From: Alphaproteobacteria bacterium | Lineage (GTDB): Bacteria; Pseudomonadota; Alphaproteobacteria; Micropepsales; Micropepsaceae | DNA length: 64,000 nt | Direction: 5' to 3' | Assembly: GCA_019241645.1 (NCBI GenBank) | Contig: JAFAWQ010000022.1 | Span: forward strand, 1-64,000 | Notes under the pieces: generated by a model | The model's input: the letters and a program-made list of their open reading frames with translations, nothing else | What the model was told of the DNA's origin: nothing | Databases searched by the model: none | Program-made: the position numbers and the translations under genes | In this document: piece by piece, positions 1 to 64,000 of the stretch | Layout: the number at the start of each line of letters is the position of its first letter | How positions within the stretch are numbered: the first letter of the stretch is position 1

Positions 1-266
1 TCTTCGTTGATGCCTCGCCGGAGGTACGGGCACGCCGCCGCTGGCTGGAGCTGAAGGCGCGGGGCACGGTTGAGGATCAGGCCAATCTTCTCGACGACAT
101 CCTGGAGAGGGACAGGCGGGACCGGGAACGCGCCATCGCGCCTTTGAAACCTGCTCCCGACGCGCTCTTGCTCGATACCACGCTTTTGGATATAGACGCG
201 GCCTTCGCAGCAGCCCTCGCTTTGGTTCAACCGAAGGTCGAGGACGCGCTCAAAGCGCAAGCCTGA
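1..266 (+). CDS. cmk: Cytidylate kinase, C-terminal part (5' end outside window)
   Basis: The open frame enters at base 3 and reads about 87 codons to TGA. The segment contains RDRRDRERAIAPLKPAPDA and then LLLDTT, typical of the C-terminal LID and core part of CMP kinase, which phosphorylates CMP and dCMP with ATP in pyrimidine nucleotide salvage. The next gene is rpsA, and cmk-rpsA is a conserved order in proteobacteria, which supports the call. The N-terminal P-loop lies outside the window, so the family is judged only from the tail and the neighbour. Confidence 0.88.
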   Translation, partial: FVDASPEVRARRRWLELKARGTVEDQANLLDDILERDRRDRERAIAPLKPAPDALLLDTTLLDIDAAFAAALALVQPKVEDALKAQA

Positions 267-338
267 GGGTGAAGGAGACCCGGCGGCGCTCATCCCAGAG
301 CCAAGCCCGCGAAATCAGAACCGTACCCTCGCCGCGGG

Positions 339-352
339 CGGACACGTGTCCG
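339..352. promoter_or_regulatory. 14-bp perfect palindrome in the rpsA leader
   Basis: CGGACACGTGTCCG is self-complementary over 14 bases and lies 54 nt before the rpsA ATG, in the 140-nt cmk-rpsA spacer. It could be an operator or an mRNA hairpin. rpsA is autoregulated through leader structure in E. coli, so a translational role is possible, but this is inference. Confidence 0.4.
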
Positions 353-406
353 GCGCGGAAGTCCGCCACGCCAGTGGTTGGCATTGCTGCTTGAACAGGA
401 GTTTTA

Positions 407-2158
407 ATGGCACGTGCTGCCGAATCCATAGCCACCCCATCCCGCGACGATTTCGCGGCCATGCTTGCTGCGAGCTTCGACAATCAGTCGCCGCAGGAAG
501 GCAACGTCATCAAAGGCAAGGTCGTCGCCATCGAGAACGACAACGCGGTTGTCGATGTTGGCCTGAAGACCGAAGGCCGCGTGCCGCTGAAGGAATTCGG
601 CATGCCTGGCCAGCCGCACAATGTGCAGGTCGGCGACGAAGTCGAGGTCTATCTCGAGCGCATCGAGAATGCGATGGGCGAGGCGGTGCTCAGCCGCGAC
701 AAGGCGCGCCGTGAGGAAAGCTGGATACGGCTCGAGAAGGCCTTCAACGATCAGACGCAGGTGACGGGCATCATCTTCGGCCGGGTGAAAGGCGGCTTCA
801 CCGTGGACCTCGACGGCGCCGTGGCGTTCCTGCCGGGCAGTCAGGTGGATGTGCGCCCGATGCGCGATGTTGGTCCGCTGATGAACCAGCAGGAGCGGTT
901 CATGATTCTGAAAATGGATCGCCGGCGCGGCAATATCGTGGTCTCGCGCCGTGCCGTGCTGGAAGAGCGCCGCGCCGAAGAGCGGACCTCTCTGGTGGCG
1001 TCGCTCAAGGAAGGCCAGGTGCTGGAAGGCGTGGTGAAGAACATCACCGACTACGGCGCCTTCGTCGATCTCGGAGGGGTGGACGGCCTCTTGCATGTCA
1101 CCGATATCGCCTGGCGGCGGGTCAGCCATCCGACCGAAGTGCTGAATGTTGGTCAGACGGTCACTGTCCAGATCATCAAGATCAATCCGGACACGCAGCG
1201 CATCAGCCTCGGCATGAAGCAGCTGATGACCGATCCGTGGGAAGGCGTCGCCGCCAAATACCCGGTCGGCGCGAAGTTCAGCGGCAAGGTCACCAACGTC
1301 ACGGATTACGGCGCCTTCGTGGAGCTGGAGCCGGGCGTGGAGGGTCTCGTGCATGTGAGCGAGATGAGCTGGGTGAAGAAGAACGTCGCTCCCGGCAAGA
1401 TCGTCAATCCCGGCACGGAAGTGGATGTTCAGGTGCTGGAAGTCGATTCCAACAAGCGCCGCATCAGCCTCGGCCTGAAGCAGACCCAGGAAAATCCGTG
1501 GGAACAGTTTGCGCGCGAACATCCCGCCGGCAGCACCATCGAGGGCGAGATCAAGTCGATCACCGAGTTCGGCATTTTTGTCGGCCTCGGCGACGAGCTC
1601 GATGGCATGGTGCACCTCTCGGACATCTCGTGGGACAAATCCGGCGACGAGGCGGTGAAGGATTACGAGAAGGGCCAAATGGTGAAGGCCAAGGTGCTCG
1701 ATGTGGACGTGGAGAAAGAGCGCGTCAGCCTGGGCATCAAGCAGCTGCAGTCCGACCCGATGGAGAAGATGGGCGCGGCCGGCGGCCCCTTGCGGAAGGG
1801 CAGCGTCGTCACCGTCACCGTCACGGACGTGAACGACGGCGGTGTCGAGGTATCGCTCGCGGACGGCGTGAAGGCGTTCATCCGCCGCGCCGATCTTTCG
1901 CGCGACCGCGCCGAGCAGCGCCCGGAGCGTTTCGGCAAGGGCGACAAGGTCGATGCCATGGTTACCAGCTTCGACAAGGCCTCGCGCAAGATCGGGCTGT
2001 CGATCAAGGCGCGCGAGATGGCGGAGGAGAAAGAGGCCGTCGCGCAGTACGGCTCGTCGGATTCCGGTGCTTCGCTGGGAGATATCCTTGGCGCCGCGCT
2101 GAAGAAACGCGGCAAGAAGGCGGAGACCGAAGAGCCGGAAGAAGACGAAGGCGAATAG
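407..2158 (+). CDS. rpsA: 30S ribosomal protein S1
   Basis: A 583-aa protein that binds mRNA on the small subunit and helps unfold and load leaders. Six S1 (OB-fold) repeats follow one another at roughly residues 30-98, 115-182, 200-270, 287-357, 374-445 and 460-528, with recurring cores such as DYGAFVDLGGVDGLLHVTDI and EFGIFVGLGDELDGMVHLSD. The length is near that of other alphaproteobacterial S1 proteins. The ATG at 407 has AGGAG at 397-401. The tail is strongly acidic (ETEEPEEDEGE). It follows cmk and is closed by a strong terminator at 2187-2221, so it is the last gene of its unit. The long minus-strand open frame opposite it is a composition artefact. Confidence 0.98.
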   Translation: MARAAESIATPSRDDFAAMLAASFDNQSPQEGNVIKGKVVAIENDNAVVDVGLKTEGRVPLKEFGMPGQPHNVQVGDEVEVYLERIENAMGEAVLSRDKARREESWIRLEKAFNDQTQVTGIIFGRVKGGFTVDLDGAVAFLPGSQVDVRPMRDVGPLMNQQERFMILKMDRRRGNIVVSRRAVLEERRAEERTSLVASLKEGQVLEGVVKNITDYGAFVDLGGVDGLLHVTDIAWRRVSHPTEVLNVGQTVTVQIIKINPDTQRISLGMKQLMTDPWEGVAAKYPVGAKFSGKVTNVTDYGAFVELEPGVEGLVHVSEMSWVKKNVAPGKIVNPGTEVDVQVLEVDSNKRRISLGLKQTQENPWEQFAREHPAGSTIEGEIKSITEFGIFVGLGDELDGMVHLSDISWDKSGDEAVKDYEKGQMVKAKVLDVDVEKERVSLGIKQLQSDPMEKMGAAGGPLRKGSVVTVTVTDVNDGGVEVSLADGVKAFIRRADLSRDRAEQRPERFGKGDKVDAMVTSFDKASRKIGLSIKAREMAEEKEAVAQYGSSDSGASLGDILGAALKKRGKKAETEEPEEDEGE

Positions 2159-2186
2159 ACTGTCTTATCTCGCCTAACAGGAAACG

Positions 2187-2221
2187 AACCGCGCGGGCTT
2201 CATCTCCCGCGCGGTTTTTTT
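2187..2221 (+). terminator. Rho-independent terminator after rpsA
   Basis: AACCGCGCGGG pairs with CCCGCGCGGTT (11 bp, 8-nt loop) and runs into a tract of seven T. It starts 29 nt after the rpsA stop codon. Confidence 0.93.
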
Positions 2222-2254
2222 GTTCTCTGCAGCGAAAGTTAACTCCCGGTTCCG

Positions 2255-3346
2255 CTACTCGGAGAGATGCTTCACGATACCGAACAGCAGCTGCCTGTCG
2301 TAACTGAGGCCGCCGTTCTTCCCGGACTGAAAAGTGATTGCAGGCTCGAAACCGGAATCGAAGAGATCAGCGGATAGCTGCACGTTCCAAAGGCTTTCCC
2401 ACGAATTGTTCAGGCCGTTTGTCGGCAGGGATCCATCGTATTTGACAATCAGCCGGAATGGATGGCCGGCCACGGGAAAGCGCAGACCCGTTTTGAATTC
2501 GGCTTGCAGGAAATCCGCTTTGATACCGTCGGGCAGGATGCCCTTCAGTAGCGGCGTATCGGTCGAGATCGGCGAGTAGTAGGTCAGCGAAACGCCCGGC
2601 CAGATATCGATCCAGGGCTGGTTCAACATGCCTTTCTGCCAAACGAAATAAATGCCGCCGCCGCCCAGCACCTGATTCACGTGGCTCAGACTGCCTTGAT
2701 CGTCGAAGGTGCCATAGCGATAGCGCAGGTCTCCGTAGAGGCCGTACCCCAGAAGTGGCTCGCCGCCAGAACCGCATTGCGGCAGGTTCCAGTCGTGGTT
2801 GCACTCCGGCGGTATAGGATTGGGAAGGGGATGTAGAGGCGTGAGCATCGCGCCATCGAGGCTCAGCTTGAGATCGACCGAGACCTGGTTATGGCTGTCC
2901 GGTTTGCTGTCCCAGCTGTCGTTCGTGGCGTATCCGACCGACAGCTGGTTTGGCATCTCCAGAAACCCGCCCAGTGGGGGGCCGGCATTGAAGGAAGTCA
3001 GATCGTATTGATGATCACCTTTCAGCTGCGCGCCGAAACCTCCGCCACTTACGGGTCCGGCGGCGAATTCCAGTCCCGCAAAATGGCAATTTAATCCGTG
3101 TTGGATTTTCGAAGTGTGCTTGGCTGTGTTCTTCGCCTCGCTACCGTTCGATTGTGAAGCATCATTGGTGCTGGATTGGTCGTCCCCGGTCGAGCAACCG
3201 TCATTGTCTGATTTCGCACCAGCATCCGTCTTGTCCGCCGAGGTCCCTGTTGCGCTCGAACTTTCAGATGGCCGCGCGTTCACGGAAGCGCACAGACATG
3301 CAAGTAAGACGGTTGCTGATGCCGCCGCCGCGAAAGCCCGGATCAT
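2255..3346 (-). CDS. Secreted or outer-membrane protein of unknown function
   Basis: 363 aa. The ATG at 3346 opens with MIRAFAAAASATVLLACLC and an A-x-A-type cleavage zone (SVNA), a clear signal peptide; a TTG eleven codons upstream would extend it but would destroy the signal layout. Next comes a Ser/Thr/Asp-rich linker to about residue 75. The rest alternates aromatic and polar residues (GYGLYGDLRYRYG, WIDIWPGVSLTYYSP, FRLIVKYDGSLP, DRQLLFGIVKHLSE) with four Cys, which fits a beta-barrel or beta-sandwich exported protein. No family is recognised. It lies 13 nt downstream of the small gene at 3360-3623 and is probably cotranscribed with it. Confidence 0.75.
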   Translation of the reverse strand: MIRAFAAAASATVLLACLCASVNARPSESSSATGTSADKTDAGAKSDNDGCSTGDDQSSTNDASQSNGSEAKNTAKHTSKIQHGLNCHFAGLEFAAGPVSGGGFGAQLKGDHQYDLTSFNAGPPLGGFLEMPNQLSVGYATNDSWDSKPDSHNQVSVDLKLSLDGAMLTPLHPLPNPIPPECNHDWNLPQCGSGGEPLLGYGLYGDLRYRYGTFDDQGSLSHVNQVLGGGGIYFVWQKGMLNQPWIDIWPGVSLTYYSPISTDTPLLKGILPDGIKADFLQAEFKTGLRFPVAGHPFRLIVKYDGSLPTNGLNNSWESLWNVQLSADLFDSGFEPAITFQSGKNGGLSYDRQLLFGIVKHLSE

Positions 3347-3359
3347 CTTGTCGGCCCCA

Positions 3360-3623
3360 CTAGCTGAGGTGATCGACAATGAGTGCGATCAATTCCCTGA
3401 CCGTTTCCAACGGCTCAATGTCCTTTGGGGTGACGTTTTTCCATGTGAGGTTATGAGTGTCGGCGGCCTGAGCGGCGAGAAAGTTTATCTCGACGGCAAG
3501 CGTCCTCGCGTAAGCCTGCGCGTTGCCGGAAATATTGCGATCCTCGTCGACGCCGCCATTTTCCGGAAACAGTTTGTGCGCGACCCAATGCGCAATCGAA
3601 TCCCTTGTATCGGTGTCCGACAT
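3360..3623 (-). CDS. Small hypothetical protein, acyl-carrier-like in outline
   Basis: 87 aa from the internal ATG (MSDTDTRDS); an in-frame extension to 3698 exists but starts in poor context. The layout, a first helix (IAHWVAHKLF), an acidic loop (GGVDEDRNI), a central helix (YARTLAVEINFLAAQA) and a closing helix (TVRELIALIVDHL), recalls an acyl carrier protein. The DSL serine that would carry phosphopantetheine is absent (ARTL at that place). Either it is a degenerate carrier fold or the likeness is chance. It sits directly upstream of the exported protein at 2255-3346 on the same strand. Confidence 0.55.
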   Translation of the reverse strand: MSDTDTRDSIAHWVAHKLFPENGGVDEDRNISGNAQAYARTLAVEINFLAAQAADTHNLTWKNVTPKDIEPLETVRELIALIVDHLS

Positions 3624-3980
3624 TTTGCCCCCTCGCCAGCCGTCCCAAACGAGGGAAGGCTGCTTCGAGAGCACTCTTTCGGGAGTGCTCTTCACCACTC
3701 AGGTGTAGCTCTTACTGGTTGTGAATGCAACCAATAGTTGTATTTCGATTGGCGTTTCCCGTTCAATTGAGTGGAACAGGGGGCAGATCAGGTTGGGGAC
3801 GGGGAGCCGCCGGCTGCGGCTCCCCTTCGCATGCGGCCCCGACGGGTTTTAGGTGGCCCCAGCCGCATGGAAAGCGATGGGTCGTTTTCGACCGCGGCTT
3901 CACTCTAGCCGCATCGGGCAAATAGAGCGTGAACGGTATCCAGTGGCGGCGGCGGACGGCCAGCGGGCCGATAATTTCCC
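3624..3980. other. Intergenic stretch without a convincing gene
   Basis: No open frame here has start context or recognisable content. The only clear structure is the hairpin at 3801-3825. It separates the minus-strand pair at 2255-3623 from the SOS-like promoter at 3981. Confidence 0.6.
3801..3825. other. Strong GC hairpin
   Basis: GGGGAGCCGC pairs perfectly with GCGGCTCCCC around a 5-nt loop. No T tract follows on either strand, so it is not a standard terminator. Function unknown. Confidence 0.5.
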
Positions 3981-4021
3981 TTGACGGGCCAGGCGTGGGA
4001 CTATATGTTCACTCTTCGTAC
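3981..4021 (+). promoter_or_regulatory. Putative sigma70 promoter with LexA-like box
   Basis: TTGACG (3981-3986), a 17-nt spacer and TATGTT (4004-4009) form a strong promoter. The -10 is overlapped by GTTCactcttcGTAC (4007-4021), one base off the alphaproteobacterial LexA direct repeat GTTC-N7-GTTC. The same architecture is repeated at 29357-29397 on the other strand. It points toward the uracil-DNA-glycosylase-family gene, about 170 nt downstream. LexA control is inferred from the motif only. Confidence 0.6.
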
Positions 4022-4168
4022 TTATCGGTAGGAGAGATGCGGAAAAAACTCGAAAAGTGAGGTTCAATTCGGTTATTTTCTTGCGCGAAGAAGGTCAGGG
4101 AAATGCCAATAACCGGAAAAGTGGTGATAACGACTGCTCAGCTTGATTCAGAACCACTACATGTTGTG
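3981..4168 (+). repeat. Dispersed repeat, copy 1 (inverted partner at 29189-29397)
   Basis: The copies share, in the same order: the TTGACG-N17-TATGTTC promoter with GTAC; TCGAAAAGTGAGGTTCAATT plus CGGT and an ATTTT-TTGCGC block; AAAAGTGGTGA-AACGACTGCTC; and CCACTACATGT-GTG. Spacing differs by about 4 nt between the second and third blocks. There is no transposase and no target-site duplication was noticed. Copy 1 lies immediately before the glycosylase gene and would form its transcribed leader. It contains a seven-codon frame MRKKLEK (4037-4060) behind AGGAG, which could be a leader peptide. Confidence 0.7.
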
Positions 4169-4188
4169 CGGTGGAGACGACGCTCAAA

Positions 4189-4800
4189 ATGCCGGGCCGG
4201 AATGGACAGCGGCGGGAGTCGCTGGACGAAATCCTCGCCCAAATTCGTGCCTGCCGGCTTTGCGCAACGCACCTTCCGCACGGTCCGCGGCCGGTGCTGC
4301 ATGCCAGCCCCACGGCGAAGCTTTGCATTGTCAGCCAGGCCCCGGGCCTGCGCGTCCATGAGACCGGCCTGTCGTTCAACGATGCCAGCGGGGACCGCTT
4401 GCGGGATTGGCTGGGGATAGACCGCGAAACCTTCTACGATGAATCGCGCGTGGCCATTGCGGCGATGGCCTTCTGCTTTCCCGGCTACAACGAAGCGGGC
4501 CACGATTTGCCGCCGCGGAAGGAATGCGCAGCCACCTGGCGCGCGCGGCTGTTCGCGGCATTGCCGCAGTTCGAAACCACGCTGCTGGTGGGCACGTTCG
4601 CGCAAGCGTGGCATCTCGCCGGCCAGGCGAAAGGCGGCATGACGGAAACCGTGCGGGCATGGCGGGATTACGCTCCGCGCTATATTCCATTGCCGCATCC
4701 CTCGTGGCGCAACAGCGGTTGGATCAAGAAGAATCCATGGTTCGCGGAAGAGCTTTTGCCCTACTTGCGGCGGCGCGTGCGGCGGTTGCTTGCGGCCTGA
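4189..4800 (+). CDS. Uracil-DNA glycosylase superfamily protein
   Basis: 203 aa from ATG 4189, or 209 aa if GTG 4171 is used; neither has an ideal ribosome site (GGAG at 4173-4176 is 12 nt from the ATG). A CxxC (CRLC) lies near the N terminus. Motif 1 is SQAPGLRVHETGLSFND followed by GDRLRDWLG, and motif 2 is HPSWRNSGWIKKNPWF, matching the broad COG1573-like uracil-DNA glycosylase family with the QAPG variant rather than GEAPG. Family members excise uracil or related bases from DNA; activity of this subgroup is not certain. The SOS-like promoter upstream fits a repair role. The following hydrolase gene overlaps its 3' end by 64 nt. Confidence 0.8.
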   Translation: MPGRNGQRRESLDEILAQIRACRLCATHLPHGPRPVLHASPTAKLCIVSQAPGLRVHETGLSFNDASGDRLRDWLGIDRETFYDESRVAIAAMAFCFPGYNEAGHDLPPRKECAATWRARLFAALPQFETTLLVGTFAQAWHLAGQAKGGMTETVRAWRDYAPRYIPLPHPSWRNSGWIKKNPWFAEELLPYLRRRVRRLLAA

Positions 4801-5693
4801 TCCTGCTCGCGGGCTGCGTATCGTCGCAGGCGCCTTCTAACGGCAGCGAGAACATCAGGCCCGCAATTGCGGAAGATGTCATTCTCATGCGTGACGGCGC
4901 GCGGTTGCCGCTGCGCCATTGGGATGCGCCAACGCCGCATGCCGTCATAGTCGCGCTGCACGGCATGAGCGACTACTCGGAGGCGTTCGACTTGCCGGGG
5001 CCTTGGTGGGCCGCGCACGGCATCACCACTTACGCCTACGATCAGCGAGGCTTCGGGCGCGCGCCGTTGCGCGGCGTGTGGGCGGGCAGCGACGTGATGC
5101 GCCGGGATCTTCAAGACGCGGTGCAGGCGGCTCGCGCGCGCCATCCAGGCATTCCGGTTTACGTGCTGGGAGAGAGCATGGGCGGCGCCGTCGTGCTGAC
5201 GGCGCTTCCGAGTAGAACTGCGCCTGCTGTCGACGGTGCCATTCTGGTTGCCCCCGCGGTGTGGTCGCGCAGCGATATGCCGGTGTCGTATCGGGCAGCG
5301 TTGTGGATCGCAGCGCACTTCGTGCCCGGCATGCACGTCTCCGGCAGGGGGCTGCACATCGTGGCCTGCGACAACATCGAAGTGCTGAAGAAGCTCTCGC
5401 GCGATCCGCTGTATCAGCATTCGGTCCGGGCGGATCAGGTTTATGGTCTGGTAAACCTGATGGATGAGGCGAGGACCGCTTCAACGCAACAGGTCAAAAG
5501 GTCTCGTGTTTTGTTTCTCTACGGGGAGAACGATCAGGTCATTCCGAAGCAGCCGACCATGTCCGTGATCCATCAGCTTGATGGACAGGCGGATGTGCGG
5601 CGCTATCCTAACGGCTATCACATGCTGCTGCGCGACCTTGATGGCGAAACCGTCTGGGCGGATATCGCCGATTGGATCGGCCGTCAGCATTGA
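4737..5693 (+). CDS. Alpha/beta-hydrolase lipoprotein (monoglyceride-lipase-like)
   Basis: 318 aa. The ATG at 4737 follows AAGAAG and gives a lipoprotein signal (hydrophobic stretch ending LLAGC, residues about 17-21), so the protein should be membrane anchored on the periplasmic side. The hydrolase core has an HGMSDYSEAF oxyanion region, YDQRGFGRA, the nucleophile elbow GESMGG, the acid in GENDQVIP and the His in NGYHMLLRD, an arrangement seen in monoglyceride lipases and lysophospholipases. The start lies inside the upstream glycosylase gene, implying translational coupling. A terminator follows at 5717. The substrate is not deducible. Confidence 0.87.
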   Translation: MVRGRAFALLAAARAAVACGLILLAGCVSSQAPSNGSENIRPAIAEDVILMRDGARLPLRHWDAPTPHAVIVALHGMSDYSEAFDLPGPWWAAHGITTYAYDQRGFGRAPLRGVWAGSDVMRRDLQDAVQAARARHPGIPVYVLGESMGGAVVLTALPSRTAPAVDGAILVAPAVWSRSDMPVSYRAALWIAAHFVPGMHVSGRGLHIVACDNIEVLKKLSRDPLYQHSVRADQVYGLVNLMDEARTASTQQVKRSRVLFLYGENDQVIPKQPTMSVIHQLDGQADVRRYPNGYHMLLRDLDGETVWADIADWIGRQH

Positions 5694-5716
5694 GCGCACG
5701 TTCAAAGGCTGCGCTT

Positions 5717-5749
5717 AACCGGTTGCCCGTTTTGACGGCAACGGTTTTT
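5717..5749 (+). terminator. Terminator after the hydrolase gene
   Basis: AACCGGTTGCC pairs with GGCAACGGTT with one bulged base, followed by a run of T. It closes the glycosylase-hydrolase unit. Confidence 0.8.
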
Positions 5750-5905
5750 GGCACCGGACGTTTTGTACGATGACCGGCGAAATCGAGAACAGGATTTGCT
5801 CAATGCCGCTGTCCTTCTCTTTACGCAACAGCGAACAAGTGCCTAATCTTCAGAGTTCATCACGCCACCAGAGTGTCGCAGCCATTCTCCGCCACAGAGG
5901 TACAA

Positions 5906-6274
5906 ATGGACATTCCACTGGAGATCGCTTTCCACAATCTCAAGCCCACCGCTGACGTAGAGAGCCTCATACGGGAACACGTTGAAAAGCTTGAAAAACT
6001 TTATCCCCATCTGATTGGCTGCCGGGTTTCGCTTGAGGTGCCTCACAGGCAGCATCGCCACGGCAATGTCCCCGAGGTACATATCGCCATCCGGGTGCCC
6101 GGCCGGGAAATAGCGATCAGCCGCGAGCCACACCGCGCCAAGGAACGCCACGCTACGCCAAACCTGCAAACCTCCGTCAGGGATGCGTTCCGGGCTGCGG
6201 AAAAGCGGCTGATGGACTTCAAGCAGCAGCAGTACGGCGAGGTGAAGACGAAGGAGCTGCCGGCGTCGGAATAG
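5906..6274 (+). CDS. HPF/RaiA-family ribosome-associated protein
   Basis: 122 aa. ATG 5906 has CAGAGG upstream; a GTG 33 nt earlier would add 11 residues. The protein begins MDIPLEIAFHNLKPT and continues LIREHVEKLEKLYPHLIGCRV and VPEVHIAIRVPGREIAI, the beta-alpha fold of the sigma54-modulation/HPF family, which binds the decoding site and stabilises idle ribosomes. It lacks the C-terminal dimerisation domain of long HPF. The basic stretch REPHRAKERHATP is followed by an amphipathic helix ending FKQQQYGEV. It stands alone between two terminated units. Confidence 0.85.
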   Translation: MDIPLEIAFHNLKPTADVESLIREHVEKLEKLYPHLIGCRVSLEVPHRQHRHGNVPEVHIAIRVPGREIAISREPHRAKERHATPNLQTSVRDAFRAAEKRLMDFKQQQYGEVKTKELPASE

Positions 6275-6329
6275 CGGCCTGCGATCGAGCCAGCTGGAAG
6301 CTTCAACGGCCGATGATTTGCGTTTTCGA

Positions 6330-6404
6330 TGGTGGGCGCGACAGGGATTGAACCTGTGACCCCTCCCGTGTGAAGGGAGTGCTCTCCCGCTGAGCTACGC
6401 GCCC
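6330..6404 (-). tRNA. tRNA-Val (anticodon CAC)
   Basis: On the minus strand the sequence starts GGGCGCGTAGCTCAGCGGG, has the anticodon arm CTCCC-TTCACAC-GGGAG giving anticodon CAC, the T arm ACAGGTTCAATCCCTGT, acceptor CGCGCCC, discriminator A and an encoded CCA. It reads GUG codons. Confidence 0.96.
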
Positions 6405-6486
6405 CCGCGTCTCCTATGATCGGCGGGGTCAGGCGTCAAGATAAGTGCGGGAGCAACCCCGGCCGCCGGGATGAATGAATCATCCT

Positions 6487-6522
6487 GAAAGAAAAGCCCG
6501 ACCTTCATGGGAAGGTCGGGCT
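6487..6522 (-). terminator. Terminator of the 6552-7445 gene
   Basis: AGCCCGACCTTC pairs perfectly with GAAGGTCGGGCT around a 4-nt loop. On the minus strand it is followed by TTTTCTTTC, about 30 nt after the stop codon. Confidence 0.92.
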
Positions 6523-6551
6523 CATTCGTCGTCCGTAAAGCAAGCAGAAGC

Positions 6552-7445
6552 TTACGGGCTCTTATAGGTGGAAGTCGTGCTGCAGCCGTGCAGGCTATTC
6601 AGATAGTACTGAGTAACTCTCCAGCTTCCGGAGTCCGACGTCAGGGTGCCGCTGCCGCTGCATTTGTCGCCGACTTCGAAGCCCTGCGCATCGTTCCAGG
6701 CCTGCGGAAAGTCCGGATTGGACCCCGGCGTCGGAACGTTGTCGGTCACCGCTTCGGCGAACTCATGCGAAGCCGCGAAAGTGAGGAAGGTAAAGCCGGA
6801 ATTGCACTCCGGTTCGACACTGTACCAGATATTGTGTTTCTTGTCGGTCTTTTTGTCATTCGTGGCGAAGTGATAGGCACCGAAGGCCACGCACGATTGC
6901 GAACCCTGCAGGTCGATGTGAATGTTGGACGGGAAGTAGACCATGTAGAGCGTGTCGATGCTGCGGGGCGCCAGTTTACCTTCGTCGATCTGCCTCGCGA
7001 GCTCTGCCTGGATGTCCTCGTCGGTCAGGTTCAGGCTCGTGTTGTGCGGCTTCAGTACGACCTGGCCGATATAGGTGCCGCGGCTGATCGTCTGCTTTGT
7101 ACCCTTGTGGCCGCTGATCGATTTCACGCCCTTCGTGCTATATTCTTTCATCTGATCGGTATAAGTGCTGTCAACGATGGCGGCGGAAAAGAGCGGGATT
7201 TGATCCTGCGTATTCTGAACGACATCCTTGTTCCACATGACGGATTGGACAATAACGTGCGAGAACACCTTGCCGCCATAGTAGTTCATGTCGCCTGCCG
7301 GCGGCGGCGCCTGCTTTGCCAGTGATTCGAAGGATGTCGCACGAAAGATGTGATAGTGCTTGGCTGTTCCGGCGTCTGCCGATGCGGCAAGCCCGAAAGC
7401 GGCGACTGCCGCAGAGGCGGCCATGAGATGTTTGCGGAAAGACAT
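6552..7445 (-). CDS. Secreted protein with HExxE motif, putative metallopeptidase-like
   Basis: 297 aa with a signal peptide (LMAASAAVAAFGLAASADA). The mature part has NYYGGKVFSHVIVQSVMWN, IGQVVLKP, a TDEDIQAELARQIDEGKL helix, DTLYMVYFP, CVAFGAYH and then SHEFAEAVTD (His227, Glu228, Glu231), closing with GFEVGDKC and HGC. This pattern belongs to a widespread family of exported bacterial proteins whose HExxE motif may bind metal; catalysis is not established to my knowledge. Six Cys would fit disulfides after export. Monocistronic, with its own terminator. Confidence 0.75.
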   Translation of the reverse strand: MSFRKHLMAASAAVAAFGLAASADAGTAKHYHIFRATSFESLAKQAPPPAGDMNYYGGKVFSHVIVQSVMWNKDVVQNTQDQIPLFSAAIVDSTYTDQMKEYSTKGVKSISGHKGTKQTISRGTYIGQVVLKPHNTSLNLTDEDIQAELARQIDEGKLAPRSIDTLYMVYFPSNIHIDLQGSQSCVAFGAYHFATNDKKTDKKHNIWYSVEPECNSGFTFLTFAASHEFAEAVTDNVPTPGSNPDFPQAWNDAQGFEVGDKCSGSGTLTSDSGSWRVTQYYLNSLHGCSTTSTYKSP

Positions 7446-7561
7446 TGAAGAACCCCTTCAGGTTTTGGCGAGCCACCGCTCGCGTTCGGCGGGACAATGG
7501 TACGCCGCTTCCGGCTTGGCAAGCGCATTTGATGGAATAGCGGGCCCGTCAGTCGCGCCGG

Positions 7562-8239
7562 TCATGTATCAGACCTGAGCAGTTTCCTGAGAACTGCAGG
7601 AACTTCGGAGAAACAGTCGACGATGGCGTCGGCACCCAGATTGTGGACCGGTTCCGGCGTATAGCCGTAGGATAGCAGGGCCACAGGAATAGCAGCCGCT
7701 CGCGCGGTGGCAACATCCACGGCGCTGTCCCCGATCATGATTGCGCCGCCCTCCATTCCGCCAAGCTCCTGGACCACATGGGCCACGATTCGCCCATCCG
7801 GCTTGTTGAAAGCGTAACGGCCGGAACCGCAGATCACGTCGAAGTGACGCGCCAGACCCAGCGCTGCGAGAATTGGTTCCGTGAGAACCTGCGGCTTGTT
7901 GGTAAGCACGGCGAGACGGGCGCCCGATTCTCGCAGGCGTGACAGCGTTTCATCGACCTCTGGAAACGGTTGGCTGCCGTCTGCGATGTGTTCCCGATAG
8001 TAGGCGATGAACCGGTCCACCAGCCCGGGGAGCTGCTCCGCCGCGACAGGCTCGCCCGTTGCCGACATGGCTCGTTCGATCAATGCGCGGGCTCCGTGGC
8101 CAACCATATGGCGCAGGGTTTGTGGGTCGACCGTCGACCGGCGCTCGGAAGTCAGCACGGCGTTGAGCGCGCCGAGCAGATCGGGCGCTGTGTCCACAAG
8201 GGTACCGTCGAGATCGATAAGTACTGCGGGAGAGGCCAT
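7562..8239 (-). CDS. gph: Phosphoglycolate phosphatase (HAD family)
   Basis: 225 aa from the internal ATG (MASPAVLIDLDGTLVDT); ATGs up to 16 codons upstream are possible. HAD motif I is DLDGTLVDT, motif II LTNK, the motif III Lys lies in AFNKPDGR, and motif IV is MIGDSAVDV. The cap domain between I and II is helical, as in Gph. The enzyme removes phosphate from 2-phosphoglycolate, formed among other routes during repair of 3'-phosphoglycolate DNA ends. It is divergent from glmU across about 120 nt, which holds both promoters. Substrate assignment within the HAD family is less certain than the fold. Confidence 0.85.
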   Translation of the reverse strand: MASPAVLIDLDGTLVDTAPDLLGALNAVLTSERRSTVDPQTLRHMVGHGARALIERAMSATGEPVAAEQLPGLVDRFIAYYREHIADGSQPFPEVDETLSRLRESGARLAVLTNKPQVLTEPILAALGLARHFDVICGSGRYAFNKPDGRIVAHVVQELGGMEGGAIMIGDSAVDVATARAAAIPVALLSYGYTPEPVHNLGADAIVDCFSEVPAVLRKLLRSDT

Positions 8240-8360
8240 CGGCACACAGTGCCGGGTAACCATTTCGGCGGCAATATACGGTCGCAAATCGTCATTTTGC
8301 CCGAATCGGAGGGCACATTACCTCGACCAAGGACGGGCTTGGCGACCAGGAGCAAAGCGG

Positions 8361-9704
8361 GTGGCGGAGCGCGCCGGAATCATTCTCGCCGCGGGAATCG
8401 GCAGGCGGATGAAATCCGCCAAGCCGAAGGTGATGCATACGGTCGCCGGCCGCCCGGTGCTCGGCCATGTCATTGCTGCCATGCGCGAGGCGGGCGTCGG
8501 CCGCATAGTGGTTGTACGATCGGCCCAGGCCGATTCCGTTCGTGACTACGCCGCGAGCCTCGACGTCGCAACGGTCGTGCAGGAACAGCAACTAGGTACT
8601 GGTCATGCGGCGGCTTGTGCGATGCCTGCGCTGTCGGATTTTTCCGGTACTTTGCTGATCAACAATGGCGACATGCCGCTCGTCACTGGCCCAACATTCT
8701 CTTCGGTTTTTGCGGCGGCCGAAAAAACAGGGCTCGCCATCGCGGCTTTCCGCGCAAGTGAGCCAGGGGCCTACGGCCGGGTGATCCTAGATGCCGATGG
8801 ATACTTGGACAGGATCGTAGAACATAAGGATGCAACCGAAGCGGAGCGGGATGTCGATCTCTTCAACGCTGGTACGGTGGTGGCCAATGCGCCGGACTTC
8901 TTTCGTTGGGCGGCCAAGCTCGAGAAAACCAACGCGCAAGGCGAATTCTATCTCACCGACGTCCCCCTGATCGCAAAACGCGAGGGCGTGCGCTGCGCGG
9001 TACTGGAATCCGATGCCGTCGAAGTCATGGGCATGAACGATCGCGCCGAACTGGCGCAGGCGGAAGCACAGATGCAGACCCGGTTGCGGGCACGAGCGCT
9101 GGGGGCCGGGGTGGGAATGTTGGCGCCGCAGACGGTATTTCTATCGTGGGATTCTGTTCTTGAGGCCGACGTTTGGATTGGCCCGTTCGTTGTCTTTGGC
9201 CCTGGCGTGACAGTGCGGAGCGGAGCGGAAATTCGAGCGTTTTCCCATCTTGAGGGATCCATTGTGGAGCAGCGCGCTGTTGTGGGACCGTACGCCCGGC
9301 TGCGGCCCGGCGCCTCGATTGGAGAGGACGTGCACATCGGCAACTTCGTCGAGGTGAAAAACGCGCAGATTGAGAAAGGCGCGAAGGCGAATCACCTAAG
9401 TTACCTGGGAGATGCCCATGTGGGGCCCGGCGCAAATATCGGGGCCGGAACCATTACCTGCAACTACGATGGCTTCGTAAAGCATCCCACCCAGATCGGG
9501 GCCGGCGCGTTCATCGGTTCGAACTCCGCTCTGGTTGCCCCAATAGCAATAGAAGACGGCGCGGTGGTCGGCGCCGGCAGCGTGGTCACGCGCGACGTTT
9601 CGAAAGATGCTTTGGCCGTGGCCCGCGCGGAACAGAAGGAAATTTCAGGTTGGGCAGCCAGATTTAGAGTCCGCAAGACGGCGGAGAAGGCAAAGAGAGG
9701 ATAA
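8361..9704 (+). CDS. glmU: Bifunctional GlmU: glucosamine-1-P acetyltransferase / GlcNAc-1-P uridyltransferase
   Basis: 447 aa. GTG 8361 is chosen because AGGAG sits at 8348-8352. The N-terminal domain carries the nucleotidyltransferase signature LAAGIGRRMKSAKPKVMH and NNGDMPL; the C-terminal half is a left-handed beta-helix of hexapeptide repeats with PYARLRPGASIGE, HLSYLGDAHVG and GAGTITCNYDG. It makes UDP-GlcNAc for peptidoglycan and lipid A. It is followed directly by glmS, which makes the glucosamine-6-P that enters this route; the two genes abut (TAA then ATG), so coupled expression is likely. Confidence 0.97.
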   Translation: MAERAGIILAAGIGRRMKSAKPKVMHTVAGRPVLGHVIAAMREAGVGRIVVVRSAQADSVRDYAASLDVATVVQEQQLGTGHAAACAMPALSDFSGTLLINNGDMPLVTGPTFSSVFAAAEKTGLAIAAFRASEPGAYGRVILDADGYLDRIVEHKDATEAERDVDLFNAGTVVANAPDFFRWAAKLEKTNAQGEFYLTDVPLIAKREGVRCAVLESDAVEVMGMNDRAELAQAEAQMQTRLRARALGAGVGMLAPQTVFLSWDSVLEADVWIGPFVVFGPGVTVRSGAEIRAFSHLEGSIVEQRAVVGPYARLRPGASIGEDVHIGNFVEVKNAQIEKGAKANHLSYLGDAHVGPGANIGAGTITCNYDGFVKHPTQIGAGAFIGSNSALVAPIAIEDGAVVGAGSVVTRDVSKDALAVARAEQKEISGWAARFRVRKTAEKAKRG

Positions 9705-11534
9705 ATGTGCGGCATTGTAGGTATTGTGGGGACTGCGCCTGCCGCGCCCGCTATTCTCGAGGCGCTGCGACGACTCGAATATCGGGGCTATGATTCGGCC
9801 GGCATTGCCACCCTGGTCGACGGCAAGATCAACCGTCGCCGCTCAGCGGGCAAACTGTCCAAGCTCGCGAATACTCTGCAGGACGATCCGCTTCCCGGCA
9901 TTGTCGGCATCGGCCACACACGTTGGGCAACACACGGAGCACCGACGGAATCAAATGCGCATCCGCATGCTTCCGAACGCGTCGCCGTAGTGCATAACGG
10001 AATTATCGAGAACTTTCGCGAGCTTCGCGAAGAACTGACGGCCAAGGGTCACATCTTCGATTCCGAAACGGACACGGAAGTGGCGGTACATCTCGTGACC
10101 GATTGTCTGGATGAGGGACTTGATCCGGCGCACGCGGCAATCGAAGCCGCCAAGAGGCTCACAGGCGCCTACGCCATTGCCATGATCTTTCGAGGGGAGG
10201 AACAGCTTCTCATTGGCGTGCGGCATGGCAGCCCACTCGCGGTCGGCTATGGTCCCAATGAAGGCTATCTCGGCTCCGACGCCATTGCGCTGGCGCCTTT
10301 CACCAATCGTGTATCCTATCTGGAAGACGGCGACGTTGCGGTGGTTCGTGGCCCCGATATCCAGATTTTCGATAACGAAGGACGGCCAGCCAATCGCGAG
10401 ATCAGGATTACCAGCGCCTCTGCCGGCCTGGTCGACAAGGGTGGCTACCGTCACTTCATGGCGAAGGAGATCCATGAGCAGCCGGAAGTCGTCGGCCACA
10501 CGCTGTCTCATTACGTCGATCCGGAGACGCGTACCGTAGATCTGCGCGACCCTGCCGTGCTGGACGTGCTCGCCAGAGCCAGCCGGTTGACGATCTCGGC
10601 CTGCGGCACGGCGTTCTATGCCGGGCTTGTCGGCAAATACTGGTTCGAGCAACTGGCCCGCCTCCCGGTTGAAGCGGACGTGGCTTCGGAACTTCGCTAT
10701 CGGGAACCTGTATATCCCAGCGATGGAGTTGCGTTGTTCATCTCACAGTCCGGCGAAACAGCCGACACGCTCGCAGCGTTGCGCGACGCCAAGCATCAGG
10801 GACAGAAGACGATCGCGATTGTAAACGTGCCGGAAAGCACGATCGCACGCGAAGCGGACATGGTGCTGCCGACCTTTGCCGGTCCGGAGATTGGGGTTGC
10901 CTCCACGAAAGCATTTACATGCCAGCTCAGCGTGCTGGTTTGCCTGGCGATCGCCGCCGGACGCGCGCGAGACTCGCTTTCGCCTGCCGCGGAAAACGCG
11001 CATGTCACCTCGCTGCTTGAGACCCCCCGCCATATTGTCGATGCGCTGAAACAGGAACCCTCTATTGAGGCTTTAGGCCTGGAGGTGGCCAAGGCGCGCG
11101 ACGTTTTGTACCTCGGACGCGGCGTAAACTTTCCGATCTCGCTCGAAGGTGCCCTGAAGCTGAAGGAAATTTCCTACATTCACGCCGAAGGCTACGCCGC
11201 AGGCGAGATGAAGCATGGCCCAATCGCCCTAATCGACGAAAACATGCCGGTGGTGGTGATCGCACCCTGCGATCCGCTGTTCGAAAAGACGATTTCCAAT
11301 ATGCAGGAGGTGATGGCGCGGGGCGGCAAAGTGATCCTCGTTTCCGATTGCCGCGGTATCCAGCAGGCCGGAGAACGCGTTTGGAAGAGCATCGAGGTGC
11401 CGCAGGCCGATTGGCTGGCCGCGCCGCTTCTGCACGCCATTCCCATGCAGCTGCTCGCCTATCACACCGCGGTTGCCAAGGGCACCGATGTCGACCAGCC
11501 TCGCAACCTCGCGAAATCCGTGACTGTGGAGTGA
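9705..11534 (+). CDS. glmS: Glutamine-fructose-6-phosphate aminotransferase (isomerizing)
   Basis: 609 aa, the normal family length. The N terminus MCGIVGIVG supplies the Cys2 nucleophile of the class II glutaminase domain. Two SIS domains follow, with SACGTAFYAG and SQSGETADT in the first and GRGVNFPISLEGALKLKEIS in the second. The protein ends DQPRNLAKSVTVE, the usual GlmS tail. It makes glucosamine-6-phosphate from fructose-6-P and glutamine, the committed step to UDP-GlcNAc. No glmS ribozyme is expected or seen; the gene begins directly after the glmU stop. Confidence 0.98.
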   Translation: MCGIVGIVGTAPAAPAILEALRRLEYRGYDSAGIATLVDGKINRRRSAGKLSKLANTLQDDPLPGIVGIGHTRWATHGAPTESNAHPHASERVAVVHNGIIENFRELREELTAKGHIFDSETDTEVAVHLVTDCLDEGLDPAHAAIEAAKRLTGAYAIAMIFRGEEQLLIGVRHGSPLAVGYGPNEGYLGSDAIALAPFTNRVSYLEDGDVAVVRGPDIQIFDNEGRPANREIRITSASAGLVDKGGYRHFMAKEIHEQPEVVGHTLSHYVDPETRTVDLRDPAVLDVLARASRLTISACGTAFYAGLVGKYWFEQLARLPVEADVASELRYREPVYPSDGVALFISQSGETADTLAALRDAKHQGQKTIAIVNVPESTIAREADMVLPTFAGPEIGVASTKAFTCQLSVLVCLAIAAGRARDSLSPAAENAHVTSLLETPRHIVDALKQEPSIEALGLEVAKARDVLYLGRGVNFPISLEGALKLKEISYIHAEGYAAGEMKHGPIALIDENMPVVVIAPCDPLFEKTISNMQEVMARGGKVILVSDCRGIQQAGERVWKSIEVPQADWLAAPLLHAIPMQLLAYHTAVAKGTDVDQPRNLAKSVTVE

Positions 11535-11559
11535 CCACATCGTCTGCTAGTCTCGTTCG

Positions 11560-12279
11560 ATGCCCGAATCGGATATCGCTGCGCTGAAGCGTGCGGCTGC
11601 GGCACGCGCGCTGGAGTTCGTTCAGGAGGGCATGAAGCTTGGCCTCGGCACGGGGTCGACGGCAGAGGCTTTCCTTGAATTGTTGGGCGAGCGGGTCCGC
11701 GGCGGCTTGACGGTCATTTGTTCGGCGAGCTCTGAGCGCACGGCGCTGAACGCGAAAGATCGGGGAATTCCTATTGCTCCGCTCGCCGGACTTGCCCCAC
11801 TGGATCTCACAGTCGACGGTGCGGACGAAGCGGACCGCGATTTCAATCTCATCAAAGGTGGCGGAGGCGCATTGTTGCGCGAGAAGATCGTGGCGAATGC
11901 GTCGAACCGCATGATCGTTATTGCCGATGGATCGAAATTGGTGGAGCGGCTGGGCCGTTTTCCTCTTCCCGTCGAAGTCGCCGAATTCGGTCATGGCGTG
12001 ACAGCCGAAGGCATCCGTCGCTCGCTTCGAGAGTGCGGCCACGATGGCGTGGCTGTCGCCCTGCGTCAAAGCGGCGACGCTGCGTATCGGACAGACGGGG
12101 GAAATGTCATTTACGATTGCGCGCTCGGTAGCATTGCCCAGCCGAAACGCGTCGCGGATGCCTTGAAATCGATCACCGGTGTCGTGGAGCACGGCTTGTT
12201 CATTGATCTCGCCACAACCTTGATCGTGGCGCACACGTTTGAACGCATAGAAGTTCTGGAGCGGGCGAGGAATGCCTGA
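11560..12279 (+). CDS. rpiA: Ribose-5-phosphate isomerase A
   Basis: 239 aa. It has LGLGTGSTAEAFLELL, the DGADEAD motif and KGGGGALLREKIVA, which form the RpiA active site, plus VVEHGLFIDLAT near the end. It interconverts ribose-5-P and ribulose-5-P in the pentose phosphate pathway. The gene lies 25 nt after glmS and its 3' end overlaps the gor start by 8 nt, so the three are probably one transcript. The link to NADPH supply (gor) is plausible but inferred. Confidence 0.96.
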   Translation: MPESDIAALKRAAAARALEFVQEGMKLGLGTGSTAEAFLELLGERVRGGLTVICSASSERTALNAKDRGIPIAPLAGLAPLDLTVDGADEADRDFNLIKGGGGALLREKIVANASNRMIVIADGSKLVERLGRFPLPVEVAEFGHGVTAEGIRRSLRECGHDGVAVALRQSGDAAYRTDGGNVIYDCALGSIAQPKRVADALKSITGVVEHGLFIDLATTLIVAHTFERIEVLERARNA

Positions 12280-13663
12280 GAACGATTACGATCTCTTCGT
12301 CATCGGTGGCGGCTCGGGTGGCGTGAGGGCCAGCCGCATGGCCGCGCTGGCCGGCAAGCGCGTCGCGATCGCGGAGGAGTATCAGTTCGGGGGGACCTGC
12401 GTGATCCGCGGCTGCATCCCCAAAAAGCTCTTCGTCTATGCCAGCCAGTACGGCGAAGACTTCCAAGACGCCGCCGGTTTTGGCTGGAGCGTGCCGGAGC
12501 GGCGCTTCGACTGGACAACCCTAGTTGCCAATAAAGACAAAGAAATTGCAAGACTGTCGGACTTGTATGTTCAAAACGTCAGGAAAGCGGGCGCCGAGAT
12601 CTTCCTGGAACGCGCCGAGCTGATCGGACCGCATACACTCCGTCTGACAAAAAGCGGCAAGACCGTCTCGGCGCAGTATATTCTGATTGCAACCGGTGGC
12701 CGGCCGTCACACGACACGCTCGACATACCGGGTGTCGAACATTGCATCTCCTCTAACGATGCCTTCTATCTGGAGAAATTACCGCGCCGGATTATCGTGG
12801 TCGGCGGCGGCTACATCGCGGTTGAATTCGCGCACATTTTTCACGGTCTAGGCTGTGACACAACGCTGGTCTACCGCGGCGACAAGGTGCTTCGCGGCTT
12901 TGACGAGGACATGCGCGACTGTATTATGGAGGAGATGGCCCGCAACGGCTTGCGCGTCATCTGCAACCGGAACTTCAAGCGGATCGACAAGCGGGGAGAT
13001 GAACTCTTCGCCTTCACGGATCACAACGAGATAATCGAAACTGACGCAGTCATGCTCGCCATCGGACGCAGGCCTAACACGGACGGGTTAGGGATCGAGG
13101 GCGCCGGTGTCGCGCTAGGCCCTAAGGGCGAGGTCGTTGTAAATGAATATTCCCGGACGACTGTCCAGCATATCTACGCCATCGGTGATGTCACCAACCG
13201 GCTGCAGCTGACGCCGGTCGCAATTCACGAAGCGATGTGCTTCATCCGGACAGTGTTTGACAACAAGCCGACACCGGTCGATCATCGTCTCGTTCCCACG
13301 GCTGTCTTTTGCCGGCCGGAAATCGCGACGGTCGGGTTGACGGAAACGAAGGCACTACAAGCGGGCCATGCAGTAGACGTTTACAGTTCCACGTTTAAGC
13401 CGCTGAAGCACACCCTATCCGGGAGGGAAACCCGTTCGCGCTTCAAACTGGTCGTCGATTCCCAAACCGGGAAAGTGCTGGGCTGTCACGTCTTTAGTTT
13501 CGATGCGGCGGAGCTTGTGCAACTCGCTGCGGTGGCGCTCAAAATGGGGGCCACCAAAGATCAATTTGACGGTACGATAGGGCTTCATCCGACGGCAGCC
13601 GAAGAACTGGTAACCATGCGAACCAAGGCCTACTCCAAATCGCCCGCCGCTCCCTTGGCCTGA
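12272..13663 (+). CDS. gor: Glutathione-disulfide reductase
   Basis: 463 aa. The FAD-binding GGGSGG motif (residues 11-16) is followed by the redox-active disulfide [13 protein letters not shown], the NAD(P) domain [23 protein letters not shown], the second FAD motif [17 protein letters not shown], and the C-terminal HPTAAEE catalytic His-Glu. The GTCVIRGC form and the overall pattern are those of GR-type enzymes rather than dihydrolipoyl dehydrogenase. It regenerates GSH with NADPH in the cytoplasm. The start codon lies 8 nt inside rpiA. Confidence 0.94.
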
Positions 13664-13706
13664 CGAAACCGCTCCCGTATATCCTTCGGGAAGAAGGAGT
13701 TTAGCC

Positions 13707-15086
13707 TTGCCGCAAACGTGGAGCCCGTCGAGCTGGCGTGGGAAGCCCGTCAGCCAAATGCCGGACTATCCAGATCCGCAGGCGCTTGCGGCTGTCGAGG
13801 GGCGGTTGAAAACGCATCCTCCTCTCGTTTTTGCAGGCGAGGCGCGAAACCTGACTGCGGCGCTGGCAGAAGTTTGCCAAGGCAAGGCCTTCCTGCTGCA
13901 GGGCGGCGATTGCGCGGAAAGCTTCGCCGAATTCCATCCTGACACCATCCGCGACACTTTCCGGGTGTTGCTGCAGATGGCGATCGTTCTCACCTTCGGG
14001 GCCGCCATGCCGATCGTGAAACTGGGACGCATCGCGGGCCAGTTTGCCAAACCGCGAACGGAGGACAATGAAACACGCGACGGCGTCACGCTTCCGTCCT
14101 ATCGCGGCGACAATATCAACGGCATCGAGTTTACGAGCGAGAGCCGCGCTCCAGACCCAAATCGTCTGATGCAGGCCTATGCCCAGTCGGCGGCGACGCT
14201 GAATCTCCTGCGGGCGTTCGCCAGCGGAGGTTACGCGGATCTGCACAACGTCCATCGCTGGACGCTGGGATTCATTGCGGGATCGCCCGCCGGCGAGCAG
14301 TACAAGGCCTTGGCCGAACGGATCAGCGAGACGCTCGGCTTCATGGAGGCGTGTGGGTTAACGCCAGAGGCCATTCCGCAGCTGCGAGGCACCAGCTTTT
14401 ATACCAGCCATGAAGCGTTGTTCCTTAATTTTGAGCAGGCGATGACGCGGATCGATTCCACCAGCGGCGAATGGTACGATACCAGCGCGCATTTTCTCTG
14501 GATTGGCGATCGCACACGCGATCCGGAAGGCGCGCATGTGGAATTCTGCCGGGGCATACGAAACCCGCTTGGGCTGAAATGCGGACCGTCATTGAGTGAA
14601 GATGCGCTCGTAAATCTGGCCGCGGCGCTCAATCCGGATAATAGACCAGGACGGCTGACACTGATCTGCCGCTTTGGGGCCGACAAGATCATCGAGAAAC
14701 TTCCGCGCCTTATCCGCGCCATTCAACGGGCGGGCGCGAACGTTGTCTGGTCCTGCGATCCCATGCATGGCAACACTATGCGCAGTCAGGGAGGTATCAA
14801 AACCCGGTCATTCGACCGCATCTTGAAAGAGGTGAAGAGTTTTTTCGACATCCATCGTGCTGAAGGGACGCACGCCGGCGGCGTGCATTTCGAGATGACG
14901 GGACAAAACGTCACCGAATGTCTCGGCGGCGCCCAGGCAATCTCGGAACAGGATCTTGCCTATCGCTACCACACGCATTGCGATCCCAGGCTCAATGCCA
15001 GCCAGGCGCTGGAACTCGCTTTCCTGATGGCTGAGAGTTTGCGCGCCGAGCGCATGAAAGACGCGCTGTTCGCGGCTTCCGCCTGA
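13707..15086 (+). CDS. aroG: Class II DAHP synthase (3-deoxy-7-phosphoheptulonate synthase)
   Basis: 459 aa starting with TTG 13707, which has AAGAAGGAG 7 nt upstream and yields the family N terminus [19 protein letters not shown]. Other signatures are [41 protein letters not shown] and [20 protein letters not shown], which include the metal-binding Cys, His, Glu and Asp positions of type II enzymes. It condenses PEP and erythrose-4-P as the first step of aromatic amino acid synthesis. The TTG start may lower translation. It lies 43 nt after gor. Confidence 0.96.
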
Positions 15087-15118
15087 CTGTGGTCTGACGG
15101 ACGCGATTTGGAGGGGGT

Positions 15119-15850
15119 ATGGGGATTGCGCGGCTGCTGGCGAAAGGCTGGATCCTGTTTTGCAGCTTCGCAGGCGCTCTTGCCATCGCTCGTGAACTGC
15201 AATCGCACTTTGCGGTTGTTGCGGCGATAGAAGCAAGCGCCATTCCTGTCTTTCTTTTCGGAGCGATGGGCATCCTCTTTGTGGCGGGCTATGGTCTTTC
15301 GAGCGGTCACCTACTTTCCCGTTTCAAACCGCATCACCTGCTACCGCGCTTCAACGAAATCGTGTTCATCGTCTTTGCTGCGATCACCCTCGCAATGCAA
15401 CTGGCGCCTCAGCATGTTTTCACGCCGTTGCATGTCCTGGAAGCAGCGATGCGCTTTGCAGTGCCTGGCCAGCGAGCACTCGAGGACAATCTGGCGCGTT
15501 GTGGCGGCGGCGGAGCCGCCCAGACATTTGCGTCCGCTGTAAGCTGGCTGCTTGCTTTTATTTTTCTGGGCTCGGAGATTTCGCGGTTGCGTCTCGAAGC
15601 AGCGTTGGTGAGGCTTGAACGCAAGCGAAGAATTGAGCCGCTGGGCGCGTCCGGCATTGCATTGATGCTGGGAATCGCAGCGGTGTTGGGCCTGCAGCTT
15701 CTGTTCGTCGGCTCGCTATACCGGATTCTGCCCTGTCCCATTCTGACGGGACTGACCGGCTCTGTTTTGGCAGGTGCCGGGCCGCTCATGCTCGCCTACC
15801 TCGTCGCTGCTGCGCTGATAAACCTGGTCGCGATGCAGCCGGAGGGTTGA
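15119..15850 (+). CDS. Hypothetical multi-pass membrane protein
   Basis: 243 aa with about six hydrophobic spans (roughly residues 7-28, 38-60, 80-102, 136-156, 176-200 and 210-238). The central stretch has a polar loop with CGGGGA, and Arg/Glu-rich SRLRLEAALVRLERKRR lies before the fifth span. GGAGGGGG precedes the ATG. No family is recognised. It is downstream of aroG on the same strand (32-nt gap) and converges on the ABC transporter with only 4 nt between the stop codons. Confidence 0.75.
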   Translation: MGIARLLAKGWILFCSFAGALAIARELQSHFAVVAAIEASAIPVFLFGAMGILFVAGYGLSSGHLLSRFKPHHLLPRFNEIVFIVFAAITLAMQLAPQHVFTPLHVLEAAMRFAVPGQRALEDNLARCGGGGAAQTFASAVSWLLAFIFLGSEISRLRLEAALVRLERKRRIEPLGASGIALMLGIAAVLGLQLLFVGSLYRILPCPILTGLTGSVLAGAGPLMLAYLVAAALINLVAMQPEG

Positions 15851-15854
15851 CCTA

Positions 15855-17399
15855 TCAGCGTACAATCCGCCCTGCCAGCCAGTGGGCGGCTTCTTCTGGC
15901 GTGCGCTTGTCGCGATCGACCATGAGATTGGCCTGTTGCATGGCCGATAGATTTATCTTGCCGATGAGCGGCTTCAGCGCGGCTAGAAATCTCACATCGC
16001 CAGCCCTTTTGCCCGACACCAGCAGCATTGCGTCGTAAGGCGGCAGCGCCGATTTCGGGTCGGCGAGCAAGCGCAGATCGTATTGCGCGATCCGGCCGTC
16101 GGTCGAAAAGGCGGCGATCACGTCGACATCGCCGTCGCGCACCGCACGATACATGAAAGTCGGCTGGTAGGTGCGCTGTCTTGCGAAATTTAGCCCATAG
16201 CTATTGACCATGCTCTTCCATTCGGGCCGCGAGAAGAATTCGTAATCACCCCCGATTGTCAGGTTCGGCGCATAGACAGCGAGATCGGCGAGCGTGCGAA
16301 TGCCCAGTGTCTTCGCCCTGTCGCTTCTCATGCTCAGCACGTAAGCATTCTCGAAACCAAGAGAGCCCAGCGCGGTGATGCCGCGCGTGGTCCTCAGCCA
16401 CTGCGCGACTTGCATCAGCACGGGTTTGCGTCCCGGGCTGTCTGTCCGATGCATTTCATTGGCCCAGATCGTGCCCGAATAATCGACATATGTGTCAATC
16501 TCTCCCGAGGCCAGTGCCCGAAAAACTACCGTCGATCCAAGATCGGCGCGACGGGCCGTTCGAAAGCCGGCTTTGTGCAATCTATCCGCCAGCAGGGCGC
16601 TCAACGTGTATTGTTCTTCGAAATTCTTGGCGCCGATCGTCACCTCGGCAACGTCCATAGTTACGAGCGGGTACAGGCTCGCGGCGATAACAATCAGGAT
16701 GCCGCCCAAGGCCGCGATAAGGCGTTTACGTGACCTTCGTGAGAACCCCGTTTCCGCTATCGCAAGCAGACGGTCCACCACCAACGCCAATGATGCTGCG
16801 GCGACGCAGCCAAACAGGACGAACGCCCAGTTCTCCGTCTGCAGGCCGGTGAAGATGTAGTTGCCGAGGCTGGTCTGCCCCACCGGTGTAGAGAGCGTCG
16901 CCGTGCCGATCACCCACACTGCCGAGATTCGGATGCCCGCCATGATCACCGGCGCGGCCAGCGGCAGCTCGACCATGGTGAGCGACTGCCGCGAGGTCAT
17001 TCCCACGGCCCGGGCCGCGGTCTTAACCGCCGGATCGATACCGGAAAGACCTGCCACGGTGTTTCGCAGAATGGGAAGCATGGAGTACAAAGTCAGCGCC
17101 AATAGCGCGGGCAAGAAACCGAGCGCGGGAATACGCCATCCGAGCAAGGCAACGGTGACGTTCGAGGCTACCAGAAGAAGTGGATAGAACAGCGCCAGCA
17201 GCGCCAACCCCGGGATGGTTTGGACAATGCTCGCAATCGCCAACACTGGTCCGCCAAGCCTACGCGAGCGGGAGGCTGCAATCGCCAGAGGCAAGCTGAT
17301 GGCAGATCCCAGCAGAACCGCTGAAGCGCTGAGCACCACATGCTGGCCAAGATAGTCCGGCAGAAGCGCGAGCGCGGCCGCAAAGGCGTTGCCGCTCAT
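15855..17399 (-). CDS. Fused permease and substrate-binding protein of an osmoprotectant-type ABC importer
   Basis: 514 aa. Residues 1-215 are a MetI-type permease (LLGSAISLPLAI, PILRNTVAGL, the EAA-like loop AARAVGMTSRQSLTMVELPLAAP). A hydrophobic span at about 228-248 joins it to an OpuAC-type binding domain (EVTIGAKNFEEQYTLSALLADRL, DTYVDYSGTIW, DVIAAFSTDGRIAQYDL). Such fusions import glycine betaine, choline or related quaternary amines. The gene overlaps the ATPase gene upstream by 4 nt, which marks one operon. The binding domain is tethered to the outer face of the membrane instead of being free. Confidence 0.9.
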   Translation of the reverse strand: MSGNAFAAALALLPDYLGQHVVLSASAVLLGSAISLPLAIAASRSRRLGGPVLAIASIVQTIPGLALLALFYPLLLVASNVTVALLGWRIPALGFLPALLALTLYSMLPILRNTVAGLSGIDPAVKTAARAVGMTSRQSLTMVELPLAAPVIMAGIRISAVWVIGTATLSTPVGQTSLGNYIFTGLQTENWAFVLFGCVAAASLALVVDRLLAIAETGFSRRSRKRLIAALGGILIVIAASLYPLVTMDVAEVTIGAKNFEEQYTLSALLADRLHKAGFRTARRADLGSTVVFRALASGEIDTYVDYSGTIWANEMHRTDSPGRKPVLMQVAQWLRTTRGITALGSLGFENAYVLSMRSDRAKTLGIRTLADLAVYAPNLTIGGDYEFFSRPEWKSMVNSYGLNFARQRTYQPTFMYRAVRDGDVDVIAAFSTDGRIAQYDLRLLADPKSALPPYDAMLLVSGKRAGDVRFLAALKPLIGKINLSAMQQANLMVDRDKRTPEEAAHWLAGRIVR

Positions 17400-18163
17400 G
17401 GCGCCTCGCCGAACATCTGGGCCAATTGGTTGGCTCGGCGCCGTGGCGTGTCGATCATCGACTGCACGAAGCTGTCCGCCGGACGATCGAGCAGGGCTTG
17501 CGGTGTGCCGTTCTGTACGATTTCACCGCTCCGCATCACCACAATTCTGTCTGCGAGCAGCATCGCTTCCGTCATGTCGTGAGTGACAAGGATGGTGGTG
17601 ATGCCCAGTTGATCGTGAATGGACCGGTATTCGCTTCCTAGTTCGTCTCGAACCAGCGGATCCAAGGCGCCGAATGGCTCATCCATCAGCATGATCTTCG
17701 GCCGTGCCGCGAGTGCCCGCGCGATTCCCACCCGCTGTTGCTCACCGCCGGAAAGTTCGTGAGGAAGGCGGCCAGCGTAATGAGAAGGGTCGAGCCGAAC
17801 CAGCTTTAGAAGGTCCAAGACGCGGCTGTCGATGTCGGTGCGTCTCCAGCCGAGCAGGCCAGGCGTGATTTCGATGTTTTCCGCGACCGTCAGATGTGGA
17901 AACAGTCCGATGTCTTGAAACACAAACCCGATGTGCCGCCGCAACTGGACCGGATCGCACAAGGCCATATCCACTCCATCGATCTCGATGCGGCCGGCGG
18001 AGGGCTCGATTAGTCGGTTGACGAGAGACAGCATGGTGCTCTTGCCGCAGCCGGACGGGCCCACCAGAACAGCAAGTTCCCGATCTTCGATTGCGAGATT
18101 AACAGGGCCCAGAGCCGGTGGCCCACCACCATAGGTCTTGCTGATGTCCCGGAGCCGGATCAT
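17396..18163 (-). CDS. ATP-binding subunit of the osmoprotectant-type ABC importer
   Basis: 255 aa. Walker A GPSGCGKSTML, Q-loop VFQDIGLFPH, signature LSGGEQQRVGIARAL, Walker B IMLMDEPFGALDP, D-loop and switch His in TILVTHDMTEA are all present. It ends soon after the core, so the C-terminal CBS pair found in ProV or OpuCA is missing and any osmotic sensing must lie elsewhere. It is the first gene of a two-gene minus-strand operon with the fused permease-binding protein at 15855-17399. Confidence 0.92.
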   Translation of the reverse strand: MIRLRDISKTYGGGPPALGPVNLAIEDRELAVLVGPSGCGKSTMLSLVNRLIEPSAGRIEIDGVDMALCDPVQLRRHIGFVFQDIGLFPHLTVAENIEITPGLLGWRRTDIDSRVLDLLKLVRLDPSHYAGRLPHELSGGEQQRVGIARALAARPKIMLMDEPFGALDPLVRDELGSEYRSIHDQLGITTILVTHDMTEAMLLADRIVVMRSGEIVQNGTPQALLDRPADSFVQSMIDTPRRRANQLAQMFGEAP

Positions 18164-19606
<1,443 letters not shown>

Positions 19607-19643
19607 TATGGGTCTTGGGAGCTTGATCGAACCGGTAGCGTAG

Positions 19644-20732
19644 ATGGCCAACGGGACTTGGAGGATCGGGCGCGGCAGAGGCGGCGCACAGCTTCCGCTG
19701 GTGATTGCCGCTGTTCTTGCGATGCTTCTCCTTGTTGCGGGAAAGGCGCATTTCGTTCCTTTCGAACGTGCGCGCGCCGCCCTCGCCGACAAAACCGCGC
19801 CCGCCCTTCAGGCGCTGAATTCGCCGGCCGCGGCCGTAACCCGGTGGTTCGGCGGCATCGGGTACTTTTTCGACGTTTACAGCGAGAACCAGCGGCTGAG
19901 GGAAGAAAATGCCACCCTGCTCCAGTGGCGTGGCGCGGCGCTGTCGATGCAGGGTCGCCTGCAGCAATACCAGCGACTTTTGAAAGCAATTCCCGAAAAC
20001 ACCTACTCATCCATCACCGCGCAAGTCATCGGTCGATCGAGCCAACCCTTTCTAGAAACCCTGGTGTTGAACGCGGGCAGACGCAACGGTGCCAAACCGG
20101 GGCAGGCGGTGATCGACGGCCGCGGACTTATTGGCCGGATTTATGTGGCCGGTGATCATACATCATGGGTTATCCTACTGACCGATTTGAACAGCCGTAT
20201 TCCGGTGGTTGTGCGTCCGGGCAACCTGCAAGCGATCTTGGCTGGAAACAATGCTTCCATGCCTGGCATCGAGGCGTTGCCGCAAAACATCCGCTTGAAG
20301 AATGACGCGGATGTGGTGACGTCCGGGGATGGTGGGCTGCTTCCCGCCGGCTTGCCGGTTGGTGTCCTTCGGTTTGACGGACGCGAGCCTAAAGTGAGTC
20401 CTTATGCAAATCCACTAACTGCGTCCGAGGTACGCATCCTCGATTTCAAATCGCCGATCGAGCAGATGCCGAAGCCGGCCGATCAGGATGTCCCCGGCCC
20501 TGGAAAGCTGTCACGACCCCCGCCGACGCCGGCTGAGGCAACGGCCAAGCCGAAGCCATTAGCCCGGCATCCAACCCCGAGAGCCGCGCCGGTGAGCACA
20601 GCGCCTGTTCCGGAAGTAATCAGACCTGCGCGCCGACATGGGGTGACAGAACCTCCTCCGGATGCCGGTCCCCAGACAGGCGAGACGGACCAGCGTGTGC
20701 CCGAAACGCCGGACGATCAAAACGATCAGTGA
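19644..20732 (+). CDS. mreC: Rod shape-determining protein MreC
   Basis: 362 aa. One N-terminal membrane span (about residues 14-34), a coiled coil at about 75-115 (ENQRLREENATLLQWR, QQYQRLLKAI), then the periplasmic double beta-barrel domain with GLIGRIYVAGDHTSWVILLTDLNSRIPV and VVTSGDGGLLPAGLPVGV. Residues from about 290 on form an unusually Pro/Ala/Thr-rich tail, longer than the E. coli protein has. MreC bridges MreB and PBP2. The end overlaps mreD by 4 nt. Confidence 0.95.
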   Translation: MANGTWRIGRGRGGAQLPLVIAAVLAMLLLVAGKAHFVPFERARAALADKTAPALQALNSPAAAVTRWFGGIGYFFDVYSENQRLREENATLLQWRGAALSMQGRLQQYQRLLKAIPENTYSSITAQVIGRSSQPFLETLVLNAGRRNGAKPGQAVIDGRGLIGRIYVAGDHTSWVILLTDLNSRIPVVVRPGNLQAILAGNNASMPGIEALPQNIRLKNDADVVTSGDGGLLPAGLPVGVLRFDGREPKVSPYANPLTASEVRILDFKSPIEQMPKPADQDVPGPGKLSRPPPTPAEATAKPKPLARHPTPRAAPVSTAPVPEVIRPARRHGVTEPPPDAGPQTGETDQRVPETPDDQNDQ

Positions 20733-21262
20733 ACCCAGTCCAGCCCCACGCGATGTCCATATCCTCTCTCCTTGCCGCCATCATTCCCGTGTTCTGCGGC
20801 CTTATGGGCGCGGCATTCGGCAATATCCCGGTATCGCTGACCGGCGGCGTGATGCCTCCACCACTGCTCAGTTTCATGGCAGTGTACTTCTGGTGTCTCG
20901 TGCGGCCGGACCTCATGCCGCCTGCGGCTGCATTTGCGGTGGGACTGGCGCAGGATTTGCTGTCCGGAAGTCCACCTGGATTTTGGACAGCCGCCTTCAT
21001 TGCAACCTACGTTGTCCTCGATCGCCAGCGGGAGTCGCTCGCAGCCCTAGCTGGTCCCGGAGCCGTGCTGGGATTTGCGTTGGCGATGTTGCTCGTGTCG
21101 GCCGCTGTGTACATGATTGCGTGGGTGTATTTTTGGCAGGCACCGCCGCTGATCCCGCTGATCCTGCAAGTCGGCGTAAGCGTTTTGTGCTATGTCCTCG
21201 TGCTACCTGTGCTGAATGGAATTCAGCATGGGATCGTCGGCGCGTTGCGGAGTGAGTTCTAG
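20729..21262 (+). CDS. mreD: Rod shape-determining protein MreD
   Basis: 177 aa, a small integral membrane protein with about five spans. It starts at GTG 20729 within the mreC stop (GTGA); an ATG eight codons in is an alternative. PPLLSFMAVYFWCLVRPDLMPP and VGLAQDLLSGSPPGF are typical of MreD. It works with MreB and MreC in elongation. The stop codon shares one base with the mrdA start. Confidence 0.92.
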   Translation: MNPVQPHAMSISSLLAAIIPVFCGLMGAAFGNIPVSLTGGVMPPPLLSFMAVYFWCLVRPDLMPPAAAFAVGLAQDLLSGSPPGFWTAAFIATYVVLDRQRESLAALAGPGAVLGFALAMLLVSAAVYMIAWVYFWQAPPLIPLILQVGVSVLCYVLVLPVLNGIQHGIVGALRSEF

Positions 21263-23151
21263 TGCCGCTTTTCGACCCAAAGGATCAAAGCCGTTACGCC
21301 ACTTTCACCCGGCGCACTTTGATGGCCTCCGGAGCGGTAACATCTGTGTTTGGCGTACTCGCCGGCCGCCTGTATCAATTGCAAATTCTTGAAGGCGATC
21401 AGTTCCGCACCAAGTCCGAGGAAAACCGGATCAATGATCGGCTCGTTGCGCCGTTGCGCGGCCGAATCCTGGACCGCTTTGGCGTGGAACTGGCCAGCAA
21501 CCGGCGAAATTTCCGTGTGCTTCTGATTCCGGAGCAGGCCTCGAACGGCGTGAAAGCATCGCTGGATGAGATCGGCCGTCTTATTTACCTCTCCGATCGG
21601 CAGCGCGAACGAGTTCTGCGCGAGGCCAATCAGAACAAGGCGTTTGTGCCCGTCATCGTGGCCGAGAATTTGCCATGGGAAGAGTTCGCCCGGATTAATT
21701 TGCACCTCCCATATCTCGCCGGTGTGCAGCCGGACGTCGGCCAAACGCGCTCCTATCCTTTTGGCGCTGAACTCGCGCATGTGCTTGGTTATGTCGGTTC
21801 GGTCTCGCAGGAAGATCAGGCGACCGACCCCGACCCGTTGCTGGGCCTTCCCGGGTTCCGCATCGGCAAGCGTGGCATCGAAAAAGCGTTTGAGCCGGAG
21901 GTGCGCGGCAAGGCCGGTGTTAGCCGGGTCGAAGTCAATGCCTACGGACGGGTTGTGCGCGAGCTCAGTCATCAGCCGGGTGAAGCGGGGTCCGACATTT
22001 ACCTCACGATTGATCAGGATCTGCAGAGCTTCGTGTCTCGGCGCCTGGGAGCAGAAAGCGCCTCTGCTGTCGTGATGGACGTCAGCAACGGCGATGTGCT
22101 GGCGCTTGCTTCCACACCTGCGTTCGATCCGAATCTATTCAACGTGGGTGTCTCGACCAGCCAGTGGAAGGCCTGGATGTCCGACGACCACACGCCACTG
22201 ATCAACAAGTCGATAGCTGGCCTTTATCCACCCGGCTCGACGATCAAGCCCACCATGGCGCTCGCGGCGGTGGATGCGGGCTTGCAAGGCCTCCAAGTCT
22301 ACTGTCACGGCTCCGTCACCCTCGGGAACCACGAATTCCACTGCTGGAAGCGCGGGGGTCACGGCGGCGTCGATCTTCACCGCGGGATCATGGTTTCCTG
22401 CGACGTCTTTTTCTACGAAGTGGCGCGCCGGCTTGGGATCGACCGCATCGAAGCGGCGGCGCACGCCGTTGGGCTCGGGCGACCGACTGGAATTGAACTG
22501 CCTGGCGAGCGCGCCGGTATTGTGCCCGGCCGCGCCTGGAAAGAAGCACGTTATGGCGTGCCTTGGCAGCAGGGCGAGACGCTGGTGACTGGCATTGGGC
22601 AAGGATATCTCAACGTCACGCCGCTGCAGCTTTGTACCACCGCGGCCCGTATTGCCAGCGGCATCGCAGTTTCTCCCCGCATAACGCGCGTGGTGGGCCG
22701 CAATGCTCAACCGCGCATCGAATTGCCTCGTGTTGGCTTTTCCGATCGCGCCCTGGCAGCGGTCCGGGCGGGAATGGACGCGGTAGCGAATCAAAATGGA
22801 GGCACCGCCCACACCTGGCGCATCAGCGAGCCGGGTTTCGAAATGGCGGGCAAGACTGGTACGGCGCAAGTGCGTGTAATCTCGCGCGAAGAACACCGCT
22901 TCGGAGTGCGAAAGAACGAATCCCTGCCATGGAAATTGCGCGACCATGCCGTGTTCATCGCCTTCGCACCCGTTGCCAGGCCGCGTTATGCCTGTGCGGT
23001 ATTGGTGGAGCATGGCGGGACGCACGAGCATCCTAACGTGCAGATGGCGCGCGATATTCTCCTCTACGCACAGAAGCGCGATCCGCTGAAAATGCCGGCG
23101 GCATACCCTTTGAGAGCTGCACAAGGGCGTGCCGGCGTGAACAGGGCATGA
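21262..23151 (+). CDS. mrdA: Penicillin-binding protein 2, transpeptidase of the elongasome
   Basis: 629 aa from GTG 21262. A short cytoplasmic N terminus and one span (about residues 17-38) are followed by the pedestal domain (RGRILDRFGVELA) and the transpeptidase domain: PPGSTIKPTMAL (catalytic Ser with Lys three residues later), SCDVFFYEVA (SxD/N motif) and AGKTGTAQV (KTG). It crosslinks peptidoglycan during elongation and pairs with RodA, whose gene follows with an ATGA overlap. The length and motif spacing are normal. Confidence 0.97.
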   Translation: MPLFDPKDQSRYATFTRRTLMASGAVTSVFGVLAGRLYQLQILEGDQFRTKSEENRINDRLVAPLRGRILDRFGVELASNRRNFRVLLIPEQASNGVKASLDEIGRLIYLSDRQRERVLREANQNKAFVPVIVAENLPWEEFARINLHLPYLAGVQPDVGQTRSYPFGAELAHVLGYVGSVSQEDQATDPDPLLGLPGFRIGKRGIEKAFEPEVRGKAGVSRVEVNAYGRVVRELSHQPGEAGSDIYLTIDQDLQSFVSRRLGAESASAVVMDVSNGDVLALASTPAFDPNLFNVGVSTSQWKAWMSDDHTPLINKSIAGLYPPGSTIKPTMALAAVDAGLQGLQVYCHGSVTLGNHEFHCWKRGGHGGVDLHRGIMVSCDVFFYEVARRLGIDRIEAAAHAVGLGRPTGIELPGERAGIVPGRAWKEARYGVPWQQGETLVTGIGQGYLNVTPLQLCTTAARIASGIAVSPRITRVVGRNAQPRIELPRVGFSDRALAAVRAGMDAVANQNGGTAHTWRISEPGFEMAGKTGTAQVRVISREEHRFGVRKNESLPWKLRDHAVFIAFAPVARPRYACAVLVEHGGTHEHPNVQMARDILLYAQKRDPLKMPAAYPLRAAQGRAGVNRA

Positions 23152-24299
23152 CTGCTCGTCCCTACGCTGCGTTCCGCCGCACCTTGTCAATTGCAGACAA
23201 GCTGCAGCAACTGAACTGGCCGATGGTTCTGGTGATCTGCGTGATCGCCTGCATCGGCTTTGCGATGCTGTATTCGGTAGCCGGCGGGCATTTTTCGCCT
23301 TGGGCGAGCAGGCAAATGGGGCATTTCACCCTCGGCCTTGTGCTGCTTGCCATCGCGGCGATGATCGATATTCGGCACTGGCTGACGATCGCCTACCCCT
23401 TCTACGCCCTATGCCTGCTCTTGCTGGTTGCGGTGGATGTCGTGGGACACACCGGCCTAGGCGCCCAGCGCTGGATTCAGCTCGGCCCGCTTCAGCTGCA
23501 GCCTTCCGAATTGATGAAAATCGCGCTGGTGCTCGCACTGGCTCGGTATCTTCATGGGCTGAACGTGGAAGATGTCTCGAAGCCTTTGCGCCTGTTGATA
23601 CCAGTGATCATGGTCGCCCTGCCGGCCGCGCTGGTGTTGAAACAGCCCAATCTCGGCACCGCCACCATTCTCGTGATGGATGGTGCCTCGCTGCTGTTCC
23701 TCGCGGGGCTTTCCTGGTGGTGGATCTTGCCAACGGTTGGTGCCGTGGCCGCAGCCGTGCCAGTCGCCTGGCAGTTTCTGCACGACTACCAGAAACGCCG
23801 TGTTCTTACGTTTATGAACCCGCAGAACGATGCGCTGGGGGCGGGATGGAACATCAGCCAGGCAAAAATTGCCATCGGCTCTGGCGGGATGACCGGAAAG
23901 GGATTTCTGCAGAATACCCAGAGTCAGCTGAACTTTCTGCCGGAGAAGCAAACCGATTTCATCGTAACCTCGATTGGAGAGGAATTCGGCTTTGTCGGTT
24001 GCATGATACTCCTGCTGCTGTTCGCTACAGTGATCGGCTATGGCGTGCGCATCGCCATGACCTCGCGCAGCCAGTTCGGCCGCCTCGTGGCGCTTGGGCT
24101 GACATTGAATTTCTTCTTCTACATAATGATCAACGGCGCGATGGTGATGGGCTTGATTCCGGTCGTGGGTATCCCCATGCCGCTATTATCTTATGGCGGC
24201 ACCGCGATGCTCACAGTCATGTTCGGCTTCGGCATCATCATGTCGGTGTATGTGCACCGGCTGGTGGAGATTCCGCGGCATTCCGGCATTATCTTGTGA
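23148..24299 (+). CDS. rodA: SEDS glycosyltransferase RodA
   Basis: 383 aa with about ten membrane spans. Signatures are GAQRWIQLGPLQLQPSELMKIALVLALARYLH, LKQPNLGTATILVMDGASLLFLAG, NFLPEKQTDFIVTSIGEEFGF and the C-terminal GIPMPLLSYGGTAML, all diagnostic of SEDS proteins. RodA polymerises lipid II glycan strands together with PBP2. It closes the mre-mrd operon and is followed 85 nt later by tRNA-Lys. Confidence 0.97.
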   Translation: MTARPYAAFRRTLSIADKLQQLNWPMVLVICVIACIGFAMLYSVAGGHFSPWASRQMGHFTLGLVLLAIAAMIDIRHWLTIAYPFYALCLLLLVAVDVVGHTGLGAQRWIQLGPLQLQPSELMKIALVLALARYLHGLNVEDVSKPLRLLIPVIMVALPAALVLKQPNLGTATILVMDGASLLFLAGLSWWWILPTVGAVAAAVPVAWQFLHDYQKRRVLTFMNPQNDALGAGWNISQAKIAIGSGGMTGKGFLQNTQSQLNFLPEKQTDFIVTSIGEEFGFVGCMILLLLFATVIGYGVRIAMTSRSQFGRLVALGLTLNFFFYIMINGAMVMGLIPVVGIPMPLLSYGGTAMLTVMFGFGIIMSVYVHRLVEIPRHSGIIL

Positions 24300-24384
24300 T
24301 CTCACGGCTACGGTTCGGTCCGGTGGACAGACCCCCTTTGCGCTTGCTATAGCGCCGCACCTTCGCGGGCTTGGGCCGGCGTTC

Positions 24385-24460
<76 letters not shown>

Positions 24461-24534
24461 CTAACAACACCGATAGAGCCAGCAAGGCGGCGACGCTTCG
24501 TCAGTCCCATTCAGCAGACCAGAAGTCATATCCC

Positions 24535-25185
24535 ATGATTGCCATCGTGAACACGTTTGTCCTGTGCTATGCGGCTCTCTTTCCGATCGTCAATCCGGTC
24601 GGTAGCGCGCCCCTGTTTTTGGGCCTCACGCAGTTTGCTGGCGATAAATTGCGAAACGCCCTGGCGCGGCGCGTCGCAATCAACAGCTTTTTCCTGCTGC
24701 TGGGGTCCGTGTTCGTGGGTTCTCACGTTCTTGAATTTTTCGGGATCAGCTTGCCCGTGGTGCGAATTGGCGGGGGACTTGTTGTCACGGCGTTTGGTTG
24801 GAAGCTGCTTAACTCGGACGCAAGGCTCGATGGTGATCACGCGACAGGAGATGCGCCGTCGACGGTTCCCGATGCCTTTTATCCTCTTACTATGCCACTC
24901 ACCGTCGGACCCGGCTCAATATCCGTGGCGATGACTCTCGGTAGCCAGCGGCCAAAGGTTGCTGACTTCTATACCCTGGCGTTGTTTGGTTATGGTGCGA
25001 TCGTCGGGATTGTCGCGATCGCGGCAACTGTCTACCTCTGCTATCGCTTTGCGGAGGCGACCGTCGCAGCGCTGGGGAAGTCAGGTACGAATGTCGTTGT
25101 GCGACTGTCGGCATTCATCATGCTTTGCATCGGAATCCAGATAGTTGTCAGCGGCTGGAAAGACCTGGGACTTTCCTTGAACTAG
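24535..25185 (+). CDS. MarC-family integral membrane protein
   Basis: 216 aa with six hydrophobic spans. ATG 24535 gives MIAIVNTFVLCYAALFPIVNPVGSAPLFLGLT, the family N terminus; PLTMPLTVGPGSISVAMTLGSQRP in the middle is the second conserved block. The MarC/YhgN family has no settled function despite its multiple-antibiotic-resistance name. It lies 75 nt after tRNA-Lys and upstream of the tyrosine operon, apparently unconnected with either. Confidence 0.9.
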   Translation: MIAIVNTFVLCYAALFPIVNPVGSAPLFLGLTQFAGDKLRNALARRVAINSFFLLLGSVFVGSHVLEFFGISLPVVRIGGGLVVTAFGWKLLNSDARLDGDHATGDAPSTVPDAFYPLTMPLTVGPGSISVAMTLGSQRPKVADFYTLALFGYGAIVGIVAIAATVYLCYRFAEATVAALGKSGTNVVVRLSAFIMLCIGIQIVVSGWKDLGLSLN

Positions 25186-25227
25186 CCGCCGTAGCAAAAC
25201 CAGCCGAGTTGCGCCTGCCCCATCCAA

Positions 25228-25253
25228 TCAAGCGACCCGCCGCAATCGCTTGA
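25228..25253. promoter_or_regulatory. Inverted repeat before the tyrosine-catabolic operon
   Basis: TCAAGCGA and TCGCTTGA form a perfect 8-bp inverted repeat with a 10-nt spacer, 52 nt ahead of the hppD ATG. The right arm overlaps a TTGACC that could be a -35. It is a candidate operator for control of homogentisate catabolism; the regulator is not in the window. Confidence 0.45.
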
Positions 25254-25305
25254 CCCGTACCCTGCGCAAATAGGAAACTCTGGCGGCAGTGTCAGGAGCA
25301 ATACC

Positions 25306-26379
25306 ATGGCCCAGCTTTGGGACAATCCCGTTGGCACGGATGGTTTCGAATTTGTCGAATATACCGCGCCTGATGTGGGCCAGCTCCATGCCTGGTTTGA
25401 GCAAATGGGATTCCGCGCGGTCGCGCATCATCGTTCCAAGGCGGTGACGCTATACCGGCAAGGCGCGATCAATTTCATCGTCAATGCCGAGCCCGGCAGT
25501 CATGGCGCGCGCTTTGCAGAAGCCCATGGCCCCAGTGCCTGCGCCATGGCGTTTCGGGTGAAGGATGCCCCAGCGGCCTATCGAAAACTGATCGAAGCCG
25601 GCGCCCGGCCGTTTGCCAACCAGGTCGGACCGATGGAGCTGAGCATTCCTGCCATCGAAGGGATCGGCGGCAGCGTCATCTATCTTGTGGACCGATACGG
25701 CGAGCGCTCCATCTACGACGTGGATTTTGTAGCGACCGATCCGGCGCGCGGCTTTGAGCACGAAGGCGCAGGTCTCACCTACGTTGACCATGTCACCCAT
25801 AATGTCTTTCGCGGCAACATGGAGCAGTGGGCGGGATTCTATGAGCGGCTCTTCAATTTTCGAGAAATCCGCTACTTCGACATCGAGGGCAAGCTGACCG
25901 GATTGAAGTCGCGCGCCATGACCAGCCCGGACGGCAATATCCGCATTCCCATCAACGAGAGTTCCGACGACAAGTCGCAGATCGAAGAATATCTGCACGT
26001 CTACAAGGGCGAAGGCATTCAGCACATCGCGCTGGGCACAGGCAACATCTACGACACGGTGGAAGCGCTCGCGATGCGCGGCGTTCCCTTCCAGAACACG
26101 CCGGAGACGTATTACGAGCGGCTGGACAACCGCATCAAAGGCCATGGCGAGGATGTCGACCGTCTCAAGCGTGCGCGCATCCTGATGGATGGCGCGCCGA
26201 CGGACGGACAGGGGCTGCTGCTGCAGATTTTTACGCAGAACGCTATCGGGCCGATCTTCTTCGAGATCATCCAGCGAAAGGGCAACGAAGGTTTCGGCGA
26301 AGGAAACTTCCAGGCGCTTTTCGAATCCATCGAGCTCGATCAGATTCGCCGAGGCGTGTTGCAGGATCAGCCGGCATGA
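25306..26379 (+). CDS. hppD: 4-Hydroxyphenylpyruvate dioxygenase
   Basis: 357 aa, two vicinal-oxygen-chelate modules. The iron ligands are visible as His162 (YVDHVTHNV), His240 (GIQHIALGT) and Glu320 (FFEIIQRKG), with the C-terminal GEGNFQALFESIE helix that closes the site. It converts 4-hydroxyphenylpyruvate to homogentisate, the entry to tyrosine ring cleavage. Opens the operon hppD-hmgA-fahA-maiA; its stop overlaps the next start by 4 nt. Confidence 0.97.
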   Translation: MAQLWDNPVGTDGFEFVEYTAPDVGQLHAWFEQMGFRAVAHHRSKAVTLYRQGAINFIVNAEPGSHGARFAEAHGPSACAMAFRVKDAPAAYRKLIEAGARPFANQVGPMELSIPAIEGIGGSVIYLVDRYGERSIYDVDFVATDPARGFEHEGAGLTYVDHVTHNVFRGNMEQWAGFYERLFNFREIRYFDIEGKLTGLKSRAMTSPDGNIRIPINESSDDKSQIEEYLHVYKGEGIQHIALGTGNIYDTVEALAMRGVPFQNTPETYYERLDNRIKGHGEDVDRLKRARILMDGAPTDGQGLLLQIFTQNAIGPIFFEIIQRKGNEGFGEGNFQALFESIELDQIRRGVLQDQPA

Positions 26380-27500
26380 AAAACTGGATCGAGTTTCCGC
26401 GCGTGCAGGGCGAGGCGTCCCGGCAGGCGCATGCCGATCTGCCCAGCGGCACTTACGAGCGTGAGATCGGCCGCGATGGATTCTTCGGTCCGGCCACCCA
26501 CATCTATCACAAGCATCCTCCCACCGGCTGGAGCGCCTTCGACGGTCCGTTGCGGCCAAGGGCCTTCGACGCGGTGATAGCAGCGCGCGCCGCCGACGAT
26601 CCGTTCAGCCCGGTGCCGCTTCTCTACAACAATCACTGCAAGATCGCGATGTGGCGGTGCGCAGAAGCGATGCGGCATCTGTTGCGCAATTCGGATGGTG
26701 ACACTTTGCTGTTCGTGCATGAAGGCGCGGGCGATCTGTACTGCGACTTCGGCCACCTAGGGTACACGGAAGGCGATTACCTTCTGCTGCCGCGCGGCAC
26801 AATGTGGCGCCTGGAACCGTCGCAGCCCACGCTTGCGCTGGTCATCGAAGCGACAAACGGCAATTTTCGCCTGCCGGAAAAAGGCATTCTCGGTCCGCAT
26901 GCCATCTTCGATCCGGCGGCGTTGACCACACCGGAGCTGGACGAGAAATTCCGTGCTCAGGCCGACGAACGCGAATGGCGGGTGCGGGTGAAGCGGCGCG
27001 ATGCCTTCACCACCATCACCTACCCATACAATCCCCTCGATGCGGTGGGTTGGAAAGGTAATTTAAGTGCGGTGAAGCTCAACTGGCGCGACATTCGCCC
27101 GGTGATGAGTCACCGCTACCACATTCCGCCGAGCGTGCATTCCACCTTCGTGTCGGACCGCTTCATCGTCTGCACCTTCGTGCCGCGGCCGATCGAAAGC
27201 GATCCCGGCGCGCTTAAGGTGCCGTTCTATCATTCGAACGACGATTACGACGAAGTGATCTTCTATCATGCGGGAGAGTTCTTCAGCCGCGACAATATCA
27301 AGCCCGGCATGGTCACCTGGCACCCCAACGGCTTCACTCATGGACCGCATCCCAAGGCATTTGCCGCCGGCGCGCGCGCCGCAAAAACCATGACGGATGA
27401 AGTGGCGGTGATGGTCGACGCGCGTGATCCCCTCGACATGAGCGAGGCGGCCGTCGGCACCGAGGATCGCGGCTACGCCGACAGCTGGAAGCCGAAATGA
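26376..27500 (+). CDS. hmgA: Homogentisate 1,2-dioxygenase (short bacterial form)
   Basis: 374 aa, cupin fold. The metal site reads FYHSNDDYDEVIFYHAGEF and, further on, GMVTWHPNGFTHGPHP, matching the His-Glu-His ligands of homogentisate dioxygenase. Earlier blocks GDTLLFVHEGAGDLYCDFG and EGDYLLLPRGTMWRL are the first cupin part. The chain is shorter than the roughly 440-residue classical enzyme, mainly at the N terminus. It opens the homogentisate ring to maleylacetoacetate; its place between hppD and fahA supports the role. Confidence 0.9.
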   Translation: MKNWIEFPRVQGEASRQAHADLPSGTYEREIGRDGFFGPATHIYHKHPPTGWSAFDGPLRPRAFDAVIAARAADDPFSPVPLLYNNHCKIAMWRCAEAMRHLLRNSDGDTLLFVHEGAGDLYCDFGHLGYTEGDYLLLPRGTMWRLEPSQPTLALVIEATNGNFRLPEKGILGPHAIFDPAALTTPELDEKFRAQADEREWRVRVKRRDAFTTITYPYNPLDAVGWKGNLSAVKLNWRDIRPVMSHRYHIPPSVHSTFVSDRFIVCTFVPRPIESDPGALKVPFYHSNDDYDEVIFYHAGEFFSRDNIKPGMVTWHPNGFTHGPHPKAFAAGARAAKTMTDEVAVMVDARDPLDMSEAAVGTEDRGYADSWKPK

Positions 27501-28480
27501 AATTGGCGTCGCTCAAAAGCGCCCGCGACGGCAGGCTCGTCGTCGTCAGCCGCGACCTGACGCGCTGCGTTGCCGTTCCCCACATCGCGCATACCTTGCA
27601 GATGGTGCTGGACGACTGGCCGAATACTGTGGGGCGGCTGACACGCGTGTACGATCTGCTGAACGAAGGCCCGGCAGCGGGCGAAAAGCCGTTCGATCCC
27701 GCGCAATGCGCCGCGCCGCTGCCGCGCGCTTATCAATGGGCAGATGGCTCGGCCTATGTCACCCATGTCGAACTGGTGCGCAAGGCGCGCGGCGCCGCAA
27801 TGCCGGAGAGTTTCTGGACCGACCCGCTGATGTATCAGGGCGGCTCGGATTCGTTTATCGGGCCACGCGATTCTATTCTGGCGATGGATGAGTCCTGGGG
27901 GATCGACTTCGAAGCGGAGGTCGCCGTCATCACCGACGACGTGCCGATGGGCATCGATGCAAGCCATGCAGAAAAGCACATCAAGCTGATGATGCTGGTG
28001 AACGATGTCAGCTTGCGCAATCTTATTCCCGCGGAAATTGCCAAAGGCTTCGGTTTCTTCCAGTCGAAACCTGCGAGCGCATTTTCTCCGGTGGCGGTGA
28101 CACCCGATGAACTGGGCGAGGCGTGGCACGGCGGCAAGGTGCACCTCCCGCTGAGCGTCTCATTCAATGACCGTCCGTTCGGCAGCCCGAACGCGGGCGA
28201 CGACATGGTCTTTTCGTTCCCCCAACTCATCGGGCACGCCGCAAGAACGCGAACGCTCTCCGCCGGTTCGATTATCGGTTCGGGAACGGTCTCGAACAAA
28301 AACCGTGCCCGCGGCTCCGCCTGCATTGCCGAGCGGCGGTCGCTGGAAACCATCGAGTTCGGCGCGCCAAGGACGCCGTTCATGAAATTCGGCGATCGGG
28401 TGCGGATCGAGATGCTGGATCTCGACAGCCGCTCGATTTTCGGCGCCATCGATCAGGACGTGCGTCGCCATGGCGAGTGA
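27497..28480 (+). CDS. fahA: Fumarylacetoacetate hydrolase family protein
   Basis: 327 aa. The FAH-fold metal site is seen in MDESWGIDFEAEVAVITDDVPMG and the catalytic core in LVNDVSLRNLIPAEIAKGFGFFQSKP and GSIIGSGTVSNKNR. It is shorter than animal FAH (about 420) but of usual length for the bacterial operon form. It cleaves fumarylacetoacetate to fumarate and acetoacetate, the last step of tyrosine breakdown. It overlaps hmgA by 4 nt and maiA by 11 nt. Confidence 0.92.
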   Translation: MKLASLKSARDGRLVVVSRDLTRCVAVPHIAHTLQMVLDDWPNTVGRLTRVYDLLNEGPAAGEKPFDPAQCAAPLPRAYQWADGSAYVTHVELVRKARGAAMPESFWTDPLMYQGGSDSFIGPRDSILAMDESWGIDFEAEVAVITDDVPMGIDASHAEKHIKLMMLVNDVSLRNLIPAEIAKGFGFFQSKPASAFSPVAVTPDELGEAWHGGKVHLPLSVSFNDRPFGSPNAGDDMVFSFPQLIGHAARTRTLSAGSIIGSGTVSNKNRARGSACIAERRSLETIEFGAPRTPFMKFGDRVRIEMLDLDSRSIFGAIDQDVRRHGE

Positions 28481-29126
28481 GTTCGTCCTTTACACCTATT
28501 TCCGATCCTCAGCTGCTTTCCGCGTCCGTATCGCGCTCAACCTCAAGGGCATTGAGCCGGAGTTTCGCTTTGTGCATCTGCTGCGCGATGGTGGCGCACA
28601 GCATAAAGCGGAGTACAGCGCCATCAATCCGCAAGAGCTTGTTCCGGCGCTGGTGCACAACGGGCATACCATCACTCAGTCGCTTGCCATCATCGAGTAT
28701 CTCGACGAAATCGTGCCGGAGCCGCCGCTCTTGCCGCGTGATCCGCTTGGCAGGGCCCAAGTGCGTGCCATGGCCTGCGCCATCGCCTGCGACATTCATC
28801 CCCTGAACAACCTTCGCGTGCTGCAGTACCTGAAGCACGAGCTGGAAACGGCCGACGAAACGCGACTTGCATGGCAGCGTCACTGGATGAAAGCCGGATT
28901 TGCCGCGCTTGAAACGATGCTTTCATCATCGGAGACACGCGGAACGTATTGCTACGGCGATGCCCCGACACTGGCGGACATCTGCCTGGTTCCGCAGCTC
29001 GCCAATGCGCGGCGGATCGAGCTCGACCTGTTGCCTTACCCCACGCTCACCCGGATCGAGGTCACGGCGTTGGCGCATCCTGCTTTCGAAGCCGCGCTGC
29101 CCAAAAACCAGCCCGACGCAGAGTGA
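28470..29126 (+). CDS. maiA: Maleylacetoacetate isomerase (zeta-class GST)
   Basis: 218 aa. The N-terminal thioredoxin-like domain has YFRSSAAFRVRIALNLKG, the zeta-class active-site loop (an SSxxxR form), and TQSLAIIEYLDE binds glutathione. The C-terminal helical domain contains YCYGDAPTLADICLVPQLANARR. It isomerises maleylacetoacetate to fumarylacetoacetate with GSH as cofactor; gor at 12.3 kb keeps GSH reduced. Last gene of the operon, ending just before the inverted repeat element at 29189. Confidence 0.94.
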   Translation: MASEFVLYTYFRSSAAFRVRIALNLKGIEPEFRFVHLLRDGGAQHKAEYSAINPQELVPALVHNGHTITQSLAIIEYLDEIVPEPPLLPRDPLGRAQVRAMACAIACDIHPLNNLRVLQYLKHELETADETRLAWQRHWMKAGFAALETMLSSSETRGTYCYGDAPTLADICLVPQLANARRIELDLLPYPTLTRIEVTALAHPAFEAALPKNQPDAE

Positions 29127-29314
29127 CCCATCCAAAGCCATGGCCGCGCGTTGTCCGTCTCGGCAGCCCCGGCGATTGTCCCCCGAAACACTACATGTAG
29201 TGGTCTTGCCTCTTGTGGAGCAGTCGTTGTCACCACTTTTGCGCTTTTCTTTGCCGTCCCTCCCCTCACCCTCTGCGCAACAAAATTACCGAATTGAACC
29301 TCACTTTTCGACAT
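29036..29314 (-). CDS. Small open frame in repeat copy 2, doubtful
   Basis: 92 codons from ATG 29314, beginning MSKSEVQFGNFVAQRV and passing through AKVVTTTA and RPLHVVF. The start lies about 55 nt below the SOS-like -10. In copy 1 the matching frame lacks an ATG and has a net 4-nt length change, although KVVITTA and PLHVV survive in another frame. The 3' part runs antisense into maiA. It may be a real small SOS-induced protein, a relic, or only a by-product of conserved DNA. Confidence 0.25.
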   Translation of the reverse strand: MSKSEVQFGNFVAQRVRGGTAKKSAKVVTTTAPQEARPLHVVFRGTIAGAAETDNARPWLWMGHSASGWFLGSAASKAGCANAVTSIRVSVG

Positions 29315-29397
29315 TTTCTTCGGTATTTTTCCCTTCCCTCGGCCAGCCTCGGTCTGGTACGAAAAGAGAACATAATATGCTGTATCGCCGCCGTCAA
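29189..29397 (-). repeat. Dispersed repeat, copy 2 (inverted partner at 3981-4168)
   Basis: Read on the minus strand, it has the same ordered blocks as copy 1: TTGACG-N17-TATGTTC, TCGAAAAGTGAGGTTCAATT then CGGT, AAAAGTGGTGA-AACGACTGCTC, and ends in a perfect 14-bp palindrome CACTACATGTAGTG (29189-29202). It lies in the gap between maiA and the minus-strand gene at 29441. The rest of 29127-29440 shows nothing else. Confidence 0.7.
29357..29397 (-). promoter_or_regulatory. Putative sigma70 promoter with LexA-like box, copy 2
   Basis: On the minus strand: TTGACG (29397-29392), 17 nt, TATGTT (29374-29369), overlapped by GTTCtcttttcGTAC (29371-29357). Spacer length and the position of the GTTC-N7-GTAC box are the same as at 3981-4021. 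Confidence 0.6.
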
Positions 29398-29440
29398 GCG
29401 GCTCCGGGGGCAGGTAGTGAAGCATTTTGAATTTTGGTCA

Positions 29441-29845
29441 TCAGGTGCTTCTATCTGATCGGCTCATTATCCAATCAATCGCGCTTCCGAAGAAGTAACA
29501 GGCCAATGCGGCCCCAAAGGCGACGAAGCCTAACATATGCGCTATCGCCCAATAAGGGGACTCCAAGTAATGATCATGGAAGTTCCGGGTAGCAGCGACC
29601 AACCCCAGGCCGAATAGCAACGGCAAAAGCCATTTCATCCGCCAAACCACTCCGGACGCTCTCGCCATATAGAACGTGAGTGCCAGGTAAAACGCCTGAA
29701 AAGCGATGAACACAACAACGACGATAATCTGTCGGCTGAGAGGCAGTGTCCATGCGCGCGGTTCAAACGGAATTGTCAGCAAGCGAATCGCTATGGCCAC
29801 ATACATCAGCCACTCAAACCACCGAAAGTTCCATGAGCGGTGCAA
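29441..29845 (-). CDS. Hypothetical membrane protein
   Basis: 134 aa from TTG 29845; a GGGCGA upstream is a weak ribosome site, and an internal ATG (MYVAIAIRLL) could be the true start. Four hydrophobic spans are visible (about residues 12-26, 38-60, 70-86 and 100-122). No family is recognised. Base composition is lower in GC than the flanking operons. Its 3' end lies about 45 nt from the repeat promoter, transcribed in the same direction. Confidence 0.55.
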   Translation of the reverse strand: MHRSWNFRWFEWLMYVAIAIRLLTIPFEPRAWTLPLSRQIIVVVVFIAFQAFYLALTFYMARASGVVWRMKWLLPLLFGLGLVAATRNFHDHYLESPYWAIAHMLGFVAFGAALACYFFGSAIDWIMSRSDRST

Positions 29846-30041
29846 TTCTATGTCGCCCTTTTCTTATGCGGCCTACGCTTCGCTACAGGCGCTTCATGAG
29901 CAGCGATTAGGGACGTTACATCGATCATATCCAATCCTGTCTGTCACGCCCGCTGTCATTGCCCGCGCGTCACCTGAACGCTGTTGTGAATGCGGCAAAA
30001 GTCATCCGTGCCTGTAGCGGAGCACTGTGGTGGAGCGGGGT

Positions 30042-30644
30042 CTAACCTCGCACAATCAGGATCGCCAGCGCCTTTGGGCCGTGAGCGCCGAGTTCAAGCG
30101 TCTGCTCGATGTCGCCGGTGCGCGACGGGCCGGTCACGAAGTTTACCGTAGATGGCACAGTGCCCGCGGATTTGAGAGCGCGGATGACATCCTCCATGTG
30201 AGTCACGATGTCAGCCCCGTTTACCACGGCAATTTCGAAGCCGGCGCGGAAATGCCAGCAGGCGGGGCTGTCCGCACCTGAGAAATAGGCGAGGGTGCCC
30301 GTTTCCGCGACGCCGTACGGCGCGATGGCGATAGCGGTGTCTTCCGATCCCGGCGCGGAATTCTTGCGCGTTAAACCCGGCGCGGACTCCCATGACAGAT
30401 GGGAGGCGCTCGGCGGAACATGCACAATAGCCGGCAAATTGTGTGCCCTGAGTAGTTCGGCGATCATGCGTGGCACGTCGGCGTCGCTATCTACGAACTG
30501 CACCATTGCATCCGCGCGCGCCGCTTTCTCTGCAAATGTCCGCGTGAGATCGGATGCCGCCGGAGCGTGATACTCGGGCGGCAATGGGGCCGCTGTCCGA
30601 GACCGGGCGCGAATGGCGGAAAGGATGTCATCGCGCGCGCTCAT
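30042..30644 (-). CDS. lutC: Lactate utilisation protein C
   Basis: 200 aa from ATG 30644, overlapping the lutB stop as ATGA. It has the LUD-domain core: SEDTAIAIAPYGVAETGTLAYFSGADSP, then IVTHMEDVIRAL and the C-terminal FVTGPSRTGDIEQTLELGAHGPKALAILIV, where GPSRTxDIE and GxHGP are diagnostic. LutABC together oxidise L-lactate to pyruvate. Last gene of the minus-strand operon that starts with the M20 gene at 34446. Confidence 0.93.
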   Translation of the reverse strand: MSARDDILSAIRARSRTAAPLPPEYHAPAASDLTRTFAEKAARADAMVQFVDSDADVPRMIAELLRAHNLPAIVHVPPSASHLSWESAPGLTRKNSAPGSEDTAIAIAPYGVAETGTLAYFSGADSPACWHFRAGFEIAVVNGADIVTHMEDVIRALKSAGTVPSTVNFVTGPSRTGDIEQTLELGAHGPKALAILIVRG

Positions 30645-32050
30645 TTGCGGGCCGTCCAAAGTTCCTGAAAGGTCCTGCCATGCGGTGCCGGGAAATCGCG
30701 GACGGCAAACCAGTCGCGAAAAAGCGGCAAGGTACGGACGCGTCCGTCGCATGCAAACAATCGCAACACGCGCGACACGGTTTTTGCCGCAACACGGTAA
30801 AGTGCGGGCCGCCTGGCGAAAAATGCCCAGAGCCTCAGTCCTCTTCTTGCGCTCGCCGGAGCAACGCTGCTGGCATATTCGCGCGCCCGCCAATGGCGCA
30901 TGATTTTGGGCAGCGGGATTTTCACCGGACAAACCTCGGCGCAGCGGCCGCAGAAGGTCGAAGCGTTGGGATGATGATGCGCTATCGGAAGGCCCATCGT
31001 GCCGGGATTGAGCGCCGCGCCCAGCGGCCCGGTGTACGTCGTCCCGTAGGCGTGCCCGCCGACCGCCGCATAGACCGGACAATGGTTGAGGCAGGCGGCA
31101 CAGCGGATACAGCGCAACACCTCCTGCGCTTGCGTGCCGAGCAAGTGAGTGCGGCCGTTGTCCACCAGCACCACGTGAAAGTTCTCCGGCCCATCGGTCT
31201 CACCGGTGGCCCGCGGCCCGCTCATAACGGTGACGTAGCTGGAAATATCCTGCCCCGTGGCCGAGCGCGTGAGCAGGCGGAGCAGCACGGCCGCCTGCTC
31301 AAGATTGGCCACCACCTTTTCGATCCCCGTCAGCACGATGTGGGTCTTGGGAAGCAGGCGGGTCAGATCCCCGTTGCCCTCGTTGGTGACAAGCATGGTG
31401 GCGCCCTCAGCGGCGGTGAGGAAGTTGGCGCCGGTGATGCCCGCGTTGGCCGATTCGAAATGTTGGCGCAGCACGCGCCTTGCTTCCGCGACAAGCTCGC
31501 TTCGTTCCGCAATTGACCGGTCGGCTGGTAGTTCAGTATGCGCCGCGCGAAACGTGGCGGTTACGTCTTCCTTATTCAGATGGAAGGCAGGCGCGATGAT
31601 GTGGCTAGGCGGCTCACGTCTGAGTTGTACGATGTATTCTCCCAAATCGGTTTCAACCGGTACAATGCCCCTGGCTTCGAGGAACGGGTTCAGCCCGATC
31701 TCCTCGCTCACCATCGATTTGCCTTTGATGATGGAACGCGCGTTGCGCTGTTGGAGGATGGCAAGCACGATGTGACGTGCCTCCGCGCCGTCGCGAGCCC
31801 AATGCACGTGGCCGCCGCGTGCAGTCATGTTGCGCTCGAATTGCTCCAGCAGTGTGTCCAGATTCGCCAGCGAGTAGTCGCGGATGGCACGTCCTTGTTC
31901 GCGCAATTCCTCCCATCCGGGATAGCGTTCCACCGCGCCAGCGCGGCCGGCGGCGAAATGCGTGCGCAGTCGGCCTAGTGCAATCCGCAAACCGGGATCT
32001 TCCAGCGCCGCGCGGCTGTTCTCGCGAAAGCGGCGGGGATCGAGATTCAT
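30641..32050 (-). CDS. lutB: Lactate utilisation iron-sulfur protein B
   Basis: 469 aa from ATG 32050 (MNLDPRRFRENSRAAL); longer upstream reading is noise over lutA. The N-terminal LUD domain has KGKSMVSEEIGLN and ITGANFLTAAEGA, and the C-terminal part has two 4Fe-4S motifs, CIRCAACLNHCPVY and CGRCAEVCPVKIPL. It probably relays electrons from lactate. The ATGA overlap with lutA upstream and with lutC downstream means tight coupling. Confidence 0.95.
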   Translation of the reverse strand: MNLDPRRFRENSRAALEDPGLRIALGRLRTHFAAGRAGAVERYPGWEELREQGRAIRDYSLANLDTLLEQFERNMTARGGHVHWARDGAEARHIVLAILQQRNARSIIKGKSMVSEEIGLNPFLEARGIVPVETDLGEYIVQLRREPPSHIIAPAFHLNKEDVTATFRAAHTELPADRSIAERSELVAEARRVLRQHFESANAGITGANFLTAAEGATMLVTNEGNGDLTRLLPKTHIVLTGIEKVVANLEQAAVLLRLLTRSATGQDISSYVTVMSGPRATGETDGPENFHVVLVDNGRTHLLGTQAQEVLRCIRCAACLNHCPVYAAVGGHAYGTTYTGPLGAALNPGTMGLPIAHHHPNASTFCGRCAEVCPVKIPLPKIMRHWRAREYASSVAPASARRGLRLWAFFARRPALYRVAAKTVSRVLRLFACDGRVRTLPLFRDWFAVRDFPAPHGRTFQELWTARK

Positions 32051-32802
32051 GGCTCGCCAAGTGCCGGCTCGTCCGCCATGCCGGCCAGCACTTCCGCGAC
32101 GTGGCGAACACGCATGGGTACGCCTTCGCGCTGCATGCGGCCTTTCAAATGCAGCAGGCAACCCAGATCGCCGCCGATCATCAAGTCGGCGCCCGTTGCT
32201 TGCGCATCCAAGATCTTCTCGTCGGCCATGCGTTCGGAGATTTCCGGATATTTGACCGAAAACAAACCGCCGAAGCCACAACAGACTTCCGGCTCGCGCA
32301 ATTCCGACAGTGTCAGGCCCTCCACTTGCGACAGCAAAGCGCGTGGCTCGTCCTGCACGTTCATTTCGCGAAGCGACGAACAGGAATCTTGATAGCAAGC
32401 GGTGCCGATGCACCGGACAGACACGTCGTTGACGCCGCGCACGCGCATCAGAAACGAAATAAGTTCGTGAGTCTTGGCTGCCAGCGCGCGAGCGCGCGGC
32501 AGATACGCGCTATCGTTCGTCAACGCCTCCACGTAATGCCGCACGATCATGCCGGCGCACGAACCGGACGGCGCCACGACGTAATCGAACGACTCGAAGG
32601 CATCGATGACCTGCCGCGCCAGATCGGCGGCAGGCGTATCCGCGCCGGAATTCCACGCCGGCTGGCCGCAGCAGGTCTGCACCGGCACCTCGACATCGCA
32701 GCCGGCCTGTTCCAACAATTTGACGGCGGCAAAGCCAATCTGCGGCCGCACCAGGTCAACCAAGCAGGTCACAAACAATCCCACCCTTGGCCGTGCAGTC
32801 AT
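32047..32802 (-). CDS. lutA: Lactate utilisation protein A (CCG-domain)
   Basis: 251 aa from ATG 32802 (MTARPRVGLFVTCLVD). Two cysteine-rich CCG domains are visible: VQTCCGQPAWNSG at about residue 58 and the later CCGFGGLFSVKYPEIS, each with partner cysteines (PSGSCAGMI, GTACYQDSC, GGDLGCLLHL). Such domains bind a noncubane 4Fe-4S cluster or heme in respiratory oxidoreductases. First of the three lut genes, 13 nt after the DUF423 gene. Confidence 0.95.
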   Translation of the reverse strand: MTARPRVGLFVTCLVDLVRPQIGFAAVKLLEQAGCDVEVPVQTCCGQPAWNSGADTPAADLARQVIDAFESFDYVVAPSGSCAGMIVRHYVEALTNDSAYLPRARALAAKTHELISFLMRVRGVNDVSVRCIGTACYQDSCSSLREMNVQDEPRALLSQVEGLTLSELREPEVCCGFGGLFSVKYPEISERMADEKILDAQATGADLMIGGDLGCLLHLKGRMQREGVPMRVRHVAEVLAGMADEPALGEP

Positions 32803-32815
32803 GACGCGGCGCCGT

Positions 32816-33187
32816 TCATCGCGGTAGCCGCATCGCGGTCCAGGCAAGGGCCAACCATCCAGCCAAAAAGGCCATGCCGCCGACCGGGGTCACGAAGCCG
32901 AACGCGCGAATGTCGCTGAGCGCCAGCGCGTAAAGCGAACCCGAAAACAGAACGATGCCGGCAAGAAAAAGCCACGCGGCGATCTTGGCCGGCCGCGCCG
33001 CCGCGCCGTGCATCGCAAATGCGGCCAAGCCGATCGCAAGCGCGTGAAACATCTGATAGCGCGCGCCAGTGTCGAACACTTGCAGCCCGCGCACCTCGAT
33101 CCGGCTCTGCAAGGCATGCGCCGCAAACGCGCCTGCAGCGACCGCGAGGAATCCGTTGATCGCTGCGGCAGCAAGCCACGCTTTCAT
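32816..33187 (-). CDS. DUF423 family membrane protein
   Basis: 123 aa from ATG 33187, which overlaps the M20 stop (ATGA). Four hydrophobic spans; AINGFLAVAAGAFAAHAL, YQMFHALAIGLAAF, LFLAGIVLFSGSLYALAL and TPVGGMAFLAGWLALAW are the conserved DUF423/YwdK blocks. Function unknown. Its place between an amidohydrolase and lutA suggests cotranscription but no obvious shared task. Confidence 0.9.
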   Translation of the reverse strand: MKAWLAAAAINGFLAVAAGAFAAHALQSRIEVRGLQVFDTGARYQMFHALAIGLAAFAMHGAAARPAKIAAWLFLAGIVLFSGSLYALALSDIRAFGFVTPVGGMAFLAGWLALAWTAMRLPR

Positions 33188-34446
33188 GCACAACCGCATC
33201 CGGTATGCGGCGCGCCGTGCGAATGGCCTGCAGATTCCTCCAGCTTGTCAATTGCGCGTTGTGACAACTCGGCCGTGGCCTGGAAGTCGGATTTCACCCG
33301 TGTCATCAGCGCGGCATCGCACATCAGATCGAGCGCCGTTTGTGCCATGGCCTTGGCGCCATCGAGGACCGCGGCATCACCGCGTTCCGAGGCGGCCCAT
33401 CGGGTGAATTCCGGGTTGTGAATGATCACGCCCGCCGGCGCGACGGAAAGCATGGGATGAATGCTGGGCACGCGGTGGCTCACATTGCCCATATCGGTTG
33501 AGCCTGCGAAGCCGGCGGGAATATCCTTCAGCGGGAAGAACTCTCGTCCCAGCGCTTCGGCGTTGCCCTCGAACGCGCCGGCCATCGGCCAATTCGTTTT
33601 CAGGTCCAGATAATCCGTGCCGCCCCAATGCAGGTCGAGCTTGCATCCCGTAGCCAGTGCACCGGCCTCGAAGCAGGCGCGCACGCGAACCTTCAGCTCA
33701 GTGAGCTGGTGAACATCCGCCGCGCGTACATAGAAGCGGCAGACGGCACGCTCGGGCACGATGTTTGGCGCAACGCCGCCTTCGGTGATGATGCCGTGAA
33801 TGCGCTCGCTCTGCCGAATGTGCTGGCGCAATTGCGCGATTGATTGATAAGCCGTAACCACCGCATCAAGCGCATTCAATCCCCGATAGGGCATGGCCGC
33901 CGCGTGAGCGGCGCGGCCGTGATAGGTCGCTTCCACTTCCGACACCGCAATGCACGGCATGGTCGCGAGATCAAGATTGGCCGGGTGAATCATCATGGCG
34001 GCATCCAGGCCATCGAAGCCGCCCGCTCGCGCCATTAGTTCCTTGCCGCCGAAGCGTTCTTCCGCCGGCGTGCCGAGATAGCGCACCCGCCCAGGCAATC
34101 TTTCCTTCAGTTTGGCAAGGGCGAGCGCCGCGCCCAACCCGGCTGTCGCGATGATGTTGTGACCGCAGGCGTGACCGATCCCCGGCAGCGCGTCGTATTC
34201 CGAAAGAATTCCGATCGCCGGTCCGCCGCTACCGAATTCAGAAACGTAGGCGGTCTTCAGTCCGTATGCTTCCCGCTGGACCGGCAGGCCGTGGGCTTCG
34301 ACGGATTTGGTCAGCCGGGCGACCGCTTTGAATTCTTCCAGCGCCAGTTCCGGTTCCTGATGGATGGCATGGCTTAAAGCCAGCAGCTCTGGCGCGAGCG
34401 CATCAATGGCGGATGCAACGTCTTTTTTGAGCGCTTCGAGCGACAT
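33184..34446 (-). CDS. M20-family amidohydrolase/carboxypeptidase
   Basis: 420 aa. The dimetal site is seen in SEYDALPGIGHACGHN (DALPG, CGHN), TPAEERFGG, MMIHPAN, and near the C terminus STDMGNVSH. Ordering and length match the AbgB/HipO-like aminoacylase group, which removes acyl groups from amino acids or small amides. A peculiar tail GHSHGAPHTGCGCA carries three His and two Cys and is not part of the usual fold; it may bind metal. First gene of the operon running into DUF423 and lutABC. Confidence 0.9.
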   Translation of the reverse strand: MSLEALKKDVASAIDALAPELLALSHAIHQEPELALEEFKAVARLTKSVEAHGLPVQREAYGLKTAYVSEFGSGGPAIGILSEYDALPGIGHACGHNIIATAGLGAALALAKLKERLPGRVRYLGTPAEERFGGKELMARAGGFDGLDAAMMIHPANLDLATMPCIAVSEVEATYHGRAAHAAAMPYRGLNALDAVVTAYQSIAQLRQHIRQSERIHGIITEGGVAPNIVPERAVCRFYVRAADVHQLTELKVRVRACFEAGALATGCKLDLHWGGTDYLDLKTNWPMAGAFEGNAEALGREFFPLKDIPAGFAGSTDMGNVSHRVPSIHPMLSVAPAGVIIHNPEFTRWAASERGDAAVLDGAKAMAQTALDLMCDAALMTRVKSDFQATAELSQRAIDKLEESAGHSHGAPHTGCGCA

Positions 34447-34507
34447 TCGTTCTCACCCTGGATGGTGCATCATAGACAGGTCATCCGGCCTTTGCGAAGT
34501 TCCGCCG

Positions 34508-35269
34508 ATGACCGAGTTTGTGGTAGCGCCGGATGGCGTTCGCATCGCGTTTGAGATCGTGGGTGAAGGCGAGCCCATCGTTCTCGTGCATGGGTTTGGA
34601 TCGGATCGCCGCCAGAATTGGCGCATCCCCGGCTGGTACGAGACGCTCGGCCGGGCCGGCTATAGTGTCATTGCGCTCGACTGCCGCGGGCACGGTGAAA
34701 GCGGCAAACCACACGACTCAGCAGCCTATGACGAACATGTCATGGCGAGCGATGCGGCGCTGGTGCTCGATGCGGCCGGACACGAGCGCGCATGCATCAT
34801 GGGATATTCCATGGGCGGCGCGATCGCCCTCCGCTTCGCCCACGAGCATCCCCAGCGGATCAAAGGCCTGGTGACGGGCGGCGTAGGCGCGACCTATTTC
34901 ACGCGCAACCAGCAATGGCGAATCATGATCGCGGATGGTCTTTTGGCAGAAGACGTTTCGCTCCTTTCGCCTGTCCAACGCATGTTCCGCGATTTCGCGT
35001 CGCAGTCCGGCAAGGACCGACTGGCACTGGCCGCCTGCATGCGCGCGCCGCGATTCAATATGTCCAGAGACGATTTCGCCAGAATCTCATCTCCGGCGCT
35101 TGTGGTGTGCGGGGAGACCGACGAAGTCTCCGGGCCGCCCGAACCGCTGGCCTCCGCGCTCGGCAATGCGCACGCCATTCTGGTACCCAAGCGGGATCAC
35201 ATGCTGACGGTTGGCGACAAGATGTACAAGCAAGCCGTGATCGAATTTCTTGGTTCGCTGGCCCGATGA
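34508..35269 (+). CDS. Alpha/beta-fold hydrolase
   Basis: 253 aa from ATG 34508. Signatures are VLVHGFGSDRRQNW (oxyanion hole), LDCRGHGESGKP, the nucleophile elbow GYSMGGAIAL, the acid in VVCGETDEVSGPPEPL and the His in PKRDHMLTVGD. No signal peptide, so cytoplasmic. The substrate is unknown. It overlaps the following sulfotransferase start as ATGA and diverges from the M20 operon across about 60 nt. Confidence 0.9.
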   Translation: MTEFVVAPDGVRIAFEIVGEGEPIVLVHGFGSDRRQNWRIPGWYETLGRAGYSVIALDCRGHGESGKPHDSAAYDEHVMASDAALVLDAAGHERACIMGYSMGGAIALRFAHEHPQRIKGLVTGGVGATYFTRNQQWRIMIADGLLAEDVSLLSPVQRMFRDFASQSGKDRLALAACMRAPRFNMSRDDFARISSPALVVCGETDEVSGPPEPLASALGNAHAILVPKRDHMLTVGDKMYKQAVIEFLGSLAR

Positions 35270-36018
35270 GAGACCGGCGGATCATACTCTGCGCCGGCCT
35301 AAAGAGCAGTGGTTCTACCTGGCTCTTCAATGCCGTGATCCAGCTCGTGCGTGGCTCCGCCCATCCTGCGGCACGGCGAGCACGGATTTCGCAATTCTAC
35401 GCCGACGATGTCTCAGACTTTCCGTTGGCGGCACGAGCGGCCGATATCCTGATCATAAAGACCCATATTCCGTCACCGGCGCTTCAATTTCTTACCCGCT
35501 TTATGGACGGAAGCGTTCTGGTCACTATTCGCGAGCCACGCGATGCGATTGCTTCACTGATGCAGCGCTTCGGACACAAATTCGGGGACAGTCTTACCGA
35601 GGTTTCGGCTGGAGCGGCGGCGCTTGTCACATTGGCCAAATCTGGCAATCACTTGCTGCTGCGCTACGAAGACCGGTTCTGTGAGCGTCAGGCCGCGTTG
35701 CACCGCATCGCTCGCTACCTTGCGCTTGACCATGGCGCCCATCTGTTGGCGAAGGTTCATCGCTCGTTGCATCAAAGCAAGGTTAACGGCCGGATTGCAC
35801 AGCTGAGCCGAAAAGGGGTTTTTGGCAGCCGACCAGATCCCGATCGCTTCGATCCAGAGACGCACTGGCACCCCGGCCATATCGGAGATGGGCAGATTGG
35901 CAAGTATAAAGCCGTGCTGTCGGTTGCACAGTCTCGGTCAGTGTTGGGTCGAACGAAGGCTTTCCGCGAGGTTTTCGGCTATGTTCGAAGGCGGCCGGGG
36001 CACGTCGCCATAATGTGA
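35266..36018 (+). CDS. Sulfotransferase-like protein (class 1)
   Basis: 250 aa. The N-terminal LCAGLKSSGSTWLFNAV resembles the 5'-phosphosulfate-binding loop of PAPS sulfotransferases, DILIIKTHIP provides the strand with Lys-Thr-His, and TIREPRDAIASLMQRF resembles the 3'-phosphate loop (RxPRD and a downstream Ser). It probably moves sulfate from PAPS to an unknown acceptor. It is translationally coupled to the hydrolase at 34508 and lies 105 nt before the TPR-glycosyltransferase, placing it in the glycan-related cluster. Confidence 0.75.
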   Translation: MRDRRIILCAGLKSSGSTWLFNAVIQLVRGSAHPAARRARISQFYADDVSDFPLAARAADILIIKTHIPSPALQFLTRFMDGSVLVTIREPRDAIASLMQRFGHKFGDSLTEVSAGAAALVTLAKSGNHLLLRYEDRFCERQAALHRIARYLALDHGAHLLAKVHRSLHQSKVNGRIAQLSRKGVFGSRPDPDRFDPETHWHPGHIGDGQIGKYKAVLSVAQSRSVLGRTKAFREVFGYVRRRPGHVAIM

Positions 36019-36123
36019 ATGCGGCGGCGCCCCATGGGCCGCTCAATAGCCGCGGGTGGCCTGCTTCACAGGCGCCACAAAATCCGATATCCGCAGCAGT
36101 CCCAAGCGTGAGGCGGCGGTGTC

Positions 36124-38454
36124 ATGACTATCGAAGACGTGGAAATCTCTCGTTCGCGAGCTCCGACCTCGACTGAAAGCCACAACGCCGCTGACCTGAT
36201 CGCCAAAGCGGATCGCGCCCGCGATGCCCGCGACTGGAAGGAAGCGCGAACTCACTACGAACATGCGTTGCAGATGGATCCGACAATGGCCCCGATATGG
36301 GTTCAGCTTGGTCACGCCGCCAAGGAATCGGGAGATATGGCGGCGGCGGAGGCTGCGTACAGAAAATCCCTGGAGCTGAATCCCGAAGATGCCGACGGCC
36401 ATCTTCAGCTCGGACATTTGATGAAGATCTCCGGCCGTTCGTCCGCGGCAATTGCATTCTACTCACAGGCTCTCGGGCTTGATCCCGCGCTTAACGATGC
36501 CCGCCGGGAAATCCTGGCGTTGCGCGAACAGGCAGGTTCTGCAAGTCCGATGGGTCGCGACACGTCTCTATACACGCGTCCGCCGAAATCCCGCACGCTG
36601 GCACCGGGAACACTGTCGGTGATCTTCGAAGTCAGCGACCTGATGGCTTATTTCCGCGATTCCCGTTTGCCGACGGGTATTCAGCGGGTGCAGATGGAAG
36701 TCATCAAAGCCGTCAGCGAAGCAGAGGCCATCGATCTGAATTACGCCATTGTCTGTTTCGTTCAGGAACGGGGATATTGGGTGGAAGTCCCGCTTAACCT
36801 GTTCCAGCGATTTTGCCAGGCGTCTCTTGCCGGTGGCGATCCACGGGCGGCCGACTGGAGGGCACTGATTTCCGCGCTTGATGCCGCGCTGTCGGCGGGA
36901 CCGCTTTTCCGGTTTCCCGAGCGTGGAATTCTGCTGGATCTCGGGACGTCCTGGTGGCAGCGCAATTACTTTCTCCACCTGCGCGTGGCCAAGGCGATGC
37001 ACGGTCTCCGGTATGTGCCGTTTATCCACGATCTTATCCCGGTGATGACGCCCGAATATTGCGCCGCTGATTTGCGCAGGGATTTTCTGGCGTGGATTGT
37101 CAGCGTGTATCACCATGCCGACTTCTTTTTCGCCAATTCGCAGGCAACAAGAAAGGATCTTGAAACAGTTGCCGGAAAGCTTGGCCACAGGATCCAGGAT
37201 GCAGCGGTCGTCACTCTGAACGCGGACTTCCGGCGCTCGCTGGATTCGTCCGAAGACGAAGAATTCGATACCGACGCCTATCTGGAAGCGCACGATTTGC
37301 AGAAGGAAAAATACGTTCTTTGCGTCGCCACTATCGAAGCGCGGAAGAACCACGTCGCCGCATTCTCCGTATGGTTGAGACTTATCAAGAAGCACGGCGT
37401 GCGCAATGTGCCCAAGCTTGTCTGTGTCGGAAAGGACGGCTGGCTCAACGATTCTGTCTATCATGTGCTTCGCGCGAGCGAAATTCTCAGCCATCACGTC
37501 GTCATTCTGCAAAACGTTCCCGATCCCGCGCTCGCGGCGCTGTACAAAAATTCTCTGTGTACGCTCTATCCCAGTTTCTATGAAGGCTGGGGGCTGCCGG
37601 TCACGGAGGCGCTGTGCTACGGCAAAATTCCCGTGGTCGCGAGGGTTTCATCGCTCCCGGAAGCTGGCGGCGAGTTCGCGGAATATTTCGACATTGGTTC
37701 CGAAAACGAGCTGCTGGCGAAACTGGAGCGGCTGATCTTTGACGCGAAATACCGGACAGAACGCGAGGAGAAAATTGCGGGCGCGTTCCGGCCGCGAACT
37801 TGGCGGGACATTTCCAATCAGATCGTCGAGCAGTTGCGGCAATGGGGAGCGCAGGACAGGCGGGCAGGGAAGACTGCTGAGGAGAACTCGCCCATTGCCG
37901 AACTGGCTCAACTCCATTCGTTGGGCAGGGGGACGGACGTCATCCTGTGGGGCGGCATTGAAAACGGCGAAGTCTACCGCCACGGGCCCGCGTGGTGGCC
38001 CGTAGAGGATTGGGGCTGCTGGACCAAACCCAAGCCCGCCGCAAGCTTAAATCTGAGAGTCCACGACGTCGCTGGCGCCGAACTACTGCTCTACCTCGGG
38101 GTTCGCGGGATTCCCGGCAACGACACGCGCTGCACCGTGCGCAGCGACGGCGTTCAGTTTGTGCAGGAGCTGCGGCCGGAGCAAGATTGCGTCATGGTGT
38201 TGGATATTGAGTCAGAAGCCAGCGCAGAAAGGTCGATCACGATTTCGATCAACAGCAGTGCCGGCGTCGACCTTGAAGTGCTTACGGGCGGCGCGGATAA
38301 GCGCGTGATCGGTACGGGCGTGCGCTGGTTCTATATTTGCAAGAAGAGCGACGTGCTGGCGCGCGTGGCAATGGCGGAGGCTATCGCCATGGGCGACTTC
38401 CGCCGGCTGACACGGCGCCCGCCCACTCAACCCGATTTCTTCGCCCACACATGA
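36124..38454 (+). CDS. TPR-glycosyltransferase (GT4) with extra C-terminal domain
   Basis: 776 aa in three parts. Residues about 22-135 hold three TPR units (ARDWKEARTHYEHALQMDP, GDMAAAEAAYRKSLELNPED, GRSSAAIAFYSQALGLDP). Residues about 160-580 are a GT-B glycosyltransferase of the GT4 type: LPTGIQRVQMEVIKAV, FIHDLIPVMTPEYC, ADFFFANSQATRKDL, VATIEARKNH, then FYEGWGLPVTEAL with the E-x7-E pair (Glu487, Glu495). Residues about 610-776 form a beta-rich domain I cannot place. No export signal. Likely transfers sugar in the cytoplasm, with TPRs recruiting a partner or acceptor. Neighbours are sulfotransferases. Confidence 0.82.
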   Translation: MTIEDVEISRSRAPTSTESHNAADLIAKADRARDARDWKEARTHYEHALQMDPTMAPIWVQLGHAAKESGDMAAAEAAYRKSLELNPEDADGHLQLGHLMKISGRSSAAIAFYSQALGLDPALNDARREILALREQAGSASPMGRDTSLYTRPPKSRTLAPGTLSVIFEVSDLMAYFRDSRLPTGIQRVQMEVIKAVSEAEAIDLNYAIVCFVQERGYWVEVPLNLFQRFCQASLAGGDPRAADWRALISALDAALSAGPLFRFPERGILLDLGTSWWQRNYFLHLRVAKAMHGLRYVPFIHDLIPVMTPEYCAADLRRDFLAWIVSVYHHADFFFANSQATRKDLETVAGKLGHRIQDAAVVTLNADFRRSLDSSEDEEFDTDAYLEAHDLQKEKYVLCVATIEARKNHVAAFSVWLRLIKKHGVRNVPKLVCVGKDGWLNDSVYHVLRASEILSHHVVILQNVPDPALAALYKNSLCTLYPSFYEGWGLPVTEALCYGKIPVVARVSSLPEAGGEFAEYFDIGSENELLAKLERLIFDAKYRTEREEKIAGAFRPRTWRDISNQIVEQLRQWGAQDRRAGKTAEENSPIAELAQLHSLGRGTDVILWGGIENGEVYRHGPAWWPVEDWGCWTKPKPAASLNLRVHDVAGAELLLYLGVRGIPGNDTRCTVRSDGVQFVQELRPEQDCVMVLDIESEASAERSITISINSSAGVDLEVLTGGADKRVIGTGVRWFYICKKSDVLARVAMAEAIAMGDFRRLTRRPPTQPDFFAHT

Positions 38455-38476
38455 TTCGAGCGCGGTACCGATCCCA

Positions 38477-39181
38477 CTAACGCGCGAAGCCGAGCAACTC
38501 GAATTCCTGCGCGCACCGTTCGAATACGATATCTCTTTGTGCCTCGCTGAGAATTTCCCGTGCAGGCCTTGTGTCCTTTCGGCTTGTCGTCTTCATCCGT
38601 CGTAACTCGTCTGGCACCGGAAATCCCAGTTTGGCGCCAACGCGCTTCAGATCCGCAACCAAGGTTTCCTGACGGAGAAAGCCGTCGACTACGGGTTTGC
38701 CATCGATGGAGTAGAACTCGAAGCTCCCATAGTTGCCCTCGCGTACATACGTATCGAGGTATTGGGTAAACTCCGGATGCCTGCCGGCCCTATATTTAAA
38801 ATAGGCCCCCGATACCGCTTTCTCGTAGGGATGGCGTTCAACCGTGAATTTGTAGGCGCTGTCCCAGAACTCTGGCGCAACAGTTTGCTTGATCGCGGCA
38901 GCTTTCATGTGTGCGTAAAATTCGCACTTTTGGCGAGCCTTCACGTATCTTCGTTCATCCTCCGCAATCAAGGCCTGCATAAGAGCAGCCTCCACGGCGG
39001 GATCGGATGTATAGTTCCGGCAAAGCGGCTTTCCGTTTCCGCGCACCAGTTCATCATGCCGTCCAAGCGGCGTGATGATATCGTCAGGCCCGCAGATATC
39101 TGCGAGCGCAACCTCCACCGTGGTTCCGGCCGTCTTTTTCGTCTTGATGAAGATGAAGTTATATAAGTAGGAGGCAATCAT
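38477..39181 (-). CDS. Sulfotransferase family 2 protein, paralogue A
   Basis: 234 aa. FIFIKTKKTAGTTVEVAL (residues 10-26) is the PAPS-binding P-loop variant and FTVERHPYEKAVS (about 112-124) the 3'-phosphate loop, as in the heparan/chondroitin-type sulfotransferase family found in bacteria. It is clearly paralogous to the plus-strand gene at 41777 (shared ERHPYEKAVS, IDGKxVV, ARP/RRPA-EIL and EFELLGxA tail) but 26 residues longer. It converges on the TPR-glycosyltransferase with only 22 nt between stops. Local GC is lower than in the surroundings. Confidence 0.8.
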   Translation of the reverse strand: MIASYLYNFIFIKTKKTAGTTVEVALADICGPDDIITPLGRHDELVRGNGKPLCRNYTSDPAVEAALMQALIAEDERRYVKARQKCEFYAHMKAAAIKQTVAPEFWDSAYKFTVERHPYEKAVSGAYFKYRAGRHPEFTQYLDTYVREGNYGSFEFYSIDGKPVVDGFLRQETLVADLKRVGAKLGFPVPDELRRMKTTSRKDTRPAREILSEAQRDIVFERCAQEFELLGFAR

Positions 39182-39571
39182 CGCCTTATCTCGGAGATTT
39201 GCTTAGAGCGCGCTAGGCAGCTGTAGACCATCGGACAGCAACATCTTCGTCCCTGTTCGCCCGCGATCCCTTTCGGCGTGGGCTTCCCTAAGTGTTCCAG
39301 GAGCTTTTCGCGTGCTCATGAGATGGACATAGGCCGTGACATGATCGCTACGTTCAGCCACTGCCCATTTGCTATACCGGTTCATCCGAGGCAGGCAACC
39401 CATGCAAGCACAATGTGGCGATAGCCTGTGAAAGTCAGCGCCTTGGGCCGCCGCACGGCCACAACGGCTTGATTTGCATGGGAGTTCGCGAGCGGATAGA
39501 CACCCCGGTCGGATCAGGCATCATTTCCAACTCTTGGTCCCCGGAATTTTGTCCACGAGCAGCACGTTCAC
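39182..39571. other. Gap between two divergent sulfotransferase genes
   Basis: 390 nt with mixed base composition. A 66-codon minus-strand frame (39203-39403) has no family likeness and poor start context. It presumably holds divergent promoters. No repeats or mobile ends seen. Confidence 0.5.
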
Positions 39572-40840
39572 ATGACCAGCATTCAGCCAAGCTTGCGGAA
39601 GGCGCTTTTGGGTGCCTCCGTTCCCCGCTCCGGCCATCATTATCTTCAGCGCATCCTGTGCCTCTATTTCGGCATGGATATGCACTATTGCGAGTGGTAT
39701 GGGCCCCCGGACTGTTGCCGGCAGGTGCCCTGCACCCGAATCGGCTATCGCGTGACTTACCAAAAGAGTCACGATTGGGATTTCGCGCTTCGCCAGGATG
39801 TGCCGGACGGCTTATACTTAATCCAGTATCGCCACCCTGTTCCGGAGGCGCTTTCGGACCGCGACCTGATGCGGGACAGTATCGCCGGACCAAGCTTCAA
39901 CTACAGGCTGACACGGGATCATTACGGCTGGTGGCTGGCCGCCAAGGCCATCTATTTCCGGAAATTCCACCAGAAATGGTTCGAGCGCCGCCTGCCAAAT
40001 GCAATCTATGTGAATTATGAGGCACTGACGCAGGAGCCCGCGAACACGATCGCCCCGATCATCGAGTGGGTGGACGGTTCGGTCGATCTGGAGCGGTTGT
40101 CCGGCGCCATCGCGGAGGCGAGTCCGTCCCGCAGTGCGGCGACCGAGGTCTACAAGCCGCGGGTGATCGAGGACAGCGCGCACTTCGATCGGGACCTGCT
40201 CGCGGCATTCGAAGCCTATGTCCTTCATCACTGCCCCAAGCTCGAATTCGAGTCTATCTTGTCGGGCTCATATGAGGATCACTGGCTCAACGGGCTGATT
40301 CTCATTCAGGACACGGACCTGAACCCGCCCGAGGGCGAAGACCGGCTGGATGCGGCTGCGCGCTTGGCCCCGCAGCATCCTGAAATCACCACGCGGGTTG
40401 CCCGTCGCGAGCTGGACCGTGGCGCGGCTGAGAAGGCAATCGGACTGCTTGAGGAAACGATCGAGCGCAATCCGTATTTCGGTGGCGCATACCGTTTGAT
40501 GGTGGATGCCTGCAAGGCGGCAGGCAAGCCGCTTCCGCCATCCGTGACCAACGCAAACGCACTCTTCGCTTGCAGCGAGACCCCCGGCGCGCTGACCGAA
40601 ATCGCGCGCGCCATGGTGGATGACGAGCGGTTGGTGAATGCCGTGGCCGCGCTCTCGTTCAATTGCGTCATACAGCCCGACAATTTCCGCGCCCATCATA
40701 TTCTCGCCCGCACTCTGATACGGCTGGGACGCTGGGCCGAAGCGAGGCGACATGCCGAACGTGCTGCCCGACTAAAGCCGGAGCATGAGGCGAACAACAA
40801 GCTGATCGCCAACATTCGCGATCATTTGGGGATAGGGTAA
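39572..40840 (+). CDS. Sulfotransferase with C-terminal TPR-like region
   Basis: 422 aa. Residues 1-230 look like a sulfotransferase: LLGASVPRSGHHYLQRIL as the PAPS loop, a Cys-rich insert (MHYCEWYGPPDCCRQVPC), YLIQYRHPVPEALSDRD as the 3'-phosphate loop, and NAIYVNYEALTQEP, the usual last helix region. Residues about 265-420 are helical repeats (AARLAPQHPEITTRVARREL, AIGLLEETIERNPYFGGAYRLM, ARTLIRLGRWAEARRHAERAARLKPE), so a TPR module is fused downstream. The upstream glycosyltransferase carries TPRs at its N terminus. The acceptor is unknown. Confidence 0.75.
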   Translation: MTSIQPSLRKALLGASVPRSGHHYLQRILCLYFGMDMHYCEWYGPPDCCRQVPCTRIGYRVTYQKSHDWDFALRQDVPDGLYLIQYRHPVPEALSDRDLMRDSIAGPSFNYRLTRDHYGWWLAAKAIYFRKFHQKWFERRLPNAIYVNYEALTQEPANTIAPIIEWVDGSVDLERLSGAIAEASPSRSAATEVYKPRVIEDSAHFDRDLLAAFEAYVLHHCPKLEFESILSGSYEDHWLNGLILIQDTDLNPPEGEDRLDAAARLAPQHPEITTRVARRELDRGAAEKAIGLLEETIERNPYFGGAYRLMVDACKAAGKPLPPSVTNANALFACSETPGALTEIARAMVDDERLVNAVAALSFNCVIQPDNFRAHHILARTLIRLGRWAEARRHAERAARLKPEHEANNKLIANIRDHLGIG

Positions 40841-40860
40841 GCCGCCCGCTCGGCTGGCGG

Positions 40861-40934
40861 TGGCTGGGGGACTAGGATTCGAACCTAGACTGGCGGAGTC
40901 AGAGTCCGCTGTCCTACCGTTAGACGATCCCCCA
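40861..40934 (-). tRNA. tRNA-Gln (anticodon CTG)
   Basis: On the minus strand: TGGGGGA acceptor, D arm TCGTCTAACGGTAGGAC, anticodon arm GCGGA-CTCTGAC-TCCGC giving CTG, T arm CTAGGTTCGAATCCTAG, TCCCCCA acceptor strand, G discriminator and an encoded CCA. It reads CAG. Confidence 0.96.
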
Positions 40935-41036
40935 ACGGCAGCGGCGAATTAGAGGCAACTGGCCCATTGTGTCAAACCACGACCGCTCGCCCGATGCGGT
41001 TGGCCTTTCCGAAGAATTCGGCAAGATGTCCGACGC

Positions 41037-41717
41037 ATGATTCCATCGTCAGGAAAGCGGACCGGACGCGTCCGCGTGCGCACCGCAAAAGGGCGGCGGC
41101 CATCATCCACAAAATGGCTCGAGCGGCAGCTGAACGATCCCTTCGTGCGCGAGGCGAAAGCGAAGGGCTACCGTTCGCGCGCCGCCTTTAAGCTGGTCGA
41201 GCTGGACGACAAGTTTCATGTCCTGAAGCCCGGCGCGCGGGTGCTGGATTTGGGCGCGGCTCCAGGCGGGTGGAGTCAGCTCGCGGCGCAGCGCGTGGGG
41301 TCGAAAGGCGCGGTGGTAGCAGCTGACATCCTGGAGATTGCCCCGCTCTCAGGCGTCACCCTGCTCAAGCTCGACCTCGGCGAAGCGAAGTCACTGGCGC
41401 GGATCGACGAGGCACTCGGCGGACCCGCGGATCTGGTTCTTTCCGACATGGCCGCTTCCACCACCGGCCATCGCGCCACAGATCATCTGCGCACCATGGC
41501 GTTGCTGGAGGCCGCGCTGGCCATCGCCGAAGCCGTGCTGAAGCCGGGCGGCGCCTTCATTGGAAAGGCCTTTCAGGGCGGCGCAACCGGGGAGCTGCTG
41601 CCGCGCATCAAGACAATGTTCCGCGAGGTTAAGCATGTGAAGCCTCGCGCCTCGCGCGCGGAATCGGTAGAGCTTTATCTGGTTGCGCTCGGCTATCGTG
41701 TCTCGAAAGACCCATGA
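41037..41717 (+). CDS. rlmE: 23S rRNA 2'-O-methyltransferase (U2552)
   Basis: 226 aa. After a basic N terminus come YRSRAAFKLVELDDKFHVL, the SAM motif VLDLGAAPGGWSQLAAQRV, DLVLSDMAASTTGHRATDHLR, AFIGKAFQGG and RAESVELYLVALG, which supply the K-D-K-E catalytic tetrad of FtsJ/RrmJ. It methylates U2552 in the A loop late in 50S assembly. A housekeeping gene standing among sulfotransferases without evident link. GC is clearly higher than in the gene that follows. Confidence 0.97.
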   Translation: MIPSSGKRTGRVRVRTAKGRRPSSTKWLERQLNDPFVREAKAKGYRSRAAFKLVELDDKFHVLKPGARVLDLGAAPGGWSQLAAQRVGSKGAVVAADILEIAPLSGVTLLKLDLGEAKSLARIDEALGGPADLVLSDMAASTTGHRATDHLRTMALLEAALAIAEAVLKPGGAFIGKAFQGGATGELLPRIKTMFREVKHVKPRASRAESVELYLVALGYRVSKDP

Positions 41718-41776
41718 TTGTCATGGGAAGATGTGCCCGCTAACATACGCACGAGCCGTTCAAACAGCCCCATCCA

Positions 41777-42403
41777 ATGATTGTGTCATTTCAAAAGAAT
41801 TTCGTTTTCATCCGCACGCGCAAGACTGCGAGCAGCACTATTGAAACCGTGCTCAGGCAAAGTCTCGATTCTGAAGATCTTTTCGTCGGCAAGAGCACCC
41901 TGCGGCACCCCAAAGGTAAGGACAGAGCGCGCCCTCAATCGAACATCGAAACCGTCGCCGCCCATATGAAAGCTGAGGACATCGCGAAGCTCGTACCGGA
42001 CTCTTTTTGGAGCGGGTCTTTCAAGTTCACGTCCGAACGCCATCCCTATGAGAAAGCGGTCTCGCTCGCGTATTACAATTTCGGCAAAGCGCAGCAGAGT
42101 GAAGGCGACTTCGCCGAATTTTTGGATATGACCGTTCGGCGCGGAAATTATCGTAGCTTCGATCACTACACAATCGATGGCAAAGTGGTGGTAAATGATT
42201 TCATCCGCCATGAAACCTTGGAATCGGATCTGAAGCGAATCGCGGATATCATTGGCGTTTTGGTGCCGGACGATTTGCCGCAAAAGCGCACGGCGTTCCG
42301 CGCCGACCGGCGGCCTGCTCATGAAATATTGACACCAGAGCAAAAGCAGCAGGTCTATCAACGGTGCCGCGAGGAGTTTGAGCTGTTGGGATACGCCGCT
42401 TAA
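41777..42403 (+). CDS. Sulfotransferase family 2 protein, paralogue B
   Basis: 208 aa. FVFIRTRKTASSTIETVL (residues 9-26) and FTSERHPYEKAVSLAYYNF (about 84-102) are the two PAPS-contact segments. It aligns along its length with the minus-strand gene at 38477, differing mainly by loss of about 26 residues between the two motifs. Base composition falls near 47 to 55 % GC in several 60-nt stretches, against more than 60 % in rlmE, which hints at transfer or relaxed selection. No signal peptide. The acceptor is unknown. Confidence 0.8.
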   Translation: MIVSFQKNFVFIRTRKTASSTIETVLRQSLDSEDLFVGKSTLRHPKGKDRARPQSNIETVAAHMKAEDIAKLVPDSFWSGSFKFTSERHPYEKAVSLAYYNFGKAQQSEGDFAEFLDMTVRRGNYRSFDHYTIDGKVVVNDFIRHETLESDLKRIADIIGVLVPDDLPQKRTAFRADRRPAHEILTPEQKQQVYQRCREEFELLGYAA

Positions 42404-42629
42404 CCAGAGGAGCGACCTTCTGAATGGGTCAGCCGTTAGTCTCGCCCGCAATTGCGCTGGTGATGGAGGGTGTCGGGAGCTATCCGGAGTGCCTGGATTC
42501 CGCGTGCACTGATCTTCCGATCGAGGCAGGGCATTTTGGTTTGCGCGGGTAACCGGCCGATCTAGCCTTGCTCGCCGTGGGCGAGGCTTATCCTTTACCC
42601 GAACCATCAGGGATCGCGGAGCAAGCACC

Positions 42630-44375
42630 ATGAGACACCTTTGCATTTTCCTGGCATTGGCGGGATTGTGTTGGGTGCCAGCCCATGCCAAGACGCCGAG
42701 CGCGGACGCGAAATTCCGTGCTATCTATGCAGCGGAGTGGAAGTGGCGGCTGGAGCAGTTCCCCGACCAGGAGGATAGCCAGAAGCCGATCGCCGATCAT
42801 CTGCCGAAGGAGGATCCGGTAACGCAGCAGATGCGGCTGCAGTACTGGCAGAACGTACTCCGAAAGCTGGATGGTGTTCCGCGCGACCGGCTCTCGGCCG
42901 AAGAGCAAGTCAATTACGATGTATACCGGCCCGAGATCGAGGACTTCATCGCGGACGCGAAATTCCGGGACTATGAAATGCCGGCCAATTCGGATTCCGC
43001 CTTCTGGACGGATCTCGGATACACCGCGCGGCGCCCGTTCAAGACGCTGGCGGACTATAAGAACTGGATCGCGCAGCTGCGCGACATTCCGCGCTACTTC
43101 CACGAGCAGGTAGCGAATATGCGGGCAGGTCTGGCGCGCGGCTTCACGCCGCCGCGCGTCACCTTGCAGGGGCGCGAGAAATCAATCGCCACGGTTGCGG
43201 AAGGCAAGCCGGAGGACAATCCGCTCTACACGCCGTTCAAGGAACCGATGGTCGGCCTTCAGCCCGCCGAGCAGGCGCGGCTGAAAGCGGAAGCGGCGCA
43301 GGTCATTGGCCAAATTGTGCAGCGGGCCTATGCGGATTTGCTGAAATTCTTCCGCGATGAATACGTGCCGCGCACGCGCACCACCCTGGCTGCCGAGGCG
43401 CTCCCGGACGGCAAGGCCTTCTACCGGCAGAAAATTCGCGAGTTCACCACGCTCGATCTTTCGCCGGCCGAAATTCACCAGATCGGCGTGGACGAAGTCG
43501 CCAAGCTGCATGCGCGGATGGTGGAGGTGATGCGCGAAACCGGGTTCAAGGGAGACTTCCCCGCCTTCCAGCAATTCCTCCGCAGCGATCCGCAGTTCTA
43601 CGCCAAGACGCCGCAGGAGCTGCTCAACCGCGCCGCCTGGATCGCCAAGGTGTTTGACGGCAAGGCGTCGCAATATTTCGGCTACCTGCCGCGCGCGCGC
43701 TTCACCATCAAGCCGGTGCCGGATGACCTGGCGCCGTTCTACACCTCCGGCCGCGGCGGACCGGGCATCTATCTCGTCAACACCTACGACCTGCCGCACC
43801 GGCCGCTCTACAATCTCGTGGCGCTGACCTTGCACGAATCCGCGCCTGGACATGCGTTCCAGATGCCGATTGCGCTGGAGCACAAGAACCAGCCGCAATT
43901 CCGCCAGCACGATTACATCTCGGCGTATGGCGAAGGATGGGCGCTATATTGCGAAACGCTGGGTGTCGAGATGGGCATGTACGAGACGGCCTACGACCGC
44001 TTCGGCATGCTTGGCTGGCAGATCTGGCGGGCGGCGAGGTTGGTCGTCGATACGGGCATCCACAGCCAGGGTTGGACGCGGGAGCAGGCGTTGAAATACA
44101 TGCGTGACTATACCGCGCTGCCTGAGCACGAGATCGAAACCGAAGTGGACCGCTACATCGCCTGGCCGGGGCAGGCGCTGTCTTACTATCTCGGCGAGAT
44201 GGCCATCCTGAAAGCGCGAGAGAAGGCGCAAGATGCGTTGGGGCCAAATTTCAACATCCGCGCCTTCCACGATGCGGTGCTGGAATTGGGCTCGGTGCCA
44301 TTGCCCGTTCTCACCGCGCGCATAGACCGCTTCATCGCGGAAGGCGGCAAGGGACCATATCCGGAGATGGAATAA
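42630..44375 (+). CDS. DUF885 family protein, probable exported metallopeptidase-like
   Basis: 581 aa with a signal peptide (LCIFLALAGLCWVPAHA). The family core is complete: PGIYLVNTYDLPHRPLYNLVALTLHESAPGHAFQ with His402, Glu403 and His408 forming an HExxxGH site, then SAYGEGWALYCETLG and YIAWPGQALSYYLGEM. DUF885 proteins are annotated as putative peptidases; substrates are mostly unknown. The gene is followed convergently by a small exported protein at 44397. Confidence 0.88.
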   Translation: MRHLCIFLALAGLCWVPAHAKTPSADAKFRAIYAAEWKWRLEQFPDQEDSQKPIADHLPKEDPVTQQMRLQYWQNVLRKLDGVPRDRLSAEEQVNYDVYRPEIEDFIADAKFRDYEMPANSDSAFWTDLGYTARRPFKTLADYKNWIAQLRDIPRYFHEQVANMRAGLARGFTPPRVTLQGREKSIATVAEGKPEDNPLYTPFKEPMVGLQPAEQARLKAEAAQVIGQIVQRAYADLLKFFRDEYVPRTRTTLAAEALPDGKAFYRQKIREFTTLDLSPAEIHQIGVDEVAKLHARMVEVMRETGFKGDFPAFQQFLRSDPQFYAKTPQELLNRAAWIAKVFDGKASQYFGYLPRARFTIKPVPDDLAPFYTSGRGGPGIYLVNTYDLPHRPLYNLVALTLHESAPGHAFQMPIALEHKNQPQFRQHDYISAYGEGWALYCETLGVEMGMYETAYDRFGMLGWQIWRAARLVVDTGIHSQGWTREQALKYMRDYTALPEHEIETEVDRYIAWPGQALSYYLGEMAILKAREKAQDALGPNFNIRAFHDAVLELGSVPLPVLTARIDRFIAEGGKGPYPEME

Positions 44376-44396
44376 GCCCCTCGCCGTCAAAAGCGG

Positions 44397-44882
44397 CTAC
44401 AGGTGTTGTGCTTTCAAGGTGATCTCGACCGGCGAAACGAAGTCGGCGAATGCGCCGTGCATACGCTTGTCGCCGTCCGCAAGCGTCAAGATGCTGCGGC
44501 ACATGGCGGTGACGCCGCTGAGAAAATCCCGCCGCGCTTGCCCCGGCAGGAAAGCCGTCTTGCCAAACTCGGCTGCCGTCTTCGGAAACGCGCCGGCGGA
44601 GTGCAGGAAGGCGCGGACGTTTTGGTAGTAGGCAGGACTTAAAGTCGCGTCAGCGAAGCGATGCCCGTTCACCTCCATATAGGTGGGCGCCAACACGATT
44701 TGCTTTCCGCTGCCGGCAAAGGCGATCCGGTCTCCAGCGATGCTGACCTCGTAAGGAACATCGACATTCTGAATCGCCGAACACCGGTGCGGATCGAAGG
44801 CCGCAGGCGATGCGTGAGCCGACATGCCGAAGCCGGCCGTGGCAGTAGCCGCTGCCAACCCAATAATGGTTTTGGTGATCAT
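44397..44882 (-). CDS. Hypothetical exported protein
   Basis: 161 aa with a signal peptide (IIGLAAATATAGFGMSAHA). The mature part has two Cys (HRCSAIQNV, AMCRSIL), a beta-rich middle (VPYEVSIAGDRIAFAG, KQIVLAPTYMEVNG) and a helical end. No family recognised. It converges on the DUF885 gene (21-nt gap) and diverges from the HAF-repeat gene across 186 nt. Confidence 0.65.
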   Translation of the reverse strand: MITKTIIGLAAATATAGFGMSAHASPAAFDPHRCSAIQNVDVPYEVSIAGDRIAFAGSGKQIVLAPTYMEVNGHRFADATLSPAYYQNVRAFLHSAGAFPKTAAEFGKTAFLPGQARRDFLSGVTAMCRSILTLADGDKRMHGAFADFVSPVEITLKAQHL

Positions 44883-44988
44883 GGCGGAAGTCCTCCCTTT
44901 TGCAGGTCTGAGGTGGCGCGCTGAGCCATGACTTCAAGCGCGGGCCTCCCATGCAAAAAGCGAACAGTCTTCCCGGCGGCAGCCGATC

Positions 44989-45012
44989 GTGAAAATGCGC
45001 AAACAATTTCAC
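44989..45012. promoter_or_regulatory. Inverted repeat in a divergent promoter region
   Basis: GTGAAA and TTTCAC separated by 12 nt lie between the divergent genes at 44882 and 45069. It could be an operator for either gene. No regulator is evident. Confidence 0.25.
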
Positions 45013-45068
45013 ACGAATCCTTAGCCAGTCCCGGGCCATCCTCCGGCTCCGTCAGGAGGAGTCCGATC

Positions 45069-46097
45069 ATGTCCAACCCGCGAGCCTTGGCAGCCGGTCT
45101 TGTTGCGGCCGTGGTGGCGCCGATTCTGAGTTGGTCTGCCGCAGCAGGGGGGAACCCCGTTTTTTCGACCGTCGATCCGCCGGACGTAACCAGGCGGGCC
45201 AATTCGGGAACGCGCGCGGTTTTCATCAATGGACGCGGAGAGATGGCCGGCTATTACGAAATCGCCGGTGGCTCCGGCGCTCTGAACGGTTTCCTGCGCG
45301 AAGCCGACGGCACCTTTCAGTCTTTTGCCGCGCCGGACGGGTCGACCGACATCTATGTGCACGCGCTGAACGATCGCGGCACGATCCTCGGGAGCTATGT
45401 GGGCAAGGATCTCCGCACCCACGGCTTTTTGCGCAAGCGGAACGGCGGCCTGACCGCCATCGACGTTCCCGGCGCGCGCGAGACATTGGCCTACGCGATC
45501 AATTCCCGCGGAACGGTGGCGGGAACGGCGGACGGCTCAGGCTTTGTGATGACAGCGCGCGGCGCTGTTTCGACGTTCAGGCCCCAGGGTGCTGTCACCA
45601 CCGTGGCATGCGGATTGAATGACGCGGGGGAAGTTGGCGGCGTCTATTTCGACTCGAACGAAGTCGCGCACGGGTTCAAGCGTTCCGCGAATGGCGAGAT
45701 CACCGCTTTCGACGCACCGGGTTCTGCGAAAACGTTCGCGAGCACCATCAGCGGCAGCGGCGATATCGGCGGATATTTTGTTGACGGCTCACACGTGATG
45801 CACGGCTATGTTCGCCACAATGATGGAAGCTTTGCTGCCGCCGATCTACCGAACGCGCAGGAAACCAGTGTGGGCAATCTTAGAGAGGGCAATGCCGCCG
45901 GCAGCTTCAGAGAGGCAGGCAATCGGCACGGCTTCATCCGTGAAGCGAGCGGGACGATGATCAGGATCGATTTCCCAGGCGCGCGATATTCGATGCTTTC
46001 GCAACTGGGCCCGCGCGGCAGCGCTGTCGGTACCTACTACGATTCACACAATGTCTCGCACGGCTTCCTGCTGCGCGGGCCAGCAACGCAGGACTAG
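45069..46097 (+). CDS. Exported HAF-type repeat protein
   Basis: 342 aa from ATG 45069, preceded by AGGAGGAG. A signal peptide (LAAGLVAAVVAPILSWSAAA) is followed by about six repeats of roughly 45 residues, each with the pattern HGFLR-x-G-x-x-IDxPGAxxTxxxxIN-x-G-xVxGxY, for example THGFLRKRNGGLTAIDVPGA and YSMLSQLGPRGSAVGTYYD. These repeats recall HAF-type repeats of secreted proteins and would fit a beta-propeller. The function is unknown. Monocistronic. Confidence 0.7.
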   Translation: MSNPRALAAGLVAAVVAPILSWSAAAGGNPVFSTVDPPDVTRRANSGTRAVFINGRGEMAGYYEIAGGSGALNGFLREADGTFQSFAAPDGSTDIYVHALNDRGTILGSYVGKDLRTHGFLRKRNGGLTAIDVPGARETLAYAINSRGTVAGTADGSGFVMTARGAVSTFRPQGAVTTVACGLNDAGEVGGVYFDSNEVAHGFKRSANGEITAFDAPGSAKTFASTISGSGDIGGYFVDGSHVMHGYVRHNDGSFAAADLPNAQETSVGNLREGNAAGSFREAGNRHGFIREASGTMIRIDFPGARYSMLSQLGPRGSAVGTYYDSHNVSHGFLLRGPATQD

Positions 46098-46133
46098 CCC
46101 AAAAGAAAACTCCGGCCGAAAGGAGGGTCTCGT

Positions 46134-46160
46134 CATGGAGCCTTCTTTTTTACCTCCATG
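46134..46160 (+). terminator. Weak hairpin after the HAF-repeat gene
   Basis: CATGGAG pairs with CTCCATG across a 13-nt T-rich loop and is followed by ATTTTGG. Possible plus-strand terminator, poor compared with the groEL terminator facing it. Confidence 0.35.
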
Positions 46161-46175
46161 ATTTTGGCCATCAGC

Positions 46176-46208
46176 AAACAAAAAGGGCCGGTGCGAACAC
46201 CGGCCCTT
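46176..46208 (-). terminator. Terminator of groESL
   Basis: AAGGGCCGGTG and CACCGGCCCTT form a perfect 11-bp stem with a 4-nt loop. On the minus strand it runs into TTTTTGTTT, about 30 nt after the groEL stop. Confidence 0.94.
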
Positions 46209-46237
46209 TCCTTGTACTCTTGCGCTGAGCGCGGACC

Positions 46238-47947
<1,710 letters not shown>

Positions 47948-47980
47948 AGATTTCTGGTTTCAGATTTCCAACGCGTAGCG

Positions 47981-48301
47981 TCACGCGGCCTTCTTCATCG
48001 GCTTGGTCGGACGGCCCTCGAGGACGCCCATGATGTCGGACTCCTTCATGATCAGGAGCTCCTCGCCATCGAGCTTCACTTCGGTGCCGGACCACTTGCC
48101 GAACAGCACGAAGTCGCCGGCCTTCACTTCGGGAACGACCCGCTTGCCGTTGTCATCGAGGGCGCCAGGGCCCACCGAAATGACTTCGCCTTCCTGCGGC
48201 TTCTCCTGGGCCGTATCGGGGATGATGATGCCGCCGGGGGTCTTCTGATCCTCCTTGACGCGGCGGACGACCACGCGGTCGCCCAACGGACGGAATTTCA
48301 T
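47981..48301 (-). CDS. groS: Co-chaperonin GroES (10 kDa)
   Basis: 106 aa. It opens [20 protein letters not shown], then the mobile loop [26 protein letters not shown] and the roof loop region, and [33 protein letters not shown]. The tail ends PTKPMKKAA. It caps GroEL. First gene of the operon, with CIRCE 69 nt upstream. Confidence 0.99.
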
Positions 48302-48369
48302 TCGGAATTCTCCTCAAATCGTAGTGTTTTCAAGCGCTTGAATGGGAGGCCCTTGCGGCGCCACCCGTG

Positions 48370-48396
48370 GCAGCACTCCTGTTACCGGAGTGCCAA
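48370..48396. promoter_or_regulatory. CIRCE operator (HrcA binding site) of groESL
   Basis: GCAGCACTC, a 9-nt spacer and GAGTGCCAA match the CIRCE consensus TTAGCACTC-N9-GAGTGCTAA in 15 of 18 positions. It lies just downstream of the groESL -10, where HrcA would block transcription until heat shock. Confidence 0.93.
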
Positions 48397-48408
48397 ATGG
48401 ATGCCCGG

Positions 48409-48437
48409 CATATAGTTTTGGGGTCTTGGAGCGTCAA
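48409..48437 (-). promoter_or_regulatory. groESL promoter
   Basis: Minus strand: TTGACG (48437-48432), 17-nt spacer, TATATG (48414-48409). The CIRCE element starts 13 nt after the -10, overlapping the expected start site. Confidence 0.8.
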
Positions 48438-48588
48438 GAGCGCCTCGAAACTAACAATCTTTCGTCCGCTTGAGTGCCAGGTGGGCTGCTTTCCGCCGCT
48501 CCTCCGCCGCCCGAAAAGAAATTTTATTTCGTGCTTGAAACGATAACTTTCATGCGTAAGTGAAATCTGACAGGTCAGGAGATTCTCA

Positions 48589-48912
48589 TTGGGGCTAACG
48601 GGTGACCAGTTGCTGTCGAAGCTTGCGGCGCTCGCCAATCCGCACCGCCTGCGGGTCGTCGCGGCGCTGGCAGCGAATGGCCGGACCTATGTGAGCCAGC
48701 TCGCCCGCGAACTGGGGATCAGCCGGCCGTTGCTGCACCTCCATCTGCACAAGCTGGAGGAAAGCGGTCTCGTCACCAGCAAGTACGAGCTCTCGCCCGA
48801 CGGCAAAGCACTTAATTTCTTCGAGGTCACGGACTTCGCCATCGAACTGACACCGGCCGCCGTCGCGGCTGCGGCCGCGTCACTCTCCGCTCCAAACAAA
48901 TCCGACGAATGA
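48589..48912 (+). CDS. Small winged-helix (ArsR-like) transcriptional regulator
   Basis: 107 aa from TTG 48589, supported by GGAG 7 nt upstream. The winged-helix core is LLSKLAALANPHRLRVVAALAANGRTYVSQLARELGISRPLLHLHLHKLEESGLV, with the recognition helix SRPLLHLHLHKL, and a wing that ends ALNFFEV. No metal-binding Cys pair, so not a metal sensor of the classic ArsR type. It heads a unit with two small membrane proteins (48925 and 49207) and diverges from groESL, which fits local autoregulation. Confidence 0.85.
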   Translation: MGLTGDQLLSKLAALANPHRLRVVAALAANGRTYVSQLARELGISRPLLHLHLHKLEESGLVTSKYELSPDGKALNFFEVTDFAIELTPAAVAAAAASLSAPNKSDE

Positions 48913-48924
48913 AAGGAACCCGGG

Positions 48925-49182
48925 ATGCAACCCTTCTACTATGTCTTGACGCTGACGTTCCTCTTCGGAACGCCGCTTCTGATTTTCGGAATGAAATATC
49001 TCTCGGTTGCCTATCAGGCACGCGCGAAGGCGCAAGCCGACGAAGCCTATCGCGAACTGGCGCAGAAAGCAGCAACCGCCGAATCCCAAAACGGCGCGTC
49101 GCTTGCTGCAATACGCACTGAGCTTTCGCAGATCGGTGAGCGGCTTTCCGCCGTCGAGAAGATTCTCAAAGCCGTCGAATAA
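48925..49182 (+). CDS. Small membrane protein with coiled coil
   Basis: 85 aa. One N-terminal span (YYVLTLTFLFGTPLLIFGMKYL) is followed by an Ala/Glu/Gln-rich coiled coil (residues about 32-84, for example LSQIGERLSAVEKILKAVE). The outline is like PspB but no homology is claimed. AAGGAA precedes the ATG. It starts 12 nt after the winged-helix regulator and is probably one of its targets. Confidence 0.7.
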   Translation: MQPFYYVLTLTFLFGTPLLIFGMKYLSVAYQARAKAQADEAYRELAQKAATAESQNGASLAAIRTELSQIGERLSAVEKILKAVE

Positions 49183-49206
49183 TCGATCAAGAAAGGTGGG
49201 AGTGCC

Positions 49207-49650
49207 ATGACCATTGCAGCCGAATTCCAAACACTCGCTCAAAAAGAAGCCGCACATGATGTTCCGCTGTGGCGCTTGTATTTGTTGCGCCTGCTCTACG
49301 GCGCCATTGCTTTTCTCATGGGGATGCAAATCTGGCCGATCGTGCTGCAGCACGGGACGATGACCGTGATGCGCGGCGTCGCCTTTGCCATGCTTGCGGC
49401 GCTCAGCGCGGTCGCCATCCTTGGCCTTCGCTATCCGCTTAAGATGTTGCCGCTTCTTTTCTTCGAATTGATGTGGAAGGCCATCTGGCTAGCAGCCTTC
49501 GCGCTGCCCGAGGCGCTTAAAGGCCCGCTCGGTCCCGACATGATGGAAACCGTCATCAACACTTCTGTGGGAATCGTTGTGCCGTTGGTGCTGCCGTGGC
49601 GTTACGTGTTCGCCAACTACGTCAAGAAGCCCGGTGACCGTTGGCGATAG
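49207..49650 (+). CDS. Hypothetical integral membrane protein
   Basis: 147 aa with four hydrophobic spans (about residues 25-45, 55-75, 80-98 and 112-132). Notable blocks are LWRLYLLRLLYGAIAFLMGM and FFELMWKAIWLAAFALPE. GGTGGGAG precedes the ATG. No family recognised. Third gene of the regulator unit, 24 nt behind the coiled-coil protein. Confidence 0.75.
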   Translation: MTIAAEFQTLAQKEAAHDVPLWRLYLLRLLYGAIAFLMGMQIWPIVLQHGTMTVMRGVAFAMLAALSAVAILGLRYPLKMLPLLFFELMWKAIWLAAFALPEALKGPLGPDMMETVINTSVGIVVPLVLPWRYVFANYVKKPGDRWR

Positions 49651-49692
49651 TTGCCGCCTTCGCTACGCTGTTGTGGACACAAGGAAGGTGGA

Positions 49693-50724
49693 ATGAAGTT
49701 GCTAACTCACCGTGTTGGCCTGATTGCCAAGGGATTGGCGCTCGCCATTGGACTCGGGACTTCAATTGCAGGTCGTGCCGCGGAACCCACTCCGGCGGAC
49801 AGCGCCGTTGCAACGGCGAACACGCCGGTCGCCGACTATAGCAAGCCCCTTCTGCTGCGGTCGCGCGCCCAGACCGAGGTCATGCTTTCGTCACCGGCTG
49901 GCTATCCGCACCGGATTATGATTTCCGCGCCGCAGGGCGCCGAGCCGAAGGACGGCTATCCCGTTTTCTATATACTGGATGGGGATGCCTGGTTCGCGAC
50001 GGCGGTCGAGATCGTCAAAATGCGCGAATATGAAAAGCTCGATCCGGCAATCGTTGTCGGCATCGGTTACCCTAGCCGTTCCTTCTTCGATGCCTTCGGC
50101 CGTTCCTACGACTTCACGCCGCCCGCTTCATCCGACCCTGACATGGAAGGGATTCCACTTGGCGGTGCAGATGACTTTCTAGCGTTTCTCAACGGGACGG
50201 TGAAACCCTGGGTACAGACGCGCCACCGCGCGAATTCGTCGAGACAGATATTGTTCGGCCATTCGCTCGGTGGACTATTCGCGTTGTACGCACTCTACAA
50301 AGCGCCGGAGAGCTTCGCCGTTTACCTGGCAGCCAGCCCCGACCTGCCATTCTCTGACCATATTATCAAAAAATATGAGCCCGCATTCGCGGCGAATCCT
50401 GCGCGGCGCAGTCCGCGGCTGCTGGTCACCGATGGTGGCTTGGAATCGCATCCCAGCCCGGAATTGACGGACGATTACCGCCGCTTCTACGCGGCGCATC
50501 CCGAAACCCATCCCGGCCAAACCGCGGACCAGGCGGTCCAGGAACTGTTTGCGATGGGAAAAGCCGGCTACGACAAGATCGCGGATACCCGCTCGCTGGT
50601 GGCGCGGCTGGCCCATCACGGCGTTCACGCCAACTTCGTGGACTTCCCGGGTGAGGAGCATATGTCTTCGGCGGTCAATGCGCTTAACCGCGGAATTCCC
50701 TTTGCCTTGCGCCCGGCAAGATAG
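49693..50724 (+). CDS. Exported esterase of the enterochelin-esterase-like fold
   Basis: 343 aa from ATG 49693, preceded by AAGGTGG. A signal peptide (LIAKGLALAIGLGTSIAGRAA) leads to an esterase-D-type alpha/beta hydrolase: YPHRIMISAP, GYPVFYILDGDAWF, PAIVVGIGYP, the nucleophile elbow FGHSLGGLFALYAL, and GEEHMSSAVNALNRG with the catalytic His. This is the IroE/Fes-related group, which hydrolyses siderophore or other esters. No iron-uptake genes are nearby, so the substrate is open. Confidence 0.85.
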   Translation: MKLLTHRVGLIAKGLALAIGLGTSIAGRAAEPTPADSAVATANTPVADYSKPLLLRSRAQTEVMLSSPAGYPHRIMISAPQGAEPKDGYPVFYILDGDAWFATAVEIVKMREYEKLDPAIVVGIGYPSRSFFDAFGRSYDFTPPASSDPDMEGIPLGGADDFLAFLNGTVKPWVQTRHRANSSRQILFGHSLGGLFALYALYKAPESFAVYLAASPDLPFSDHIIKKYEPAFAANPARRSPRLLVTDGGLESHPSPELTDDYRRFYAAHPETHPGQTADQAVQELFAMGKAGYDKIADTRSLVARLAHHGVHANFVDFPGEEHMSSAVNALNRGIPFALRPAR

Positions 50725-50771
50725 CGCGGTCAAATACAGCGGTCTTTAGGCGGACGACGATGGAGACGACG

Positions 50772-51380
50772 ATGCAGAACTTGCCGCGCAAACTCGCATT
50801 GATATTCCTCATGATGGGCACGCTCGCGACGCCCGCGATTGCACAAACGTCGCTCAACGTCCCGCCAGCCACCTACAACATCGATCCCAAGCACACGCAG
50901 ATCATCTTCAGCATCAGGCACATGGGTCTCAGCACATTTTACGGGCGGTTTGGTCAAATCAGCGGCAGCCTGACCTTCGATCCCGCGACCCCGGAAAAAA
51001 GCGCGCTGACGGTGCAAATCGACATGAAGAGTCTCAGCATGCATGTGCCGAAGCTGGACGAGGAATTGATGGCGGACGTGTTTCACGCCGACAAATTTCC
51101 GACCGCCACGTTCGTGGCAACGCAAAGCACCAAGACCGGTGCAAATACCGGGACGGTGACGGGCAATCTCACGATCGCCGGCGTCACCAAGCCTGTGACG
51201 CTGAAGGTCACTTTCAACGGCGGCCGGAATTCTCCCTTCCCGCTGCAGCCCTACCGCGTTGGCTTCGACGCCACCGCGACAGTCAAGCGATCGGATTTCG
51301 GCTTGACCAAGATGATGTGGTCCGGCCTCGTAGGGGACGATGTCGCGTTGATGATCCAATGCGAGCTGGAGAAGAAATAG
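50772..51380 (+). CDS. YceI-family periplasmic lipid-binding protein
   Basis: 202 aa from ATG 50772 with GGAG upstream; an in-frame ATG at 50760 is an alternative. A signal peptide ending TPAIA is followed by the lipocalin-like YceI fold: YNIDPKHTQIIFSIRHMGLSTFYGRF, DMKSLSMHVPKLDEELMADVFHADKFPTATFVA, VTGNLTIAGVTKPVTLKVTF and FDATATVKRSDFGL. Family members bind isoprenoid-like lipids in the periplasm. It follows the esterase by about 50 nt. Confidence 0.94.
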   Translation: MQNLPRKLALIFLMMGTLATPAIAQTSLNVPPATYNIDPKHTQIIFSIRHMGLSTFYGRFGQISGSLTFDPATPEKSALTVQIDMKSLSMHVPKLDEELMADVFHADKFPTATFVATQSTKTGANTGTVTGNLTIAGVTKPVTLKVTFNGGRNSPFPLQPYRVGFDATATVKRSDFGLTKMMWSGLVGDDVALMIQCELEKK

Positions 51381-51414
51381 AACGGGCTGAAGCGCCTGCT
51401 TCGATCATCTCGAT

Positions 51415-52194
51415 ATGGCAGGCTTCTCCGTCGCGCAGAACATGGAAAACCTGGGCCGCTATCTGCGGCGGGCCCGCTTCGTCATGCTGCCGAACCGCTA
51501 TGGCGAAACGCCGATACTTCGGGCGCGATTCAACGATGCGGTATTCGTCTCATTGCGGCATCGCTATCTCTTCACCTCGAACGAGAAGGTCGCGAACTCA
51601 ACCCTGCGCGCCACGTTCCAGTCGCTGGAATGCAATGGCCATCTGCCGCGGCACTACAAGCCGTTCAAGCGCTGGACGGGACCGTTGCTGCAGCCGAGTG
51701 ACATCGGGGAATTCCCTGCGCTGCTGAACGACCCGGGCATTCGGAAGTTCTGCGTCGTGCGTCACCCGTACACGCGCCTCATTTCCTGTTTTCGCGACAA
51801 ATTCGAGCGCGAGCCCAGGGGCGCGGGCTACCGGCGCAAGATGCGTGAGCTTGGCCTGCCATGCCGAAAGAAGCTCGGCTTCGGTGAATTTCTGGAGGCT
51901 GTCTCGCGGCAGCCGCAGCAGCTGATGAATTCGCACTGGCGCATCCAGTACTACAACGTGTTCATGGACCGTATCCACTACGGCGAAATCATCCGCTACG
52001 AGGAGCTTCCGGAGCGCCTGCCGCGACTGTTGACTGAGCTCTATCATAAGGCCGACGCTGGAGCCGTGCTTACGCGGCACCGGCAGGAGAAAAGCTCTGA
52101 CGCGCTGGTGGAACAGTATTTTACACCGGAACTGAAGGCTCTGGCGCACGAGGTCTACGGCCTCGACTTCCAGACCTTCGGCTACGTCCCCTGA
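51415..52194 (+). CDS. Sulfotransferase family 2 protein
   Basis: 259 aa. YLFTSNEKVANSTLRATF (about residues 51-68) is the PAPS P-loop region and FCVVRHPYTRLISCFRDKF (about 115-133) the 3'-phosphate loop, with an IRYEELPERLP segment later. It belongs to the same broad family as the pair at 38477 and 41777 but is only distantly like them. It lies 35 nt after yceI on the same strand. A fifth sulfotransferase-like gene in 16 kb; its acceptor is unknown. Confidence 0.82.
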   Translation: MAGFSVAQNMENLGRYLRRARFVMLPNRYGETPILRARFNDAVFVSLRHRYLFTSNEKVANSTLRATFQSLECNGHLPRHYKPFKRWTGPLLQPSDIGEFPALLNDPGIRKFCVVRHPYTRLISCFRDKFEREPRGAGYRRKMRELGLPCRKKLGFGEFLEAVSRQPQQLMNSHWRIQYYNVFMDRIHYGEIIRYEELPERLPRLLTELYHKADAGAVLTRHRQEKSSDALVEQYFTPELKALAHEVYGLDFQTFGYVP

Positions 52195-52249
52195 AAATTG
52201 GCGGACTGGGAGCAGACGGCCCTCGCACGCGTGATCCTGACCCTATAAG

Positions 52250-53185
52250 ATGCGGCGCAGTGGCTGGGGATGGTGCAACGTGCCTCGCTGGGCGAACGGC
52301 AATAGCGTCAATGTAGTGCTCCTGGGCGGCGTGGCCTTTGTTGCGGCGCTGCAGCTGCATTTGCTGCCGCTGTCGGGCCAGATGCCCGCGATGACGATCG
52401 TGCTGCTGGCCGCGCTGACCGCGCCGCTGCATTACGGTCTGATGCACGAGACCATGCATGGACACCTGTTCGGCCACGAACCGACGGATCGCGCCATCGG
52501 CCGCGCCCTGGGGATCGTGCTCGGATTGCCGTGGGAGACCATGCGGTTCGGGCATCTCGCGCACCACAGCATGAACCGGCACACCTTCGACCGGCCCGAG
52601 GTGCTGGAGCCGGATCGGGCGCGCCTCCCGGCGACAGGTGTATACTATTTCAAGCTCATCGTTGGACATGCCGTGAGCTACGCGCTGATGCCGTTGCCGG
52701 CGCTGTTTCCTGTCAGCACGACTGGACGCGTTCTGGGCCTGATGGGGAGCGGTCCGGGTGTGGATCAGTTGCGCAACCGCGCGCTGGTGACATTCACCAA
52801 CCCGAAGCGCCGCAACGCCATCCGCTTCGATATCGCGGCGATTTTCGCACTCTTCGGCTTTGCGTTCTGGGCCTGGGGCGCCTCATGGCCGGTGTTCGCC
52901 GGCTGCGTCGTTGCGCGATGGAGCGTGCTTTCCTTGCTCGACAATGCGCCGCATTATGGAATGCCGCTTGAGTCCGGATTGGATGCGCGCAACACTTCGC
53001 TACCGGCGGTGGCGCGCCTGCTGGTGATGAATGGAAACTATCATGGCACGCATCATCGCAATCCGCAGCTTCGCTGGCATGAATTGCCGCGCGCCTTCGA
53101 ACATTCCGGCGCGCTGCCGGAAGGCAACTGGCTTGCCGCCGTGGCGCGACAGTTTCGTGGCCTTGTAATCCTGGAATCCCCATGA
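52250..53185 (+). CDS. Membrane fatty-acid desaturase/hydroxylase family protein
   Basis: 311 aa. The three di-iron histidine boxes are present: HETMHGH, HLAHHSMNRH and HGTHHRNPQLRWHE, with hydrophobic spans between them. No Shine-Dalgarno precedes ATG 52250, while TATAAG ends at 52249, so either the message is leaderless or a GTG downstream is used. Family members desaturate or hydroxylate acyl chains or carotenoids. It overlaps the following small gene by 4 nt. Confidence 0.87.
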   Translation: MRRSGWGWCNVPRWANGNSVNVVLLGGVAFVAALQLHLLPLSGQMPAMTIVLLAALTAPLHYGLMHETMHGHLFGHEPTDRAIGRALGIVLGLPWETMRFGHLAHHSMNRHTFDRPEVLEPDRARLPATGVYYFKLIVGHAVSYALMPLPALFPVSTTGRVLGLMGSGPGVDQLRNRALVTFTNPKRRNAIRFDIAAIFALFGFAFWAWGASWPVFAGCVVARWSVLSLLDNAPHYGMPLESGLDARNTSLPAVARLLVMNGNYHGTHHRNPQLRWHELPRAFEHSGALPEGNWLAAVARQFRGLVILESP

Positions 53186-53691
53186 CCGTACCCGCCGTCA
53201 CGACCGACCAAATCCCCGCAGATCAGGCCGAGGAACGGCCGCATTCGCGCTGGACATTCCTGCGCGACGTGCTGGTGTTTCAGCTGAAACTGCTGCTCGG
53301 CAATCTGCACAATCTCGTCTTCGTACCGATCTCGCTGATCGCGGCGGGGGCAGACATCCTGTTTCTATCGGGACGGCAGGGCGCGCGCTTTTACAAGGTG
53401 ATGGAGTGGGCACGCGAAGGCGACGAGGCGATCGGCCTTTACAGCGCGCTCGATGAGAACGCGGAAGTCCAGCGGAGCTACTCGGTCGATGCCGTGGTGG
53501 CGCGCGTCGAGGACATCATCATCGGCGAATACGCCAAAGGCGGAACGGCCGCTACCGTCAAAACGGCCGTGGATCGCGCGCTGGATCGTATACAGCGCGA
53601 AACCCCGGCGAAGCTCGACCCCGAGGACATCATCAAGCGCGCCGCCGAGAAGATTCGCGAAAAGGTGAAACGCCGGACCGCCGCCCCCTGA
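53182..53691 (+). CDS. Hypothetical protein with one membrane segment
   Basis: 169 aa. A hydrophobic region at about residues 28-62 (VLVFQLKLLLGNLHNLVFVPISLIAAGADILF read in two parts) is followed by a soluble helical domain with many charged residues. No family recognised. Translationally coupled to the desaturase (ATGA), so it may serve the same membrane-lipid process; inference from position only. Confidence 0.7.
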   Translation: MTVPAVTTDQIPADQAEERPHSRWTFLRDVLVFQLKLLLGNLHNLVFVPISLIAAGADILFLSGRQGARFYKVMEWAREGDEAIGLYSALDENAEVQRSYSVDAVVARVEDIIIGEYAKGGTAATVKTAVDRALDRIQRETPAKLDPEDIIKRAAEKIREKVKRRTAAP

Positions 53692-53816
53692 AAGCGGCCT
53701 TTCGGCCAGGTTTGGCTGTCATCCAAGTGACAGGATCGTTCATACGACGTTCAGGCGCCGGGCGACATATTCCGGCGCATGGCCCGGAGGGGCGTTGAGA
53801 CGGAGGATTCGGAGCA

Positions 53817-54341
53817 ATGACACGAATGAAGAAGTTTATCGCGGGCGCGATCGCGGCAGCCGGCATTGCCGGCGGCGCGACGCTTGCGACCACGACTCCC
53901 GCCGAAGCGCGGGTCGCGATCGGCATCGGCATCGGCGTGCCGGGTTATTACTATGGCCCCGGCTATTATCCGCCTGGCCCCTGCGGCAGCTATGACTACT
54001 ACTACAGCGGCTATTGCGGCTACCCGACCTACACCGGCGGCGTTTTCCTCGGCGGCCGCTGGGTCTATGGCCCGCATTACTATCGCTGGTGGCACGGCCG
54101 TCCATGGTTCTGGCACCGCGGTGGCTGGCACTACTGGGGCGGTTGGCGTCACGCACGCTGGAACTGGTCGCATCATCCGGGCTGGCGCGGCGGCTGGCAT
54201 GGCGGCCATGGCTGGCACGGTTGGCACGGCCGTCCGCGGATCGGCAACCACGGTTGGCATGGTCGTCCCACTATCGGTAACGTCCACGGGCGCGTGGGCG
54301 GCGTTCACTTCCGCGCCCATGCGGGTGGCCGTCACCACTAG
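53817..54341 (+). CDS. Exported His/Trp/Gly/Tyr-rich protein
   Basis: 174 aa. MKKFIAGAIAAAGIAGGATLA and an A-x-A site (PAEA) give a signal peptide; ATG 53817 or 53826 may be used. The mature chain is low complexity: YYYGPGYYPPG, WWHGRPWFWHRGG, then repeated GWHG units (GGWHGGHGWHGWHGRP). About 25 His suggest metal or heme binding or a cell-envelope role. Two Cys only. Similar short proteins are common in alphaproteobacteria without assigned function. Confidence 0.75.
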   Translation: MTRMKKFIAGAIAAAGIAGGATLATTTPAEARVAIGIGIGVPGYYYGPGYYPPGPCGSYDYYYSGYCGYPTYTGGVFLGGRWVYGPHYYRWWHGRPWFWHRGGWHYWGGWRHARWNWSHHPGWRGGWHGGHGWHGWHGRPRIGNHGWHGRPTIGNVHGRVGGVHFRAHAGGRHH

Positions 54342-54380
54342 GCAGAATCTGCCTTGATTCAGGCAGAGACAAGTGTGATT

Positions 54381-54411
54381 CGACCCCCGGCGGGTGACCT
54401 CCCGGGGGTCG
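54381..54411. other. GC-rich hairpin after the His/Trp-rich gene
   Basis: CGACCCCCGG pairs with CCGGGGGTCG (10 bp, 11-nt loop), 40 nt after the stop. The T tract is poor (GATCGTTCC), so it is at best a weak terminator. Confidence 0.45.
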
Positions 54412-54463
54412 ATCGTTCCAGGCCCGCTTGACCCTGCCGTCGGGCAGGGCGCTAGGGTGCGCG

Positions 54464-55780
54464 ATGCGCGCGCCGAACGACCTTTCCGCCTTTTGGCTTC
54501 CCTTCACCCCGAACCGGCATTTCAAGACAGCGCCGCGCATGCTGACACGCGCGCAGGGCATGCACTATTACGACGCGAGCGGCCGCGCGCTGCTCGATGC
54601 CTGCGCCGGCCTTTGGTGCGTCAATGCGGGCCATGGCCGAACCGAAATCGCGGAAGCCATATCGGGCACGGCGCGCGAACTCGACTACGCGCCGAACTTC
54701 CAGTTCGCGCATCCGCAAGCGTTTGTGCTTGCGCAGCGGATCGCGGCGCTGGCGCCCGACGGCCTGGAGCATGTGTTCTTCGTCAATTCGGGATCGGAGG
54801 CTTGCGATGCCGCGTTGAAGGTTGCTCGCGCCTATTTCCAGAAGATCGGGCAGGGCGGCCGCTTCCGCCTGATCGGCCGCGAGAAGGGCTATCACGGCGT
54901 GACGATGGCCGGCATTTCGGTCGGCGGCATCGGCAACAACCGCAAGCCCTATGGCCCACTTCTTCCGGGCACGGACGATCATCTGCCGCTGCCCTACCAT
55001 CCGGAGTCACGCTTCACCCGCGGCGAGCCGGAAAGCGGCGCGGAGTTTGCCGATGCATTGGAAAGTCTCGTTGCGCTGCACGGTGCCGAAACCATCGCCG
55101 CGGTCATCGTGGAGCCGATGGCGGGATCGGGCGGCGTGTTTGCTTCGCCCCACGACTATCTGAAGCGCCTGCGCGCGATCTGCGACCGTTACGGCATCCT
55201 GCTCATCTTCGATGAGGTGATCACAGCCTTCGGACGGCTCGGCCACGCTTTCGCCGCCGAGCGGCATGACGTGACACCGGACATCATCACCTTCGCCAAG
55301 GGCGTCACCAACGGCGCGGTGCCGATGGGTGGCATCATCGTATCAGACAAAATCCATGACGCCTTCATGGGCGGCCCCGATCATCAGATCGAGCTGTTTC
55401 ACGGCCATACCTATTCCGCGCATCCGCTCGCCTGCGCCGCGGCGCTGGCAACCCTCGATATCTACCGCGAGGAGGATTTGTTCGCCCGCGCCCGCATGCT
55501 TGAGCCGGTGCTGCAGGATGCGGTGCACGCGTTGCGCAACGCGCCGTTCGTGACCGATATCCGTAACGTCGGCATGGCCGCGGCCATCGAGCTGGAATCC
55601 GATCCTGCCGCGCCTGGCCGCCGCGGCTACGATGTCATCCAGCGTGCTTTCCATGGCCAAGACATGGTGCTGCGCGTCAGCGGCGACACCATCGCCCTCT
55701 CCCCGCCGCTGATCGCCAGCGAAGCCGATCTTGCGCGGATCGCTGAGACGATACGCAACGTATTGAACGGGATAACGTGA
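54464..55780 (+). CDS. Class III PLP aminotransferase (omega-amino-acid:pyruvate type)
   Basis: 438 aa from ATG 54464 (MRAPNDLSAFWLPFTPNRHF). PLP-fold marks are NSGSEACDAALKVAR, YHGVTMAG, EPMAGSGGV, FDEVITAFGRLGHAF and the Schiff-base Lys in FAKGVTNGAVPMGG. FWLPFTPNRHFK and GLWCVNAGHGR match beta-alanine:pyruvate transaminases. Position just before alanine dehydrogenase suggests the two cycle pyruvate and alanine: the transaminase makes alanine and Ald returns pyruvate. The exact amino donor is not deducible. Confidence 0.9.
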   Translation: MRAPNDLSAFWLPFTPNRHFKTAPRMLTRAQGMHYYDASGRALLDACAGLWCVNAGHGRTEIAEAISGTARELDYAPNFQFAHPQAFVLAQRIAALAPDGLEHVFFVNSGSEACDAALKVARAYFQKIGQGGRFRLIGREKGYHGVTMAGISVGGIGNNRKPYGPLLPGTDDHLPLPYHPESRFTRGEPESGAEFADALESLVALHGAETIAAVIVEPMAGSGGVFASPHDYLKRLRAICDRYGILLIFDEVITAFGRLGHAFAAERHDVTPDIITFAKGVTNGAVPMGGIIVSDKIHDAFMGGPDHQIELFHGHTYSAHPLACAAALATLDIYREEDLFARARMLEPVLQDAVHALRNAPFVTDIRNVGMAAAIELESDPAAPGRRGYDVIQRAFHGQDMVLRVSGDTIALSPPLIASEADLARIAETIRNVLNGIT

Positions 55781-56001
55781 AAGCGCGAATGGTGCTTGCG
55801 CTCAGGCGGCTGCTGCTGATTTTATTGGTGCTGCTCGTCCCGCCGGCGCTGACCGTTTTGCTCTATTGGGGCACGGGCGCTTTGCTCGCGGCGACAAATC
55901 GGGTAATCGACCCGGAAATCGTCCGGGCGGCGGCCATCCTGGAATGCGCGGCGTTCTATTTCGTCGCCTTCCTGGAAGTGAAGGAGCGCTGGTCCGCCTG
56001 A
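55777..56001 (+). CDS. Small hypothetical membrane protein
   Basis: 74 aa from GTG 55777, overlapping the aminotransferase stop. Two hydrophobic spans (about residues 9-34 and 50-66); ATNRVIDPEIVRAAAILE lies between them. No family recognised. It sits between the transaminase and ald on one transcript. Confidence 0.6.
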   Translation: MKARMVLALRRLLLILLVLLVPPALTVLLYWGTGALLAATNRVIDPEIVRAAAILECAAFYFVAFLEVKERWSA

Positions 56002-56019
56002 TCTGAAAGAGGAATTTCG

Positions 56020-57144
<1,125 letters not shown>

Positions 57145-57180
57145 GGCGGCTGTCCTTAGCCCAATTGCGAAGAAGGCGCC

Positions 57181-57300
57181 TTGAGTCTGGAGCCGGGGAG
57201 CGGTGTCCAACCACATGAAGTTGGTGGAGAGCGACAGGCTTTCGCCTGCCGCACTCCTGGGCAACTCCGCCGTCGGGGTGGCGAAGCGGCCCGGGTGCAG
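57181..57300 (+). ncRNA. Candidate structured RNA in the ald-57482 gap
   Basis: The 337-nt gap has no gene. It folds by eye into CCAAC/GTTGG (57207-57224) followed by a long hairpin GGAG-a-GCG-a-CAGGC, loop TTTC, GCCTG-c-CGC-a-CTCC (57226-57257) with symmetric single mismatches, then a GC-rich stretch to 57300. No family is identified; 6S RNA or another abundant small RNA is possible but unproven. Strand is uncertain. Downstream is a dyad CTTAAC-ACAT-GTTAAG (57327-57342) that may be a promoter operator for the next gene. Confidence 0.3.
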
Positions 57301-57481
57301 CGCTAAACAGTTTTCGGAATCAACGCCTTAACACATGTTAAGCGATGACAATTTGGCTGTTTTTGCAGGGTTGTCTTCCGGCCTGCCGTGGAAAGACCGC
57401 ACCCCCTTGTGAGAATCGCCACCGGCCTGTCACAAAGATGGTGGCTGCTCTGGAGCGGCCGCGCGAGATGTGGAGGGGTTT

Positions 57482-58117
57482 TTGACAAAACGGCTTGCTG
57501 CGTCGGCCATCCTCTGTCTTTTGGCCTCCTGTGCGGCACCGGCTCCGCAGGTATCCCGACCGCCGGCAGGCCGCCTTCACAGCCAAGCCGTTGCCAGCGC
57601 GGCAGCCCCGCGTCCCGTGCCCCGTCCCGCGGCCGCAGCGCGGCCGATCCTGCCTGCTGTCGCGCCAGCCCGGTTCGTCACAGTGGCCAGCTACATGGAT
57701 GCGGCGGCGCACGATTTGCGCGAAGGCTTGCGCAGTACCAATGGCGGCCTGGCGCGGCCCGGCAGCCAGATCGTGGTGGGCCTGCTTGATCAGGTGTTGT
57801 TCGAAGATGCCTCGCCGGAGCTGACCAGGCGGGGTAGTTCGGCCGTCGCCACCATCGCTGCGATCGCGCGGCGGTATGATCGCACCTTGCTGTATGTAAC
57901 GGCGTTCACCGATGTGACGACCGCATCAGGGCAAAGCCTGGCGCGCGAGCGTGCGCGGATTGTTGCTGACAGCCTGATCGCCGGTGGCGTTCGTCGCGGG
58001 CGGATCGGTAACCGCGGCAGCAGCGCCACCCGGCTTCACCTGCGCAGCGGCCGTCAAATCAGCGTGCCGGGGGACCACCGCGTGGAGATCCGCATGTGGG
58101 TCCCAGCGAGAGGATAG
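57482..58117 (+). CDS. OmpA-domain-like lipoprotein
   Basis: 211 aa from TTG 57482 behind GGAGG (5-nt spacing). The N terminus is a lipoprotein signal with lipobox LLASC, followed by a Pro/Ala/Arg linker to about residue 65. The rest resembles an OmpA C-terminal domain: QVLFEDASPELTRRGSSAVATIAAIARRY, LYVTAFTDVTTASGQSLARERARIVADSLIAGGV, then HRVEIRM, although the peptidoglycan-contact Asp is less clear. It probably links the outer membrane and cell wall. The dyad at 57327-57342 lies upstream. Confidence 0.7.
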   Translation: MTKRLAASAILCLLASCAAPAPQVSRPPAGRLHSQAVASAAAPRPVPRPAAAARPILPAVAPARFVTVASYMDAAAHDLREGLRSTNGGLARPGSQIVVGLLDQVLFEDASPELTRRGSSAVATIAAIARRYDRTLLYVTAFTDVTTASGQSLARERARIVADSLIAGGVRRGRIGNRGSSATRLHLRSGRQISVPGDHRVEIRMWVPARG

Positions 58118-58135
58118 CGCGCGGCAATTTTGCAA

Positions 58136-58999
58136 ATGACGACGATTCCTGTTCTGTCGGGCCTCTCCGAGATTGCCGGCAACTACGACGCGCTGCTCTG
58201 CGATGTCTGGGGCGTGCTGCACAACGGACGCATCGCGTTCGATCCCGCCGTTGAGGCGCTGCATCGCTTTCGCGCCGAATGCGGGCCGGTGATCCTGCTG
58301 ACCAATGCGCCCCGCCCGGTTGTGGATGTGGAATCGATGTTTTCGCGCGTTGGCGTGCCGCTCGATTGTTACGATGCGATCGTTTCGTCGGGGTGGCTGG
58401 CGCGGGAGGACATGCAAAGCCGCATTGCGGAAGTAAACCGCACCCTGAATGTCTACCATCTCGGGCCCGATCGCGACGGCGGCGTGCTGGGTGACCTCGA
58501 TATCGAACGCGTGGACGTCGCAAGCGCCGATGTCGTGCTTTGCACCGGACTCTACGACGACGACACGGAAACGGCAGACGACTACGCCGCACTGTTCCAG
58601 GAAATGCGCGCAAGAAATCTTACCATGCTTTGCGCCAACCCGGACATTGTCGTGCAACGCGGCGACAAGCTCATCTGGTGCGCTGGCGCCCTTGCGGAAG
58701 CCTACGAGAAGCTAGGTGGCAGCGTGATCTATTACGGCAAGCCCCACCCACCCATCTACGAAGCCTCGCTGGCTCTGGCGCGGCAGGCGGCAGGTAGGAA
58801 TGTCCTGCATCCGCTGGCGGTGGGCGATGGCGCCGATACCGATATCAAAGGCGCCAACCGCGCTGGCATCGATGCGCTGTTCGTGGCGCAGGGCATTCAT
58901 GCCGCGCATCTGGGCGAACTGACCGCCAAAGGTCTCGCGCAACTGTTTGTAACTCCGGATGCGCACCCGAAAGCGGCAATGCGAACGCTTGTGTGGTAG
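58136..58999 (+). CDS. HAD-IIA family hydrolase (NagD-like, TIGR01459 type)
   Basis: 287 aa from ATG 58136; TTG 58130 is an alternative. HAD motif I is LCDVWGVLHNG, motif II ILLTNAPRP, the Lys lies in YYGKPHPPIYEAS and motif IV in AVGDGADTDIKGANRAG. The large class IIA cap between motifs II and III is present (YHLGPDRDGG, CANPDIVVQRG). Such phosphatases act on sugar or nucleotide phosphates; the substrate of this alphaproteobacterial subgroup is not settled. Begins a run of closely packed genes to lspA. Confidence 0.87.
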   Translation: MTTIPVLSGLSEIAGNYDALLCDVWGVLHNGRIAFDPAVEALHRFRAECGPVILLTNAPRPVVDVESMFSRVGVPLDCYDAIVSSGWLAREDMQSRIAEVNRTLNVYHLGPDRDGGVLGDLDIERVDVASADVVLCTGLYDDDTETADDYAALFQEMRARNLTMLCANPDIVVQRGDKLIWCAGALAEAYEKLGGSVIYYGKPHPPIYEASLALARQAAGRNVLHPLAVGDGADTDIKGANRAGIDALFVAQGIHAAHLGELTAKGLAQLFVTPDAHPKAAMRTLVW

Positions 59000-59042
59000 C
59001 CCGCGCTTCCGCTAATCCGCTGCTCATCAAAGGAAAAATCAC

Positions 59043-59465
59043 GTGCAATACTACATCGATCAACTGCAGCCGGGCATGAGCGAGAGTTTCTCGAAGACAG
59101 TGACCGAGCAAGATGTCATGCTGTTTGGCGAGATCAGCGGTGACCTCAATCCCGTACATTTCGATGAGGAGTTCGCCCGCAAAACCATTTTTCGCGGCCG
59201 CATCGCGCACGGCGTCCTTTGCCTCAGCTACATCTCGACCGTGCTGGGCATGAAGATGCCGGGGCCGGGCACGGTCTTCATCAGCGCCAACTCACGTTTT
59301 AAGGCCCCGGTTCGCATCGGCGACACGGTGACGACTATTTGCACGGTGCGGGAAGTCGTCCCGGAGAAGCGTCGCGTGCAGTTCGATTGCGTCTGCAAGG
59401 TGGGGGACACGGTGGTCGTCGAAGGCGAGGCATTGGTCATGCCGCCAACGCGGCCAAAGGCCTGA
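59043..59465 (+). CDS. MaoC-family dehydratase, (R)-specific enoyl-CoA hydratase-like
   Basis: 140 aa from GTG 59043 with AAAGGA upstream. Hot-dog fold with the hydratase motif SGDLNPVHFDEEFARKTIFRGRIAHG (catalytic Asp and His) and the VLGMKMPGPGTVFISANSRFKAPVRIGDTV segment. Likely hydrates trans-2-enoyl-CoA to (R)-3-hydroxyacyl-CoA, feeding polyhydroxyalkanoate or fatty acid pathways. Its stop overlaps the ribF start (TGATG). Confidence 0.88.
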   Translation: MQYYIDQLQPGMSESFSKTVTEQDVMLFGEISGDLNPVHFDEEFARKTIFRGRIAHGVLCLSYISTVLGMKMPGPGTVFISANSRFKAPVRIGDTVTTICTVREVVPEKRRVQFDCVCKVGDTVVVEGEALVMPPTRPKA

Positions 59466-60421
59466 TGCAGATCGTTCGCCACTATAGCGACCCGCCGAAT
59501 TCCAGCAGAGGAGCGGTCGTCGCTATCGGAAATTTCGATGGCGTGCATCTGGGCCACCAGGCACTGTTGGCACATGCCGGTGAATTGGCGAAGGCACGGG
59601 GTGCGCCGCTTGGCGTGCTCGTTTTCGAACCGCATCCGCAGGAGTTCTTCAAGCCGCAAGCCGAATGCTTCCGCCTTACGCCGCTTCGAACCAAGGCCCG
59701 GCTGCTCGCCCAGCATGGTGTGCAAAATCTGTACGCGCTTCCGTTTGACGCGGAGATGGCGGGCAAAAGTTCCAGCGAATTCGTGGCCGATGTCCTGGTA
59801 CGCGGAATCGGAGCGCGCGGCGTTGTTGTTGGCGCAGACTTTCGTTTCGGCAAGGGCCGGACGGGCGATGCCGCGTTTCTCGCCGAAGCTGGAAGGCACT
59901 CCGGTCTTGCCGTGGATGTTTTTGACCCGGTCAGGGCCAACGGTTCCGACAAGATTTCCTCAAGCGATATCCGCAAGGCGTTACGCAATGCCAAGCCGGA
60001 AGAGGCTGCCGATTTGCTCGGGCATTGGTGGACAATCGAGGGCAGGGTGGAGCACGGTGCTGCGCGTGGCAAAACGCTTGGCTATCCCACTGCCAATATG
60101 CGGCTCGACGGGTACCTGAAACCGGCATTCGGGATATATGCGGTGCGCGCCACGCTGGTGGAAAACGAAAAACCTGCGGCATTGCATTGCGGCGTTGCCA
60201 GCCTCGGTATCCGGCCCATGTTTTCCACAGAGACACCGCTGCTCGAGACATTTCTGTTCGACTTCTCCGGCGACCTCTACGGCAAACATTTGGCAGTGGA
60301 GCTGGTCGCCTATCTGCGGCCCGAAATGAAATTCGACACCGTCGAGCAGCTGAAGGCACAGATGGCCACGGATTGTGAAGCGGCGGCTGCGGCGCTGGAC
60401 CGTGCCGGAGTGCGCTGTTAG
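59465..60421 (+). CDS. ribF: Bifunctional riboflavin kinase / FAD synthetase
   Basis: 318 aa from ATG 59465. The N-terminal nucleotidyltransferase domain has AIGNFDGVHLGHQALL, FEPHPQEFF, GADFRFGKGRTGD and ISSSDIRKAL; the C-terminal kinase domain has GRVEHGAARGKTLGYPTANM and YAVRATLVE. It makes FMN and then FAD from riboflavin and ATP. Conserved order ribF-ileS-lspA supports the call. Confidence 0.97.
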   Translation: MQIVRHYSDPPNSSRGAVVAIGNFDGVHLGHQALLAHAGELAKARGAPLGVLVFEPHPQEFFKPQAECFRLTPLRTKARLLAQHGVQNLYALPFDAEMAGKSSSEFVADVLVRGIGARGVVVGADFRFGKGRTGDAAFLAEAGRHSGLAVDVFDPVRANGSDKISSSDIRKALRNAKPEEAADLLGHWWTIEGRVEHGAARGKTLGYPTANMRLDGYLKPAFGIYAVRATLVENEKPAALHCGVASLGIRPMFSTETPLLETFLFDFSGDLYGKHLAVELVAYLRPEMKFDTVEQLKAQMATDCEAAAAALDRAGVRC

Positions 60422-60430
60422 ACGTGATTC

Positions 60431-63361
60431 ATGCCCAAGCCTGAATCAACCGCCCCCGACTATCGCAGCACGCTGTTCCTGCCGCAGACGGATTTTCCGA
60501 TGAAGGCGGGGCTGCCGGAAGCGGAGCCGAAATGGCTGGCGCGCTGGGCGGAAATGGATCTGTACAGCCGCATGCGTGCCGCCGCGAACGGCCGGCCGCT
60601 GTTCATCCTGCATGACGGGCCGCCTTATGCGAACGGCGAAATTCACCTCGGCACCGGCATCAACAAGATACTGAAGGACTTCGTGGTGCGAAGCCAGGGA
60701 ATGCTGGGCAAGGATGCGCCGTACGTTCCCGGCTGGGACTGTCACGGCCTTCCCATCGAGTGGAAGATCGAGGAGCGCTATCGCGCCGAAGGCAAATCGA
60801 AAGATCAGGTGCCGGTTGCCGAGTTGCGCCGCGACTGCCGCGCCTTCGCCGAGAAATGGATTGATGTGCAGCGCGAGCAGTTCAAGCGGCTCGGCTGCAT
60901 CGGGTTGTGGGACCACCCGTACACAACGATGAACTATCGCGCCGAAGCAGCCATCGCGCGCGAGTTGCACAAATTCGCAGCCAACGGATTGCTTTATCGC
61001 GGCTTCCGTCCGGTGATGTGGTCGCCTGTGGAGAAAACCGCGCTCGCGGAAGCCGAGGTTGAATACAAGGAGAAAACCTCTCCGACGATCTACGTAAAGT
61101 TCCCAATCAATGGCGTAAATGCGCGCGGGAACGAGGAGCTATCCATTTGGCAAAACGCCAGCGTCGTAATCTGGACGACAACTCCGTGGACGATCCCCGG
61201 AAACCGTGCAATCGCATATTCGGCAACTATCGAATACGGCCTGTACTCGGTCGATGAAATTTCTGACGGTTCTCTTGCCAAGACCGGTGAGATGTTGGTG
61301 ATCGCCGACACCTTGGCAGCTAGTGTGTTTGAACACGCTAAGGTCAAGAAGTGGTCGCGCATCCGGAACGCAAATCCGCGGCAGTTCAATTTTTGCGATC
61401 ATCCACTCAACGGCAGGGGGTTTGATTTCGAAGTGCCGGTTCTGCCGGGAGCGCACGTAACGGCCGATACCGGTACGGGCTTCGTGCACACCGCGCCGGG
61501 GCATGGGGAAGACGACTTTGAATTGATACTCGCGAATTTTCCGAATTACACGCGCGAGCATCCGGAAGCATTCAATGTCGTAGCAGAGGACGGCTCCTTC
61601 ACGAAAAACGCGCCGGGGTTCGAAGGCAAGTTCATTCTTTCGCGCGATGGCAAGAAGGACGGCGATGCCAACCGCGCGGTGATCGATGCACTGACGGAAG
61701 CCGGCGCGCTGTTGGCGAAAGGCACATTGCGGCATCAATATCCGCACAGCTGGCGGAGCAAGGCACCGGTGATCTTCCGCGCCACGCCGCAATGGTTCGC
61801 GGCGATGGATCGGCCGTTCGAAGGTTCGAATGGCAAAACCTTGCGCCAGCTGGCGATGCAGGCGATCGGCGACACGCGTTGGTTTCCGCCTGCGGGCGAG
61901 AACCGTATGCGCTCCATGGTGGAAACGCGGCCTGACTGGGTACTGTCGCGCCAGCGCGCCTGGGGCGTGCCGCTCGCCATCTTCGTCCACAAGGAAAGCG
62001 GCGCGATTCTCAATGACGCTACAGTGAACGCGCGCATCTCGGACGCCTTCGAAAAGGAAGGCGCGGATGCGTGGATCAATTCACCGCCCGAGCGCTTTCT
62101 TGGCGCCGGCCGCAACGCATCAGAGTATGAACAGGTCAAGGATATTCTGGATGTCTGGTTCGATTCCGGCTCCACGCATGTGTTCACGGTGGAAGAACCA
62201 ATCGATCCGCACTGGCCCGAAGCCGATCACGCCGACGTTTATCTCGAAGGCTCGGATCAGCACCGCGGCTGGTTTCAGTCCTCGCTCCTGGAAGGTTGCG
62301 GCACACGCGGCCGCGCGCCATACGATGCGGTTATCACCCACGGTTTCGTGCTGGACGAGTCCGGCGACAAGATGTCGAAATCGCTCGGCAACACGCTGCT
62401 GCCGCAGGTTATCGCCGAACGGAACGGCGCGGAAATCCTGCGCCTCGTCACCGCCAGCGCCGACTACACCGGCGATTTGCGCATCTGGGATGACATCATC
62501 AAATCGAATGTCGAGTCGTATCGCCGGCTGCGCAACACCATCCGTTTCATGCTGGCCAACCTCTCCGGGTTCACGGAGGCCGAGCGCATCTCGCTAGACA
62601 AGATGCCGGAGCTCGAGCGCTACATGCTGGCGCGTCTCGCCGCGCTGGATGCACTGGTGCGAGAGGGATACGCGCAATACGACTTCAACCGGGTCTTCAC
62701 GGCGCTGTTCGCCTTCTGCACCAACGATCTTTCCGCCTTCTACTTCGACATCCGCAAGGACTCGCTCTATTGCGACCGCGCCGATAGCGTGCGCCGCCGG
62801 TCCGTGCGCACGGTTATCGACGAGAATTTCCGCCGCGTGGTGACCTGGTTCGCACCCATCCTGTGCTTCACCATGGAGGAAGCCTGGCTGTCCCGCTTCG
62901 CAGGCGAGAACGAAAGCGTTCACTTGCAGATATTTCCCGAGGTGCCCACGGAATGGCAAAATGAAGATCTTGTCGGGAAATGGGATCGCATTCGCGACCT
63001 GCGCCGCGTCGTCACCGGAGCGCTTGAGGTCAAGCGCAAGGACAAGGTGATCGGTGCGTCGCTTGAAGCTTCGCCGCTTATCTATCTGGAGAACGATGCG
63101 GACCGCGCGATGGTGGAAGGCATTAATCTCTCTGAAATCGCCATCACCTCCGGCATCCATCTCGCCCAGGTCTCGGCGCCGGACGATGTCTTCCTCCTGC
63201 CCGACGTTCCAGGTGTTGCCGTCCGTTTCGAACATGCCCAAGGCGACAAATGCGCGCGCTGCTGGATGATCCTGACGGAAGTCGGCAGCAATGCCGCGCA
63301 TCCCGATCTCTGCAATCGCTGTTCGGACGCCGTGGACGCCTTGGCGCGTGTGTCCGCATGA
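60431..63361 (+). CDS. ileS: Isoleucyl-tRNA synthetase
   Basis: 976 aa. Class I signature is HLGTG (in ANGEIHLGTGINKILKD) rather than HIGH; KMSKS is intact in DKMSKSLGN. The CP1 editing domain is present with WTTTPWTIPGNRAIAY and GTGFVHTAPGHGEDD, the tRNA-binding helical part follows, and a C-terminal zinc site has CARCW and CNRC. It charges tRNA-Ile. GC falls to about 53 % at 61140-61440 against about 70 % on both sides. The stop overlaps lspA. Confidence 0.98.
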   Translation: MPKPESTAPDYRSTLFLPQTDFPMKAGLPEAEPKWLARWAEMDLYSRMRAAANGRPLFILHDGPPYANGEIHLGTGINKILKDFVVRSQGMLGKDAPYVPGWDCHGLPIEWKIEERYRAEGKSKDQVPVAELRRDCRAFAEKWIDVQREQFKRLGCIGLWDHPYTTMNYRAEAAIARELHKFAANGLLYRGFRPVMWSPVEKTALAEAEVEYKEKTSPTIYVKFPINGVNARGNEELSIWQNASVVIWTTTPWTIPGNRAIAYSATIEYGLYSVDEISDGSLAKTGEMLVIADTLAASVFEHAKVKKWSRIRNANPRQFNFCDHPLNGRGFDFEVPVLPGAHVTADTGTGFVHTAPGHGEDDFELILANFPNYTREHPEAFNVVAEDGSFTKNAPGFEGKFILSRDGKKDGDANRAVIDALTEAGALLAKGTLRHQYPHSWRSKAPVIFRATPQWFAAMDRPFEGSNGKTLRQLAMQAIGDTRWFPPAGENRMRSMVETRPDWVLSRQRAWGVPLAIFVHKESGAILNDATVNARISDAFEKEGADAWINSPPERFLGAGRNASEYEQVKDILDVWFDSGSTHVFTVEEPIDPHWPEADHADVYLEGSDQHRGWFQSSLLEGCGTRGRAPYDAVITHGFVLDESGDKMSKSLGNTLLPQVIAERNGAEILRLVTASADYTGDLRIWDDIIKSNVESYRRLRNTIRFMLANLSGFTEAERISLDKMPELERYMLARLAALDALVREGYAQYDFNRVFTALFAFCTNDLSAFYFDIRKDSLYCDRADSVRRRSVRTVIDENFRRVVTWFAPILCFTMEEAWLSRFAGENESVHLQIFPEVPTEWQNEDLVGKWDRIRDLRRVVTGALEVKRKDKVIGASLEASPLIYLENDADRAMVEGINLSEIAITSGIHLAQVSAPDDVFLLPDVPGVAVRFEHAQGDKCARCWMILTEVGSNAAHPDLCNRCSDAVDALARVSA

Positions 63362-63888
63362 AATTGTCGGTGCGCGATTGGGGCTTCATCGGCGCGATGG
63401 CCGCGCTGGTGCTCGATCAGGCAAGCAAGCTCCTGCTGCTCTACGGCTTGGGTTTCCGGGACATGTTGCCGGGTTCCGCCGTTCCGGTTTTGCCCTTTTT
63501 CAATCTTGTGATGGTCTGGAACCCGGGCGTCAGCTATGGCCTGTTTCCCGCCCGTGGATTGCTCGGCACCGCCTTTCTGGCCCTTTTTTCCGTCGTTGCC
63601 GTGGCAGCTCTGGGCTGGTGGTTGTGGAATGCGCACCGGACTTCGCTTGCTGTCGGTCTCGGCCTTGTGATCGGAGGCGCCATCGGCAATTTGATTGACC
63701 GGCTCGTATATGGCCGGGTTGCCGACTTTTTTCACTTTTATTTCCGGGGCTACGATTGGTATGTGTTCAACGTTGCGGATTGCGCCATCACCGTGGGGGT
63801 CGGCGCACTCCTGTATGATGCCTTGCTGCGGCCGGAACCCATAACCGCAGCCGCCAAAGAAAGCCCGGGAGTTACCGATGTGGAGTAA
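63358..63888 (+). CDS. lspA: Prolipoprotein signal peptidase (signal peptidase II)
   Basis: 176 aa from ATG 63358 (ATGA overlap with ileS). Four membrane spans; LVLDQASKLLLLYGL, FFNLVMVWNPGVSYGLFP, VIGGAIGNLIDRLVYGRVADFFHFYF and VFNVADCAITVGV contain the catalytic Asp pair (NLIDR, NVAD). It removes signal peptides of lipoproteins, such as those at 4737, 57482 and 63878. Confidence 0.97.
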   Translation: MKLSVRDWGFIGAMAALVLDQASKLLLLYGLGFRDMLPGSAVPVLPFFNLVMVWNPGVSYGLFPARGLLGTAFLALFSVVAVAALGWWLWNAHRTSLAVGLGLVIGGAIGNLIDRLVYGRVADFFHFYFRGYDWYVFNVADCAITVGVGALLYDALLRPEPITAAAKESPGVTDVE

Positions 63889-64000
63889 TCGCGCACGCAA
63901 GCCCGTGTTGCTTGCAGGCTTGGCAGGATTGGCACTTTCGCTGACAGCATGCGAAACGGTTCGCAATGTGGTGGGCGGAGACAAGTCGCCGCCGGACGAA
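63878..64000 (+). CDS. Lipoprotein, DUF3035/BamF-like (3' end outside window)
   Basis: 41 codons before the window ends. MWSNRARKPVLLAGLAGLALSLTAC is a lipoprotein signal with lipobox LTAC, and the following ETVRNVVGGDKSPPDE matches the start of DUF3035 proteins (BamF subunit of the outer-membrane assembly complex), which typically follow lspA in alphaproteobacteria. It overlaps lspA by 11 nt. Confidence 0.75.
   Translation, partial: MWSNRARKPVLLAGLAGLALSLTACETVRNVVGGDKSPPDE

Follow-up and report, generated by a model that had tools for sequence, protein, structure and literature searches.

BOX elements are intergenic, and REP/BIME sequences are mosaic interspersed repeats with RAYT transposases. 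In the sections of PMC3049150 that describe it, BOX of Streptococcus pneumoniae is modular (boxA-boxB-boxC), has a variable number of modules, counts 125 elements in one genome, and carries terminal inverted repeats and target duplications. According to the same sections, it hardly occurs beyond near relatives, ORFs are present in some of its large copies, and the elements are transcribed with their neighbours; they are read as parasitic, and their folded RNA may affect the genes co-transcribed (PMC3049150). Correia/NEMIS, RPE and MITE-like elements are short non-autonomous repeats that are intergenic and sometimes lie in genes, Correia elements bear putative promoters, and the CIR of Caulobacter are alphaproteobacterial intergenic repeats with a conserved GANTC, as outlined in parts of PMC2229807. 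We analyzed a stretch of 64,000 nucleotides from the genome of an alphaproteobacterial soil bacterium, here called the window, and two segments of it are probably copies of a genus-restricted, BOX-like modular repeat family that includes a LexA-type promoter subfamily. The genus is very likely Rhizomicrobium, judging from the sequence, because a locus in the relative G061 reads the same as locus L100 of R. electricum.

The initial annotation had described a pair of stretches, 25 kb from each other and on opposite strands, with shared blocks in the same order, and this was confirmed by MAFFT alignment, in which copy 1 (3981-4168, + strand) and copy 2 (29189-29397, - strand) showed the promoter, a LexA-like box and modules A, B5 and B3 in one order. 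Both stretches started with the same promoter geometry, as had been stated, TTGACG-17-TATGTT in each, and shared the common end CCACTACATGT in B3 (4153-4168 and 29189-29204). In copy 1, the sigma-70-type promoter was located at 3981-4009 (one found, shuffles mean 0.3) and the LexA-type box GTTCACTCTTCGTAC, with seven of the eight bases of GTTC-N7-GTTC, overlapped its -10 element at 4007-4021. Module A (4051-4086) and module B5 (4117-4139) were detected by pattern and weight-matrix scans, and the near-palindromic module B3 (4153-4168), ACCACTACATGTTGTG, by weight-matrix scan. On the - strand, copy 2 consisted of the promoter at 29369-29397 (one found, shuffles mean 0.1), the box GTTCTCTTTTCGTAC at 29357-29371 (seven of eight bases), A at 29275-29310 and B5 at 29218-29240 (both by the two kinds of scan), and B3, ACCACTACATGTAGTG, at 29189-29204 (weight-matrix scan). 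Each stretch had one promoter-like site and no other, and A, B5 and B3 were the only body modules in either. The spacers of the two copies were unrelated and of different lengths, so a recent duplication was rejected, in agreement with the changed bases reported earlier. A BLASTN search of 3900-4250 against the same genome returned copy 2 at E 1.3e-20 and six more places at E <= 8.6e-4; copies 1 and 2 were the sole family members found in the window.

The genome held more than two copies, as the description of the elements as dispersed had implied, and 22 loci carried modules. The A pattern (20 bases, up to three mismatches) occurred at nine places and the B5 pattern (up to three mismatches) at 10, each with no match in reversed controls, and together these places made up 16 loci. 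Weight matrices built with the known copies included were run over 820 kb (29% of the genome), namely the contigs already known to carry copies, and gave 15 loci, six of them new; seven weak single-module matches were left out of the 22. An extrapolation to about 50 copies in the whole genome is biased upwards because the scanned contigs were known to hold copies. By rough gene calls, 19 of the 22 loci were intergenic, one of these lying under a candidate ORF, and three (L013, L025 and L028) were in a two-ORF gene pair.

When the copies were read side by side, the consensus of module A was GCGAAAAGTGAGGTTCAATTCGGCAAT...TTGCG, and those of the other modules were AAAGTGGTGATAACGACTGC for B5, ACCACAACATCTGGTGG for B3, TTTTCGCCAAACAAAACGAACAATTC for C, GAGGTTCGAATGGGAACTT for E, GGGGGAGGGGG for the G-tract and TTCGTGAAAACGA for D. 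The general order was promoter, A, B5 and B3, while C, E, the G-tract and D came after them with no fixed arrangement or number, and any module could be missing. A copy would accordingly be read as a promoter module joined to body modules A and B5/B3 and then C, E, G-tract and D. B3 began 30 or 29 nt on from B5 (spacing by eye). C, E and the G-tract swapped places between copies; E stood before C in C43:31483 and after it in C45:140979. Exceptions to the order were found after dnaE, where this genome and the near relative G074 both had B5-B3-A (L016/L114), and at L047, with the G-tract ahead of A. B3, being a near-palindrome, was matched on either strand, and B3 and the end of D were inverted copies of each other in L023 and L117. 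The family thus had distinct modules with a shared order and variable presence, as in a BOX-like modular repeat, and was dispersed, multi-copy, intergenic and limited to close relatives, as BOX-like repeats are. A GC-rich repeat, GTCATGGCCGGGC...CCCGGCCATCC, was nested between promoter and B5 at C45:140720-141010, L026 and L116.

The SOS-like character attributed to the two promoters was supported, since a box of the form GTTC-N7-GTAC (7/8), the kind of site expected at a promoter of the SOS regulon, overlapped the -10 element in both window copies, at a level that 11% of random pieces also reach. A + strand box with seven or eight matching bases lay 46-94 nt upstream of six of the nine A sites in this genome, and three of these sites had a perfect 8/8 box; L013, L016 and L018 had none. 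Among random 170-nt pieces of the window, at least 7/8 was found in 11% and 8/8 in 0.4%, giving binomial values of 1e-4 and 5e-6, respectively, for the enrichment. One of four A sites in G074 had a 7/8 box and three had none, and the single A site of G081 had a perfect one; ten A sites of farther relatives had no + strand box and three 7/8 boxes on the - strand. The association with the LexA box was observed in three genomes, this one and two near relatives, and in no others. The scanned stretches contained 31 exact LexA-type boxes, four in the repeat family, 25 without assignment, and two preceding proteins read as LexA and SSB (one each); the recA promoter of the same genome contained the 7/8 box GAACGAAGCATGTAC by eye. 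An exact box was also present at C44:79275, near the L018 copy, flanked by a radical SAM gene on one side and a small antitoxin-like gene on the other (both named by eye).

Six copies in this genome and three in G074 formed a second promoter class that lacks the LexA box (classed by eye); in these copies an ATG lay about 6-8 nt past a -10-like hexamer, the arrangement of leaderless genes. Module A was present in six of seven LexA-class copies, all from this genome, versus none of the nine other-class copies (six from this genome and three from G074), with a Fisher p of 9e-4 on classes assigned by eye; L023 was a LexA-class copy with a decayed A.

Copy 1 was next to a gene of the uracil-DNA glycosylase (UDG) superfamily (4189-4800, + strand; PF03167, E 6.7e-23). 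The likely start codon is the ATG at 4189, with the ORF open from a GTG at 4171, and B3 of copy 1 ended at 4168, 20 bp ahead of that ATG. Copy 2 was directed towards a convergently oriented glutathione S-transferase gene, whose 3' end it faces, and had no downstream gene nearby on its own strand. Because the promoter overlaps a LexA-type operator, transcription of the SOS subfamily should rise on DNA damage. The copy 1 leader, about 170 nt without a terminator-like site, would then run into the UDG gene, and such read-through would make this gene SOS-inducible; the copy 2 transcript would run towards the 3' end of the glutathione S-transferase gene. LexA control, the start site and read-through into UDG are what we infer from the arrangement of these sites. 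The wider proposal, that repeat copies with a LexA-operated promoter were recruited ahead of host genes, here UDG, so that the family carries SOS control, is a tentative one that we consider rather unlikely. At E <= 1e-20, UDG was detected in 35 of the 69 genomes of the genus. G074 had a copy of another kind ahead of it (F promoter, G-tract and D), and no repeat copy was seen by eye within 360 nt ahead of UDG in 11 other relatives (12 of 29 fetched loci inspected, including G074). By rough gene calls, 15 of 23 copies had a downstream gene oriented in their own direction, a count in which UDG itself was scored as overlapping at L122.

Several other neighbours were recorded. Copies at L153, L154, L155, L165 and L166 lay beside homologous secreted-looking proteins, of which the one tested (L153) carries the GLUG motif PF07581, and L162 and L166 had another repeat-protein gene in common. 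In G074, a copy preceded a sigma factor gene read as rpoH, with Sigma70 domains (L117/L165), and B5-B3 at L105 could be translated in frame with a YjbR-like gene, lengthening its product at the N-terminus (PF04237, E 2.5e-6 for a piece of 60 aa, which falls just short of the curated cut-off). The promoter of a gene read as a B12-dependent ribonucleotide reductase (nrdJ-like; L170, contig C45) holds ACACAACATCTGGAG, which we take to resemble an NrdR box.

The initial annotation had proposed a search for the family in relatives, and A-like sites were indeed found in 15 of the 68 other genus genomes. The 20-base A pattern gave 30 matches in 16 of 69 genomes, with one in the reversed control; 21 of the 30 were in those 15 genomes, and a few look like chance. 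An exact, shorter A pattern gave 31 matches in 19 of 69 genomes versus one control, a control that was too kind because eight of 12 loci inspected were without other family features; the genus-wide claim therefore rests on the 20-base pattern. Among 84,980 species genomes the A pattern occurred in 23 stretches, 10 of which were read; eight were alphaproteobacterial and the same as the genus loci, and the 15 scattered ones are estimated to be about what chance would give. Copy 1 had no blastn match in 60 relatives, and therefore only short modules are shared. Two A-related arrangements were noted in relatives: a G-rich stretch with A just ahead of apparent ilvD and leuC starts in two of them (L042 and L247; names by eye), and, in G013 (L035), a gene read as DNA ligase followed immediately by three A-like copies in tandem that repeat every 41 bp.

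This genome and G074 share the locus that follows dnaE; there B3 and A were conserved, the spacers differed, and B5 followed the usual form of each genome; at the rnhB locus the spacers were partly conserved too. The G074 form of B5, GTGAGTACGAATGGTGCCGC, occurred at eight places in G074 and at none in this genome, and in other genomes its nine matches were about equal to the eight in controls; the B5 form of this genome exceeded the control only in this genome (11 versus 4). Over 15 bases, the mean B5 difference was 3.0 within this genome, 1.4 within G074 and 5.1 between them. This pattern could result from gene conversion, from re-amplification or from a partner acting in trans. Two B5 copies of this genome were just two bases from a G074 copy, which weakens the case for concerted B5 change and makes a trans-acting partner less likely; a co-evolving partner of this sort is about half as likely as the proposal that the family carries SOS control.

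The two-ORF gene pair, whose second ORF contains GAPxGNxNRLxHG, was found in 40 of 69 genus genomes with a hand-made query for that ORF that favours A-bearing pairs. It accounted for L013, L025 and L028 in this genome and L029, L039 and L193-L208 in relatives. GGTTCAA(A/T)TGGG, which reads as a ribosome-binding site plus start codon, was present at 15 of 22 inspected junctions, mostly after a G-rich stretch. The junction often bore A or B plus a G-rich stretch; B5-B3 was at this junction in L025 and L028 and in L115 of G074, the A sequence was reversed at L212 and L214, and none was seen at the L210 and L211 junctions. Pfam and PHROGs gave no family for the pair at a useful E-value. The idea that the intergenic copies derive from the gene pair by deletion was rejected, since they have only 29-49 bp in common with the A gene pair. 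The repeat may either have entered the gene pair or have spread from it.

Of the three possibilities raised at the outset, an RNA, a small gene or a regulatory cassette, the cassette fits best, and neither a conserved fold nor one small gene was borne out. The initial annotation had not included the second promoter class, modules C, D, E and the G-tract, or the copies within the two-ORF gene pair. The copies might instead form a family of small regulatory RNAs induced by the SOS response, each made from a stand-alone gene and pairing with target mRNAs through A and B; this would match a promoter and LexA-type box ahead of conserved blocks separated by variable spacers, and copy 2 with no nearby downstream gene on its strand. 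However, the A-to-B3 pieces of the window fold like shuffles (z -0.05 and +2.07), neither copy has a terminator-like site, and A and B also occur in the gene pair and without the box, which makes small RNAs improbable. Eight A-to-B3 pieces in all folded no better than shuffles (z -1.73 to +2.07). A conserved hairpin before C or A was rejected both in this genome (mean z -0.79 over 11 segments, with singles of -2.8 and -2.1) and in relatives (mean z -0.68 over 16 segments, with singles of -2.3 and -2.2); G-rich stretches ahead of C or A formed strong hairpins in few copies only. A D hairpin was likewise rejected, since by eye it was paired in some copies only. Rfam returned one tRNA and no other match at the gathering score for L001-L008, and one sub-threshold match (E 0.78) in a further search.

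Slightly less probable still is that the copies belong to, or are relics of, a family of small protein-coding genes, represented by the 29314 frame and by leaderless ORFs of the second promoter class. Eleven inspected copies, two of them less certain, have an ATG, chosen by the author, about 6-8 nt after the -10-like hexamer, in several copies a frame runs through the modules without a stop, and, taken over 18 copies, the longest open frames exceeded those of shuffles (Fisher p 0.003). This excess is a weak sign of coding in some copies, because the copy ends were author-chosen, and single p-values ranged from 0.035 to 0.725. The A/B frame is open in copy 2, whereas copy 1 has a stop and a frame change, and B3 has fixed third positions and varying first positions by eye. 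Independently selected regulator sites, for LexA and for an NrdR-like factor at B3, with no repeat family behind them, are very improbable: B3 is near-palindromic, is matched on both strands and has the 12-mer CACAACATCTGG in common with the nrdJ promoter, but blocks of ~20-39 bp, their shared order and the B5-B3 spacing of 30/29 nt (by eye) exceed what independent sites would give.

The modular repeat family may have been mobile in the past by means of a partner. The reported absence of a transposase held with respect to the Y1/IS200 family, as PF01797 (Y1 transposase) had no match in the genome and was positive in five of 14 control genomes; a REP/RAYT system was rejected for lack of this gene. 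Near-identical full-length copies, defined ends, a target duplication, an empty site or a partner transposase were not found in this analysis. The statement that no named element of this kind is known agreed with the searches of Rfam, of plasmids and phages with copy 1, and of viral contigs with the A and C patterns. A phage or plasmid match was not borne out, either for copy 1 in plasmids and phages or for the A and C patterns in viral contigs. Listings of open-access papers gave no fitting description of such repeats in this group, nor of a MITE-like repeat with a LexA box. Should the LexA-type promoter prove functional, dispersed repeats of one family would be able to bring further genes, here one for DNA repair, under the control of the DNA-damage response, and comparing copies that have the box with those that lack it would be a natural way to examine how wiring of this kind comes about.

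Compared with the described systems, the family resembles REP/BIME in being mosaic and interspersed and differs in that no Y1 transposase gene was found in the genome. It is alphaproteobacterial, intergenic and of similar length, like the CIR as outlined in PMC2229807, but CIR was rejected because GANTC occurred in none of the six module consensus sequences. Like Correia/NEMIS and RPE in the same parts of that source, it is short, intergenic, sometimes in genes and promoter-bearing, and unlike them it is without a clear terminal inverted repeat or a one-stem-loop fold (PMC2229807). Pneumococcal BOX appears to be the closest known kind, likened by description and not by BOX sequence. In the sections of PMC3049150 concerned, BOX is, like the present family, modular, variable in module number and largely confined to near relatives; the present family is from an unrelated organism, and terminal inverted repeats and target duplications were not found in it here. 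Those sections describe no LexA-type operator in BOX (PMC3049150), and the new part is that a repeat of this kind includes a putative SOS promoter among its modules.
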